A stretch of 47,982 bases of DNA from an uncultured Pseudomonadota bacterium. Lineage in GTDB: Bacteria > Pseudomonadota > Gammaproteobacteria > Steroidobacterales > Steroidobacteraceae. Below are positions 1 through 47,982 of the stretch, piece by piece. The stretch spans positions 1 to 47,982 of the forward strand of contig CAISHQ010000004.1 of the NCBI GenBank assembly GCA_903885195.1. Reading direction: 5' to 3'. Each line of letters starts with the position of its first letter. Position 1 is the first letter of the stretch. The notes below the pieces were generated by a model. That model ran no database searches. It saw only the letters and a program-made list of their open reading frames with translations, and had not been told where the DNA came from. The position numbers and the translations under genes were made by a program.

Positions 1-1389
1 CTGCGCTATGCCGATGCGGAGAAGATTGCCACCAAGCTCAAAGAGCAAATCCAAGGCACCGCGGCACCCGCCGCCGGCGGCGCCGCGGGAGCTGCTGTCA
101 GCGGTGAGCGAAATACCACCATCTGGGCGGAGCCCGAGACCAATTCGCTGGTCGTCACGGCACCCGCCAAACAAATGGCCTCGATCATGGGGATCGTCGA
201 TAAGCTCGATATCCGGCGTGCCCAAGTCATCGTCGAAGCCATCATCGTCGAGGTGTCTGCAGACAAGTCGGCGGAGCTCGGCGTCAATTGGCTCGTCGAC
301 GGCTCCAACAGTCGCAATGCCGTCGGTGGTTTCATCGAACCAGTGGGAGGCGTCAGCATCATCGATCTGGCACGCGCCGCAAGCGATCCGACCACCTTGA
401 CGACGGTCCCGCGCGGTTCGACTCTCGGCGTCGGTCGACTAGGCTCCGGTGGCGTGGATTTCGCGGCCGTCGTGCGTGCCTTGCGCGGCGATTCCACCAC
501 CAACATCATCGCCACACCCTCGATCGTCACCATGGACAATCAGGAGGCGGAGATCAAGGTTGCGCAGGAAGTGCCCTTCGTCACCGGCCAATACACGAGC
601 ACAGGCGGTGGCAATACAGGCAATCAGCTCAATCCCTTCCAGACGATCCAGCGTCAGGAAGTGGGAACGATCCTCAAGATCACGCCGCAGATCAACGAGG
701 GCGATGCGGTGATGCTGAAAATCGAGCAGGAGAGTTCGAGCATCGCGGCGACCAGCAGCGGCGCGGTAGACCTCGTCACTAACAAGCGAACCATCAGCAC
801 CAACGTTCTGATTGAAGACGGCGGCACAGTCGTGCTCGGAGGGCTCATTCAGGATTCGCAGACGGGCGGCGAACAACGCGTGCCGTTTTTGGGCCGTATC
901 CCGTTTCTGGGTGAAGCCTTCAAGACCCGCAGCGCAAAGAAAACCAAGACGAACCTGATGGTCTTCATCCAGCCGCGCATCCTGCGCGATGGCAACGACA
1001 CGACGATCGAGACCAACCAGAAGTACAACTACATCCGCAACGAGCAGCGCCGTCTCGGTGCGCGCGAAGAAGTGCTGCCGCTGCTGCCGGGCGAAAAGCT
1101 TGCAGAATTGCCGCCCCTGCCGACGACAGCGCCCGCATCCGCGGCTCAGTCCGTGCCGGCGGCCAGCCCCTCACCGGCGCCCACGACTATACCGGCCGCT
1201 TCCTCCGCGCCCCCATCGCAGGCGCCGGTTGCGCCGACAAGCCCGACGCCGACCCCTGCGACGACGACCCCCGCACCCAACGTCATGCCGCCGCCGTCGA
1301 TGACGGCTCCGGCGCCCACGGCATCGCCGCCGCCTTCGTCGGTAGAGACCGTCGCACCCGTGCAAGCCGTGGATAAGGCGCCCCCGTGA
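1..1389 (+). CDS. gspD: Type II secretion secretin GspD (5'-truncated by window edge)
   Basis: This is the C-terminal 462 residues of the outer-membrane secretin of the type II secretion system, the multimeric channel that releases folded exoproteins. The reading frame is open from base 1, so the signal peptide and first N-domains lie outside the window. Visible are the last N-domain (…[10 protein letters not shown]…IMGIVDKLD, then [14 protein letters not shown]) and the secretin core with [18 protein letters not shown], the [17 protein letters not shown] segment and [14 protein letters not shown]. After the core comes a Pro/Ala/Thr-rich tail of about 100 residues (about 1090-1386) that looks disordered; whether it replaces a pilotin-binding S-domain is unknown. 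The stop overlaps the GTG of gspE by 4 bases (GTGA). Family call is secure. Confidence 0.96.
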
Positions 1390-2894
1390 GCACGCCGGCG
1401 TTACCTCTCGAATCGACAGCTGCGGCAAATCCCGCCGCACCCTCGCAACTGCCGCTCGCTTTCGCGCGCCGGCACGGCGTACTGCTGCGCGGCTTCAGCA
1501 ACGGACTCGCGCAACTGACCGTTCGCCCCGAAGTCTCGACGCTCAGTCTCGCAGAGACGCGCCGCCACCTCGGCGTGCCGCTGGCGCTAGAGAAAGTCAC
1601 CACCGAACGCTTCGACCAGTTGCTGCGCGAGGCGTATGAGGCGGGCACCGATGCGCGCGCCGCGGCCGGCGGTCTCGAGGAGACCACGGATCTGGCCTTT
1701 TTGGCGCAGGACTTGCCGGAACAGGCCGATCTGCTCGATAGCGAGGACGATGCGCCCATCATCCGGCTCATCAATGCGCTGCTGACTCAGGCCATCAAGG
1801 ACAACGCGTCAGACATTCACATCGAGCCCTTCGAGAATCGTCTGGTGGTGCGCCTGCGTGTCGACGGCGTGCTGCGTGAAGTGCTGCAGACGCGCAGGGC
1901 TGTGGCACCAGCCGTGGTCTCGCGCATCAAGGTCATGTCGAAGCTCGATATCGCCGAAAAGCGTTTGCCGCAGGATGGGCGCATCAGCCTGCGCGTGGCC
2001 GGGCGGCCGGTGGATGTGCGCGTATCTACAATCCCTGCGGGGCATGGCGAGCGCGTGGTGCTGCGCCTACTCGACAAGCAGGCTGGTCGACTCGATCTTG
2101 GGCAACTCGGAATGGAGCCGCGCATCGCTTCGCTGCTCGATGGGCTGATCCACAAGCCGAACGGCATCCTGCTCGTCACGGGACCCACGGGCTCGGGCAA
2201 GACGACGTCACTGTATGCGGCACTGACGCGGCTTAACGATGCGACCCGCAACATCATGACGGTCGAAGATCCGATCGAGTACTACATCGACGGCATCGGC
2301 CAGACCCAGGTTAACACCAAGGTGGACATGAGTTTTGCGCGTGGTCTGCGCGCCATCCTTCGCCAGGACCCGGACATCGTCATGGTGGGTGAAATCCGCG
2401 ACCTCGAGACCGCACAGATTGCCGTACAGGCCTCACTCACGGGACACCTCGTGCTCTCGACGCTGCACACCAACACAGCCGTAGGTGCCATCACCCGACT
2501 GCGCGACATGGGCATCGAGCCGTTTTTGCTGGCCTCAAGCCTCATCGGCATCGTGGCGCAACGTCTCGTGCGCACGCTCGACCTCGAGCAGCGCGAGGCC
2601 TATGCCGCCACTCCTCTCGAATGCCGCCAGTTGAATGTGCCAGCCGATGCCGCGGCACCCACCTTGTATCGGCCAGGCCGCGATGGCGCCGCCTACCGCG
2701 GCCGTACGGGGATCTACGAGCTGGTGATGGTCGACGACACGCTGCGCACCATGATCCACGATGGCGCCGCCGAGACCGAACTCGAGCGACACGCACGTCG
2801 CACGACGCCGTCGATCCGCGAGGACGGGCTCGCCCGCGTGCTGCGCGGCGAAACGACGCTCGAGGAAGTGCTGCGCGTCACCCGCGAGGACTGA
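1386..2894 (+). CDS. gspE: Type II secretion ATPase GspE, lacking the zinc tetracysteine
   Basis: Cytoplasmic hexameric ATPase that powers pseudopilus assembly in type II secretion; 502 residues, GTG start overlapping the gspD stop. Seen: the N-terminal N1E-like domain; SDIHIEP and RLPQDGRI of the N2E region; Walker [11 protein letters not shown] (about residue 261); the Asp box [12 protein letters not shown]; Walker B with [12 protein letters not shown]; the His box STLHTNTA; and the C-terminal TGIYELV segment. Family members usually carry two CxxC pairs (a zinc-binding C-M domain) between the AQRLVR and [10 protein letters not shown] segments. Here that stretch reads [13 protein letters not shown] … GAAYRGRTG and holds only one Cys, so the zinc site is gone. 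Otherwise the protein looks intact. Next gene gspF starts one base after the stop. Confidence 0.96.
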
Positions 2895-2895
2895 G

Positions 2896-4134
2896 GTGGC
2901 TGCCTACGAGTACACCGCCCTCGATGCGGGTGGCCGCGAACAGCGCGGCGTGCTGGAGGGCGACAGCCCGCGGCAAATCCGCCAGTTGCTGCGCGAGAAG
3001 CAATGGCTGCCGCTGCAGGTGCTGCCGGTCAGCGGGGATCGGCGCGACGGCAGCACGACGGAATCGGGCGCTCGCCGTGTCGCGTTCAGCTGGCGCGCAA
3101 GCATCAAGGCGGCCGATGTCGCGCTGCTGACGCGGCAACTCGCCACGCTGGTGCGAGCCGCGGTACCCCTCGAGGAATCACTGCGGGCCGTCGCCGAGCA
3201 GTCGGAGCGTCCGGCCGTGCAAAAGGTGCTCGCCGCCGTGCGTTCGCGGGTGATCGAGGGACACACGCTCGCCCATGCACTCGGCGAGTTCCCCAAGGTA
3301 TTCCCCGAGATCTATCGCGCCACGGTGGCTGCAGGCGAACAATCCGGACGACTCGACACCGTACTCGAACGTTTGGCCGATTACACCGAGAACCGTGATC
3401 AACTACGGCAGCGCGTGCTCGGTGCGATGCTCTACCCGATCGTGCTGACGGTCATGTGCATCGTAATCATCGCGGGCCTACTCACCTATGTGGTGCCCAA
3501 AGTGGTTGAGGTCTTCGAATCGGGTCGCAACACCCTGCCCTGGATGACGCGTGCGCTGCTGGCCGCAAGTGATTTTCTCGCCACCTTCGGCCCGTGGATC
3601 CTGGCCGCACTCGCCGTGGCCGCGGTGGGTTTCGCGCGCTGGGTGCGCGACCCGGCCGCCCGGCGCAAGGTCGATGCCCTGCTGTTGCGCCTGCCGCTCG
3701 TGGGTCGTCTGGTGCGCGGCTTCAACACGGCGCGCTTCACCCGCACCTTCAGCATCCTCACCGGCAGCGCGGTACCGGTGCTCGAGGCGCTGCGGATCGC
3801 CGGGGCGGTGATCGGCAATCTGCCGATGCGTGATGCGGTCGAACGCGCCGCCGAACGTGTGCGCGAAGGCGCACCCATCGGTCGATCGCTGGCTGTAGGG
3901 GCGCTCTTTCCGCCCATGACGGTACACCTGATCTCGAGCGGCGAGTCGAGCGGCAAGCTCGAGGAGATGCTCGAGCGCGCCGCGAGCAATCAGGAGCGTG
4001 AACTCGACGGCCTGCTCACGGCGCTCGTCGGCCTGCTCGGGCCGATGCTTATCGTCGCCATGGGGGTGTTCGTCACCGCCATCGTCTTCGCGATGCTCAT
4101 GCCGATCTTCGAAATGAACACCCTGGTGCGCTGA
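2896..4134 (+). CDS. gspF: Type II secretion inner-membrane platform protein GspF
   Basis: Polytopic inner-membrane platform protein of the type II secretion system, contacting GspE in the cytoplasm. The GTG at 2896 (start AAYEYTALDAGGREQRG) lies one base after the gspE stop and gives 412 residues, the normal length. The start is typical of GspF (AxYEYxALDxxGRxxxG). Two repeated T2SSF domains are visible: LLTRQLATLVRAAVPLEESL … and TRTFSILTGSAVPVLEALRIAG …, each followed by a hydrophobic segment (about residues 175-200 and 215-245), with a last membrane helix MLIVAMGVFVTAIVFAMLMPIFEMN at the C-terminus. The gene ends the recognisable T2SS block: no gspG-N pseudopilin genes follow. Confidence 0.96.
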   Translation: MAAYEYTALDAGGREQRGVLEGDSPRQIRQLLREKQWLPLQVLPVSGDRRDGSTTESGARRVAFSWRASIKAADVALLTRQLATLVRAAVPLEESLRAVAEQSERPAVQKVLAAVRSRVIEGHTLAHALGEFPKVFPEIYRATVAAGEQSGRLDTVLERLADYTENRDQLRQRVLGAMLYPIVLTVMCIVIIAGLLTYVVPKVVEVFESGRNTLPWMTRALLAASDFLATFGPWILAALAVAAVGFARWVRDPAARRKVDALLLRLPLVGRLVRGFNTARFTRTFSILTGSAVPVLEALRIAGAVIGNLPMRDAVERAAERVREGAPIGRSLAVGALFPPMTVHLISSGESSGKLEEMLERAASNQERELDGLLTALVGLLGPMLIVAMGVFVTAIVFAMLMPIFEMNTLVR

Positions 4135-4209
4135 AGCGCATCTGCCCGTTGCAAGACGACGCGCGCCGAAATAAATTCGCGGCGTTGGGGGTTGTCTGGC
4201 ATTTGGGCC

Positions 4210-4389
4210 ATGCGCGATATCGATCGGGCGCGGCGGCGCGGGGGCGCCCCCAAGGGGGGTGACCCGGCGTGGCGTCGTCTCGAGCGGCTGCGTGAGGACA
4301 AGCGCACCGCGGAACTCGTCAGCGATTTCGACGATTACGACATCGGACTCGACGACGACAAACCGAAACCCGCACGGCGCGGTCGCTAA
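4210..4389 (+). CDS. Small charged protein, possibly PA3496-like
   Basis: A 59-residue ORF from ATG 4210 (a TTG at 4192 would add six residues). It begins with a basic segment (RDIDRARRRGG), then WRRLERLREDKRTAELVSDFDDYDIGLDDD and a basic tail. The pattern of a basic helix 'RRxLExLxExK' followed by an acidic DFDDYD patch resembles small proteins annotated as PA3496 family (putative envelope integrity) in pseudomonads; that match is from memory and weak. No signal peptide or membrane segment. It lies 75 bases after gspF on the same strand, and its TAA shares the bases CTAA with the TAG of convergent dnaE2. Function unknown. Confidence 0.5.
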   Translation: MRDIDRARRRGGAPKGGDPAWRRLERLREDKRTAELVSDFDDYDIGLDDDKPKPARRGR

Positions 4390-7300
4390 CGGAAGTCGCG
4401 CGACCGCGTCAGCAGGCGACCGAGCTGTCGGCTGCGGTCGAATAACCGCTCGACGATGACGTGCGTCACCGACTGCTGCCGCTGCAACCGGCCCTCGGCC
4501 TCGAGCAGCCGCGCATCGAACAGGGCGCGCCGGTGCGCCTCGCCCACCTGCTTCCAGACGATGAGATTGACGTTGCCGGTATCGTCTTCAAGGGTGACGA
4601 AGGTGACGCCACTCGCCGTGCCTGGCCGCTGGCGTGTGACCACGAGACCCGCTACTCGTACGCGTATGCCGCTGGGTTGCATGAGCAGGTCGCTCGCCCG
4701 CAGCACGCGACGCGGCTCGAAGAACGTGCGCAGCAACGCGAGGGGATGGCGACCGAGCGTCAGACCGAGGTGCCGATAATCGGCAACGAGATCCTCACCC
4801 TCGGTGGGCTGCGCGAGCATCGGCACGGCGATCTCTTCGGCTGCGGGCGCAAGGGGCAGTTCCGCCTCCGTCCCGGCCACGGCCCAGAACGCCTGATGAC
4901 GATTGCCCGTCAGGGTGGCGCAGGCACCGGCCGCCGCCAGAGCTTCGAGTTGCCCGCGATCGAGTTCGGCCCGCACGGCCAGATCCTGCAAACTGCCGAA
5001 TGGGCGCACTGCGCGCGCTTGTACCAGGCGCTCCGCTGCTGCCGCACCGAAACCGCGCACGAGTCGCAGACCAAGGCGCAGCACCGGTCGTGCGCTCGTG
5101 CCGTCGGGTTCGAGCGTGCAGTCGTAGGCGCTGCACAGCACATCGACAGCACGTACCGTCACCCCGTGCGCCCGCGCATCGCGCACGAGCTGTGAAGGTC
5201 CATAGAAGCCCATGGGCTGACTGTTGAGTAGCGCTGCGGTGAATGCCGCAGGCTCGTGGCACTTCAACCAGGCAGACACGTAGACGAGCAGTGCGAAACT
5301 GGCGGCGTGCGACTCGGGAAAGCCGTACTCACCGAAGCCCTTGATCTGCTCGAAGATACGCTGCGCGAACGCCTCGCTGTAGCCGCGCTCGCGCATACCG
5401 CGGATGAGCCGCTCACCGAAATGTCCTAGCCCACCGTGGCGCTTCCAGGCCGCCATGGCACGACGCAGTTGATCGGCCTCGCCGGGCGAGAAGCCTGCAG
5501 CAACGATGGCCAGTTGCATCACCTGCTCCTGGAAGATGGGTACGCCGAGCGTGCGCTGCAAGACGCTTTTCACCGCATCGCTCGGATAGCTCACCGCTTC
5601 CTCGCCGTTTCGGCGTCGCAGATACGGATGCACCATGTCGCCCTGAATCGGCCCGGGGCGCACGATCGCGACCTCGACCACGAGATCGTAAAAATTACGC
5701 GGTCGTAAACGCGGCAACATCGCCATCTGGGCGCGCGACTCGATCTGGAAGACGCCAACCGAGTCGGCTGCGCAGAGCATGTCGTACACCCGCGGGTCCT
5801 CGGGCGGAACCTGTTCGAGCGCAAGCGGCGCAGCACCCTGACGGACACGCCACTCCGACACCAGCACCAGCGCGCGTCGGATCGCCGTCAGCATGCCGAG
5901 CGCCAGCACATCGACCTTCAGCAGACCCAGCGCATCGAGATCATCCTTGTCCCACTGGATGACGGTGCGCCCTTCCATGCCGGCGTTCTCCACCGGCACA
6001 AGCTCCTCGAGCGAATCGCGGGCGATGACGAAACCGCCGACATGCTGCGATAGATGCCGCGGAAACCCGCACAACTGTTCGGCCAGTTCACGCAACAAGG
6101 CGACGCGTGCAGCCACCTCCGGCGTGAGCACGACGGACTCGTCCGCCGACTTCGCCAACAGATCGAGTTGCGCGGGGCTAAAGCCGAGTACCTTGCCAAG
6201 ATCACGCCAGGCGCTGCGCGGACGGTAGGTGATGACGGTGGCCGCGAGCGCGGCACGATCACGCCCGTACTTCGCGTAGATGTACTGGATCACCTCCTCA
6301 CGCCGCTCGTGTTCGAAATCCACGTCGATATCGGGTGGCTCGTTGCGTTCACGGGAGATGAAGCGCTCGAACAGCATCGACATGCGCGAGGGATCGACCT
6401 CGGTGATACCGAGGCAATAACACACCGCGGAATTCGCCGCAGAACCCCGCCCCTGGCACAGGATGCCGCGACTGCGCGCATAAGCGACGAGATCGTGCAC
6501 GGTGAGAAAGTAGGGCTCGTAGCCAAGCTCGGCGATCAGCGCGAGTTCGTGCTCAACCAGCGTGCGCACGTAGGGTGGCATGACATCGCGTGCGGCAGAG
6601 GTCGCGGCGGCCGGGCCGTGGGTCGGTGGCGGCGGGCCGCCCCAGCGTCGTGCCGCCCCCTGCTCGACGAGCTCACGCAGCCACTCGGCGGCAGTGCGGC
6701 CCGAGGGCACGAGTTCACGCGGATATTCGTAGCGCAACTCATCGAGCGAAAAGCGGCAGCGCGAAGCAACAGCCAGCGTCTCGGCGAGTAGCGCAGGCGG
6801 ATACAGACGCGCCAGACGCTCGCGTTCACGCAGGTGACGCTCGCCGCAGGGCAGCAGTGCAAACCCGGCCTCATCCAGCGTGGTGTTCAGGCGAATTGCC
6901 GTCAGCGCATCGTGCAGCCGCCGGCGCGCCCGTACGTGCATGCATACCCCGCCTGCGGCCAGCAGCGGCAGACCGCTGCTCGCGCCAAGCGACTGCAGCA
7001 GGGCGAGGTGCGCGCGCTCCGTGCCATCGCGCAGCAACTCGACGGCAATCCACGCAGAGCCCGCAAAATGTCTGTGCAGCCACTCGGCGTCCGCGCGCAC
7101 GCGCGCACTGTCACGACACTGCGCCGGGCGCGGCGCCCACAGCAGCAGACAGTGCTCAGGTTCGAGCAGCGCCTCGACATCCGCGCGCTGCAGTACATAA
7201 CTCCCCTTCGGCGCTGCGCGGCGGGCTCGAGTAATCAGGCGGCACATCTGACCGTAACCCCGCCGGTCGGCGGCCAGCACGACGAGGGGCAAACCGCAAT

Positions 7301-7517
7301 CGAGATGAAGCTCCGTGCCGACGATGAGGCGCGTGCGGCGTCCCTTCAGCGCGGCATGGGCACGCACCACCCCTGCCACGGAACACTCGTCAGTCAGCGC
7401 GAGCGCAGCGTAGCCCAAGGCCTCGGCGCGTTCAGCGAGTTCCACGGGTTGCGAGGCACCGCGCAGGAAACTGAAGCTGCTGAGGCAGTGCAGTTCGGCA
7501 TAGGCAGGAGGCAGCAT
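4386..7517 (-). CDS. dnaE2: Error-prone DNA polymerase III alpha subunit DnaE2 (ImuC)
   Basis: Translesion C-family polymerase of the ImuA-ImuB-DnaE2 mutasome, responsible for SOS mutagenesis in bacteria without Pol V. 1043 residues, full length. Visible in order: the PHP domain start YAELHCLSSFSFLRGASQP and ALTDECSVAGVVRAH; the polymerase core with GRGSAANSAVCY and the catalytic acidic motif PDIDVDFEHERRE (about residues 394-406); EYGFPESHAASFALLVY; and a C-terminal OB-type domain (VRVAGLVVTRQRP … FVTLEDDTGNVNLIVW). ATG 7517 is the only sensible start: an in-frame TAA lies four codons upstream, and the conserved YAELH begins at residue 6. The start abuts a LexA box at 7517-7536, leaving no room for a normal leader. 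imuA/imuB lie 4 kb away, not adjacent as is common. Confidence 0.96.
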   Translation of the reverse strand: MLPPAYAELHCLSSFSFLRGASQPVELAERAEALGYAALALTDECSVAGVVRAHAALKGRRTRLIVGTELHLDCGLPLVVLAADRRGYGQMCRLITRARRAAPKGSYVLQRADVEALLEPEHCLLLWAPRPAQCRDSARVRADAEWLHRHFAGSAWIAVELLRDGTERAHLALLQSLGASSGLPLLAAGGVCMHVRARRRLHDALTAIRLNTTLDEAGFALLPCGERHLRERERLARLYPPALLAETLAVASRCRFSLDELRYEYPRELVPSGRTAAEWLRELVEQGAARRWGGPPPPTHGPAAATSAARDVMPPYVRTLVEHELALIAELGYEPYFLTVHDLVAYARSRGILCQGRGSAANSAVCYCLGITEVDPSRMSMLFERFISRERNEPPDIDVDFEHERREEVIQYIYAKYGRDRAALAATVITYRPRSAWRDLGKVLGFSPAQLDLLAKSADESVVLTPEVAARVALLRELAEQLCGFPRHLSQHVGGFVIARDSLEELVPVENAGMEGRTVIQWDKDDLDALGLLKVDVLALGMLTAIRRALVLVSEWRVRQGAAPLALEQVPPEDPRVYDMLCAADSVGVFQIESRAQMAMLPRLRPRNFYDLVVEVAIVRPGPIQGDMVHPYLRRRNGEEAVSYPSDAVKSVLQRTLGVPIFQEQVMQLAIVAAGFSPGEADQLRRAMAAWKRHGGLGHFGERLIRGMRERGYSEAFAQRIFEQIKGFGEYGFPESHAASFALLVYVSAWLKCHEPAAFTAALLNSQPMGFYGPSQLVRDARAHGVTVRAVDVLCSAYDCTLEPDGTSARPVLRLGLRLVRGFGAAAAERLVQARAVRPFGSLQDLAVRAELDRGQLEALAAAGACATLTGNRHQAFWAVAGTEAELPLAPAAEEIAVPMLAQPTEGEDLVADYRHLGLTLGRHPLALLRTFFEPRRVLRASDLLMQPSGIRVRVAGLVVTRQRPGTASGVTFVTLEDDTGNVNLIVWKQVGEAHRRALFDARLLEAEGRLQRQQSVTHVIVERLFDRSRQLGRLLTRSRDFR

Positions 7518-7536
7518 ACTGTTTATTTATACAGTA
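7517..7536 (-). promoter_or_regulatory. LexA (SOS) box of dnaE2
   Basis: On the plus strand the bases read TACTGTTTATTTATACAGTA, that is CTG-N10-CAG (7519-7534) with extended TA flanks, very close to the gammaproteobacterial LexA consensus. The first base of the dnaE2 ATG is the outermost base of the palindrome. A TATAAA-like -10 lies inside the box on the minus strand, so LexA bound here should block RNA polymerase. Site and direction are read from the sequence; repression is inferred. Confidence 0.93.
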
Positions 7537-7565
7537 TCTGAGCCCCCTGTGCGCGACCTCGGACT

Positions 7566-9473
7566 TTACGGGGCGCTGAGCAAACCCCGTCGACGCATCT
7601 GCTCGACGATCAGATCGGCAGCTTGCTCAGCCGACACCTGCTGAGTGTCGATGCGCAGCTCCGGCTTCTCCGGCACCTCGTACGGCGAATCGATACCGGT
7701 GAAATTCTTCAACTCACCACGGCGCGCCTTGCCGTACAGGCCCTTGACGTCCCTTCGCTCCGCCTCGGCCAGAGACGTATCGACAAAGACCTCGAGGAAC
7801 TCTCCCTCGCCGAACAGGGAGCGAGCGGCGCCGCGCTCGGCGCGGAACGGCGAGATGAACGACACGAGGACGATCAGGCCAGCATCGACCATGAGCCTCG
7901 CCACCTCGCTCACGCGGCGAATGTTCTCGACGCGATCCTGCTCGGTGAAGCCGAGGTCCTTGTTCAAGCCATGCCGTACGTTGTCGCCATCGAGCAAGTA
8001 GGTGTGCCGCCCCTCAGCCGCGAGACGCTTCTCCACCAGATTGGCGATGGTGCTCTTGCCGGCGCCACTCAACCCGGTGAGCCACAACACGGCGGGCTTC
8101 TGCCCCTTCAGCGCAGCACGCAGAGGCTTCGTGACATCGAGTGCCTGCCAGTGCAGGTTCTGCGCCCGGCGCAGGGCGAACGACAGCAGTCCTGCGCCCA
8201 CCGTGTTGAACGTCATGCGATCGATGAGTATGAAACCGCCCAGAGTTCGGCTGTCGGCGTAGGGCTCGAACACCACAGGGCGATCGACCTGCAGCTCGCA
8301 AACGCCGATGTCGTTGAGCTCCAGGGTTTCTGCGGCAAGTTTCTCCAACGTATTGACGTTGATGCGATGCCGGATCGGCATCATGGTGGCGTTCGCCGTG
8401 ACACTGCCAATCTTCAGCAGGTAGGAGCGAGCCGGCAGCAGTGGCTCCTCGTGCATCCAAATAATGGTGGCCTGAAACTGCGTCGCCGACTCCGGCGCAG
8501 CGTCGGTTGCCGCAATTACATCACCGCGACTGACATCGACTTCGTCCTCGAGCGTGAGCGTCACCGCACGTCCGGCGGAAGCCTCTTGCAGGTCACCGTC
8601 CGCCGTGACGATGCGGTGAATCCGCGTGGTCCGCCCAGAAGGCAACACTCGCACTGCATCCCCGACACGGGCGATACCTGAGGCGATCGAACCCGCAAAG
8701 CCGCGGAATTCGGCGTTGGGGCGATTGACCCATTGCACCGGCATTCGCAATGGCCGATGCGCCACGTCGGATTCAACGTCGATCTGCTCGAGGCATTGGA
8801 TCAAGGTCGGCCCTTGATACCAGGGCATGCGCGTGCTGCGCTCGACGATGTTGTCACCATCGACCGCCACCAGCGGTATGGCAGTAACGTCGCCGAGGCC
8901 AATGCGTGTCGCGAACGCCCGATAGTCGTCCACGATCGCATTGAAGCGCTGCTCATCGAAATCGACGAGATCCATTTTGTTGACCGCCAGTACGACGTGC
9001 CGAATCCCGAGCAGGGATACGAGAAAACTGTGACGGCGGGTTTGTACGAGCACGCCCTTTCGCGCATCGATAAGCACCACGGCGAGGTCGGCGCCCGAGG
9101 CACCGGTGACCATGTTGCGCGTGTACTGCTCATGACCCGGCGTGTCGGCCACGATGAATTTGCGACGATGTGTCGAGAAGAATCGGTACGCAACATCGAT
9201 GGTGATGCCTTGCTCACGCTCGGCAGCCAGGCCATCGACGAGCAAGGCGAAGTCGATCTGACCCTGCCGCGTTCCCACCCGCGCCGAATCACGGGTCAAG
9301 GTTCGCCAGTGGTCTTCAAATATCGTTTTCGATTCGTACAGCAACCGACCGATGAGCGTGGATTTACCATCATCCACCGAGCCACAGGTGATGAACCTCA
9401 GCAGAGACTTGCGTTCTTCCTCAGCGAATCTCGCCGCGACGTCTTCGTCAGCCGTACCGGAATTCGCAGCCAT
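7566..9473 (-). CDS. cysNC: Bifunctional CysNC: ATP sulfurylase GTPase subunit and APS kinase
   Basis: A 635-residue fusion for sulfate activation. The N-terminal two-thirds is CysN, the regulatory GTPase of sulfate adenylyltransferase: P-loop [12 protein letters not shown] (about residue 31), [32 protein letters not shown], then elongation-factor-like beta-barrel domains. The C-terminal part is CysC, adenylylsulfate kinase: P-loop GLSGAGKST (about residue 466), [24 protein letters not shown] and [17 protein letters not shown]. Together with CysD it makes adenosine 5'-phosphosulfate and then PAPS, either for sulfate assimilation or as sulfate donor. Its ATG overlaps the cysD stop by one base (TGATG), indicating coupling. 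No reductase genes (cysH, cysI, cysJ) are in the window. Confidence 0.96.
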
Positions 9474-10423
9474 CAGAAGTAGCCTTCCTGCTTCTTCTTT
9501 TCCATTGAAGCCGCAGTATCGTGGTCGATCAGGCGGCCGCTGCGCTCGGAGGTGCGCGTCTGTAGCGTCTCGCGGATCACCTCGCTGATGGTCGAGGCCT
9601 CACTCTCGATCGCAGCGGTCAGCGGGTAGCAGCCTAACGTTCGAAAACGAACACTGCGCAACTGCGGGACCTCACCGGGGTGCAGCGGCATGCGATCGTC
9701 ATCCACCATGATCAACATGCCGTCGCGCTCGACTACCGGCCTCTTCGCTGCCAGATACAGCGGCACGATCGGAATGTTTTCCTGATGGATGTACTGCCAG
9801 ACGTCTGACTCCGTCCAGTTGGAAATCGGGAATACCCGCAGCGACTCGCCCGGGCGGTGACGCGCGTTGTACAGATTCCACAGTTCCGGGCGCTGATTCT
9901 TGGGATCCCAGCGATGCTCGGCGGTGCGGAACGAAAAGATGCGCTCCTTCGCGCGGCTACTCTCCTCGTCCCGTCGCGCGCCGCCGAATGCGGCATCGAA
10001 CCGATGCAGATCGAGCGCTTGCCTTAGCGCCTCGGTCTTCATCACGGTCGTATGGACTTGCGAGCCGTGGCTGAAGGGATTGACGCCGCGCGCCAGGCCC
10101 TCCTGATTGGTGTGCACCAGCAGGCGCATTCGCGCCTCCTTGGCCATCCGATCGCGCATGGCGTACATGTCGCGGAATTTCCACGTGGTGTCGATGTGCA
10201 GCAGAGGGAACGGGGGCGGTGCCGGGTAAAACGCCTTGATCGCAAGGTGCAGCATCACCGCACTGTCCTTGCCGATCGAATACAGCATGACGGGCCGTTC
10301 GCACTCAGCCACCACCTCACGCATGATGTGGATGCTCTCAGCTTCCAATCGCTGCAGATGCGTCAGCGTCGGCACGAAGCCGTTTCCCACCTCAGTCGAT
10401 TGCTTTACGTGCACACTCGTCAC
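9473..10423 (-). CDS. cysD: Sulfate adenylyltransferase subunit 2 CysD
   Basis: Catalytic subunit of heterodimeric ATP sulfurylase (ATP + sulfate to APS + PPi), partner of CysN. It has the N-type ATP pyrophosphatase signature [18 protein letters not shown], the [10 protein letters not shown] strand, [19 protein letters not shown], and the C-terminal [27 protein letters not shown] that ends nearly all CysD proteins. The open frame runs to 10684 but that extra N-terminus is antisense to the nitroreductase gene and unlike CysD. GTG 10423 gives 316 residues; GTG 10414, 10390 or 10375 would also fit, since the family starts close to [16 protein letters not shown]. Divergent from the nitroreductase with a gap of about 120 bases. 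Confidence 0.93.
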
Positions 10424-10543
10424 CCACCCGCTCTGTTTACCGACCGTGCCCTGCACCCTGAATTGTACGGCAGGCCATCGGCCTTGTGACTCGGCGCGCG
10501 GGCACGATAATGCCCACACCCACACCACCGGAAGCTGAACCCC

Positions 10544-11221
10544 ATGACTACCGTCACCGACGCCGTCCTCAGCCGCATGTCGGCGCGAGCCTTCACCGAC
10601 CAGCCTGTTGATTCGGCCTTGGTGCGGCGCATCCTGACGACGGCGAGGCAGTCGCCCTCGGGCGGCAACGTGCAGCCCTGGCATGTGATCGTGCTCGGCG
10701 GTGAGGAACTCGCCCGCCTCAAGGCCATCATGCGCGACAAACTCGCCGACCCGCGCGCGAAGGGCGATGGACCCGAGTACCCGATCTATCCGCGCGAGCT
10801 CGGTGAGCCTTACCGCTCACGACGGTTCAAGTGTGGCGAGGACATGCACGGCACGATGAACATCAGCCGTGAGGACAAAGCCTCGCGCTACGCCTTCATC
10901 GCCGGCAACTTCCAGTTCTGGAACGCCCCCGTCGGCATGTTCATGCTGATCGATCGGCAGATGGGACCGGCGCAGTGGGTCGACCTCGGCATGTTCATGC
11001 AGACGGTGATGCTGCTCGCGCGCGAGGCGGGTTTACACACCTGTGCGCAGGAAGCATGGACGAACTGGCACAAAACGGTCGGCGAGTTTCTCGGTCTGCC
11101 GCCGGAGCGGATGCTGTTTGCAGGGCTGGCGCTCGGCTACCGCGATGAGTCACATCCGGTCAATCGACTGCGAACGGACCGGGCAGCACTCGAGGAATTT
11201 GCGACCTTCCGCGGTCTCTAA
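10544..11221 (+). CDS. NAD(P)H-dependent nitroreductase family flavoprotein
   Basis: 225-residue FMN oxidoreductase of the nitroreductase superfamily. The N-terminal [42 protein letters not shown] contains the Arg-Ser and [10 protein letters not shown] segments that bind FMN, and the C-terminal [16 protein letters not shown] is the second FMN-contact region. Substrate cannot be told from sequence; relatives reduce nitroaromatics, quinones or enones. A purine-rich CCGGAAG lies about ten bases before the ATG. It is divergent from cysD and convergent with imuB. The stop codon is embedded in a short tandem repeat (11211-11272). Confidence 0.92.
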
Positions 11222-11272
11222 GGGCGTGGTCTCGAAGGGCTGCGGTCTCTAAAGGCCGCGGTCTCTAAGGCC
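11211..11272 (+). repeat. Four-copy 15-bp tandem repeat across the nitroreductase stop
   Basis: Four near-identical copies of GCGGTCTCTAAGGGC lie head to tail: 11211-11225, 11226-11240 (two mismatches), 11242-11256 and 11258-11272, with single-base spacers before the last two. The first copy contains the last codons and TAA stop of the nitroreductase gene; the array ends three bases before the end of convergent imuB. No terminator-like stem with a T-run is visible. Confidence 0.85.
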
Positions 11273-11275
11273 CGC

Positions 11276-12754
11276 TTAGCCGAACACGCCGTGCCACCAC
11301 CACGTGTGCGGTGGCAGGCGTTCGCGGTAGACCCAAAGCTCAGCACCGCGCGGCTCGCGCACCACGTAGTAGTCGCGCGCCACGTCCTGGCCGTCCCACC
11401 AGCCGGTTTCGATGCGCTCGGGGCCCGCGATCCAGTGCAGTGCGCTCACTGCACAGGGCAGCGCTGCAGGCTGTCGCAGCAGCCACAGTGGACGGCGCAA
11501 CGTGCTCACATGGTAGAGCGCTTCAGCAGTGCACGGCGACGGCGCATCGAGTGCAGGTTCGGCGACGCGCCAGGCGATCTCCGGTCGGTGCTGCGGCACG
11601 AGACACAAACCGTAGACGGCCTCGCTGCCGAGCCGCGCCCGCAGGCGCTCGATGAGTGCAGGCGATTCTCGTCCTATCGCGCCCCCATGCTCGGCGGGGC
11701 GCCACAATGAATCACTGTGTGCAATGAACGGCTGCAGCACGCCGGAACGCAGCTCACAGTCGATAACCGCGGCAGACAACACCCGACGCGCCAGCTGCTC
11801 GCTGAGCACCGTGACGAAACGCTCGGCCGACACGTCGGCTGCCGCCAGCCGCACATCAAGTCGCGTGAACCGCCCGGCACGGTGCGCAAGCCGCAGCTTC
11901 AGCAGATCGACGCCACATTGTCGTGTGCGCAGGAACTGTTCGAGTTGATCGAGCAGCGGCGCAACATGCTGCAAGATCGCCGCCTGCGAAATGAGTTCAA
12001 AGGTAGGTTCGCTGCGTACGTGGAAGTGCTCGCGAGGCAGGAAACCGCGCCGCGGCTCGGCGGTCGCTCCACTCAACCGGTCGAGTGCGAGCAAGGCCTC
12101 TTTGCCGAACCGCTTGGCGAACCCGGCTCGCGGCAAGCGCAGCAGCGCACCGAGCGTCCGCACGCCGAGCGAGTCGAGTCGCGCCAGCGTCTCGGCCGAC
12201 CAGGCCAAACTCTCCACAGGCAGCGGCGCAAGCTCGCCCATGAGTCGATCGCGTGCGCGCACCATGATGTTGCGACCGGCGCGTGCGAGCACCAGTGCCG
12301 CAAGCGGCGTGGGGGCGAGTGCCCAGCGCGGCTCGAGCCCCGCTGCACGACAGCGCTCGAGCAACTGTGCACACAGCGCCTGAAGGCCGCCGAACAGGCG
12401 CACGCTGCCCTGCACTTCGAGCAGTACGGCGTCGGCCTCGAGACTGACCCGTGAGGTATAGCGATACGCCAACGTGCCAAGACGCCCAAGCATCTCGGGC
12501 GTGGCCTGCGATGGGGGCAGCTGCAAAGCGAGCCAGCTCTCGAGCACCTCGTCGAACAGCGAGTCGAGCACGGGCGGCAGGTCCGCGATCGCGCGTGCCT
12601 GCTGCGCCGCGCGGCGCCGTGCATCCACGGAGCTCGGTGCAGTAGCGGAACTCGGTGCAGTAGCGGAACTCGGTGCAGTAGCGGAACTCGCAGGCTCGAA
12701 GCCTGGGGCGCTGAAAGCGCGCCGTACCGAAGCGGCTCTCTCACGGCGTGCCAT
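11276..12754 (-). CDS. imuB: ImuB, Y-family-like mutasome protein with replaced N-terminus
   Basis: ImuB is the catalytically inactive Y-family relative that links DnaE2 to the beta clamp and ImuA. ATG 12754 is chosen because GGGAG sits six bases upstream; ATG 12796 is possible but lies deeper inside imuA. The protein (492 residues) is typical from about LAYRYTSRVSLEADAVLLEVQGSVRLFGGL through the DSLGVRTLGALLRLPRAGFAKRFG helix-hairpin-helix region to the conserved end ERIETGWWDGQDVARDYYVVRE … WWWHGVFG. The usual first ~70 residues (LWLALxLPxLPLE… AANxxARxxGxxPGM) are missing; instead there is a basic, Ala/Ser-rich lead with SSATAP repeats and a DLPPVLDSLFDEVLESWLALQLP helix. Overlaps the imuA stop by 14 bases, so coupled. 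Confidence 0.88.
   Translation of the reverse strand: MARRERAASVRRAFSAPGFEPASSATAPSSATAPSSATAPSSVDARRRAAQQARAIADLPPVLDSLFDEVLESWLALQLPPSQATPEMLGRLGTLAYRYTSRVSLEADAVLLEVQGSVRLFGGLQALCAQLLERCRAAGLEPRWALAPTPLAALVLARAGRNIMVRARDRLMGELAPLPVESLAWSAETLARLDSLGVRTLGALLRLPRAGFAKRFGKEALLALDRLSGATAEPRRGFLPREHFHVRSEPTFELISQAAILQHVAPLLDQLEQFLRTRQCGVDLLKLRLAHRAGRFTRLDVRLAAADVSAERFVTVLSEQLARRVLSAAVIDCELRSGVLQPFIAHSDSLWRPAEHGGAIGRESPALIERLRARLGSEAVYGLCLVPQHRPEIAWRVAEPALDAPSPCTAEALYHVSTLRRPLWLLRQPAALPCAVSALHWIAGPERIETGWWDGQDVARDYYVVREPRGAELWVYRERLPPHTWWWHGVFG
12633..12686. repeat. Three perfect 18-bp tandem repeats inside imuB
   Basis: Plus-strand unit CTCGGTGCAGTAGCGGAA occurs at 12633-12650, 12651-12668 and 12669-12686 without mismatch. 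On the imuB strand it encodes the hexapeptide repeat SSATAP. The unit length is a multiple of three, so copy-number change would lengthen or shorten ImuB in frame. Confidence 0.95.
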
Positions 12755-13433
12755 GCAGCGCTCCCGAAGCAACGCTCCACTCGATGTCGAAGGCACCCCG
12801 CCGCCCGCCGCGGCTCTTCAGCAACTGCAGTCGCGCGCCGCCCACCCGAAAGTGCAATTCGAGACGCAGCTCGGCGGGTGATGCGCACTGCGCCGCCGCC
12901 ACCTCGCGAAACAAAAATACCGGTGTGCGCTGGCGCTGCGCGGCCAACTGCAGACGACGCAGCGAACGCTGCAGCGCTTCGCCTGGGCGGGACTTCAGCC
13001 AGCCGAGCACGGTGGCACAGGCACCGGACTCGATCGCCTGCTCGAGCGCCCAGAGCGGCTCATCCGTACGCACCACGAGTTGGCGCTCGAGCGGCACACC
13101 GGCACCAGCGAGAGCCGGCGCATAGGGTTCGAAGGGCGGCGCAATCCAGGCGACCCAGCGTGCAGACGGTTGTTGCCCGAAGCGCACCAGCAGCGGCATC
13201 AGCAGCCGCAACTCACCCAAACCCGGATGCAGCGAGAGAATTTCGCTGAGTCCGTTCGCGGGCCAGCCGCCGCCCGGCAGTGCCTCATCGAGCGTGGGGT
13301 AACCCGTGCTGTGCGTATCGGTGCGTGCAAGGCTGCGCCCGCGCCACAGGGCAGGATGCTCGAGCAGACTGCCGAGCGGGTCGTCGGCCGCGGTGTCTGA
13401 AGAGAGTGAGGGAGTCCGGCCCATGGGGGGCAT
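12741..13433 (-). CDS. imuA: ImuA, RecA-like SOS mutagenesis protein
   Basis: 230-residue RecA/SulA-like accessory protein of the ImuA-ImuB-DnaE2 translesion mutasome. The body matches ImuA: LLEHPALWRGRSLART, STGYPTLDEALPGGGWPANGLSEILSLHPGLGELRLLMPLLVRF (the degenerate RecA-like P-loop region), WVAWIAPPFEPYAPALAGAGV, LWALEQAIESGACATVLGWL and a C-terminal RLQLAAQRQRTPVFLFRE … LELHFRVGG segment. ATG 13433 is used; ATG 13424 is three codons further in. It follows the small CxCxC ORF by 24 bases and runs into imuB with an overlap, so it is expected to be transcribed from the lexA promoter; I see no LexA box of its own. Confidence 0.92.
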   Translation of the reverse strand: MPPMGRTPSLSSDTAADDPLGSLLEHPALWRGRSLARTDTHSTGYPTLDEALPGGGWPANGLSEILSLHPGLGELRLLMPLLVRFGQQPSARWVAWIAPPFEPYAPALAGAGVPLERQLVVRTDEPLWALEQAIESGACATVLGWLKSRPGEALQRSLRRLQLAAQRQRTPVFLFREVAAAQCASPAELRLELHFRVGGARLQLLKSRGGRRGAFDIEWSVASGALHGTP

Positions 13434-13457
13434 GCGGATGGCAAGGCCAGGGCGGTC

Positions 13458-13688
13458 TCACGACGCCGCCGGATCGGACGTCGCGGTGCGCAACGAGCGC
13501 GGCTGCGAGAACCAGCCATTGCGACCGCAACCACAGGGACAGCTGAACCGCTTCAAGCTCGTGCCGACCGCCGGTCGCGACGAGGCACGGACCTTGGGAC
13601 GCGATCGATGCCCCGCTGCCGAGCGGGCCTTTTTGCGGACGAGCGCGTCCGCCGCGCCCGGCGAGGGGCGCAATTCAAAAACATCCAT
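13458..13688 (-). CDS. Unrecognised small basic CxCxC protein in the lexA operon
   Basis: A 76-residue ORF filling the space between lexA and imuA on the same strand, 32 bases after the lexA stop and 24 before imuA. ATG 13688 has AAAGG about nine bases upstream; a TTG at 13697 is less likely. The protein begins MDVFELRPSPGAADALVRKKARS, is strongly basic in the middle (GHRSRPKVRASSRPAV), and then has LKRFSCPCGCGRNGWFSQP, three cysteines in alternating positions that could bind metal. Third codon positions are mostly G or C, as in neighbouring genes, supporting coding. I do not recognise the family. Its place in the SOS operon suggests a link with LexA or the ImuAB mutasome, which is inference. 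Confidence 0.5.
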   Translation of the reverse strand: MDVFELRPSPGAADALVRKKARSAAGHRSRPKVRASSRPAVGTSLKRFSCPCGCGRNGWFSQPRSLRTATSDPAAS

Positions 13689-13720
13689 GGAAACCAACCT
13701 TTAGGTTGAGGTACGAGGGC

Positions 13721-14362
13721 TCACATCAGACCTGCGGGCGTAGCCTTGCCATTGCTCGCACCGCGGCGCAGCACACCGACGACCACACCCTCGATGATCA
13801 AGGGCTCCTCGCGCAGATTGACGCGAATGGGTTCGAAGTCCGGGTTCTCGGGCAGCAGCCACACCGTCGGGCCTTCCTGCTTGTAGCGCTTCACCGTGAC
13901 CTCGTTCTCGAGGCGCGCGACGATGATCTGCCGGTTACGCACCTCGGGGGTGCGATGCACGGCGACCAGGTCGCCATCGAGGATGCCGGCGTCTTTCATT
14001 GACATGCCGCTGACCTTGAGCAGGTAGTGCGGGCGGGGCGAAAAGATGTCCGGATCGATATTAAAGCGCGCTTCAATGTTTTCTTCTGCCAAAATGGGCT
14101 TGCCCGCGGCGACGCGGCCGATGAGCGGCAGGCCGAGCTGCTCGCGCAGGATGTCCTTCAACTGGATGCCTCGCGAGGTGCCCGGCACGAGCGCAATCAC
14201 CCCTTTACGGGCGAGTGCGCGCAGATGCTCCTCGGCGGCGTTGGCGGACTTGAACCCGAGCTCTTGCGCAATTTCTGCCCGCGTGGGCGGCATGCCGGTT
14301 TCTGCAATAGCTCGCTGGATCAGACGGAGGATTTCGGTTTGACGGGGTGTGAGATCTGACAT
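13721..14362 (-). CDS. lexA: SOS repressor LexA
   Basis: 213-residue transcriptional repressor and latent serine protease of the SOS response. N-terminal winged helix-turn-helix: [51 protein letters not shown]. The self-cleavage bond is Ala86-Gly87 in [16 protein letters not shown], the nucleophile Ser121 in SGMSM, and the general base Lys158 in EVTVKRYK, all at the expected spacing relative to E. coli LexA. ATG 14362 is preceded by AGAGG at good spacing. Two LexA boxes upstream indicate autoregulation. It heads an operon lexA - small CxCxC ORF - imuA - imuB. Confidence 0.98.
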
Positions 14363-14371
14363 GTGGCACCT

Positions 14372-14387
14372 CTGTTGATCCATACAG
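14372..14387. promoter_or_regulatory. LexA box 1 upstream of lexA
   Basis: CTGTTGATCCATACAG on the plus strand (CTG-N10-CAG), nine bases upstream of the lexA ATG and just before the lexA Shine-Dalgarno. It is proximal to lexA; together with box 2 it mirrors the two-operator layout known upstream of E. coli lexA. Confidence 0.88.
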
Positions 14388-14390
14388 TAC

Positions 14391-14406
14391 CTGTGAATAC
14401 ATCCAG
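14391..14406. promoter_or_regulatory. LexA box 2, overlapping the start of the divergent gene
   Basis: CTGTGAATACATCCAG (CTG-N10-CAG), centre 19 bases from box 1. It covers the likely GTG start (14393) of the divergent FAD oxidoreductase, so LexA bound here could also affect that gene. The N10 core is weaker than that of the dnaE2 box. Confidence 0.75.
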
Positions 14407-16075
14407 TCGCAAGCCCCCTGCTGATTTCGATGCCCTGGTCATTGGTGCCGGGCACAACGGCCTCGTCTGCGCCTGTTATCTGGCGCGCGCCGGACTGCGC
14501 GTGGCGGTGTTCGAGCGACGCGGCATCGTCGGCGGTGCCGCCGTCACCGAAGAGTTCGTACCGGGCTTTCGCAACTCGAGCGCGAGCTATACGGTCAGCC
14601 TGCTCGACAGTGCGGTGATCCGCGATCTGCGCCTCGCCGAGCATGGCCTGCGCATCCTCGAGCGGCCGATGCAGAATTTCTTTCCGCTGCCCGATGGCGA
14701 CTCCTTCAGCGCCGGGCCGCAGAGCGAGGCCACCCTCGCCGAGGTGCGCCGCTACAGCCAGCGCGATGCGGCACGACTCGGCGATTTTCTCGCCCTGCTC
14801 GATCGTGCAGTGGCGCTGCTGCGCAGCCTGCTGCATCGCACACCGCCCACCGACCTGCGTCGCGTGGGTGACCTGTGGGAACTGCTGCGCTTCGGCCGCG
14901 AGTTTCGCGCCCTGCCCCTTGCCCAGCAACGTGAACTGCACGAGTTCTTCACGCGCAGCGCCGGTGAACTGCTCGATCACTGGTTCGAAACCGAGCCGCT
15001 CAAAGCGCTGTTCGGCTTCGACTCGGTGGTCGGCAGCTACGCGAGCCCCTACACGCCCGGCAGCGCCTATGTTCTGCTTCACCACGCTTTCGGCGAGGTC
15101 AACGGCAAGAGCGGACTGTGGGGCCACGCCGTCGGTGGCATGGGTGCAATCACCCAGGCGCTGGCTGCGCAAGCGCGCAGCCTCGGGGTGCACATCGAGT
15201 GCGATGCGCCGGTGGCAAAGATCATCACCTCGCGCACATCCGGACGCGGCGCATCCGGGCGCAGCGCCGACGGCCACGTGCCCGTGCAGGCGAGCGGCCT
15301 GAAGCTGCTCGATGGACGAGTGTTCGGCGCGCCGCGCATCGTCGCCAACCTTGGTCCAAAACCGCTGTTTCTCGGCTTGCTCGCTGCCGAGGATCTACCG
15401 GCCGATTTCCGCGCACACATCGAGCGCTGGCGAGTTGGCTCGGCGACCTTCCGCATGAACGTGGCGATGGCCGAACTGCCGCGCTTCAGCGCGCGACGCA
15501 GCCGCGCCGACGACACGCATCTCGGTGCCGGCATCATCATCGCGCCCTCGCTCGGCTACATGGACCGCGCCTTCGCCGATGCGCGCCTGCAGGGCATCTC
15601 GCGTGCGCCGATCGTCGAGATGCTGATTCCCTCGACCCTCGATGACACGCTGGCCCCAGCCGGGGCACATGTGGCGAGCCTGTTCTGCCAGCACTTCGAC
15701 TACGATCTGGCGCGACCCGATGCGCCCGAGCGGTCCTGGGCGGACCCCGCGATGCGCGAGACGGCCGCGCAACTCGTGATCGACACCGTCGATGCCTGCG
15801 CACCGAACTTCAAGGCGAGTTTGCTGGGACATTCGGCGCTCTCGCCGCTCGATCTCGAGCAGCGCTTCGGGCTTGCAGGCGGTGACATCTTCCACGGCGC
15901 ACTCGGTCTCGACCAACTCTGGGCAGCACGCCCTGCGCTCGGCTACGGTGATTACCGCACGCCTGTGCGGGGCCTGTATCTCTGCGGTGCCGGCGCACAC
16001 CCGGGCGGTGGCGTCACCGGCGTGCCGGGCAGCAACGCCGCGCGCGAGATCCTCCGCGATCGGCGCCGGCGCTAA
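14393..16075 (+). CDS. PYROXD2/phytoene-desaturase-like FAD-dependent oxidoreductase
   Basis: 560-residue flavoprotein of the phytoene desaturase/PYROXD2-type NAD(P)/FAD oxidoreductase family. The N-terminal dinucleotide-binding motif is [43 protein letters not shown], and the C-terminal FAD motif is [28 protein letters not shown]. The middle has [22 protein letters not shown] and [14 protein letters not shown], typical of this family. The bacterial substrate is unknown. The start is uncertain: GTG 14393 ([14 protein letters not shown]…) is preferred, GTG 14363 would add ten residues; neither has a clear ribosome site, and both fall in the lexA operator region. Six bases separate it from the glycosyltransferase gene, suggesting an operon. 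Confidence 0.88.
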
Positions 16076-16081
16076 ACCGCC

Positions 16082-17188
16082 ATGTCGGCGACCGCGCTGC
16101 CACGCGTACTGCACTTCGTCACCGGCGGTTTCACGGGAGGTGCAACCCAGGTCGCCGTGAAGCTCGTCACCGCCGCAGGTGAACGCGGTGATGCGGACGC
16201 CCTGCTCGTCGTGCGCCGCAAGCGCCACACCGACTCGCGCCGTATCGACGAACTGCGCGAACGGGGTCTGCCCATCGACACCGTGCCCGGCTGGTCGCAC
16301 CTTGCCACGGTACTCGCGCTCGTGCGCATTTGCCGGCAGTTCCGTCCCGACGTGCTGATCGCGCACGGCTTCAGCGAGCATCTTTGGGGACGCTACGCGG
16401 GCCTGCTCGCCGGCGTGCCCTACCTCGTCCACGTCGAACACAACACGCGCGAACGCTACACACGCTGGCGCCTCGCCCAAGCACGCTGGCTCGCGGCCCG
16501 CACCGCGCGGATCGTCGGCTGCAGCGAGGGCGTACGCCTGCGGCTGCTCGAGCTCGGCTTTCCCGCCGAGCGCGTGATGGCCATCGACAACGGCATCAAC
16601 CTCGCACCGTTCGCGACCGTCGGCACGCAACCCATCGTCGAGCGCGACCCGTCGATCCTCATGGTGGCGCGCTTCGCGCGCCAGAAGGATCACGCCACGC
16701 TGCTGCGCGCGATTGCGCTGCTGCGTGCGCGAGGCCTGCGACCGCCCGTGCAACTTGCCGGAGCGGGGCGTGACAGTCACCGGCAGGCTGTTGAGGCGCT
16801 CTCTCGGGAACTCGGCATCGAAGATCAGGTGCAGTTCCTGGGTGTCGTACGCGACATCCCGCAGCGCCTCGGCAACACGCGCATCGCGGTGCTCTCCACG
16901 CTGTACGAGGGCATGCCGCTGGCGCTGATCGAGGGCATGGCCGCAGGCTGTGCCGTGGTGGGTTCGCGCGTGCCCGGCGTGCGGGAGATCATCCAACATG
17001 GGATCAACGGACTGCTCGCCGAGCCCCGCGATCCGCAATCGCTCGCCGATACGCTTGAGTCACTGCTGCGGGATGACACGCTGGCGGCCGGGCTTGGTGC
17101 CGAGGCTCGACGCCAGGCCTTCGAGCACTACGGCCTCGCGCGCATGGCCGACGACTATGCGGCGATGATCGCGCAGATCGTTCGCTAA
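16082..17188 (+). CDS. Glycosyltransferase family 4 protein
   Basis: 368-residue GT-B fold glycosyltransferase. Seen: an N-terminal Gly-rich loop (LHFVTGGFTGGATQVAVKLVTAA), PDVLIAHGFSEHLWGRYAGLLAGVPYLVHVEHNT, and IVGCSEGVRLRLLELGFPAERVMAIDNGINLAPF. The C-terminal donor-binding domain has ILMVARFARQKDHATLLRAIALL, LAGAGRD, VQFLGVVRDIP and STLYEGMPLALIEGMAAGCAVVGSRVPGVREII, containing the E-x7-E motif of family 4. No signal peptide; likely cytoplasmic or membrane-associated, acting on a surface glycan. Acceptor unknown. The TAA overlaps the TAG of the convergent gene in CTAA. Confidence 0.93.
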   Translation: MSATALPRVLHFVTGGFTGGATQVAVKLVTAAGERGDADALLVVRRKRHTDSRRIDELRERGLPIDTVPGWSHLATVLALVRICRQFRPDVLIAHGFSEHLWGRYAGLLAGVPYLVHVEHNTRERYTRWRLAQARWLAARTARIVGCSEGVRLRLLELGFPAERVMAIDNGINLAPFATVGTQPIVERDPSILMVARFARQKDHATLLRAIALLRARGLRPPVQLAGAGRDSHRQAVEALSRELGIEDQVQFLGVVRDIPQRLGNTRIAVLSTLYEGMPLALIEGMAAGCAVVGSRVPGVREIIQHGINGLLAEPRDPQSLADTLESLLRDDTLAAGLGAEARRQAFEHYGLARMADDYAAMIAQIVR

Positions 17189-18297
17189 TCCGCAGCGATC
17201 ATCGATCGCAACGTGTCGAGCGATTCGCGGCGGATGCTTGCCGCAAGCTCAGCGAGCGCCGCCTGCATCCGCCCATAGTCCTCAGCGCTCATCGCGAGCG
17301 CGGCACGCATCGCCTCGGCAAGACCTTCGTTGCGCTCGTACACGAGACTGCTCTGCGGCGTCAGCCGATGCGCATCGGCAAACTTTCGGGCCACGAGAGC
17401 CGGCTTGGCAAAGCCGTACACGAGCTGGAAATGCCCGCTCGTACCGGTGGTCGCATAGAACTCATGCGCCGGATTTTGCGGATCGAGCAAACTCAGCACG
17501 AAATCCGCTCGCTCCACCTGGGCGTAGAGCTCGCTAAAACTCACCCGTCCCGCCACCGTGAAGTACTCGCGCAGCTCGATCGGTACATCGCGCAGGTTCC
17601 CCTCGCCGACGAACACGATGTGAAAATCCCGCAACCCGGCGCCATGCAGAGACGCTACGGCCGCGAACAGCGCCTGGGTGTTGCGACTTCGGGCCCGCAG
17701 CGTGCCGACGACGATGAAGTTCACCCGCCCAGGGCTCTTGCCGCGCAGCGCCGTCTCGCCGAACCAGTGCGGGTTGACGCCGCGACTGTGCGCGCCGCGA
17801 TAGTCGATGGGACGCAGGCTGATGACGTTGCGATCGATGAAGCCCGCCTCCACGGGAGTCTTCACGTCGTGCTCGACGAGCAACAGCTTTTGCCCGGGTG
17901 CAAGTGGACCGAACAGTCCGTACTCCGAGGCGTAGCTGCGATCGAAGCCGATCTTGCGCGCTGTACTGATCAGCACGCCTCGCGCGCGCCCAAGTCCGTG
18001 CTGCGCGAAATGGCGCACGATGGCCGCCTGCGGGATCCGGTTCAGCGTGAGTCGCGGATGCGCGAAGCGCTCGAACAGACCCTCGTCCAACCGCTGCGGC
18101 GTGAGCAACACCGAAACGTCATAGCCGAGTTCGAGAAGATAGTGCGCGTAGCCTGGCACCACCTCCGCATGCGAGTGACTGCAGGGCTCCCAGAGATAGA
18201 ACGTGTTGTCGGTGACCTGCGGCCACGGGGCACGATCGAACGCCCCTCCGAGCCAATATTTGAGCCGACTGCGCAGCGGCAAACATCCGGATTCCAT
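17185..18297 (-). CDS. Putative glycosyltransferase (GT-B-like)
   Basis: 370 residues from ATG 18297 (the open frame runs to 18420, but the longer N-terminus reads as noise). The N-terminal half has WEPCSHSHAEVVPGYAHYLLELGYDVSVLLTPQRLDEGLF, a Rossmann-like acceptor domain, and KLLLVEHDVKTPV. The C-terminal half has RVNFIVVGTLRARSRNTQALFAAVASL, FHIVFVGEGN, VAGRVSFSELYAQVERADFVLSLLDP and LVYGFAKPALVARKFADAHRL, which follow the pattern of the donor domain of GT-B enzymes. I do not recognise a named family. It converges on the GT4 gene and diverges from the DUF6492 gene 71 bases away; the three probably act on one glycan (inference). Confidence 0.75.
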   Translation of the reverse strand: MESGCLPLRSRLKYWLGGAFDRAPWPQVTDNTFYLWEPCSHSHAEVVPGYAHYLLELGYDVSVLLTPQRLDEGLFERFAHPRLTLNRIPQAAIVRHFAQHGLGRARGVLISTARKIGFDRSYASEYGLFGPLAPGQKLLLVEHDVKTPVEAGFIDRNVISLRPIDYRGAHSRGVNPHWFGETALRGKSPGRVNFIVVGTLRARSRNTQALFAAVASLHGAGLRDFHIVFVGEGNLRDVPIELREYFTVAGRVSFSELYAQVERADFVLSLLDPQNPAHEFYATTGTSGHFQLVYGFAKPALVARKFADAHRLTPQSSLVYERNEGLAEAMRAALAMSAEDYGRMQAALAELAASIRRESLDTLRSMIAAD

Positions 18298-18368
18298 GAC
18301 GGGCGCAGTGTACACGCCCGCGGGGTGAGGCAACGTCGATCGCTTGACGTGTCCACCGCAACGGGAAG

Positions 18369-19322
18369 ATGCTTGCGCCCTGCATGCAAAAATCTCTTGA
18401 TGCCGTTCTGCCCCTGGCACTGCGTGACGCCGAGCGGGCGCGCCTGCTGGTCGAGTCGCTCGCCCGCAATCTCATCGGACTGAATCGCCTGTGGGTGGTG
18501 TGCCCCGATCCCGACGTGGCACAAATCCGCACCATCCTCGCGAGTGAAGCGTTACCGTTCGAGCTGCACGTCGAGCCCGAGCGCAACATCGTCCCGGAGT
18601 TCGCACTCAAGATCCGCATGAGCGGCTGGTTCCGCCAGCAACTCATCAAACTCGCAAGCTTCGAGCACGTCACCGAGGGGCTGTATCTCACGCTCGATGC
18701 CGACGTGCTCTGCACACGGCGCGTCACCGTCGCCGAACTCATCGGCGATGGTCGCGGTGCCTGCGTGTCCTTTCCCGACGAGACCTTCCGCTACTGGTAC
18801 GAGCGCATCGAGCAGGTGCTGCGGATTCGTATCCCGAAGGGTCAGGGCTGCCACAACGTGACGCCCGCCTTGCTGCACACCGGGGGCATGCGCTCCCTCG
18901 CCGACGCCATCGACGAGAAGCTCGCACGCGGACAGTACTCTCGCGGCTTACGTGGCCTGAAGCAGCGCTGGTGGCTGCACCAGACCCGCGGCGATGCGCG
19001 CTATGCGCCGTGGCGCGTGTTCCTCTCGGCCGCCCGGCCGTGGACGGAGTACGCCCTGTATTTCAGTTTTCTTGAACACAGTGGTCTCTTCGACCGCTTT
19101 CATGTGCACGCCGAGCAGTGCATCTACGACAACGATTTGTCGCTCTGGCATGCCGATGAAAAGCAGATTCCCGCCGAATGGAACCCTGCCCCGGCCTTCG
19201 CCGGCCAAGGCCCCCCGTGGTTCCTGGTCGCGCAGTCCAATACCGGGATCAGCGCCGAAGCCTACCGAGAGCGTCTCGTGCCCCTGCTGCGGGGCACCGA
19301 ACACATGCCCACAAACAACTGA
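18369..19322 (+). CDS. DUF6492-like glycosyltransferase-fold protein
   Basis: 317 residues from ATG 18369; ATG 18384 (QKSLDAVLPLALRDAERARLLVESLARNLIGL) is an equally plausible start. The order LDAVLPLALRD … RLWVVCPD … then FRQQLIKLASFEHVTEGLYLTLDADVLCTRRV shows a GT-A-like fold with a DxD motif (DAD), as in proteins annotated DUF6492. Later segments include NVTPALLHTGGMRSL, PWTEYALYFSFLEHSGLFDRFH and YDNDLSLWH. The DxD suggests metal-dependent sugar-nucleotide binding. No signal peptide. The product and partner glycan are unknown. A lipoprotein gene with its own promoter follows. Confidence 0.75.
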   Translation: MLAPCMQKSLDAVLPLALRDAERARLLVESLARNLIGLNRLWVVCPDPDVAQIRTILASEALPFELHVEPERNIVPEFALKIRMSGWFRQQLIKLASFEHVTEGLYLTLDADVLCTRRVTVAELIGDGRGACVSFPDETFRYWYERIEQVLRIRIPKGQGCHNVTPALLHTGGMRSLADAIDEKLARGQYSRGLRGLKQRWWLHQTRGDARYAPWRVFLSAARPWTEYALYFSFLEHSGLFDRFHVHAEQCIYDNDLSLWHADEKQIPAEWNPAPAFAGQGPPWFLVAQSNTGISAEAYRERLVPLLRGTEHMPTNN

Positions 19323-19328
19323 TATCGT

Positions 19329-19334
19329 TATAAT
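19329..19334 (+). promoter_or_regulatory. Consensus -10 box for the lipoprotein gene
   Basis: TATAAT, an exact sigma-70 -10 hexamer, 79 bases upstream of the lipoprotein ATG; no good -35 is seen at the expected spacing. The gene has its own terminator, so it appears to be a monocistronic unit with an mRNA of about 450 bases, as expected for an abundant murein lipoprotein. Confidence 0.6.
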
Positions 19335-19413
19335 CGGCCGCTATGGGGTCGACCGAATGGCGGCCTCGGTTCCGCCAAAGCTTTTCTAGTCACTGTCAAA
19401 GAGGATTGTCACC

Positions 19414-19728
19414 ATGAAGACTCCGATCATCATCAAGATGGCTGCTGTCGTTGCCCTGGCCGGTCTGGCGGGCTGCACCGATCTCAAGCCGCTGCAGGCG
19501 CAGATCGACAGCCTGAAGACTCAGGTCTCGAGCCTGCAGACGCAGGTTGCCGCTGCCAAGAGCTCGGCTGATGCCGCCAACGGCGCCGCCGCCTCGGCCG
19601 CCTCGGCTGCCAACGGCGCGCAGTCGACCGCCAACCAGGCGCTCGCCGCTGCCCAGGCCAGCCAGTCGTGCTGCGATGCGACGAACGAGAAGATCGATCG
19701 CATGTTCAAGCGCTCGATCTCGAAGTAA
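19414..19728 (+). CDS. Lpp/OprI-type alanine-zipper outer-membrane lipoprotein
   Basis: 104-residue lipoprotein. Signal sequence MKTPIIIKMAAVVALAGLAGC with lipobox LAGC, so Cys21 is the lipidated residue; no Asp at +2 in the Lol-avoidance sense (CTDL), fitting outer-membrane delivery by the LolCDE system encoded in this window. The mature part is a heptad coiled coil (LKPLQAQIDSLKTQVSSLQTQVAAAK) followed by an Ala-rich zipper and ends FKRSISK, with a C-terminal Lys as in Braun lipoprotein, where it links to peptidoglycan. SQSCCDATNEK contains an unusual Cys pair. AGAGGA lies about ten bases before the ATG. Confidence 0.88.
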   Translation: MKTPIIIKMAAVVALAGLAGCTDLKPLQAQIDSLKTQVSSLQTQVAAAKSSADAANGAAASAASAANGAQSTANQALAAAQASQSCCDATNEKIDRMFKRSISK

Positions 19729-19755
19729 TCGCGCTAGGGAACGATCCGTTCCAGA

Positions 19756-19790
19756 AACGCCGCGTCCGTCAGGGCGCGGCGTTTTCTTTT
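19756..19790 (+). terminator. Rho-independent terminator after the lipoprotein gene
   Basis: A perfect nine-pair stem AACGCCGCG (19756-19764) / CGCGGCGTT (19775-19783) with a ten-base loop, followed by a T-rich run TTCTTTT. It lies 28 bases after the lipoprotein stop and just before the end of convergent fabH. The only clear factor-independent terminator I see in the window. Confidence 0.92.
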
Positions 19791-19800
19791 GGGCGCCCCC

Positions 19801-20778
19801 TCAGTAGCGGATCAGCGCCGAACCCCAAGTGAAGCCGCCGCCGAAGGCTTCAAGCAGCAGCAGTTCACCACGCTTGATCCGCCCCGAGCGTACGCCGGCA
19901 TCGAGCGCGAGCGGCACCGAGGCGGCAGACGTATTGCCATGCTCCTGTACCGTCAGGATCACGCGCTCGAGGGGAATGTCGAGTTTTTTCGCCGTAGCCT
20001 GGATGATTCGAATATTGGCCTGATGCGGCACGAGCCAATCGATCGCCGACTTGTCGAGGCCATTGGCGGCCAGCGTCTCATCGACGATGGAACCGAGTGA
20101 CTTCACCGCGACCTTGAACACCTCGTTGCCGGCCATGTGGATGAACATCGGCACGCGGCCTGTGGCATCCGGCGTGAAGCCCTTCGAGGGACCGACCGGA
20201 CAATAGAGCAGATCCTTGTACGCGCCATCCGAACGCAGATGGGTCGAGATGATGCCGGGCTCGTCGGCGGCCTTGAGCACCACCGCACCGCCACCATCCC
20301 CGAACAGAATCGCCGTGCCGCGATCGGTCCAATCGACGATGCGGCTCAGGGTTTCCGCACCCACGACGAGGGCGCATTTGGCATCGCCGAGGCGGACGAA
20401 CTTGTCGGCGATCGACAGCGCGTAGATGAAGCCCGAGCACGCGGCCTCGACGCCCATCGCCGGGATGTTGTGCACGCCGAGCCGCTCCTGCAGCAGCGTG
20501 CCGCAGTTCGGGAAAACTTGATCGGGCGTCGTCGTGCCAAAGACGATGAGATCCAGATCCTCCGGCACCACGCCCGCAGCTTCCATGGCGCGGCGCGCGG
20601 CCTCGAGCCCAAGATCCACCGTGGTCTGTCCCTCAGCGGCAATGTGTCGCTCACGGATGCCGGTGCGCTCGCGGATCCACTCGTCCGAGGTCTCGAACAT
20701 CTTCTCGAGATCTTGATTCGTCAACACTTTCTCGGGCAGGTAGCTGCCCGTGCCGGCAATGCGCGAATACTTCAACAT
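19801..20778 (-). CDS. fabH: 3-oxoacyl-ACP synthase III FabH
   Basis: KAS III condenses acetyl-CoA with malonyl-ACP to start fatty acid synthesis. 325 residues from ATG 20778, which overlaps the plsX stop by one base (TGATG). The catalytic triad is visible: Cys114 in [13 protein letters not shown], His in [12 protein letters not shown], and Asn in [15 protein letters not shown]. The start [25 protein letters not shown] and the end [19 protein letters not shown] are typical. Last gene of the yceD-rpmF-plsX-fabH operon; fabD and fabG, which often follow, are not in this location. Confidence 0.97.
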
Positions 20779-21812
20779 CAATGCGTCTCTCCCGAAGCCA
20801 AGGCGAGGGTCACGTGCTCAACCAACTGCCGACGCACCGCGGTAGCGGCGATAGCGATGGCGCGAGCGAGCGCGACTCGATCGGCGCTGCCGTGGCTTTT
20901 TACCACGATGCGCCGCAGACCCACCATGACCGCACCGTTGTACTGCCGCGGATCCAGCGAACTCGACACACGGCGCAGCACCGGTCGCGCGATGAGCCCG
21001 GCGAGTTTGGCGCCTGCACTTGCGGTGAACTCCCGACGCAAGCGACCACTGATGAGACCCGCCACACCTTCCATGGTCTTCAACGCGACGTTGCCGGTGA
21101 AGCCATCGGTGACCACCACGTCCACCTCGCCGCCGAAGATATCCTGCCCCTCGACGAAGCCCCGATACTCGAAGATATTCCCAGTGCCCGAGGCCGCACG
21201 GGCGCGCAATCGCGCATGGGCGTCCTGCACGAGATCGTGTCCCTTGCTCTCCTCGGAGCCGATGTTCAGCAAACCGACGCGCGGCCGCGGGATGTCATGC
21301 ACGTCGCGCGCAACGATGGCGCCCATCACCGCGAACTGCTCGAGCTGCAGTGGCGTCGCGCGGACGTTGGCGCCGAGATCAAGGAGGTGCGTGTGACCCT
21401 GCGCGTTGGGCACTGCCGACATGATCGGTGCGCGTTCGACGTCGGGCAGGCACTTGAGCACGAAGTGTGCGATGGCGGTCAACGCGCCGGTGTTGCCGGC
21501 ACTCACTGCGGCGGCGGCACGACCTTCCTGCACCAGATCGACCGCGATGCGCATGGAAGAGTTTTTCTTGCGGCGAATGGCCTCGCGTGGCGCGTCGGTC
21601 ATGAGGATGACCTCGCTCGCCGGCACGATCTGCAATCGGTCACGAAGTTTGGGAGTGCAGCCGGCGGCGGCCAGCGTACGCTCGATCAGCGCCGCGTCGC
21701 CCACAAGCTGTAGCTGCAGTTCCGCATCGCCCGATAAAGCGAGCAGTGCCGCGGGCACGCATTCCTGTGCGCCGAGGTCGCCGCTCATCACATCGAGCGC
21801 GATGATGGTCAT
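20778..21812 (-). CDS. plsX: Phosphate acyltransferase PlsX
   Basis: Peripheral membrane enzyme that turns acyl-ACP into acyl-phosphate, the donor for PlsY in phospholipid synthesis. 344 residues. Conserved segments: [108 protein letters not shown] and [21 protein letters not shown]. The N-terminus reads [12 protein letters not shown] where ALDAMGGDxGP is usual, a small departure. It lies 50 bases after rpmF and is coupled to fabH. Confidence 0.96.
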
Positions 21813-21862
21813 GATGGCTGCTCCGCGGGGGAGCCGGCGGCGCCGAATGCGCCGCGCGCGGG

Positions 21863-22057
21863 TCAGCTCGAGGCTTCTTCGTCGGCTGGCTTTTCGATCA
21901 CGCGCTTGCCGCGATAGAAACCATCCGGCGTGATGCGATGACGGAAGTGCGTCTCACCCGACTGCGGATCGACCGACAGGGCGGGCTTGGCGAGGCGATC
22001 GTGCACCCGGCGCATGCCGCGGGTGGACGGCGTTCGGCGACTTTTCTGGACTGGCAT
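21863..22057 (-). CDS. rpmF: 50S ribosomal protein L32
   Basis: 64-residue large-subunit protein beginning [22 protein letters not shown], then [28 protein letters not shown]. It is of the zinc-independent type: none of the four Cys of the zinc-ribbon form is present. The acidic tail [10 protein letters not shown] is slightly longer than usual. It sits between yceD and plsX, a conserved arrangement in proteobacteria. Confidence 0.97.
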
Positions 22058-22097
22058 CTCGGACTCCTGACTAATTCTTTCGTTCGGGCGAACTCTC

Positions 22098-22622
22098 TCA
22101 CTTACCGCGTTTCAGGAGCTCGCCCAGCCCCGCAAACGGCCGTTGTGCAGCCTCTTCTTCCGCCTGCGGCGCGGCGGCCTCAGCCGCTACCCCGCACTGG
22201 CGGACATCTTCGTGTCGCGGCACCAGCGGCGCCGCGAGCAACAACTCTTCCTCGACGAGTTCGCTCAAGGCGACTCGCCCGTCCGGCGCGAGCGTGGGCT
22301 CAAGTCCCATCTCGTTGCCTTCACCGACGTCGGCCTTGGCCGGGTCGGTAACGAGCCACAGCGTCGAGTGCGTATCGCACTCGACCCACACCGGCTGCAG
22401 ACACCGCTGACAGCGCAGCGGTACGCGTGCCTGGACGCTGATCCGTGCGACCGGCTGACCTCGCTCGCGCGCAAAATCGATGCGGGCGTGGGCGTGACCT
22501 TCCAGACGCGCAAGATCGTCGGCTAGCCGCGGCAGGCTGGCCAGTGGCACATCGCCTTCACGCGACTCACCCACGTCAGCCAGACGTTCGACATCAACAG
22601 GACGTGTCCAGTCGGCCGGCAT
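22098..22622 (-). CDS. yceD: YceD/DUF177 large-subunit accumulation protein
   Basis: 174-residue YceD-family protein, almost always encoded just upstream of rpmF and linked to 23S rRNA accumulation. Seen: [52 protein letters not shown] with the CxxC, then DTHSTLWLV and the conserved acidic [26 protein letters not shown], ending [13 protein letters not shown] 22622 is chosen because the sequence from [15 protein letters not shown] fits the family; the open frame extends upstream but there it is antisense to maf. A strong promoter (22632-22660) lies so close that the transcript would be leaderless or nearly so. Confidence 0.93.
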
Positions 22623-22631
22623 GGGGCGCGT

Positions 22632-22660
22632 ATAATAGGGGCCACCCCCCCTCGAGTCAA
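22632..22660 (-). promoter_or_regulatory. Sigma-70 promoter for yceD-rpmF-plsX-fabH, overlapping the maf -10
   Basis: On the minus strand TTGACT (22660-22655), a 17-base spacer, and TATTAT (22637-22632). The predicted transcription start is about 22625, only a few bases from the yceD ATG at 22622. On the plus strand the same AT patch reads TATAAT (22631-22636) at a distance suitable for maf (GTG 22666), though no good plus-strand -35 is seen. The two -10 elements overlap, so the genes may share or compete for this site. Confidence 0.75.
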
Positions 22661-22665
22661 AGCAA

Positions 22666-23286
22666 GTGTCCGGTAAGCCCTTGTTTCTTCTAAACCGCCC
22701 GCTCTGGCTCGCCTCGAGCTCCCGGTACCGGCGCGAACTGCTCGGCCGGCTCGGCCACCCCTTCGAGTGGCGCGCCCCCGACATCGACGAAACACCCCTC
22801 CTGGGCGAATCGCCGAAAGCCCTGGCGAGCCGCCTGGCCCTCGCCAAGGCAAAGACCCTCGCGCACGATGAGCCCCGCGCCCTGATCATCGGCTCGGACC
22901 AGGTCTGTGCGCTCGGCGACGATTGCCTCGGCAAGCCGGCCTCCCCGGCAGCACAGGCCGAGATGCTGGCCCGGCTCTCAGGCCGTCGCGTCACCTTCTT
23001 CACCGCCGTCGCCGTGGTCGGCATCGAAGCGGGCCTGTGGCAACAGCACGTCGATGAGACCCATTGCGAGTTCCGACAACTCTCGCGCGCCGAGATCGCC
23101 GCCTATGTGGCCGCCGAGCCTGCGACCGACTGCGCGGGCGGGTTCAAATGCGAGGGTCTCGGCATCAGTCTGCTCGAGCGCATGCACAGTGACGATCCGA
23201 CGGCGATCATCGGCCTGCCGCTGATCTGGCTGGCACGCAGCCTGCGGCCGTTCAGCGCTCCCGGCTCTTCCAGCGCGACGGCCTGA
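22666..23286 (+). CDS. Maf-family nucleotide pyrophosphatase (YceF-like)
   Basis: 206-residue Maf/HAM1-fold house-cleaning enzyme that hydrolyses modified nucleoside triphosphates; its place beside yceD and rluC matches the YceF (m7GTP pyrophosphatase) subgroup. Seen: LWLASSSRYRRELLGRLGHPFEWRAPDIDE, ALASRLALAKAKTLAHDEPRALIIGSDQV with the conserved Asp, LGKPASPAAQAEMLARLSGRRVTFFTAVAV, and AGGFKCEGLGISLLERMHSDDPTAIIGLPL. The start is GTG 22666 with no strong ribosome site. The last 35 bases overlap convergent rluC. Confidence 0.93.
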   Translation: MSGKPLFLLNRPLWLASSSRYRRELLGRLGHPFEWRAPDIDETPLLGESPKALASRLALAKAKTLAHDEPRALIIGSDQVCALGDDCLGKPASPAAQAEMLARLSGRRVTFFTAVAVVGIEAGLWQQHVDETHCEFRQLSRAEIAAYVAAEPATDCAGGFKCEGLGISLLERMHSDDPTAIIGLPLIWLARSLRPFSAPGSSSATA

Positions 23287-24313
23287 GCGGCGGCGGCTTC
23301 TTCGCGTGAGCGAGCTGATCGATCACGCGCGCAAGTTCGCTCGGTAGCGGTGCGTTCACGCTGAATTCCGTGCCGCGATCAGGCCAGGTGAACGAGAGGC
23401 TCGAGGCATGCAGGAACATGCGTTCCAGCCCGAACTCGCGCATCTGCTCGTTGAACTCCTGATCGCCGTACTTGGGATCTCCCGCGACCGGGTGACCGGC
23501 GTACGCGGCATGCACGCGGATCTGGTGCGTTCGACCGGTGAGGATCGACACCTCGAGCAGACTCGCGATGCGTCCGAACGCCTGCACCGGACGGAAGTCG
23601 CTGGTCGCCTCCTTGCCGCCCGCCATCACCTTGACGGTGCGTTCGCCGCCGACTCGCAGATCGGTACGTAGCGGCGCGTCGATGCGCTTCTTGCCCAGTT
23701 GCCAACTGCCGCGCACCAGCACGAGGTAGCGCTTCTCGAAGCCCTCCCCCTCGCGCAGCCCCGCATGCAGCATCCGCAGCACCGCAGGCTTGCGCGCCAC
23801 GAGCAGCACACCACTCGTGTCGCGATCGAGGCGGTGCACGAGCTCAAGTGAGTCGCTTTCATCGGGCCGCGCCGCGCGCAACGCCTCGATGACGCCAAAA
23901 CTGAGGCCGCTGCCGCCATGCACGGCAAGACCCGCGGGCTTATTGATGACGAGCAATCGCTCATCCTCGTGGATGATGGCCGAGGTCACCGTCTGCAGCA
24001 GTGAGGCGGGTACCCGGGGTGCCCGCGACGCAGCCCCCGAGGCGGGAGCTGCCGCCACCTCGAGCTGTACGGGCGGCAGTCGCACGTCATCGCCGCTCGC
24101 AAGGCGAGTGTCGATGCTCGCCCGCTTGCCATTGACCCGGACCTCACCCTTGCGCACCAGCCGATACAGCCGCGTGCGCGGCAACACCGGGTACTGCCGG
24201 GTGAGAAAACGATCGAGGCGACTGCCGGCATCGTCCTCGCCCACCGTGACGTGCCGCACAGGCGACTTCGCGGAGCTTTTCGTAACGTCTTGTTTTTCCA
24301 TGGGCTTTGACAT
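23252..24313 (-). CDS. rluC: 23S rRNA pseudouridine synthase RluC
   Basis: RluA-family synthase; 353 residues. N-terminal S4 RNA-binding domain (GSRLDRFLTRQYPVLPRTRLYRLVRKGEVRVNGKRASIDTRLASGD), an Ala/Pro linker, then the catalytic domain: LLVINKPAGLAVHGGSGLSFGVIEALRA, HRLDRDTSGVLLVARKP with the catalytic Asp, FEKRYLVLVRG, LLEVSILTGRTHQIRVHAAYAGHPVAGDPKYGD. The neighbourhood, divergent from rne, is the classic rluC position, so modification of the three RluC sites (955, 2504, 2580 in E. coli numbering) is the expected role. ATG 24313. Confidence 0.93.
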   Translation of the reverse strand: MSKPMEKQDVTKSSAKSPVRHVTVGEDDAGSRLDRFLTRQYPVLPRTRLYRLVRKGEVRVNGKRASIDTRLASGDDVRLPPVQLEVAAAPASGAASRAPRVPASLLQTVTSAIIHEDERLLVINKPAGLAVHGGSGLSFGVIEALRAARPDESDSLELVHRLDRDTSGVLLVARKPAVLRMLHAGLREGEGFEKRYLVLVRGSWQLGKKRIDAPLRTDLRVGGERTVKVMAGGKEATSDFRPVQAFGRIASLLEVSILTGRTHQIRVHAAYAGHPVAGDPKYGDQEFNEQMREFGLERMFLHASSLSFTWPDRGTEFSVNAPLPSELARVIDQLAHAKKPPPLRPSRWKSRER

Positions 24314-24651
24314 ACTCTTGGACCGTCCTGGCGCGTAGCGTCAAGGGCGTCAGCGCGGCAACCACCCCTAAGTGGGCGCCGCATGTTAGTTGGTCCTCGG
24401 CAACGAGGCCATCGAATCCGGCCGATAGTCGCTGCGTCACCCGACGCGCCGTCGGTTGACAGTACCCACTTTGACCACTCGCGCGAATTTTCCAAAGACT
24501 AACGTGATTTACTTCCTCGTCAGCCTGTTCGCGCACCAAATCAAAGCATTGGTTCTGCCCGCTCGCCCGCAGCCCCCGCTGCGGCGCCGGGCGGTGTCCC
24601 TGTGGACGACCGCTGGATCACTATCGGCCCCATCCTGGAGATTTGGGGCTC
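24314..24651 (+). other. rluC-rne intergenic region / RNase E leader
   Basis: 338 bases without a credible gene between the divergent starts of rluC and rne. It should hold both promoters and the rne 5' leader; in E. coli a long rne leader mediates autoregulation by RNase E. Seen here: TTGACA (24456) and TTGACC (24471), possible -35 elements without a good -10; a seven-pair hairpin CCGCAGC-CCCC-GCTGCGG at 24567-24584 flanked by C/G-rich arms; and GGAG (24637-24640) before the rne ATG. No T-run follows the hairpin, so it is not a standard terminator. Confidence 0.55.
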
Positions 24652-27516
24652 ATGAAAAGAATGTTGGTCAACGCGACCCAGCAGGAAGAACTGCGCGTCG
24701 CACTGGTTGATGGTCAGAAACTCTACGACCTGTCGATCGAACTACCCTCCCGCGAACAAAAGAAAGCAAACGTCTACAAAGCGCGCATCGCGCGCATCGA
24801 GCCCTCGCTCGAAGCCTGCTTCATCGATTACGGCGCCGAGCGCCACGGCTTCCTGCCGCTGAAAGAAATCTCTCGCGAGTACTTCCTGAAGCAGCCCTCG
24901 GGCGGCCGCATCAACATGCGCGAAGTCCTGCAGGAAGGCCAGGACATCGTCGTGCAGGTCGAAAAGGAAGAGCGCGGCAACAAGGGCGCCGCCCTCACCA
25001 CCTATATTTCGCTCGCCGGGCGCTTCCTCGTGCTGATGCCGAATAACCCGCGGGCGGGCGGCGTCAGCCGGCGGATCGAGGGCGAAGATCGAGACCAGAT
25101 GCGCGACATCATGGATGCGCTGGCCATACCGCAAGGTATGGGCGCCATCGTGCGCACGGCCGGGGTCGGTCGCGCAGTCGAGGAACTGCAGTGGGACCTC
25201 GATAACCTGAAGATCCAGTGGGACGAAATCGTCAAGGCCGTGCTGTCGCGTCCTGCGCCGTTCCTTGTCTACCGTGAAAGCGATCCGGTCACGCGTGCCC
25301 TGCGCGACTACTTCTCCGAGGACATCGGCGAGGTGCTCGTTGATGAGCCGAACGCACACGGCATCGCGGCGGAGTACATGCAGCGCTTCATGCCGGCCGA
25401 AGGCGGCCGTCGCTTGAAGATGTACTCGGACGATATCCCGCTGTTCACGCGCTACCAGATCGAAAGCCAGATCGAGTCGGCTTACGCTCACAAGGTGCAG
25501 CTGCCTTCGGGCGGCTCGATCGTTATCGACTACACCGAAGCGCTGGTGTCCATCGACATCAACTCGGCGCGCGCCACGCGCGGCGGTGACATTGAAACCA
25601 CCGCCACCAACACCAACCTCGAAGCGGCAGATGAGATCGCACGCCAGCTGCGCATCCGCGACATCGGCGGTTTGATCGTCATCGACTTCATCGACATGGA
25701 AGAAGGCCGCAACCAGCGAGCCGTCGAGGATCGACTGCGTGACGCCATGAAGGCGGACCGTGCGCGCATCCAGATCGGTCGCTTGTCTCGCTTCGGTCTG
25801 CTCGAGATGTCGCGTCAGCGCCTGCGTCCCTCGCTGAGTGATTCCAGTCACGAGGTGTGCCCGCGCTGTCAGGGCATTGGCAGCATCCGCACCGTCGAGT
25901 CGATGGCGCTTGCCATCCTGCGTCTCGTCGGCGAGGAGGTACGCAAGGATCGCACCGCCAAGGTCATCGCCGAAGTGCCGGTGGATGTGGCGACCTACCT
26001 GATCAACGAAAAACGCGAATGGCTGCGCACGCTCGAGGACAAGAGCGACGTCGAGCTGATCGTCGTGCCGAACCTCAACATCGACACGCCGGAATATTCC
26101 ATCCGCCGCGTGCGCGACGATGAAGCTGAATTGCCGGAGCAGAAAAAGCTCAGCTACCAGCTGCCGACGCCGGCCAAGGTCCCAGACCCCGCCGGTACGC
26201 GCGAAAAGCAGGCAGGACAGGAGCCGGCTGCCGTGGCGACCTTCCTGCCCACGACGCCGGCACCGATCGTGGTGCAGGCCCCCGCACCGACGCCCCCTCC
26301 AGCGGTCTCGGTGGCTGCGGAGCCACGTGGTCCGCGCGCAGGAATCTTTGTACGCATCTGGCGTTGGTTGTTCGGCGATCCGCAGCCGCCCGCCCGTGAA
26401 GAGGCCGACACGCGCGGCACGCCGGATCGTGATCGTCAGGATCGCGGTCGCGGCCGAGGCGGGCGCGATCGATCCGACCGGGAACGGCATCGTGATGGCC
26501 GCGGTGGCGAACGTGGACGAGATCGCGGCGAACGCGGCGAACGCGGTGAGCGCGGTGAGCGCGGTGAGCGCAGCGAACGTGGCGAACGCAGCGACCGTCC
26601 GGATCGTGACCGCAGCGAGCGCAGCGCACGCCGCGGCGATCGTGACCGTGACCGGGATCGCGACCGGAACAAGCCTTCCGCCGCGCCGGGTGCAGCCCCA
26701 GGCAACGCCCCAGCAACGCCCGCGTCGCAGCCCCAAGGTGGCGCACAGCGGCAGGGATCGTCGGACGGTTCACGTCGTTCGCGTGACGAGGGTCGTCGCG
26801 GCGATCGCGAGCGCGCTCCTGCCGTAGCAGCCGCTGCAGCCGTCGGTGCCGCCGCCGCGACTCACGAGGTCACTGCCAATGCGGGCGCCGCACCGAACGG
26901 CGATGACGCGTCCATGGTCATGGGTGATCCGGCAGCCACCGCACAGGCAGCCAACGCACAGGGTGAAGGCCGGGAAGGCCGCGAGGGAGGTGCGCGTCGC
27001 GGTCGTCGTCGCGGCCGTCGCGGTCGTCGTGGCGGACAAGGTCGTGAGGCGGGCCCGAATGAGGGCAACGCCGATGTGACGAACGAGATGGATGACGACG
27101 CGGGCGAAGAGTCGAACGCCATCGACAATCCGGGCAGTCCGGACCGCTCTGATGCCCCGCCGGCGACGCAGCCGTCGGAATTCGTAGTGCCGCCTACGCC
27201 GAGCGAAACCCGCATCAGCTGGACGGGTCTGGCTGCACCCGAGCCCGCCACACCCGCTGAAGTCCCTGCTGCGGTAGCAGCAGCCGACGCTGCGACCACG
27301 ACAGAGGCTGCGACTGCAATCGAGAGCCCACCGGCCGCGCCGCCGGAGCAGGCTGCGCCCGCCCCTGCCGCAACGCCGCCATCGAGCGAAGCGGCCACGG
27401 CACCCGCTGCAACCGAGCCGACACCGGACGCGCCGAATGAAAAGAAGGTGGTGTGGTCGTCTGCCCCGAGCAGCTACGGCAGCGGCAGCTACAGCAGCCG
27501 TCGCGACGACTACTAA
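24652..27516 (+). CDS. rne: Ribonuclease E
   Basis: 954-residue endoribonuclease and degradosome scaffold. [27 protein letters not shown] is the usual start (ATG 24652; the frame opens three codons earlier). S1 domain within residues 35-125; catalytic Asp302 in [19 protein letters not shown] and Asp345 in [10 protein letters not shown]; zinc-link CPRCQG from Cys403. After about residue 530 the protein is low complexity: a likely membrane-binding amphipathic helix [14 protein letters not shown] (about 563-576), a long Arg/Asp/Glu/Gly tract with GER repeats, a second Arg-rich patch [16 protein letters not shown], an Ala/Pro-rich part, and the end [22 protein letters not shown]. The last two elements probably bind RNA and partner enzymes. 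Its TAA overlaps the kdsB TAG in CTAA. Confidence 0.97.
26524..26595 (+). repeat. 9-bp coding repeats in the RNase E tail
   Basis: Eight consecutive nine-base units of the type CGCGGCGAA / CGCGGTGAG / CGCAGCGAA encode Arg-Gly-Glu and Arg-Ser-Glu triplets, the densest part of an Arg-rich disordered tract (about 26430-26680). Units differ mostly at third positions, which points to both duplication and selection at the protein level. Confidence 0.85.
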
Positions 27517-28265
27517 GTCGTCGCGACGAGCGCCGCTGCGGCGCGCGCGAGATCTTCGGGCGTGTTGACGTCGGGGCCGGGGCGGCAGTCCGCCTCGCCG
27601 ACGCGAATCTCGAGCCCGTGAAACAGGGCCCGCAGTTGTTCGAGTTTTTCCGTCTGCTCGAGCGGCGCAGGCTCGAGTGAGGCGAGCCTGCGTAACGCGC
27701 CGACGCGATACGCATACAAGCCGATATGCCGCCGCGCTCCGAACTGCGCGGGCGTGTCGAGATGCAACTGATCACGACTCCAGGGAATCGGCGCACGGCT
27801 GAAGTACAGGGCGCGCCCCTCGCGATCGGTCACGAGCTTCACCACGTTCGGATCAAAGTATTCCTCGCGACTCTGCAGGGGCGAGGCCAGCGTGGCAATT
27901 TGCGCTCGCGGAAACTGCACGAGCAGATCCGCCACCTGATCGATCAGTACGGCCGGCATGCCGGGCTCATCGCCCTGCAAGTTGACGACGACGTCCTCAT
28001 CGTCCCAGCCACGCACTCCCGCCACCTCGGCGATGCGATCCGTCCCGCTCGTGTGATCAGCCGAAGTCATGAGTACATCGCCGCCGAATCCGCTCGCCAC
28101 GGCGCTGATGCGCTCATCGTCGGTAGCGATCACGACCTCGCGCGCCCGGCACTGCAACGCCCGCTCGTAAACCCAGCGCAGCATGGGCTTGCCCGCCAGT
28201 TCGATCAGCGGCTTGCCGGGCAAACGGGTGGAGGCAAAGCGCGCAGGAATGACGATGCGATACAT
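27513..28265 (-). CDS. kdsB: 3-deoxy-manno-octulosonate cytidylyltransferase KdsB
   Basis: Makes CMP-Kdo, the activated sugar for the inner core of lipopolysaccharide. 250 residues. Seen: [28 protein letters not shown] (nucleotide-binding start), [59 protein letters not shown] and the metal-binding end [15 protein letters not shown]. Four bases separate its ATG from the ycaR stop; last gene of the msbA-lpxK-ycaR-kdsB run, so Kdo activation is co-expressed with lipid A synthesis and export. Confidence 0.97.
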
Positions 28266-28269
28266 GGCG

Positions 28270-28458
28270 TCAGCGGGCGAGCAGCGGATCGTCCGGAGTC
28301 AGCAGACGCGCCTCTTCCTCGAGCATCAACGGGATGCCGTCGCGGATCGGGAAGGCCAGCCGATCCGCGCGACAGACCAGAACCGCCTCGGCACGATGGT
28401 GCACGAGCGGCCCCTTGCACAGCGGGCAGGCGAGGATGTCGAGCAGTCGGTTGTCCAT
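28270..28458 (-). CDS. ycaR: YcaR/Trm112-like small protein
   Basis: 62-residue Trm112-like protein, [21 protein letters not shown] … [27 protein letters not shown]. The CPLC pair and the [18 protein letters not shown]-type end are diagnostic. Its role in bacteria is not settled; the gene is conserved between lpxK and kdsB in gammaproteobacteria, as here (six bases after lpxK, four before kdsB). Confidence 0.95.
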
Positions 28459-28464
28459 CAGAGC

Positions 28465-29493
28465 TCACCCCTTGCGCCGACAGAGCGCATCGATGCGATC
28501 AATCAAGGCCCGCCCCTCGTCGGGCAGCAGCCGCACTCCGACGGGCAGTTCCCAGAACCGCTCATCGGCGAATGCCCGACATTTTACGGCATCCTTGGTC
28601 GTCATCAGAATCGGCAACCGGTCACCGAAGGTGAAGTCCTGCGCCGAGTACGCATGGTGATCCGCGAAGGCGTGCTCCATCACCGTCAGTCCGGCGGCAC
28701 GCAAGGTGGCAAAGAAGCGCTCGGGATGACCGATGCCGGCCACGGCATGTACGGGCGCACCGACGAACTGTTCGAGCGACTGCCAGCGGCCACCCGGCCC
28801 GATCCCTCGAGGCGCCTGCGGCACAAGTTGCATCGCAATCGTCGCCTCGCGACCGCGCCAGGCGGATCGTTCGGCTTGCGTGTCGCTCGCACCGTTGAGC
28901 ACAACGAGATCCACGCTCGCCAGGCGCCGCGGACCTTCGCGTAGCGGCCCGGCCGGCAGCAATCGGCCGTTGCCAAGACCGCGTACGGCATCGATGACAA
29001 CCACTTCGAAATCGCGAGCGAGTGCGTAGTGCTGCAGACCATCGTCGCAAAGAATGAGATCGATCCCCTGCGTCTCCAGCAAACGTGCGCCCGCGCTGCG
29101 CTCGGGACTGACGACGACCGGCAGTCCCGTGGCGGCGGCCAGCATCACGGCCTCATCGCCCACCTCATCGACCGGCGTGTCGGCTGAGACTCGCCGCGGG
29201 CCACGTACGGCCGCACCGTAGCCACGCAGCAAAATTCCGGGTCGCAGACCGCGCCGGGCCAGGGTTGCCGCCACGTGGGCGACGAGCGGTGACTTGCCTG
29301 TGCCACCGACCGATAGGTTGCCGATCACCACCACGGGCACGCTGGCGCGGTAGGCGCGCAACCAGCCACGTTCGTAGAAACTTCGGCGAAAGGTCGTGAC
29401 GATCGAAAAAATCGTTGAGAGCGGCGCGAGCAGCAGGCTCGCCGAACCTTTCCCGTACCACAATGCATTCAATCGGCGTTCGAGTGCGCGCAT
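28465..29493 (-). CDS. lpxK: Tetraacyldisaccharide 4'-kinase LpxK
   Basis: Inner-membrane kinase that phosphorylates the lipid A precursor disaccharide to lipid IVA. 342 residues from ATG 29493, which overlaps the msbA stop by one base (TGATG). An N-terminal membrane helix (ALWYGKGSASLLLAPLSTIFSIVTTFRR) is followed by the P-loop VVVIGNLSVGGTGKSPLVAHV, LRPGILLRGYGA, VGDEAVMLAAATGLPVVVSPER, LILCDDGLQHYALARDFEVVVID and GIGHPERFFATLRAAGLTV with LMTTKDAVKC near the end. All key motifs present. Confidence 0.96.
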   Translation of the reverse strand: MRALERRLNALWYGKGSASLLLAPLSTIFSIVTTFRRSFYERGWLRAYRASVPVVVIGNLSVGGTGKSPLVAHVAATLARRGLRPGILLRGYGAAVRGPRRVSADTPVDEVGDEAVMLAAATGLPVVVSPERSAGARLLETQGIDLILCDDGLQHYALARDFEVVVIDAVRGLGNGRLLPAGPLREGPRRLASVDLVVLNGASDTQAERSAWRGREATIAMQLVPQAPRGIGPGGRWQSLEQFVGAPVHAVAGIGHPERFFATLRAAGLTVMEHAFADHHAYSAQDFTFGDRLPILMTTKDAVKCRAFADERFWELPVGVRLLPDEGRALIDRIDALCRRKG

Positions 29494-31256
29494 CACTCGG
29501 CGAACTGCAGCCGATGCAACTGCGCGTAAGTGCCTTCACGCGCGAGCAGTTCCTGATGGGTGCCGGTCTCGACCACCCGCCCCTCGTGCAGCACGACGAT
29601 GAGATCGGCCTGCTCGATGGTCGACAGCCGATGCGCGATCACCAGCGTCGTGCGATCGCGCAGCAGATTGCCGAGTGCAGCCTGGATTCGCCGCTCCGAC
29701 TCGTTGTCGAGGGCGCTCGTGGCCTCATCGAGCACGAGCAGCGGTGCGTTTTTCAATAGCGCTCGGGCGATCGACACGCGCTGGCGTTGTCCGCCGGAGA
29801 GTTGCGAGCCCCGCTCGCCTACAGGCGTATCGAGACCCTGCGGCATCTCCGCGGCAAACTCCATGACGTACGCGAGGCGGGCTGCCTCCTCCACCGCCGG
29901 CGAATCGGGCGGGGCGAGGTTGAACGCGATGTTGTTGCGGATCGTGTCGTCGAACAGCATCACTTCCTGACTGACGAGGCTCACCTGCTCGCGCAGATCG
30001 CTGCGTCGGTATTCGCGCAGGTCGATGCCATCGAGATACACGTGACCGGAATCGGGGTCGTAGAAGCGCGGCAGCAGGCTCGCCAGTGTGCTCTTGCCAC
30101 TCCCTGACTTACCGACGATCGCCACAGTCTGGCCCGGCCGCACAACGAAACTGACCTGTGAGAGCACCTCGCCTTTATCAGCGGTGTAGCTGAAGCTGAC
30201 ATTGCGGAACTCCACTTCGCCGCGTGCGCGCTGCACCTGACGCTCGCCTCCCTCGTCTTCGAGCGGCGTATCGAGTACTTCGAAGACGCTGGCCCCGGCG
30301 GCAATACCCTGCTGCAGTGGACCGAACACGCCGATCAGCCGTCGCAGTGGCGCCGTCAGCAGCAGCAACGCAGTGAGGAAGGCCATGAACTCATCGACTC
30401 GCATCTCCCGCGTGAATACTTGACGGATCGAGAAGAACAGCACACCCGCAAGACCCAGCGCTGCAATCAACTGCACCACCGGAATGGCGAGCGCCTTGGC
30501 GCCGACGAGACGCATGTTGTTGTGGCGGTTGCGCTCGTTGACGGTATCGAACAATGCCTCTTCATGGGCCTCGGCATTGAACGCCTTGATCACCTTCTGA
30601 CTTTCGAGTCCTTCCTTGGCGACGCGGGTGACGTCACCCATCGAGGACTGGATGCGCCCGCTGTAGCGCCTGAACGCACGATTGATGAATTGGATCAGTG
30701 CCGAGATGGGCGGCCCCAATAGCAACACGAACAGAGCGAGCTGCCAGTTGAGCCACATCAGCATACCGAGCAGAAAGATGATGGTGAGCGTATCGCGCAA
30801 CAACACCGTCACCGCGCTGGTCGTGGCCTCGGCCACCAGCTCGACGTTGTAGGTCAGGCGCGAGAGCAGACCGCCCGAGGCATTGGCCGTGTGATAGCGC
30901 ATCGGCAGGCGTAGGAAATGGGCAAACAGTTCCCGACGCAGCGCCTTGATGATCTGCCGACCGACCCAGCCGGGGAAATACACCGCCACGTAATCGCCGA
31001 CCCCGCGTACCGCGAAAAGCAATACGGCGCCGAGCGGCACGGCCCACACGATGCGCGGGTCGGGATCGACGAAAGCGTTGGCGAGGAAAAATTTGACGAA
31101 ATACGCCAGCGCCGCGTCGGTTGCCGCGAAGACCGCCATGCCGGCGACACCGATCATGAACATGCCTAGATGCGGACGAGCGTAACCGAGCAGGCGCCGG
31201 TAGACCTGGCTGGCGCTCGAGACATCGAAGGGCGCAGAACTCATCGGCGACATCAT
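29493..31256 (-). CDS. msbA: Lipid A export ABC transporter MsbA
   Basis: Homodimeric ABC exporter flipping lipid A-core across the inner membrane. ATG 31256 (MMSPMSSAPFDVSS…, GAGGG upstream) gives 587 residues; ATG 31244 is possible. Six-helix transmembrane domain over about residues 20-310, with ELFAHFLRLPMRYHTANASGGLLSRLTYNVE. Nucleotide-binding domain: Walker A IVGKSGSGKSTLASL, SLVSQEVMLFDDTIRNNI, signature QLSGGQRQRVSIARA, Walker B PLLVLDEATSALD, H-loop VIAHRLSTI. Coupled to lpxK by TGATG and 82 bases downstream of comEC. In Pseudomonas, exbB/exbD genes occupy this interval instead, from memory. Confidence 0.95.
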   Translation of the reverse strand: MMSPMSSAPFDVSSASQVYRRLLGYARPHLGMFMIGVAGMAVFAATDAALAYFVKFFLANAFVDPDPRIVWAVPLGAVLLFAVRGVGDYVAVYFPGWVGRQIIKALRRELFAHFLRLPMRYHTANASGGLLSRLTYNVELVAEATTSAVTVLLRDTLTIIFLLGMLMWLNWQLALFVLLLGPPISALIQFINRAFRRYSGRIQSSMGDVTRVAKEGLESQKVIKAFNAEAHEEALFDTVNERNRHNNMRLVGAKALAIPVVQLIAALGLAGVLFFSIRQVFTREMRVDEFMAFLTALLLLTAPLRRLIGVFGPLQQGIAAGASVFEVLDTPLEDEGGERQVQRARGEVEFRNVSFSYTADKGEVLSQVSFVVRPGQTVAIVGKSGSGKSTLASLLPRFYDPDSGHVYLDGIDLREYRRSDLREQVSLVSQEVMLFDDTIRNNIAFNLAPPDSPAVEEAARLAYVMEFAAEMPQGLDTPVGERGSQLSGGQRQRVSIARALLKNAPLLVLDEATSALDNESERRIQAALGNLLRDRTTLVIAHRLSTIEQADLIVVLHEGRVVETGTHQELLAREGTYAQLHRLQFAE

Positions 31257-31338
31257 AGCCGAGAGGCCCTCGTGGCGGGCCGCGGCGGGTCCACTGGGCT
31301 GGCGGCGCATCGGCCGTGCAGACCCCAGGATTCAGGCC

Positions 31339-33717
31339 TCAGCGCAGGGTATTGGCCTCGTGCGGCGACCAGCGCCATAGGCGCTGCGACAGGCTCGGCG
31401 CATAGGCCTCGATGAGCGTGGGCACCCCGCCGCGCAGGCGCAACTCGATCGCCCCCTCACCGGCCGTGCCCCGCAGCCGCTCCGGGGGAACGCCCCACAG
31501 TGCGGCAATGCGGTCTCGCCGGGTCGCATCGAGGCTGCGGCTCGAGACGAGGACATCCCGCGCGGCGACCGCTGCAGTAAAGCCGGGGCCCAGCGCACCG
31601 GGGGAACCACGACGCGGGGCCAACGCGATCTCAGCCCGAATAGGCCACTGCCCTGCCTGCGCCGCATCGCGGCGCAGCAAGGCTGCGCCTTCGGCCGCAT
31701 CGAGCCGCTCGGCCAAGAGCACGCGCGCCGGCGCGCCGGCATCGATGTGCAGCACACAGGACGCCTCAGGCAGCGGTGCGGTGAACACGCTGAAGCGCAC
31801 GCCATCCCAGACCCAGCGGCGCGGCGTGGCGCAGGATCGGGCGCCGCGCGGAGACCCCGGCCACGCCCCGCCGAACAACACCGTCTGCCTCGGACTTTGC
31901 AGGCCGAGATGAGCTGCGCCTGCCGCGCGGCTGCCATGCGCCCGACTCAACACCAGCGCATCGACCCGCCCGCGTCCATAGGCAGCGAGCGCCGGCGTGA
32001 TCACAGACTCGACCCGCTGCCCCTCGGTCTCGAACGACTCGCCGGTGTCGTAGACGAGCGTGTGATGTGCCGTACGAACGAGTAGCGCCGTGCCATCGCC
32101 GACATCGAGCAGGGTTACGGCCACCTCGCCCGCCTCGAGCGCGGCGCCGCGCTCGGGTCCTTGCAGCGTGGCGAGCGTCGCCGCTGCGGCAAAAACGCCT
32201 AGCGAAACGCCTCGCCAGAGGCGCGGCACCGGCACGAGCCATAGCGGCAGCATTACCACCAGCACGATCAGCAACCACGCGGGTGGCTGCCAGGCGAGCA
32301 GTGCCCACGGCCACTCGCCCGCAGCGCTCAGCGGCGGCCACAGCCACACATACACTTGCTCGGCGGCACGCCACAGCAGACGCGCGAGCGGCTCGAGCCC
32401 GCCGCAGACCGCCGTACCCGCGAGCACGAGCGGTACCAGCACGAAGGAGAACACCGGGATCGCGACGACGTTCACCGCAAGTCCCGCAAACGACACGGTG
32501 CCAAACCACGCGAGCGTAACGGGCACCAGTACCAAAGCAACACGCCACTCGGCGAGTAGACTCGCCCGCCATACCGGCAGCTCGCGCGCACCGCGTTGCC
32601 ACAGCGCATCGCCCAGCAGCAAGGCCGCCATGGCACTGAACGAGAGCCAGAACCCCGCAGCCAACGGCGCGAAAGGGTCGATGCACAGCACGGCCATCAG
32701 CGCGATCGAGAGCACGCCAAAACCATCCTGCTCGCGACCGCTCAGCTTGAGCCACCAGTAGGCAGCGAGCATCACCACGGTTCGCTGGGTCGGCACGCCA
32801 AATCCTGCGAGCACGGCGTACAGCAGTGCCGCGCTCACACCGAGCGCCGCGGCAAAGGGCTCGCGCTCGAGCCTCGAGCCGCAGCGCTGCAGCAGCGGCC
32901 ACACACGACGTGCGATGAACGCCACGAGCCAAGCGAACAACGTCACGTGCATGCCGGAGATCGCCACCAGATGCGTGGTGCCGGTCGCGCTGAAGATACG
33001 CCACTGCTCGCGACTGATGTCGCCCGTTGCACCGACCGCGAGTCCCGCGCAAAGCGCGGCAGCGTCCCGATCCGCGATGCTGTCGCGGATGCGGGATGCG
33101 ATCTCGGCACGCAGCGCCAACACACTACGCGCCGCCGGCGCGACTCGCTGCGTCATCGCCGCAGGCACTACCTGCGCGTAGGCATGCAGACGCTCACCGA
33201 ACCATTGCCGGGTCATGTCGAACCCGCCGGGGTTGAGCGGACGCTGCGGCGGCGACAATTGCAGGATCACGCGCCACTGCTCGCCCGCCGCCGGCAACGG
33301 CCGTGGCGGATCACGCCACACCACGCGTGCGCGCAGCACTCGCGCGTGGGCCGCCGGTGCTTCGATGTGCACTTCGGCATCGAACTGCAGCGCCCCGCTC
33401 TGCTGCGCGATCAGCGAGTCGATCTGAACGAGCGCAACCACACGCTCGCCTGTCAATGCAGGAGGCCAGCGTCGCGCAAGCTCATCCGCGGCACTCGCCA
33501 GCGTCACCAGCATGGCGAGCGCCGCAAGCAGTGCCATGCGGCCCCACGGCCTACGGCACGCCATCACCGATGCCACCAGCAACACGAGCAAGAGGAACGC
33601 GTCGCTTAGCTGCGGTCGCAGCGGCCCGAAGAGCACCGTACAATTGCCAGCCAACAGGGCAAGCCCCGCCGTTCGCGGCAGGCCCGTCTTATGCGGCAGG
33701 CCCTCGACAGTTGGCAC
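31339..33717 (-). CDS. comEC: ComEC/Rec2 DNA uptake channel with degenerate beta-lactamase-like domain
   Basis: Inner-membrane channel for single-stranded DNA in natural transformation; 792 residues from GTG 33717 (an ATG at 33756 would run into the divergent gene). N-terminal DUF4131-like part with OB-type fold, then the competence domain: CAGLAVGATGDISREQWRIFSATGTTHLVAISGMHVTLFAWLVAF and many membrane helices to about residue 540. The C-terminal metallo-beta-lactamase-like domain starts VTLLDVGDGTALLVRTAHHTLVYDTGES, but the usual SHxDxDHxGG is SRAHGSRAAG (31918-31947) and PHHGS is APRRGS (RRGS at 31603-31614), and the LLTGD Asp is absent. The fold seems kept while metal ligands are lost. 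DNA uptake may still work; nuclease activity is unlikely. Confidence 0.92.
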   Translation of the reverse strand: MPTVEGLPHKTGLPRTAGLALLAGNCTVLFGPLRPQLSDAFLLLVLLVASVMACRRPWGRMALLAALAMLVTLASAADELARRWPPALTGERVVALVQIDSLIAQQSGALQFDAEVHIEAPAAHARVLRARVVWRDPPRPLPAAGEQWRVILQLSPPQRPLNPGGFDMTRQWFGERLHAYAQVVPAAMTQRVAPAARSVLALRAEIASRIRDSIADRDAAALCAGLAVGATGDISREQWRIFSATGTTHLVAISGMHVTLFAWLVAFIARRVWPLLQRCGSRLEREPFAAALGVSAALLYAVLAGFGVPTQRTVVMLAAYWWLKLSGREQDGFGVLSIALMAVLCIDPFAPLAAGFWLSFSAMAALLLGDALWQRGARELPVWRASLLAEWRVALVLVPVTLAWFGTVSFAGLAVNVVAIPVFSFVLVPLVLAGTAVCGGLEPLARLLWRAAEQVYVWLWPPLSAAGEWPWALLAWQPPAWLLIVLVVMLPLWLVPVPRLWRGVSLGVFAAAATLATLQGPERGAALEAGEVAVTLLDVGDGTALLVRTAHHTLVYDTGESFETEGQRVESVITPALAAYGRGRVDALVLSRAHGSRAAGAAHLGLQSPRQTVLFGGAWPGSPRGARSCATPRRWVWDGVRFSVFTAPLPEASCVLHIDAGAPARVLLAERLDAAEGAALLRRDAAQAGQWPIRAEIALAPRRGSPGALGPGFTAAVAARDVLVSSRSLDATRRDRIAALWGVPPERLRGTAGEGAIELRLRGGVPTLIEAYAPSLSQRLWRWSPHEANTLR

Positions 33718-33733
33718 GGAGAGCCGCTTCGTG

Positions 33734-34252
33734 ATGTTTCGCAATCTCGTTCGCACGCTGGGTGCTCACGCGCAGGGTCTGCAGGATCGCTGGTACGCGC
33801 GACCTTTCGCTCGAGCGTTCGCGGACTCGCGCCTCTGGTCGCTGCAGCGGCGCAGCATCACGGGCGCTTTCGGCGCGGGCCTGACGATCTGCTTCATTCC
33901 CCTGCCCATCCACATTCCGGTGGCCTTGCTGGTGGCCATCGCCGCCCGGGTGAACGTGCCCACGATCATCGCGACCGTGTTCCTGATCAACCCGCTGACC
34001 GTGATGCCCGTCTACTACGTCGCCTACATCGTCGGTCGATGGCTGCTCGGGCAGGAGCCCGGTGCGTTCGATTTTCAGTTCAGCTGGTACTGGCTGCAGC
34101 ATGGGCTTGGCCCGATGTGGCAACCCTTCCTGCTCGGCTGCCTCGCCTGCGGGGTGACTCTCGGACTCAGTGGCCGACTGATACTCGATCGACTGTGGAT
34201 GTGGCGAACGCGGCAGAAATACCGCAGGCGCGGGGCGCGCTCAAAGGACTGA
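33734..34252 (+). CDS. DUF2062 membrane protein
   Basis: 172-residue integral membrane protein of the DUF2062 family: [68 protein letters not shown], the conserved core with the FIPLPIH and NPLT motifs, then a last helix [30 protein letters not shown] lies 11 bases before ATG 33734. Function unknown. The gene is divergent from comEC and convergent with lolD, overlapping it by 12 bases; the same neighbours occur around this gene in pseudomonads. Confidence 0.9.
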
Positions 34253-34942
34253 ACTGCCCTCTTGCAGCAGTTTTCCCTGCTGCAGCGTCAGCACGCGATC
34301 CATGCGTGCGGCGAGGCGCAGATCGTGGGTCACGATCACGAGACTCGTCTGCCGCTCGCGATTCAGACGCAGCAGCAGTTCGAATACCTGCTCGGCGTTG
34401 CGTCCATCGAGATTGCCGGTGGGCTCATCGGCGAACACGAGTGCAGGCTGCGTGACGAGCGCGCGCGCCACCGCCGCGCGCTGTCGCTCGCCACCGGAGA
34501 GCTGATGCGGCTTGTGGGTCAAGCGCTGCGCAAGACCCACCTCTTCCAGCACCGCCGCGGCGCGCTCGCGCGCCTCCGCCACGGGCAATCGGCGCACCAG
34601 CAAGGGCATCGCCACGTTCTCAAGCGCAGAGAACTCGGGCAGCAGATGATGAAACTGGTAGATGAAGCCCATGGTGCGATTGCGCAGCGCACCGCGCTCC
34701 GCCTCGCCGAGCGAGTGGATGTCGCGGCCCTGAATGCGCACCTGTCCCGCAGTCGGCCGATCGAGGCCACCCAAGATTTGCAGCAGCGTCGTCTTGCCCG
34801 AACCCGAGGCACCGACGATGGCAATGCACTCCCCGGCACGGATCACCAACGACAGCCCATCGAGCACGCGCAGCGTCGAGTCACCCTCGCGGAACTCACG
34901 TACGAGGTCCGCGGCCTCGAGCACCGGCACAGCCTCAGTCAT
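34241..34942 (-). CDS. lolD: Lipoprotein-releasing ABC ATPase LolD
   Basis: ATPase of LolCDE, which extracts outer-membrane lipoproteins from the inner membrane and hands them to LolA. 233 residues from ATG 34942, overlapping the lolE stop by 8 bases. Walker [26 protein letters not shown], the LolD-typical Q-loop [25 protein letters not shown], signature [18 protein letters not shown], Walker [13 protein letters not shown], and the His switch VIVTHD. The longer open frame to 35029 is spurious. Confidence 0.95.
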
Positions 34943-36182
34943 GACGCAGGGCCTCCGCAGGTTGGGTACGCGATGCTCGCCACGCCGGGTAAATGGTGGC
35001 GAGCGCACACAGCAGGAAGGCCACCGCACACACCTGGGTCACATCCAGCCACTGCACTTGCGCTGGCAAATCGCTCATGAAGTAAACCTTGGCATCGAGA
35101 AACTGCACGCCGAAAACCCCCTCGATGCTACGCACGATGCTCTCCACGTTTCGCGCCAGCGTAATGCCGAGCGCCGCGCCCAAACCCGTGCCCACCAGAC
35201 CAATCAGCACACCCTGCACCGCAAAAGTTGCAAGGATGCTGGCCGGCGACGCTCCAAGCGTACGCAACAAGGCGATATCGCCCTGCTTTTCCTTGACGAT
35301 CATGACCAGCGTCGCAACGATGTTGAAGGCGGCCACACCCACGATGGTGAGCAGGATCACGAACATCAGCCCCTTGGTCAACTCGATCGATTGGAAAAAG
35401 TTGGCGTGGTTGCGCGTCCAGTCGCTGACGTAGAACCCACCCCCGAGCGATAAGGCCAAATCGCGCACCATCTGCGGAGCCTGCAATGGATCGGTGAGCG
35501 CGAGCCGCAGACCGCTGACCTCCTCGCCCATCCGATAGAGGCGCGCCGCATCGCGCAAATTGAGCAGCACGAGACCGCGATCGAATTCGTACATGCCCGA
35601 CTCGAAGGTGCCGGCCACGGTCAGGCGTCGCATTCGCGGCATCACGCCCTCAGGGGTCGCGCTGCCTTCGGGGGCGATGAGCACCACCGTGTCCCCCTTG
35701 CGCACCCCAAGCTCCGCGGCGAGCGCTGCGCCGAGCACGACCCGCCAGCGCCCAGGCTCGAGATCCTCGATCCGTGCATCACGCAAGTGGGCGGCAAGCC
35801 CCGTAGCCTCGCGCTCGAGCGCGGGATCGACGCCACGGATCGCCGTGCCGAGCACGCGCGAGCCGTGGGCGATCATCGCCTGCGCTTCAATGTAGGGAAC
35901 CGCATGCGTAACGCCGGACGTGGCGAGCGCGCGTTCGCGGGCAGCCTGCCAGTCGGGCAGCGTGCCCTCGAGGCCCATCAGCGTGGCATGCGAAGTGACT
36001 GACAGGATGCGTGAGCGCAGCTCCCGCTCGAAGCCGTTCATGACCGATAGCACCACGATCAGCGTGGCTACGCCGAGCATCAGACCGATCACCGAGATCG
36101 CGGCAACAAACGAGACGAAGCCACGCCGGTGTGCCGAGCGCAGATAACGCGTACCGACCAGCCATTCCCAGCGTGTGCTCAT
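34935..36182 (-). CDS. lolE: Lipoprotein-releasing permease LolE
   Basis: 415-residue FtsX/MacB-type permease. A first membrane helix ([47 protein letters not shown]), a periplasmic domain of about 220 residues, and three C-terminal helices ([42 protein letters not shown]…) ending [18 protein letters not shown]. The [15 protein letters not shown] stretch is closer to LolE than to LolC of E. coli. It starts 9 bases after the paralogous lolC and overlaps lolD. The C/E labels are inferred from these short segments. Confidence 0.85.
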
Positions 36183-36191
36183 AGGGCTCGC

Positions 36192-37451
36192 CTACTCGTA
36201 CCGCAGCGCTTCGGCAGGTGCCACGCGGGTCGCGCGGATCGCCGGGTAGACCGTAGCCAGGGCGGTCAGTAGCAGCGCCGCACCAGCGATGGTGCCGACC
36301 TGGCTCCAACGCAACTCCGAGGGAATCGCCGTGATGTAGAACACACCGGGGTCCATGATGTGAAAGCCAAACAGGCGCTCGATCGCGGGCACGATGCTGC
36401 CCACGTTGAGTGCGACGGTGACACCGAGCACCACACCGAGCAGCACACCCACCCAGCCGATGACGAGACCTTGCGTCAGGAAAATGCCGAGCACACTGCG
36501 CGGAGCAGCGCCGAAAGTGCGCAGGATCGCGATGTCCGTACGCTTGTCGGTGACCACCATCACCAGCATGGCGACGATATTGAACGCGGCAACGCCGACG
36601 ATCAGCATGAGAATGATCGCCATCATGGTCTTCTCGATGCGGATGGCACGAAAGTAGTTCGCGTGATCCTGCGTCCAGTCCCTGATCGTCAAGCCCGCGC
36701 TCAGTTGCGGCACCAGCATCGCCGCTGCGGCGCTCGCATGCATGGCGTCCTCGAAACGAAGGTGCAGCCCGTAGGCGCGCGGGTCGTCCGCCGTCAGATC
36801 CCGCAGATCCTGCAGATGCGCAAGGCCGATCGTGGCGTCGTGATCGTGCAGCCCGATCTCGAAGAGCCCCGCCACCTGAAACTCCCTTAGTCGCGGCTCT
36901 GGCGTGCCGGAGGCGTTCAGACCCGGGATGAGCAGCGTGACCGTGTCGCCGCGCTGCACACCGAGTAAACGCGCCACCACGCTGCCGAGGATCACCCGAT
37001 TGGCACCCGGAACGAGATCATCAAGGCGGCCCTCGATGACCGCCGCAGCCGCCTGCGACACGCGCGGTTCGAGCTGCGGGTCGATGCCGCGCAAAAGCAG
37101 GGGCAGCATCTCTGGCGAGCGCACCGCGAGCGCCTGCAACTCGATGTAGGGCGCCACGCCGCGCACCGCCGGGGCCGCTGCCAGCCGCGCCTGTACGGCC
37201 TGCCAGTCGCCAACCGAGGGCGCAGCGCCCGCGGGACCTGCGACGATGACCCGCGCGTGGGTGGATAGCGCCAACAGCCGGTCACGCAGTTGCCCTTCGA
37301 AGCCGTTCATGACCGACAGGATGACGATCAGTGCAGCCACGCCAACGCACACCCCGACCAGCGACACCCAGGTGATGAACGAAACGAAGAACTTGCGGGT
37401 CCGCGAGCGCACGTAGCGCAGTCCGACGAACAGCGACAGGGGCTGGAACAT
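36192..37451 (-). CDS. lolC: Lipoprotein-releasing permease LolC
   Basis: 419-residue paralogue of lolE, start MFQPLSLFVGLRYVRSRTRKFF, resembling the MYQPVALFIGLRYMR start of E. coli LolC. Same architecture: helix [32 protein letters not shown], large periplasmic domain, and helices around [64 protein letters not shown] and the C-terminal ALLLTALATVYPAIRATRVAPAEALRYE. ATG 37451 is chosen because the open frame beyond it is antisense to mfd. First gene of lolC-lolE-lolD; 67 bases separate it from divergent mfd. Confidence 0.87.
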   Translation of the reverse strand: MFQPLSLFVGLRYVRSRTRKFFVSFITWVSLVGVCVGVAALIVILSVMNGFEGQLRDRLLALSTHARVIVAGPAGAAPSVGDWQAVQARLAAAPAVRGVAPYIELQALAVRSPEMLPLLLRGIDPQLEPRVSQAAAAVIEGRLDDLVPGANRVILGSVVARLLGVQRGDTVTLLIPGLNASGTPEPRLREFQVAGLFEIGLHDHDATIGLAHLQDLRDLTADDPRAYGLHLRFEDAMHASAAAAMLVPQLSAGLTIRDWTQDHANYFRAIRIEKTMMAIILMLIVGVAAFNIVAMLVMVVTDKRTDIAILRTFGAAPRSVLGIFLTQGLVIGWVGVLLGVVLGVTVALNVGSIVPAIERLFGFHIMDPGVFYITAIPSELRWSQVGTIAGAALLLTALATVYPAIRATRVAPAEALRYE

Positions 37452-37518
37452 GCGACGACGATTTAACCACACCCGCGGGGCTTGCCTCACGCTCACGGCA
37501 CGGTAAGCTTGCGCGCCC

Positions 37519-40500
37519 ATGCGCCAGCTCCTACGGCCCATCCTTCCCGATGCCAGGCGCCCGCAGGTGCACTGGGGTGAGCTGCATGGCAGCGCTACGG
37601 CGCTGGCCCTCGTTGAGGCTGCGGCACAAGACCAACGACCCTGGCTGCTGATCGAGCCCGACAGTCGCAGCCTCGAGCGGCGGCGCGCCGAGCTCGGTTT
37701 TTTTGCCCCTCCGGGGCTGCGCATCCTGACGCTGCCCGACTGGGAAGTGCTGCCCTACGATGTGTTCTCGCCGCATCCGGACATCACCTCCGAGCGCCTG
37801 CTCGCGCTTGCCGAGTTGCCGACCCTCGAGCGCGGCATCGTTCTCGCCACGGCCGACACGCTGCTGCAGCGCTTGCCGCCACAGAGCTACGTGGCCGGTC
37901 GCAGCTTCTCGCTCAGTGTCGGGGATCGCTTGGCACTCGATGCGTTTCGACTTCGGCTCGCGGAGTCAGGCTATTCCAGCGTCAGTCAGGTGGCAGGCCC
38001 GGGCGAGTACGCCTTGCGCGGCTCACTGCTCGATGTGTTTCCGATGGGGGCTGAGGAGCCGCTGCGCATCGACCTCTTCGACGATGAAATCGAGGCGATC
38101 CGCACCTTCGATCCGCAGACGCAGCGCTCGAGCGCCTCGCTCACTTCGGTAAGGCTTTTGCCGGCGCGGGAGATGCCGCTCGACGGCGACGCCGTGCGCG
38201 CGTTTCGCCGCCGCTATCGAACGCGGTTCGAGGGCGACCCGACCCGCAGTCTCATCTACCGCGGAGTCAGCGACGGCATCGCTCCGGCAGGCATCGAGTT
38301 TTATCTGCCGCTCTTTTTCGACGAGACCGGCACTGTGTTCGACTACCTGCCGGCGCGAACGGTCTGTGCCGATCTGTGCGGTGATCTCGACGGCCTGATC
38401 GGGCGCAGCTGGCAGGCGCTGCAGGAGCGCTACGAACAACGCTGCGGCGATATCGAGCGACCGCTACTGCTGCCCGGGGAACTCTTCATCGACGCGTCGA
38501 GCGTGCAAACGGCTCTCGCGAAGCATCTGCAAGTCACCGTCAGCTCGCTGCGCGTCGCCGACGAAGCGGATGCGAGCCAGTGCAACCTCGGCAGTCGATT
38601 GCCCGAAGAATTGAGGGTGGACGCGCGGGCCGAGCGTCCGCTCGCGCCGCTTGAGGCGTTTCTGTCGGCCGAGCCGCGCCGCGTACTTCTGGCTGCCGAC
38701 TCGCCGGGCCGTCGCGAAGTGCTCAACGACTTGCTGCGGGGCGCGGGTCTACGCGCGGCGACCTGCGAAGGTTGGACGCAGTTTCTCAGCATCGATGCCC
38801 CACTCGCCCTGACGGTGGCGCCAGAGCTCGCGGGCCTCTCGCTGCGCGAGCCGTCGCTCGTCATCCTCTCCGAGTCGCAGCTGTTCGGCACCCGTGCCCG
38901 ACAGGAGCGGCGACGGCGCAAGGTCACGGCCGATCCCAATGCAATCCTGCGCGATCTGCAGACGCTCACCGCCGGCGCAGCGGTGGTGCACGAGGAATAT
39001 GGCGTCGGGCGCTACGTAGGCCTGCAGATCATGGAGGTCGGTGGGCAGAGCGGCGAGTTTCTGGTCCTCGAGTACCAGGACGGCGATCGGTTGTACGTTC
39101 CCGTGCACTCGCTGCACCTCGTCAGCCGGTACTCGGGCGCCGATCCCGACAGTGCACCGCTGCACAAACTCGGCACCGACCAGTGGGCACGTGCCAAGCG
39201 CCGGGCCGCTGAGAAGGTGCGCGACGTTGCGGCGGAGCTCCTCGACCTGTACGCGCAGCGCAAGGCACGGCGCGGCTTGCGCCTCGCGCAGCGTGATCTC
39301 GAGTATCAGGCCTTCGCCAATGCCTTCCCCTTCGAAGAAACGGCCGATCAGGCCGAGGCCATCGCCAAGGTGATCGCGGATCTCGACTCCGAGCAGCCGA
39401 TGGATCGGATCGTTTGCGGTGACGTCGGGTTCGGCAAGACTGAAGTGGCGATGCGCGCCGCGTTCGTCGCCGTGCAGGCCGGCAAGCAGGTCGTTGTGCT
39501 CGTGCCCACCACGCTGCTGGCGCAGCAGCACGCCGCCAACTTCGCCGATCGCTTCGCCGACTGGCCGGTGCGCATCGAATCACTGTCACGCTTCCGCTCG
39601 GGCAAGGAGTCGGCCGCGGTGATCGAGGGCCTTGAGCGGGGCAGCGTCGACATCGTCATCGCCACCCATCGTCTGCTGCATGCCGACGTGCGCTTTAAGG
39701 ACCTCGGCCTGATCATCGTGGATGAGGAGCACCGCTTCGGGGTGCGCGACAAGGAGCGCCTCAAGGCGATGCGCGCCGAGGTGCATGTGCTGACGCTGAC
39801 GGCCACCCCGATCCCGCGCACGCTCAACATGGCGCTCGGTGGCTTGCGAGAGCTGTCGTTGATTGCCACGCCGCCCGCCGAGCGGCTCGCGATCAAGACC
39901 TTCGTCACCGAGTGGAATGACGCCACGATCCGCGAGGCCATCCTGCGCGAACTGCGCCGTGGCGGACAGGTCTACTTCGTGCACAACGAGGTCAAGGACA
40001 TCGGCAAGTTTGCCGACGATCTCGTCAAGCTCGTACCCGAGGCCAGCATCCGCATCGGTCACGGCCAGATGCGCGAACGCGAACTCGAGCAGCTGATGGT
40101 CGACTTCTACCACCGGCGCTTCGACATTCTCGTCTGCACCACCATCATCGAAAGTGGTATCGACGTGCCGAGCGCCAACACCATCCTGATCGATCGGGCC
40201 GACCGTTTTGGTCTCGCCCAACTGCATCAGATGCGCGGCCGCGTCGGTCGCTCGCACCACCGTGCCTATGCGTACATGCTCGTGCCATCGCGCAAGGCGC
40301 TGGCGGGCGATGCGCTGCGTCGCCTCGAGGCGCTCGAGTCTCTCGAAGAACTCGGCGCCGGTTTCGTGCTGGCCACGCATGATCTTGAGATTCGTGGCGC
40401 AGGAGAACTGCTCGGCGAAGGACAAAGCGGCGAGATGACTGAGGTCGGACTCAGTATGTATCTCGATATGCTCGATCGCGCGGTCAAGGCCATGAAGGAA

Positions 40501-40995
40501 GGTCGCAAGCCGGCCCTCGATGCGCCGTTGGCCGCGCAGTCCGAGGTCGAGATGCGCGTGCCGGCGCTACTGCCCGATGATTACGTCGCAGACGTGCATG
40601 TGCGGCTCGCGCTCTACAAACGCATCGCTGCAGCGGCCGACGATGCCGTACTCGATGAATTGACGACCGAACTCGTCGATCGCTTCGGCGAATTACCGCC
40701 CGCCAGTCACAACCTGCTGCGCAACGCGCGACTGCGACTGCGTGCACGCCGACTCGGCGTGCGCCGGCTCGACTTCGGGGCGCATGGCGGCTACGTACTC
40801 TTCGAAGCCGACAACCGTATCGAACCACAGGCCGTGATCCGGCTGCTGCAGGATCGCTCGCGCGACTACAAGCTCGAGGGAGCACTCAAACTGCGCGTCT
40901 CGCGCGAGCTCGATGACGAGGCGGAACGTTACGAGTTCGTGACCTCGCTGCTGCAACGACTCGCGCCGCCCTCGGCTATGATCACGCCATCATGA
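37519..40995 (+). CDS. mfd: Transcription-repair coupling factor Mfd
   Basis: 1158-residue translocase that removes stalled RNA polymerase and recruits UvrA. UvrB-homology module at the N-terminus (LPDWEVLPYDVFSPHPDITSERLLALAELP … YSSVSQVAGPGEYALRGSLLDVFPMGAEEPLRIDLFDDEIEAIRTFDP), RNA polymerase-interacting domain (VVHEEYGVGRYVGLQIMEVGGQSGEFLVLEYQDGDRLYVPVHSLHLVSRY), then the RecG-like helicase with Walker A CGDVGFGKTEVAMRAAF (about residue 633), DEEH (about 733), TLTATPIPRTLNMALGGLRELSLIATPP and IDRADRFGLAQLHQMRGRVGR, and a C-terminal D7 domain. Full length. Its stop overlaps csiV by four bases (ATGA). Confidence 0.98.
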   Translation: MRQLLRPILPDARRPQVHWGELHGSATALALVEAAAQDQRPWLLIEPDSRSLERRRAELGFFAPPGLRILTLPDWEVLPYDVFSPHPDITSERLLALAELPTLERGIVLATADTLLQRLPPQSYVAGRSFSLSVGDRLALDAFRLRLAESGYSSVSQVAGPGEYALRGSLLDVFPMGAEEPLRIDLFDDEIEAIRTFDPQTQRSSASLTSVRLLPAREMPLDGDAVRAFRRRYRTRFEGDPTRSLIYRGVSDGIAPAGIEFYLPLFFDETGTVFDYLPARTVCADLCGDLDGLIGRSWQALQERYEQRCGDIERPLLLPGELFIDASSVQTALAKHLQVTVSSLRVADEADASQCNLGSRLPEELRVDARAERPLAPLEAFLSAEPRRVLLAADSPGRREVLNDLLRGAGLRAATCEGWTQFLSIDAPLALTVAPELAGLSLREPSLVILSESQLFGTRARQERRRRKVTADPNAILRDLQTLTAGAAVVHEEYGVGRYVGLQIMEVGGQSGEFLVLEYQDGDRLYVPVHSLHLVSRYSGADPDSAPLHKLGTDQWARAKRRAAEKVRDVAAELLDLYAQRKARRGLRLAQRDLEYQAFANAFPFEETADQAEAIAKVIADLDSEQPMDRIVCGDVGFGKTEVAMRAAFVAVQAGKQVVVLVPTTLLAQQHAANFADRFADWPVRIESLSRFRSGKESAAVIEGLERGSVDIVIATHRLLHADVRFKDLGLIIVDEEHRFGVRDKERLKAMRAEVHVLTLTATPIPRTLNMALGGLRELSLIATPPAERLAIKTFVTEWNDATIREAILRELRRGGQVYFVHNEVKDIGKFADDLVKLVPEASIRIGHGQMRERELEQLMVDFYHRRFDILVCTTIIESGIDVPSANTILIDRADRFGLAQLHQMRGRVGRSHHRAYAYMLVPSRKALAGDALRRLEALESLEELGAGFVLATHDLEIRGAGELLGEGQSGEMTEVGLSMYLDMLDRAVKAMKEGRKPALDAPLAAQSEVEMRVPALLPDDYVADVHVRLALYKRIAAAADDAVLDELTTELVDRFGELPPASHNLLRNARLRLRARRLGVRRLDFGAHGGYVLFEADNRIEPQAVIRLLQDRSRDYKLEGALKLRVSRELDDEAERYEFVTSLLQRLAPPSAMITPS

Positions 40996-41669
40996 GCCAC
41001 TGCCTCGCAGCCCCCACCCGGGTCTTCGTACGCCCGGCCCCGAGCCGAGCCTCGGTACGCCTGCTCCTCACCCGTCTCGCGCTCGGCTTCGCCGTACTGT
41101 CGTTGCTCGGCGGCGTGGCGCCCGTTGTCGCGCAGAGTGCGGGCACGCAGCCCGCGAACGCGCAGGCACCCGCCGCTGCGTCGTCCGCGGGCGCCTACAA
41201 CGTCGAGGTCATCGTCTTTCGCGGCAACGGCCCACGCGAGGAAGGCGGCGGAGCGCCGCCCACGCGCTCGGCGCGCGATGCCGATTCGTCGAGCGGCACC
41301 GCGCAGGCCGCGCGATTTCTGAAGCCGCTTCCCGCCTCGGCGCTGCAACTGAGCGGCGCACGGCAGCGCCTCGCCACGGGCGGCTACAAGGTGCTGGCAC
41401 ACGCCGGCTGGACGCAGACCGCGAGCAGTTGGGGTTCACGCAGCGGCTTGCCGATCGAGCGCGTCGGCGTGCAGAGCCCGGGTCTCAGTGGCGTGTTTCT
41501 GCTCGAGCGTGGCTCATTGCTGCACTTTGGCATGAACCTGAAATTCACCGCCGACAACGGCGCCACCTGGCAGTTGAGCGAGATCCGCCGGGTCCGTCTC
41601 AACGAAAAAAACTACTACGACAACCCTGGCCTCGGCGTGATCGCTGTGGTCACACCCGTCGCCCGCTAA
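40992..41669 (+). CDS. CsiV-family periplasmic protein
   Basis: 225 residues. Signal peptide with hydrophobic core LALGFAVLSLLGGVAPVVAQS, then a Pro/Ala linker and the start of the conserved domain YNVEVIVFRGN. The end LSEIRRVRLNEKNYYDNPGLGVIAVVTPV matches CsiV-type proteins, known as peptidoglycan-binding proteins in Vibrio cholerae (cell shape integrity) and typically found next to mfd. The conserved domain here is short and its centre (FLKPLPASALQLSGARQRLATGGYKVLAHAGWTQ) is preserved. ATG 40992 overlaps the mfd stop, so translation is coupled. Confidence 0.8.
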   Translation: MSHCLAAPTRVFVRPAPSRASVRLLLTRLALGFAVLSLLGGVAPVVAQSAGTQPANAQAPAAASSAGAYNVEVIVFRGNGPREEGGGAPPTRSARDADSSSGTAQAARFLKPLPASALQLSGARQRLATGGYKVLAHAGWTQTASSWGSRSGLPIERVGVQSPGLSGVFLLERGSLLHFGMNLKFTADNGATWQLSEIRRVRLNEKNYYDNPGLGVIAVVTPVAR

Positions 41670-41699
41670 CCCTGCGCTGACGAGCGGCGGGGTGTCGTG

Positions 41700-42740
41700 T
41701 CAGGCGAGCCGCAAATCCGGCGGCGCCTCAGTACGCGCCAGAGCCTGCTGCGCCGCCTGCCACAGGGACGAGGCGCGCAGCGCTTGCGGATCGGGTGAAG
41801 GTTTACCCCGCAGCCTGACGCGGCGCAGGGCCGAAGCGGGATCTGCGGGAGCCTTAAAGCCATCGAGCAGCAACTCGACGCTAGGCCTGTGGTTGCAGAC
41901 CGGCAGCACATCGCAGCCGGCGGCCAGCGCACGCTCGGCCCGCTCGACGATGCCACCGACCGAGGCGGCGCCTGCCATCGACAGATCGTCGGCGAACACC
42001 ACACCCTGAAAGCGCATCTCCGTGCGCAGCAAGCCGCGGATCCAGCGCGTCGACGCACTCGCCGGCACCGAGTCGATGTCGGGGTACAGCACGTGCGCGA
42101 CCATCACCGCAGGCAGACCGTTGGCGATCAACAATCGGTAGGGCGCGAGATCCTGATCCATGTCGATCAAGGCGCGCCGATCGATCGGCAAGTCATGATG
42201 CGAATCGGCGACGACAGCGCCGTGGCCCGGAAAATGTTTGGCCGTAGCCGCCATGCCCGCTGCCTTCATGCCCGCCATGTAGGCCACAGCGAGTTCGCCC
42301 ACCACCGCCGCCGAGCGGTGCAGCGCCCGATCCCCAATCACTTCGCTTACGCCGTAGTCGAGATCGACACAGGGCGCGAACGACACATCGACGCCATGGG
42401 CTCGCAGTTCGGCCGCCATGAGCCAGCCCATCTCGCGGGCGAGCGCAAGCCCGGCTCGAGGTGCAGCATCATATTCGTGGCCGATGCGACGTGCGGGCGG
42501 CAAGCGGGAAAAGCCCGTGCGAAAACGCTGCACCCGGCCACCCTCGTGATCAACGGCAACGATCAACGCGGGCGAACGCACCGCATGGATGTCGGCGACC
42601 AACCGACGCAGTTGCTCCGGGTCGGCGTAGTTGCGCGCAAAGAGGATGACGCTGCCGACGAGCGGGTGCGCGAGGATCTCGCGCTCCACTGGCTGCAGCA
42701 CGGTGCCCTCGAGATCCACCATCAAGGGGCCGAGCGTCAT
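41700..42740 (-). CDS. nagZ: Beta-N-acetylhexosaminidase NagZ
   Basis: Glycoside hydrolase family 3 enzyme that removes GlcNAc from anhydro-muropeptides during peptidoglycan recycling. 346 residues from ATG 42740 (4-base overlap with the rlmD stop). Seen: LMVDLEGTVLQPVEREILAHPLVGSVILFARNY, ALIVAVDHEGGRVQRFR, VSFAPCVDLDYG, the signature ATAKHFPGHG with DSHHDLP, and FADDLSMAGA carrying the nucleophile Asp. Cytoplasmic, no signal peptide. It is the last gene of the rnc-era-recO-pdxJ-exonuclease-rlmD-nagZ chain. The longer frame to 42839 is antisense noise. Confidence 0.95.
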   Translation of the reverse strand: MTLGPLMVDLEGTVLQPVEREILAHPLVGSVILFARNYADPEQLRRLVADIHAVRSPALIVAVDHEGGRVQRFRTGFSRLPPARRIGHEYDAAPRAGLALAREMGWLMAAELRAHGVDVSFAPCVDLDYGVSEVIGDRALHRSAAVVGELAVAYMAGMKAAGMAATAKHFPGHGAVVADSHHDLPIDRRALIDMDQDLAPYRLLIANGLPAVMVAHVLYPDIDSVPASASTRWIRGLLRTEMRFQGVVFADDLSMAGAASVGGIVERAERALAAGCDVLPVCNHRPSVELLLDGFKAPADPASALRRVRLRGKPSPDPQALRASSLWQAAQQALARTEAPPDLRLA

Positions 42741-44065
42741 CGACTGCGCTCCAGTACCGCGATCGATTCGACGTGATTCGTATGCGGGAACATGTCGATC
42801 ACTCCGGCCGCAGCCAGTTGGAACCCGTGCTGATGACACAGCACGTCGAGATCGCGCGCAAGGGTCCCGGGATGGCAGGACACGTAAACCATGCGCCGCG
42901 GCGCAAGCGCAGCCAGCGTCGGCAGCACTTCGAGTGCACCGGCTCGCGGGGGATCAAGCAGCACGCGGTCGAACGGACCGCCGAGGACCGTTGCGGCAAT
43001 CGAAGGATCGAACAGGTTGGCCGTCTTGAAACTGACGTTACCGAGTTGGTTGAGTGCGGCGTTATGCCGCGCCCGCTCGACCAGGGCGGCATCCCCTTCC
43101 ACACCCACCACCTCACGCGCCCGACGGGCGAGAGGCAGCGTGAAGTTGCCGAGACCGCAGAAGAGGTCCAGCACCCGATCTTGTGGTCCCACCTGCAACT
43201 GCGCGACCGCATGCGCGACGAGCGCTCGGTTGACCTCGGCATTGATCTGCACGAAGTCCGTCGGCAAGAACTCGAAGCGCAGTCCCTCCGCGGGCAGCGT
43301 GTAATGCAGGCAGGCCCGCTCACCCTGCAACGGCTGCACCGTGTCGGCCCCGCCGCGCTGCAGGTACACCCGCAGACCGCGCTCGGCCTCAAACGCCGCG
43401 AGGGCCGCGCGATCCGCGACCGATAGATCCTCGAGCACGCGAAACACGAGTACGGTAACCGACTCCCCGACGGCGACCTCGATCTGCGGGATGGCTTGCC
43501 GCGCCTCGAGTCCCGTGAGCAGTTCTGCGAGCGGCGTGATCAACGCATCGACCGGTGAGGCCAGGATCTCGCAGCGCTCGAGTGCTGCCACGTACGGCTT
43601 GCGACGCTCGCGAAAGCCGACGAGTACTCGCCCGCGTTTGGCCACGAACTTGGCGCCGAGGCGCGCGCGTCGCCGGTAGCCCCAGATCGGCCCCTCAATC
43701 GGTGCCAGCCACTCCCGCGGGGTCACCTTGCCGATGCGCGCCAAGGTATCGGCGAGTTCCCGTTGTTTACTGACCAACTGTGCCGCAGGCGCCAGATGCT
43801 GCAGCGCACAACCGCCACACAAACCAAAATGGGCACATCGCGGCACGACCCGCGAGGGCGAGGCCTCCAGCACCTCGAGCAGCTGCGCTTCGTCATGCTG
43901 TCGATGCCGCGCGGTGCGCTGGAAACGCACCCGCTCGCCCTCGAGCGCACCGGCAACGAACACCGTTTTGCTGTCGCGGATGACGCCATCGCCGTCGTGG
44001 TTGAGAGCCACCACGACGCCCTCCTCCACCAACTCGGGCAAGGCGCGGCGAGAAGCGCGGCTCAT
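42737..44065 (-). CDS. rlmD: 23S rRNA (uracil-1939-C5) methyltransferase RlmD (RumA)
   Basis: 442-residue SAM-dependent methyltransferase. N-terminal TRAM domain (DGDGVIRDSKTVFVAGALEGERVRFQR), the iron-sulfur cluster site RCAHFGLCGGCALQHL (three Cys plus an earlier or later one), PIWGYRRRARLGAKFV, DFVQINAEVNRALVAHAVAQL, the SAM motif VLDLFCGLGNFTLPLAR, LLDPPRAGA, and the catalytic SCHPGTLARDL with the nucleophilic Cys. VDMFPHTNHVE-like end (IDMFPHTNHVESIAVLER) is diagnostic. ATG 44065 overlaps the upstream exonuclease stop by four bases. Confidence 0.95.
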   Translation of the reverse strand: MSRASRRALPELVEEGVVVALNHDGDGVIRDSKTVFVAGALEGERVRFQRTARHRQHDEAQLLEVLEASPSRVVPRCAHFGLCGGCALQHLAPAAQLVSKQRELADTLARIGKVTPREWLAPIEGPIWGYRRRARLGAKFVAKRGRVLVGFRERRKPYVAALERCEILASPVDALITPLAELLTGLEARQAIPQIEVAVGESVTVLVFRVLEDLSVADRAALAAFEAERGLRVYLQRGGADTVQPLQGERACLHYTLPAEGLRFEFLPTDFVQINAEVNRALVAHAVAQLQVGPQDRVLDLFCGLGNFTLPLARRAREVVGVEGDAALVERARHNAALNQLGNVSFKTANLFDPSIAATVLGGPFDRVLLDPPRAGALEVLPTLAALAPRRMVYVSCHPGTLARDLDVLCHQHGFQLAAAGVIDMFPHTNHVESIAVLERSR

Positions 44066-44853
44066 GCGGACCCGGGCGCCGCTGCAGCCGGCCACGCCGC
44101 GAGAAACTCCGCGTGATGCGGCTCGGGCGACTCGGCCAAAAGTTCACGCACGCGCTGCTCTTCCGCAGCGAGCTCGGTGGCATCGAGATGCCCGCGAATC
44201 ATCTGAAAACGCAGGTAGATGAGCCAGGTGTTGAGCACGTCGGTCTCGCAGTAACGGCGGATCGCCTGCAGGTTGCCTGCCGCATAGGCCGGCCAGACCT
44301 GATCTCCGGCAAAGCCGAGCTTGCCCGGCAAGCCGAGTAGATCCGCCATGTCCGCGAGGCTCGCCTTGGCGCGCGGCTGATAACCCGACAGGACGTCCAT
44401 CAAGTCGGTATGCCGTTCGTGGTAGCGGCTGAGGTAGTTGTTCCAGCGAAAGCTTTGATCCTCGCCGCCCGTCTCCCAGTAACGTCGTGCCACCACGCGA
44501 TGCCGCAGCGCCCGGTAGTGCAACACCGGCAGATCGAAACCGCCGCCGTTCCAGGACACGAGCGTCGGTGTGTAGCGATCGATTCCCTCGAAAAAACGGC
44601 TGACGAGTTCAGCCTCGTCGGCCTCGAGATCACCGAGGCTCCAAACCTTCAGCGAATCACCGCGCCGCAAGACGCAGGAGATCGCCACGATGCGATGCTG
44701 TTCGTGCGGCAGGAAGTCGCTCCCGCCGTGCTTGCGGGCCTGCGCGAACATGGCGTCCGCCACCGACGCATCCTCCAAGCCCTCGAGACCATAAACCCGC
44801 CGCCCAAGCTCCACATCGGGCACGGTCTCGATGTCGAACACCAGCACGCTCAC
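44062..44853 (-). CDS. PolB-type 3'-5' exonuclease
   Basis: 263-residue DEDDy exonuclease related to the proofreading domain of family B polymerases (the 'predicted 3'-5' exonuclease, PolB-like' family). Exo [12 protein letters not shown] (residues 4-14); Exo [23 protein letters not shown]; Exo [16 protein letters not shown] with the Tyr two codons before the Glu-Thr-Asp. GTG 44853 overlaps the pdxJ stop (GTGA); the longer frame upstream runs antisense in pdxJ. Substrate (DNA or RNA) cannot be told. It sits between pdxJ and rlmD, fully inside a coupled operon of RNA and repair genes, with rnc, era and recO upstream. Confidence 0.92.
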
Positions 44854-45605
44854 ACGGCTGCCCTCTCGGCCGCCGTCCTGCCCGCGTCCATCGCGGCCTG
44901 CATCTCGCGCACGGCCACCTCGATCCCGTCGAACACGGCGCGGGCGATGATCGCATGGCCGATGTTGAGTTCGACGATCTCGGGAATCGCGGCTACCGCC
45001 TGTACGTTGGTGTAGTGCAAACCATGACCTGCGTGCACCTCGAGCCCGAAGGTCGCGGCCAGACGCGCACCCGCCCGCAGCCGCTCGAGCTCGTGCTCGG
45101 CGTGTTCCCCGCTCGCCTCGCAATATCGCCCGGTGTGCAGTTCGACGACCGGCGCACCGACGCGAACACTCGCTTCGATCTGCGCCGGATCCGGGTCGAT
45201 GAATAGCGCCACACGGATGCCGGCCGCAGCCAGCAGCGCGCAGCTCTCGCGCAAGCGCCCAATTTGACCAAGCACATCGAGGCCGCCCTCAGTGGTGATC
45301 TCGGCGCGCCGCTCGGGCACGAGACAGCAGTCGGCCGGCTGCACACGGCGCGCAAACCCCAGCATCTCGTCGGTGACTGCCATTTCGAGATTCATGCGCG
45401 TCTGCAGCAGCGGCCGCATCGCCAGCACATCGGCATCCTGAATGTGGCGCCGATCCTCGCGCAGATGCAGCGTGATGTTATGGGCACCGGCGCGCTCCGC
45501 CGCCAGCGCAGCCTTCACGGGATCGGGATAGTCGACGCGTCGGGCCTGCCGTAGCGTCGCCACGTGGTCGATGTTGACTCCGAGGATGAGCGGCGCGAGG
45601 CTCAC
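44850..45605 (-). CDS. pdxJ: Pyridoxine 5'-phosphate synthase PdxJ
   Basis: TIM-barrel enzyme making pyridoxine 5'-phosphate from 3-amino-2-oxopropyl phosphate and deoxyxylulose 5-phosphate. 251 residues: [59 protein letters not shown]-type [41 protein letters not shown]-type [33 protein letters not shown], and [36 protein letters not shown]. Position after recO is as in E. coli; acpS, the usual next gene there, is replaced by the exonuclease. Confidence 0.98.
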
Positions 45606-46381
45606 GAGGGCTCTCCTCGCCGAGTCGCCGTACGACGACTCACGGCTCGGGCGACATCGCGCGTACGCAGTTCGCGCCCTTCGAGCGCACCATCGAGTGC
45701 AAGGCGCATGATTTTGCGGGCATCTTCCAGCACACCACTCTCCTGCCAGTGTTCCGCGGCGATCGCGAGCAGCGTGCGCCCGGCGAACACCCCTTCGGTT
45801 GTGGCCGCGCGGGTCTCCACGAAGCCCAGTCCCGGGTGGAAATGATAATACGCCTCGGGCTGCAGCGCGGCGCCGCTGCGCGCCTCGCTGCCAAACTCGA
45901 TGCCGTAACCCAAAAGCTCGAGCAGGCGCCGCTCGAACATGCGCAGCACCGGTGGCACCGACTCGCCCGCACGCAAGAGCGCCAGAGCCTCGTCGTACAG
46001 ATCAAAAATCGCCGGTTGCGCGTCGGTGCGCAAGGTCAGTTTGAGCAGCAATTCATTGAGGTACCACGCCGACAGCAACGCGCCCGCCGGCAACTCGGCG
46101 GCGGGCAACTCGGCGCCGCCTGTCTGGTCTTTCACCGGCGCCGCCTCGACAGCCGTGAGCTGACCCGCATCGCCACTGCCGCTCCAGCTCCCAAGCAAAC
46201 GGCGAAACGGCTGCAGCAGCGAGGCGGTGCGAGACTTCGGACCGCGCACGCCGCGCGCGAACAGCGTCAGGCGGCCATGCTCGCGCGTAAACACCTCGAG
46301 CATCCGACTCGTATCACGCCAGGGGCGATGGTGCAGCACGTACAGCGGCGCGAGTTCGACGCGACGACGGCTGGCCGACAT
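45602..46381 (-). CDS. recO: DNA repair protein RecO
   Basis: 259-residue recombination mediator that loads RecA on SSB-coated DNA with RecR. N-terminal OB fold: [58 protein letters not shown], then the helical domain with [51 protein letters not shown] and a C-terminal segment. The zinc-finger cysteines of some RecO proteins are absent, as in E. coli. It starts directly after the era stop with no gap, and its stop overlaps the pdxJ ATG. Confidence 0.95.
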
Positions 46382-47329
46382 TCACTCGAGCCCGAGCGAG
46401 CGCAGTGCCTGGGCATTGTCCGCCCAGTTCTCGCGAACCTTGACCCACAGCTCGAGGTGGCAACGCTGACCGAGTAGCGCGACGATGTCGCGACGCGCGG
46501 AACTGCCGACCCGCTTGAGGCGCTCCCCGCGCGCGCCGATGACGATCGGCTTCTGCCCTTCCCGATCGACCCAGATCACCGCATGAATCAGCTGACGGGT
46601 ACCGCCGCTGTCCATCGGCTCCTCGGCCATTTTCTCGATCTCCACGGCGATGCCGTAGGGCACTTCCTGATTGAGCTCGAGCGTGAGCTTCTCGCGGATG
46701 ATTTCCGTGATGCGAAAGCGCAGATCCCGATCGGTGCGATCCTGCTCATCGAACAGCTGCGGCGACTCCGGCAACTCCGCTGTGATGGCGTTGATGAGCG
46801 GCTCGAGATTGTCCCGACGGGTGGCGCTCACGGGCACGATGGCCCGAAAGGCATGCCGAGCGGCGAGCGCCTCGATGAACGGCAGCAGCCGTTCGCGGGG
46901 TCGTGCGGTGTCGACTTTGCTGACAACTGCGATCGCGGGTCGGCCGCTGTCGCGGATTCGCTGCATCACGGCCTCATCCTCGGGCCCCCAGCGCAAGGCC
47001 TCGACCACGAACACGACCACATCGGCATCGATCAGCGCACCTGCGGCGGCACGGTTCATCGCCCGGTTAAGGGCGCGCTTGCCGCCATCGTGCAGCCCCG
47101 GGGTGTCAACGAACGCGAGCTGCACGCCCGGACGATTGACGAGGCCCGTAATCCGATGACGCGTGGTCTGCGGCCTCGGCGTGACGATGGAAATCTTCTC
47201 GCCCACGAGCGCATTGAGCAGCGTCGACTTGCCGACGTTGGGTCGCCCGACGAGTGCGGCGAACCCAGCGCGAAAATGCGCCCCATCCACCGCAGCTTCC
47301 ACCGCCGTTTCCACTGTCGTCTCGTTCAT
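46382..47329 (-). CDS. era: Ribosome-assembly GTPase Era
   Basis: 315-residue GTPase with KH domain that matures 16S rRNA. G1 GRPNVGKSTLLNALVG, G2 TPRPQTTRHRI, G3 VDTPGLHDGG, and KH domain EGQKPIVIGARGERLKRVGSSARRDIVALLGQRCHLELWVKVRENWADN. The G4 motif reads VVSKVDTARP, with Ser where NKxD has Asn, a departure from the usual guanine-specificity motif. An N-terminal extension of about 20 residues (MNETTVETAVEAAVDGAH) precedes the G domain. ATG 47329 overlaps the rnc stop by four bases. Confidence 0.97.
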   Translation of the reverse strand: MNETTVETAVEAAVDGAHFRAGFAALVGRPNVGKSTLLNALVGEKISIVTPRPQTTRHRITGLVNRPGVQLAFVDTPGLHDGGKRALNRAMNRAAAGALIDADVVVFVVEALRWGPEDEAVMQRIRDSGRPAIAVVSKVDTARPRERLLPFIEALAARHAFRAIVPVSATRRDNLEPLINAITAELPESPQLFDEQDRTDRDLRFRITEIIREKLTLELNQEVPYGIAVEIEKMAEEPMDSGGTRQLIHAVIWVDREGQKPIVIGARGERLKRVGSSARRDIVALLGQRCHLELWVKVRENWADNAQALRSLGLE

Positions 47330-47982
47330 GCCAGCGCCTCGTCGATCTGTCGCAGGATCCGCTGCGCCGCATCCTGCTCGGCACGACGCCGACTGGACCC
47401 TTCACCCGCTGCGTTGAGCCCGAGCTGCGGCACCTCGCAACGCACCGAAAAATGCTGCGCATGCGCCTCGCCCTGCACCGACTCGACGATGTACTGGGGC
47501 AACGCGTGGCCGCGCGCCTGCAGATGTTCCTGCAGCCGCGTCTTCGGATCCTTCAGATCCTCAGGTCTTGGCAGAGTCTCCAGATGCGCCGCGGAGAGGT
47601 GCGCCACAAGCGCACGCGCCGCTTCAAGCCCCTGATCGAGGTAGACCGCACCAATCAAGGCCTCGAGCGCATCGGCCAAAATCGACTGACGGCGAAAGCC
47701 GCCGGTCTTGAGTTCACCGGAACCGAGTTGCAACTCATCGCCGAGCGAAATCGACTGCGCGATGCTCGCGAGCGGCTCCGCACTGACGAGACTCGCCCGC
47801 AGACGACTCAAATCGCCCTCGGTGCAGTCCGGAAACCGTGAATACAGCAACTCGGCGATCAGCAGGTTCAGCACCGCATCACCCAGGAACTCGAGACGCT
47901 CGTTGTTGCGTCCCGACGCGCTGCGATGAGTCAGTGCTGCCGTGAACAGCGCCGGATCGCGCGGCTCGTAGGCGAGACGTTC
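47326..47982 (-). CDS. rnc: Ribonuclease III (start lies beyond the right edge)
   Basis: Double-strand-specific endoribonuclease that processes rRNA precursors. The frame is open to the window edge; 218 codons are visible, missing only a few N-terminal residues. Visible start ERLAYEPRDPALFTAALTHRSASGRNNERLEFLGDAVLNLLIAELLY contains the RNase III signature with catalytic acidic residues; the second catalytic patch is ADALEALIGAVYLDQG. A double-stranded RNA-binding domain follows: DPKTRLQEHLQARGHALPQYIVESVQGEAHAQHFSVRCEV … GSSRRRAEQDAAQRIL. First visible gene of the seven-gene operon; era follows with an ATGA overlap. Confidence 0.97.
   Translation of the reverse strand, partial: ERLAYEPRDPALFTAALTHRSASGRNNERLEFLGDAVLNLLIAELLYSRFPDCTEGDLSRLRASLVSAEPLASIAQSISLGDELQLGSGELKTGGFRRQSILADALEALIGAVYLDQGLEAARALVAHLSAAHLETLPRPEDLKDPKTRLQEHLQARGHALPQYIVESVQGEAHAQHFSVRCEVPQLGLNAAGEGSSRRRAEQDAAQRILRQIDEALA

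Follow-up and report, generated by a model that had tools for sequence, protein, structure and literature searches.

The 76-codon open reading frame (ORF) between lexA and imuA in the window, by which we mean the whole stretch of 47,982 nucleotides analyzed here, is practically certain to be a genuine coding gene, and its product is, judging from sequence comparisons, a previously unrecognised, genus-restricted protein of an undescribed family. Conservation is the decisive evidence for coding and comprises 18 intact orthologues, purifying selection and a bias of substitutions towards third codon positions. Regarding its function, we favor, with a probability of about 0.35, an SOS-induced metal-hairpin adaptor that would act on the general RecA, LexA and single-stranded DNA side of the response. 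Genes of a single lineage that have entered the core SOS operon may bring new control over RecA, LexA, cell division or mutagenesis. Here, close relatives that naturally lack the ORF, and one carrier that appears to be free of the mutasome, allow its role to be narrowed by comparison.

Coding status and selection

The features of the locus are compiled in Table 1. The ORF shares the minus strand with lexA, imuA and imuB, with lexA located upstream and imuA downstream of it. Its product of 76 amino acids (MDVFELRPSPGAADALVRKKARSAAGHRSRPKVRASSRPAVGTSLKRFSCPCGCGRNGWFSQPRSLRTATSDPAAS) was initially thought to end with the cysteine cluster SCPCGCGRNGW, which is wrong, as 17 residues follow (FSQPRSLRTATSDPAAS). 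The protein is indeed basic, as had been stated, with a computed pI of 11.6 (10.5–11.8 among the intact copies). At the place of the AAAGG element of the window copy, most orthologues have a GAGG-type sequence. A palindrome (CAACCTAAAGGTTG) 5' of the window ATG is not conserved, and no regulatory role is claimed for it.

Table 1 Features of the lexA-imuA locus in the window
Feature	Position	Strand	Remarks
lexA	13721..14362	-	TIGR00498, 241 bits, above cut-off
SOS box CTGT-N8-ACAG, proximal, 5' of lexA	14372..14387	.	
SOS-box-like CTG-N10-CAG, distal, 5' of lexA	14391..14406	.	CTGGATGTATTCACAG on lexA strand; conserved in the genus
Small Cys-hairpin protein gene	13458..13688	-	76 aa; ATG at 13686-13688, TGA ending at 13458; orthologues, dN/dS, third-position substitutions
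Ribosome-binding-like AAAGG	13698..13702	-	9 nt 5' of the ATG of the ORF
N-terminal motif MDVFELRPSPGA, residues 1-12	13653..13688	-	M1, L6 and G11 invariant in alignment A1
Basic linker, residues 21-43	13560..13628	-	length varies between species
Cys hairpin region TSLKRFSCPCGCGRNGWFSQPRSLR, residues 44-68	13485..13559	-	CPCGC, F60, Q62 and R64 invariant in A1; AlphaFold2 strands
imuA	12741..13433	-	NF033429, 188 bits, above cut-off of 150
imuB	11276..12796	-	named from its position after imuA and weak Y-family polymerase matches
dnaE2 (imuC)	4386..7517	-	second DnaE, 34% identical to the other DnaE of the genome
SOS box CTGTTTATTTATACAG, 5' of dnaE2	7519..7534	.	

The length of the ORF is by itself unremarkable, because ORFs of 76 codons or more arise in 8% of dinucleotide-shuffled versions of the 287-nt gap. 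The GC content at codon positions 1, 2 and 3 is 0.60, 0.70 and 0.77, respectively. The GC-rich third positions pointed out in the initial annotation do match those of imuA, imuB and dnaE2. Position 2 is unusually GC-rich as well, however, and the contrast between the three positions is therefore weak.

Selection on the orthologues bears out the proposal that the ORF filling the lexA-imuA gap is coding. Pairwise dN/dS values, one of the suggested checks, range from 0.03 to 0.37. On the same pairs, lexA shows values of 0.00–0.10 and imuA of 0.04–0.19, so that the ORF lies above lexA and mostly above imuA, and well under 1. Across five independent close pairs, substitutions at codon positions 1, 2 and 3 number 31, 22 and 81, respectively (chi-square p ~1.5e-10). 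The constraint at the protein level is strong and localised. Synonymous codon changes exceed nonsynonymous ones in the hairpin region (residues 44-68; 30 versus 3) and in residues 1-12 (6 versus 2 in 60 codons compared), while the corresponding counts are 18 versus 20 in the linker and 9 versus 16 in the C-terminal tail. The CPCGC motif is unchanged in all 18 intact copies, and among the species both TGT and TGC are used at each of the three cysteine codons, the residue itself being constant throughout. The copy in G002 is AT-rich (GC content of 0.45, 0.50 and 0.42 at the three positions), yet retains SCPCGCGRNGWFSQPRS.

Distribution, history and probable SOS control

Our census of the genus (24 genomes) yielded 18 intact orthologues of 62-81 amino acids, one apparently decaying copy (G011) and four genomes without the ORF; G005 was not scorable, since a contig end interrupts its imuA and lexA was not found. 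Among the 18 intact copies, 17 have their start codon 18-56 nt past the lexA stop codon. Only in G017 do two other genes, a glutathione-transferase-like and a glyoxalase/VOC-like one (named by eye; L041, 4590-6000), intervene, placing the ORF at a distance of 1.4 kb from lexA, and imuA still follows it there. Linkage to lexA alone is thus not absolute. In every carrier with an assembled imuA interval, the ORF is located immediately 5' of imuA on the same strand, except in G002, where no imuA was detected. The copy in G011 (L130) is open, but four otherwise invariant positions are altered (C52W, G53S, F60C and R64H), and it looks like a gene under ongoing decay.

When 217 genomes of the taxonomic family were searched with the family profile, 19 matched, all of them in this genus, one of 25, and samples of the order (296 genomes), the class (369) and the phylum (398) contained no convincing relative. 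Screening about 85,000 species genomes for the Cys-core pattern, which is strict and could be escaped by a strongly diverged relative, yielded 17 members of this kind and two spurious frames. Neither viral contigs nor phages nor plasmids held a relative, and an origin of the gene from a phage or plasmid thus found no backing in these collections. Several further matches were judged to be noise, namely other frames of longer ORFs (G038, G086), alternative frames of other long ORFs (L052, L053), a match antisense to a cation-efflux-like gene (G234) and four class-level matches with E values of 5e-4 to 9e-4. The carrier records are labelled uncultured Gammaproteobacteria or Proteobacteria and, in some cases, Steroidobacteraceae or Nevskiaceae. 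Two metagenome-assembled records labelled Klebsiella pneumoniae (L039, L045) carry the lexA locus of the genus, and their label appears to be wrong.

In a tree of LexA and ImuA, both of the lineages that branch closest to the root of the genus (G017 and G019) carry the ORF, and the genomes without it occupy two distinct positions (G008/G010/G012 and G013). The initial annotation had named ORF-less intervals, frameshifts and unconserved cysteines in relatives as evidence that would speak against the gene. Applied here, these conditions do not refute it: the four absences encountered are nested among carriers and are read as losses, and the cysteine cluster, searched for between lexA and imuA in relatives, proved invariant in all intact copies. 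The simplest account would be a single acquisition along the stem of the genus, with about two later losses and a decay in progress, the number of losses being approximate because several deep nodes of the tree are poorly supported. These losses and the decaying copy indicate that the ORF is dispensable. In the ORF-less genomes, the gap between lexA and imuA measures ~62 bp (G008/G010/G012) or ~80 bp (G013), and in most other genera sampled the two genes are close or overlapping, without such an ORF. In four genomes of other genera (L104, L116, L117 and L118), a glyoxalase/VOC-like gene occupies the lexA-imuA interval. Together with the two extra genes of G017, a basal member of the genus, these cases show that the interval holds other cargo too, and a VOC gene may be its ancestral occupant.

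The tandem SOS boxes 5' of lexA are kept across the genus, and the lexA-imuA interval of the window contains no SOS box and no promoter-like or sense-strand terminator-like site. Co-transcription of the ORF with lexA is likely because of this arrangement, which places LexA boxes at the promoter of the presumed transcript, and the ORF is very probably co-expressed with lexA under SOS control. The only terminator-like site lies inside the ORF on the opposite strand and is no more than shuffles lead one to expect. Regarding the wider cassette, cysD and cysNC (sulfate activation; 7566-10684, minus strand) split imuB from dnaE2 in the window. In several relatives dnaE2 lies close behind imuB. The ORF-less genomes G008, G010 and G012, unlike most of the genus, have dnaE2 away from imuB, either by tens of kb or on another contig.

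Protein architecture and proposed role

The family shares a common layout of a conserved MxxFELRPSPGA N-terminus, a variable basic linker, the conserved core SLRRFSCPCGCGRxGWFSQPRSLR and a variable tail. AlphaFold2, run with 15 sequences, places strands at residues 46-49 and 57-60, which flank the cysteines, with a mean pLDDT of ~78 for residues 51-60. The model is weak overall (mean pLDDT of 60, pTM of 0.22) and unstructured outside the hairpin, and we rely on the local hairpin alone. The predicted fold is accordingly a short beta-hairpin round the cysteines, the remainder being predicted as basic and disordered. There are three invariant cysteines in the intact copies, with neither a conserved fourth ligand nor a conserved histidine, and a monomer therefore lacks a classical four-ligand site. 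The hairpin is nevertheless, on balance, probably metal-bound. No membrane span was detected, the 19-residue hydropathy peaking at -0.02 in the protein of the window and at 1.17 across the homologues.

We propose that the protein would be made upon LexA cleavage and that its three cysteines would coordinate a metal, zinc being the most likely one, with a partner or another copy of the protein supplying the fourth ligand. The N-terminal peptide (FELRPSPGA) and the hairpin might each bind a partner, and the basic linker might contact nucleic acid. Such an adaptor would tune filament, repressor or single-stranded DNA complexes and would not be an obligate subunit of an ImuA-ImuB-DnaE2 complex. 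A more specific version is an undescribed SOS family whose minimal metal hairpin, built on three cysteines and carried by a basic tether, would modulate LexA or RecA directly; it is considerably less probable. If true, it would mean that one genus has added to its lexA operon a protein that regulates the SOS switch.

The strongest competitor, though a doubtful one, is the role of a mutasome accessory or modifier, which had been suggested in the initial annotation and is weakened by the distribution of the gene. It draws on the position of the ORF directly 5' of imuA, with both genes on one strand, in carriers with an assembled imuA interval, and on G017, where the ORF remains beside imuA though two genes part it from lexA. 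However, in G002 lexA is followed by the ORF with its motif intact and then by unrelated convergent genes. ImuA, ImuB and DnaE2 went undetected in this genome (83% complete), the sole DnaE there being the other one (32% identical); the three genes could sit in the missing sequence, but the site after lexA and the ORF is assembled and does not contain them. Conversely, imuA and imuB are present and the ORF is absent in G008, G010, G012 and G013. The ORF thus does not co-occur strictly with imuA-imuB-dnaE2, and because of these two converse cases an obligate mutasome subunit is unlikely. Additionally, the QPRSL stretch is unlike a beta-clamp motif, and its L is replaced by V, P or R in other species. 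Since one relative appears to have kept the ORF after losing the mutagenic-repair genes, the ORF probably serves the damage response more generally. The genome concerned (L043, Baikal deep-water, 1.4 Mb) shows an apparent loss of SOS mutagenesis with LexA kept.

A lineage-specific SOS inhibitor of cell division is a somewhat weaker candidate than the mutasome role. SOS division inhibitors linked to lexA are often small, unrelated between lineages and lexA-adjacent, as exemplified by SulA of pseudomonads, YneA, DivS and ChiZ, which are unrelated to the protein described here. The small, lineage-restricted and lexA-adjacent ORF shares this habit, and an inhibitor would fit its retention with lexA without the mutasome as well as its easy loss. 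In contrast to these proteins, the ORF product is strongly basic and carries a Cys hairpin, both of which are atypical of such inhibitors. It does not match the SulA-family profile, the SulA-like match at the locus belonging to ImuA, and its lack of a transmembrane segment sets it apart from membrane-type inhibitors such as YneA and ChiZ.

Less probable again is a metal or redox sensor peptide in the SOS transcript, whose CPCGC would bind zinc, copper or iron and report oxidative damage. The invariance of CPCGC despite varying codons is consistent with such a sensor, as is the presence of only three thiols, which would suit a labile or redox-active site. No accompanying transporter or redox partner was seen, however, and the ORF remains in the lexA-imuA interval. 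Lastly, a translational spacer or leader that couples imuA translation to lexA, with an irrelevant peptide, would explain an ORF between the two genes that ends a few dozen bases 5' of imuA, but it is highly improbable, given that the dN/dS values nearly refute it, that constraint at the protein level is strong and confined to parts of the peptide, that the ORF persists without imuA in G002, and that imuA stays close behind lexA where the ORF is missing.

Comparison with known families and systems

The description of the protein as unrecognised holds for every library searched: Pfam, NCBIfam, PHROGs, PADLOC and PDB sequences gave no significant match, and Foldseek against the PDB returned nothing meaningful (best E value of 4.5). 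The ORF would add a family missed by these annotation libraries, probably owing to its shortness and its restriction to uncultured genomes. The closest resemblance is to DUF6527 (PF20137), with a common stretch of 11 residues round CPCGCG that was found below threshold in 13 of 15 members (best E value of 0.018). At 14.8 bits versus the Pfam gathering cut-off of 23.6, and with 11 of 63 profile positions covered and the rest unmatched, the match does not suffice to place the ORF product in DUF6527, and convergence on a short Cys motif would be enough to explain the match. PHROG 15183, of unknown function, matched seven members (E value of ~0.02), and the match of one member to an E2 model in PADLOC (E value of 0.031) was treated as noise. 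Our literature search, with most subscription papers outside its scope, found neither a description of such a lexA-adjacent gene nor any paper that names DUF6527.

On the RecA side of the SOS response, the small proteins DinI, PsiB and RecX offer an analogy for the proposed adaptor. This likeness is meant as an analogy only, as neither Pfam nor NCBIfam gave a match of the ORF product to one of the three. The closest known system at the level of the locus is the lexA-imuA-imuB-dnaE2 (ImuABC) cassette, with which the window shares its genes, the order lexA-imuA-imuB and the SOS boxes 5' of lexA and dnaE2. Compared with this cassette, dnaE2 of the window stands apart behind cysD and cysNC with an SOS box of its own, and an extra gene is found between lexA and imuA that appears able to outlive the cassette.
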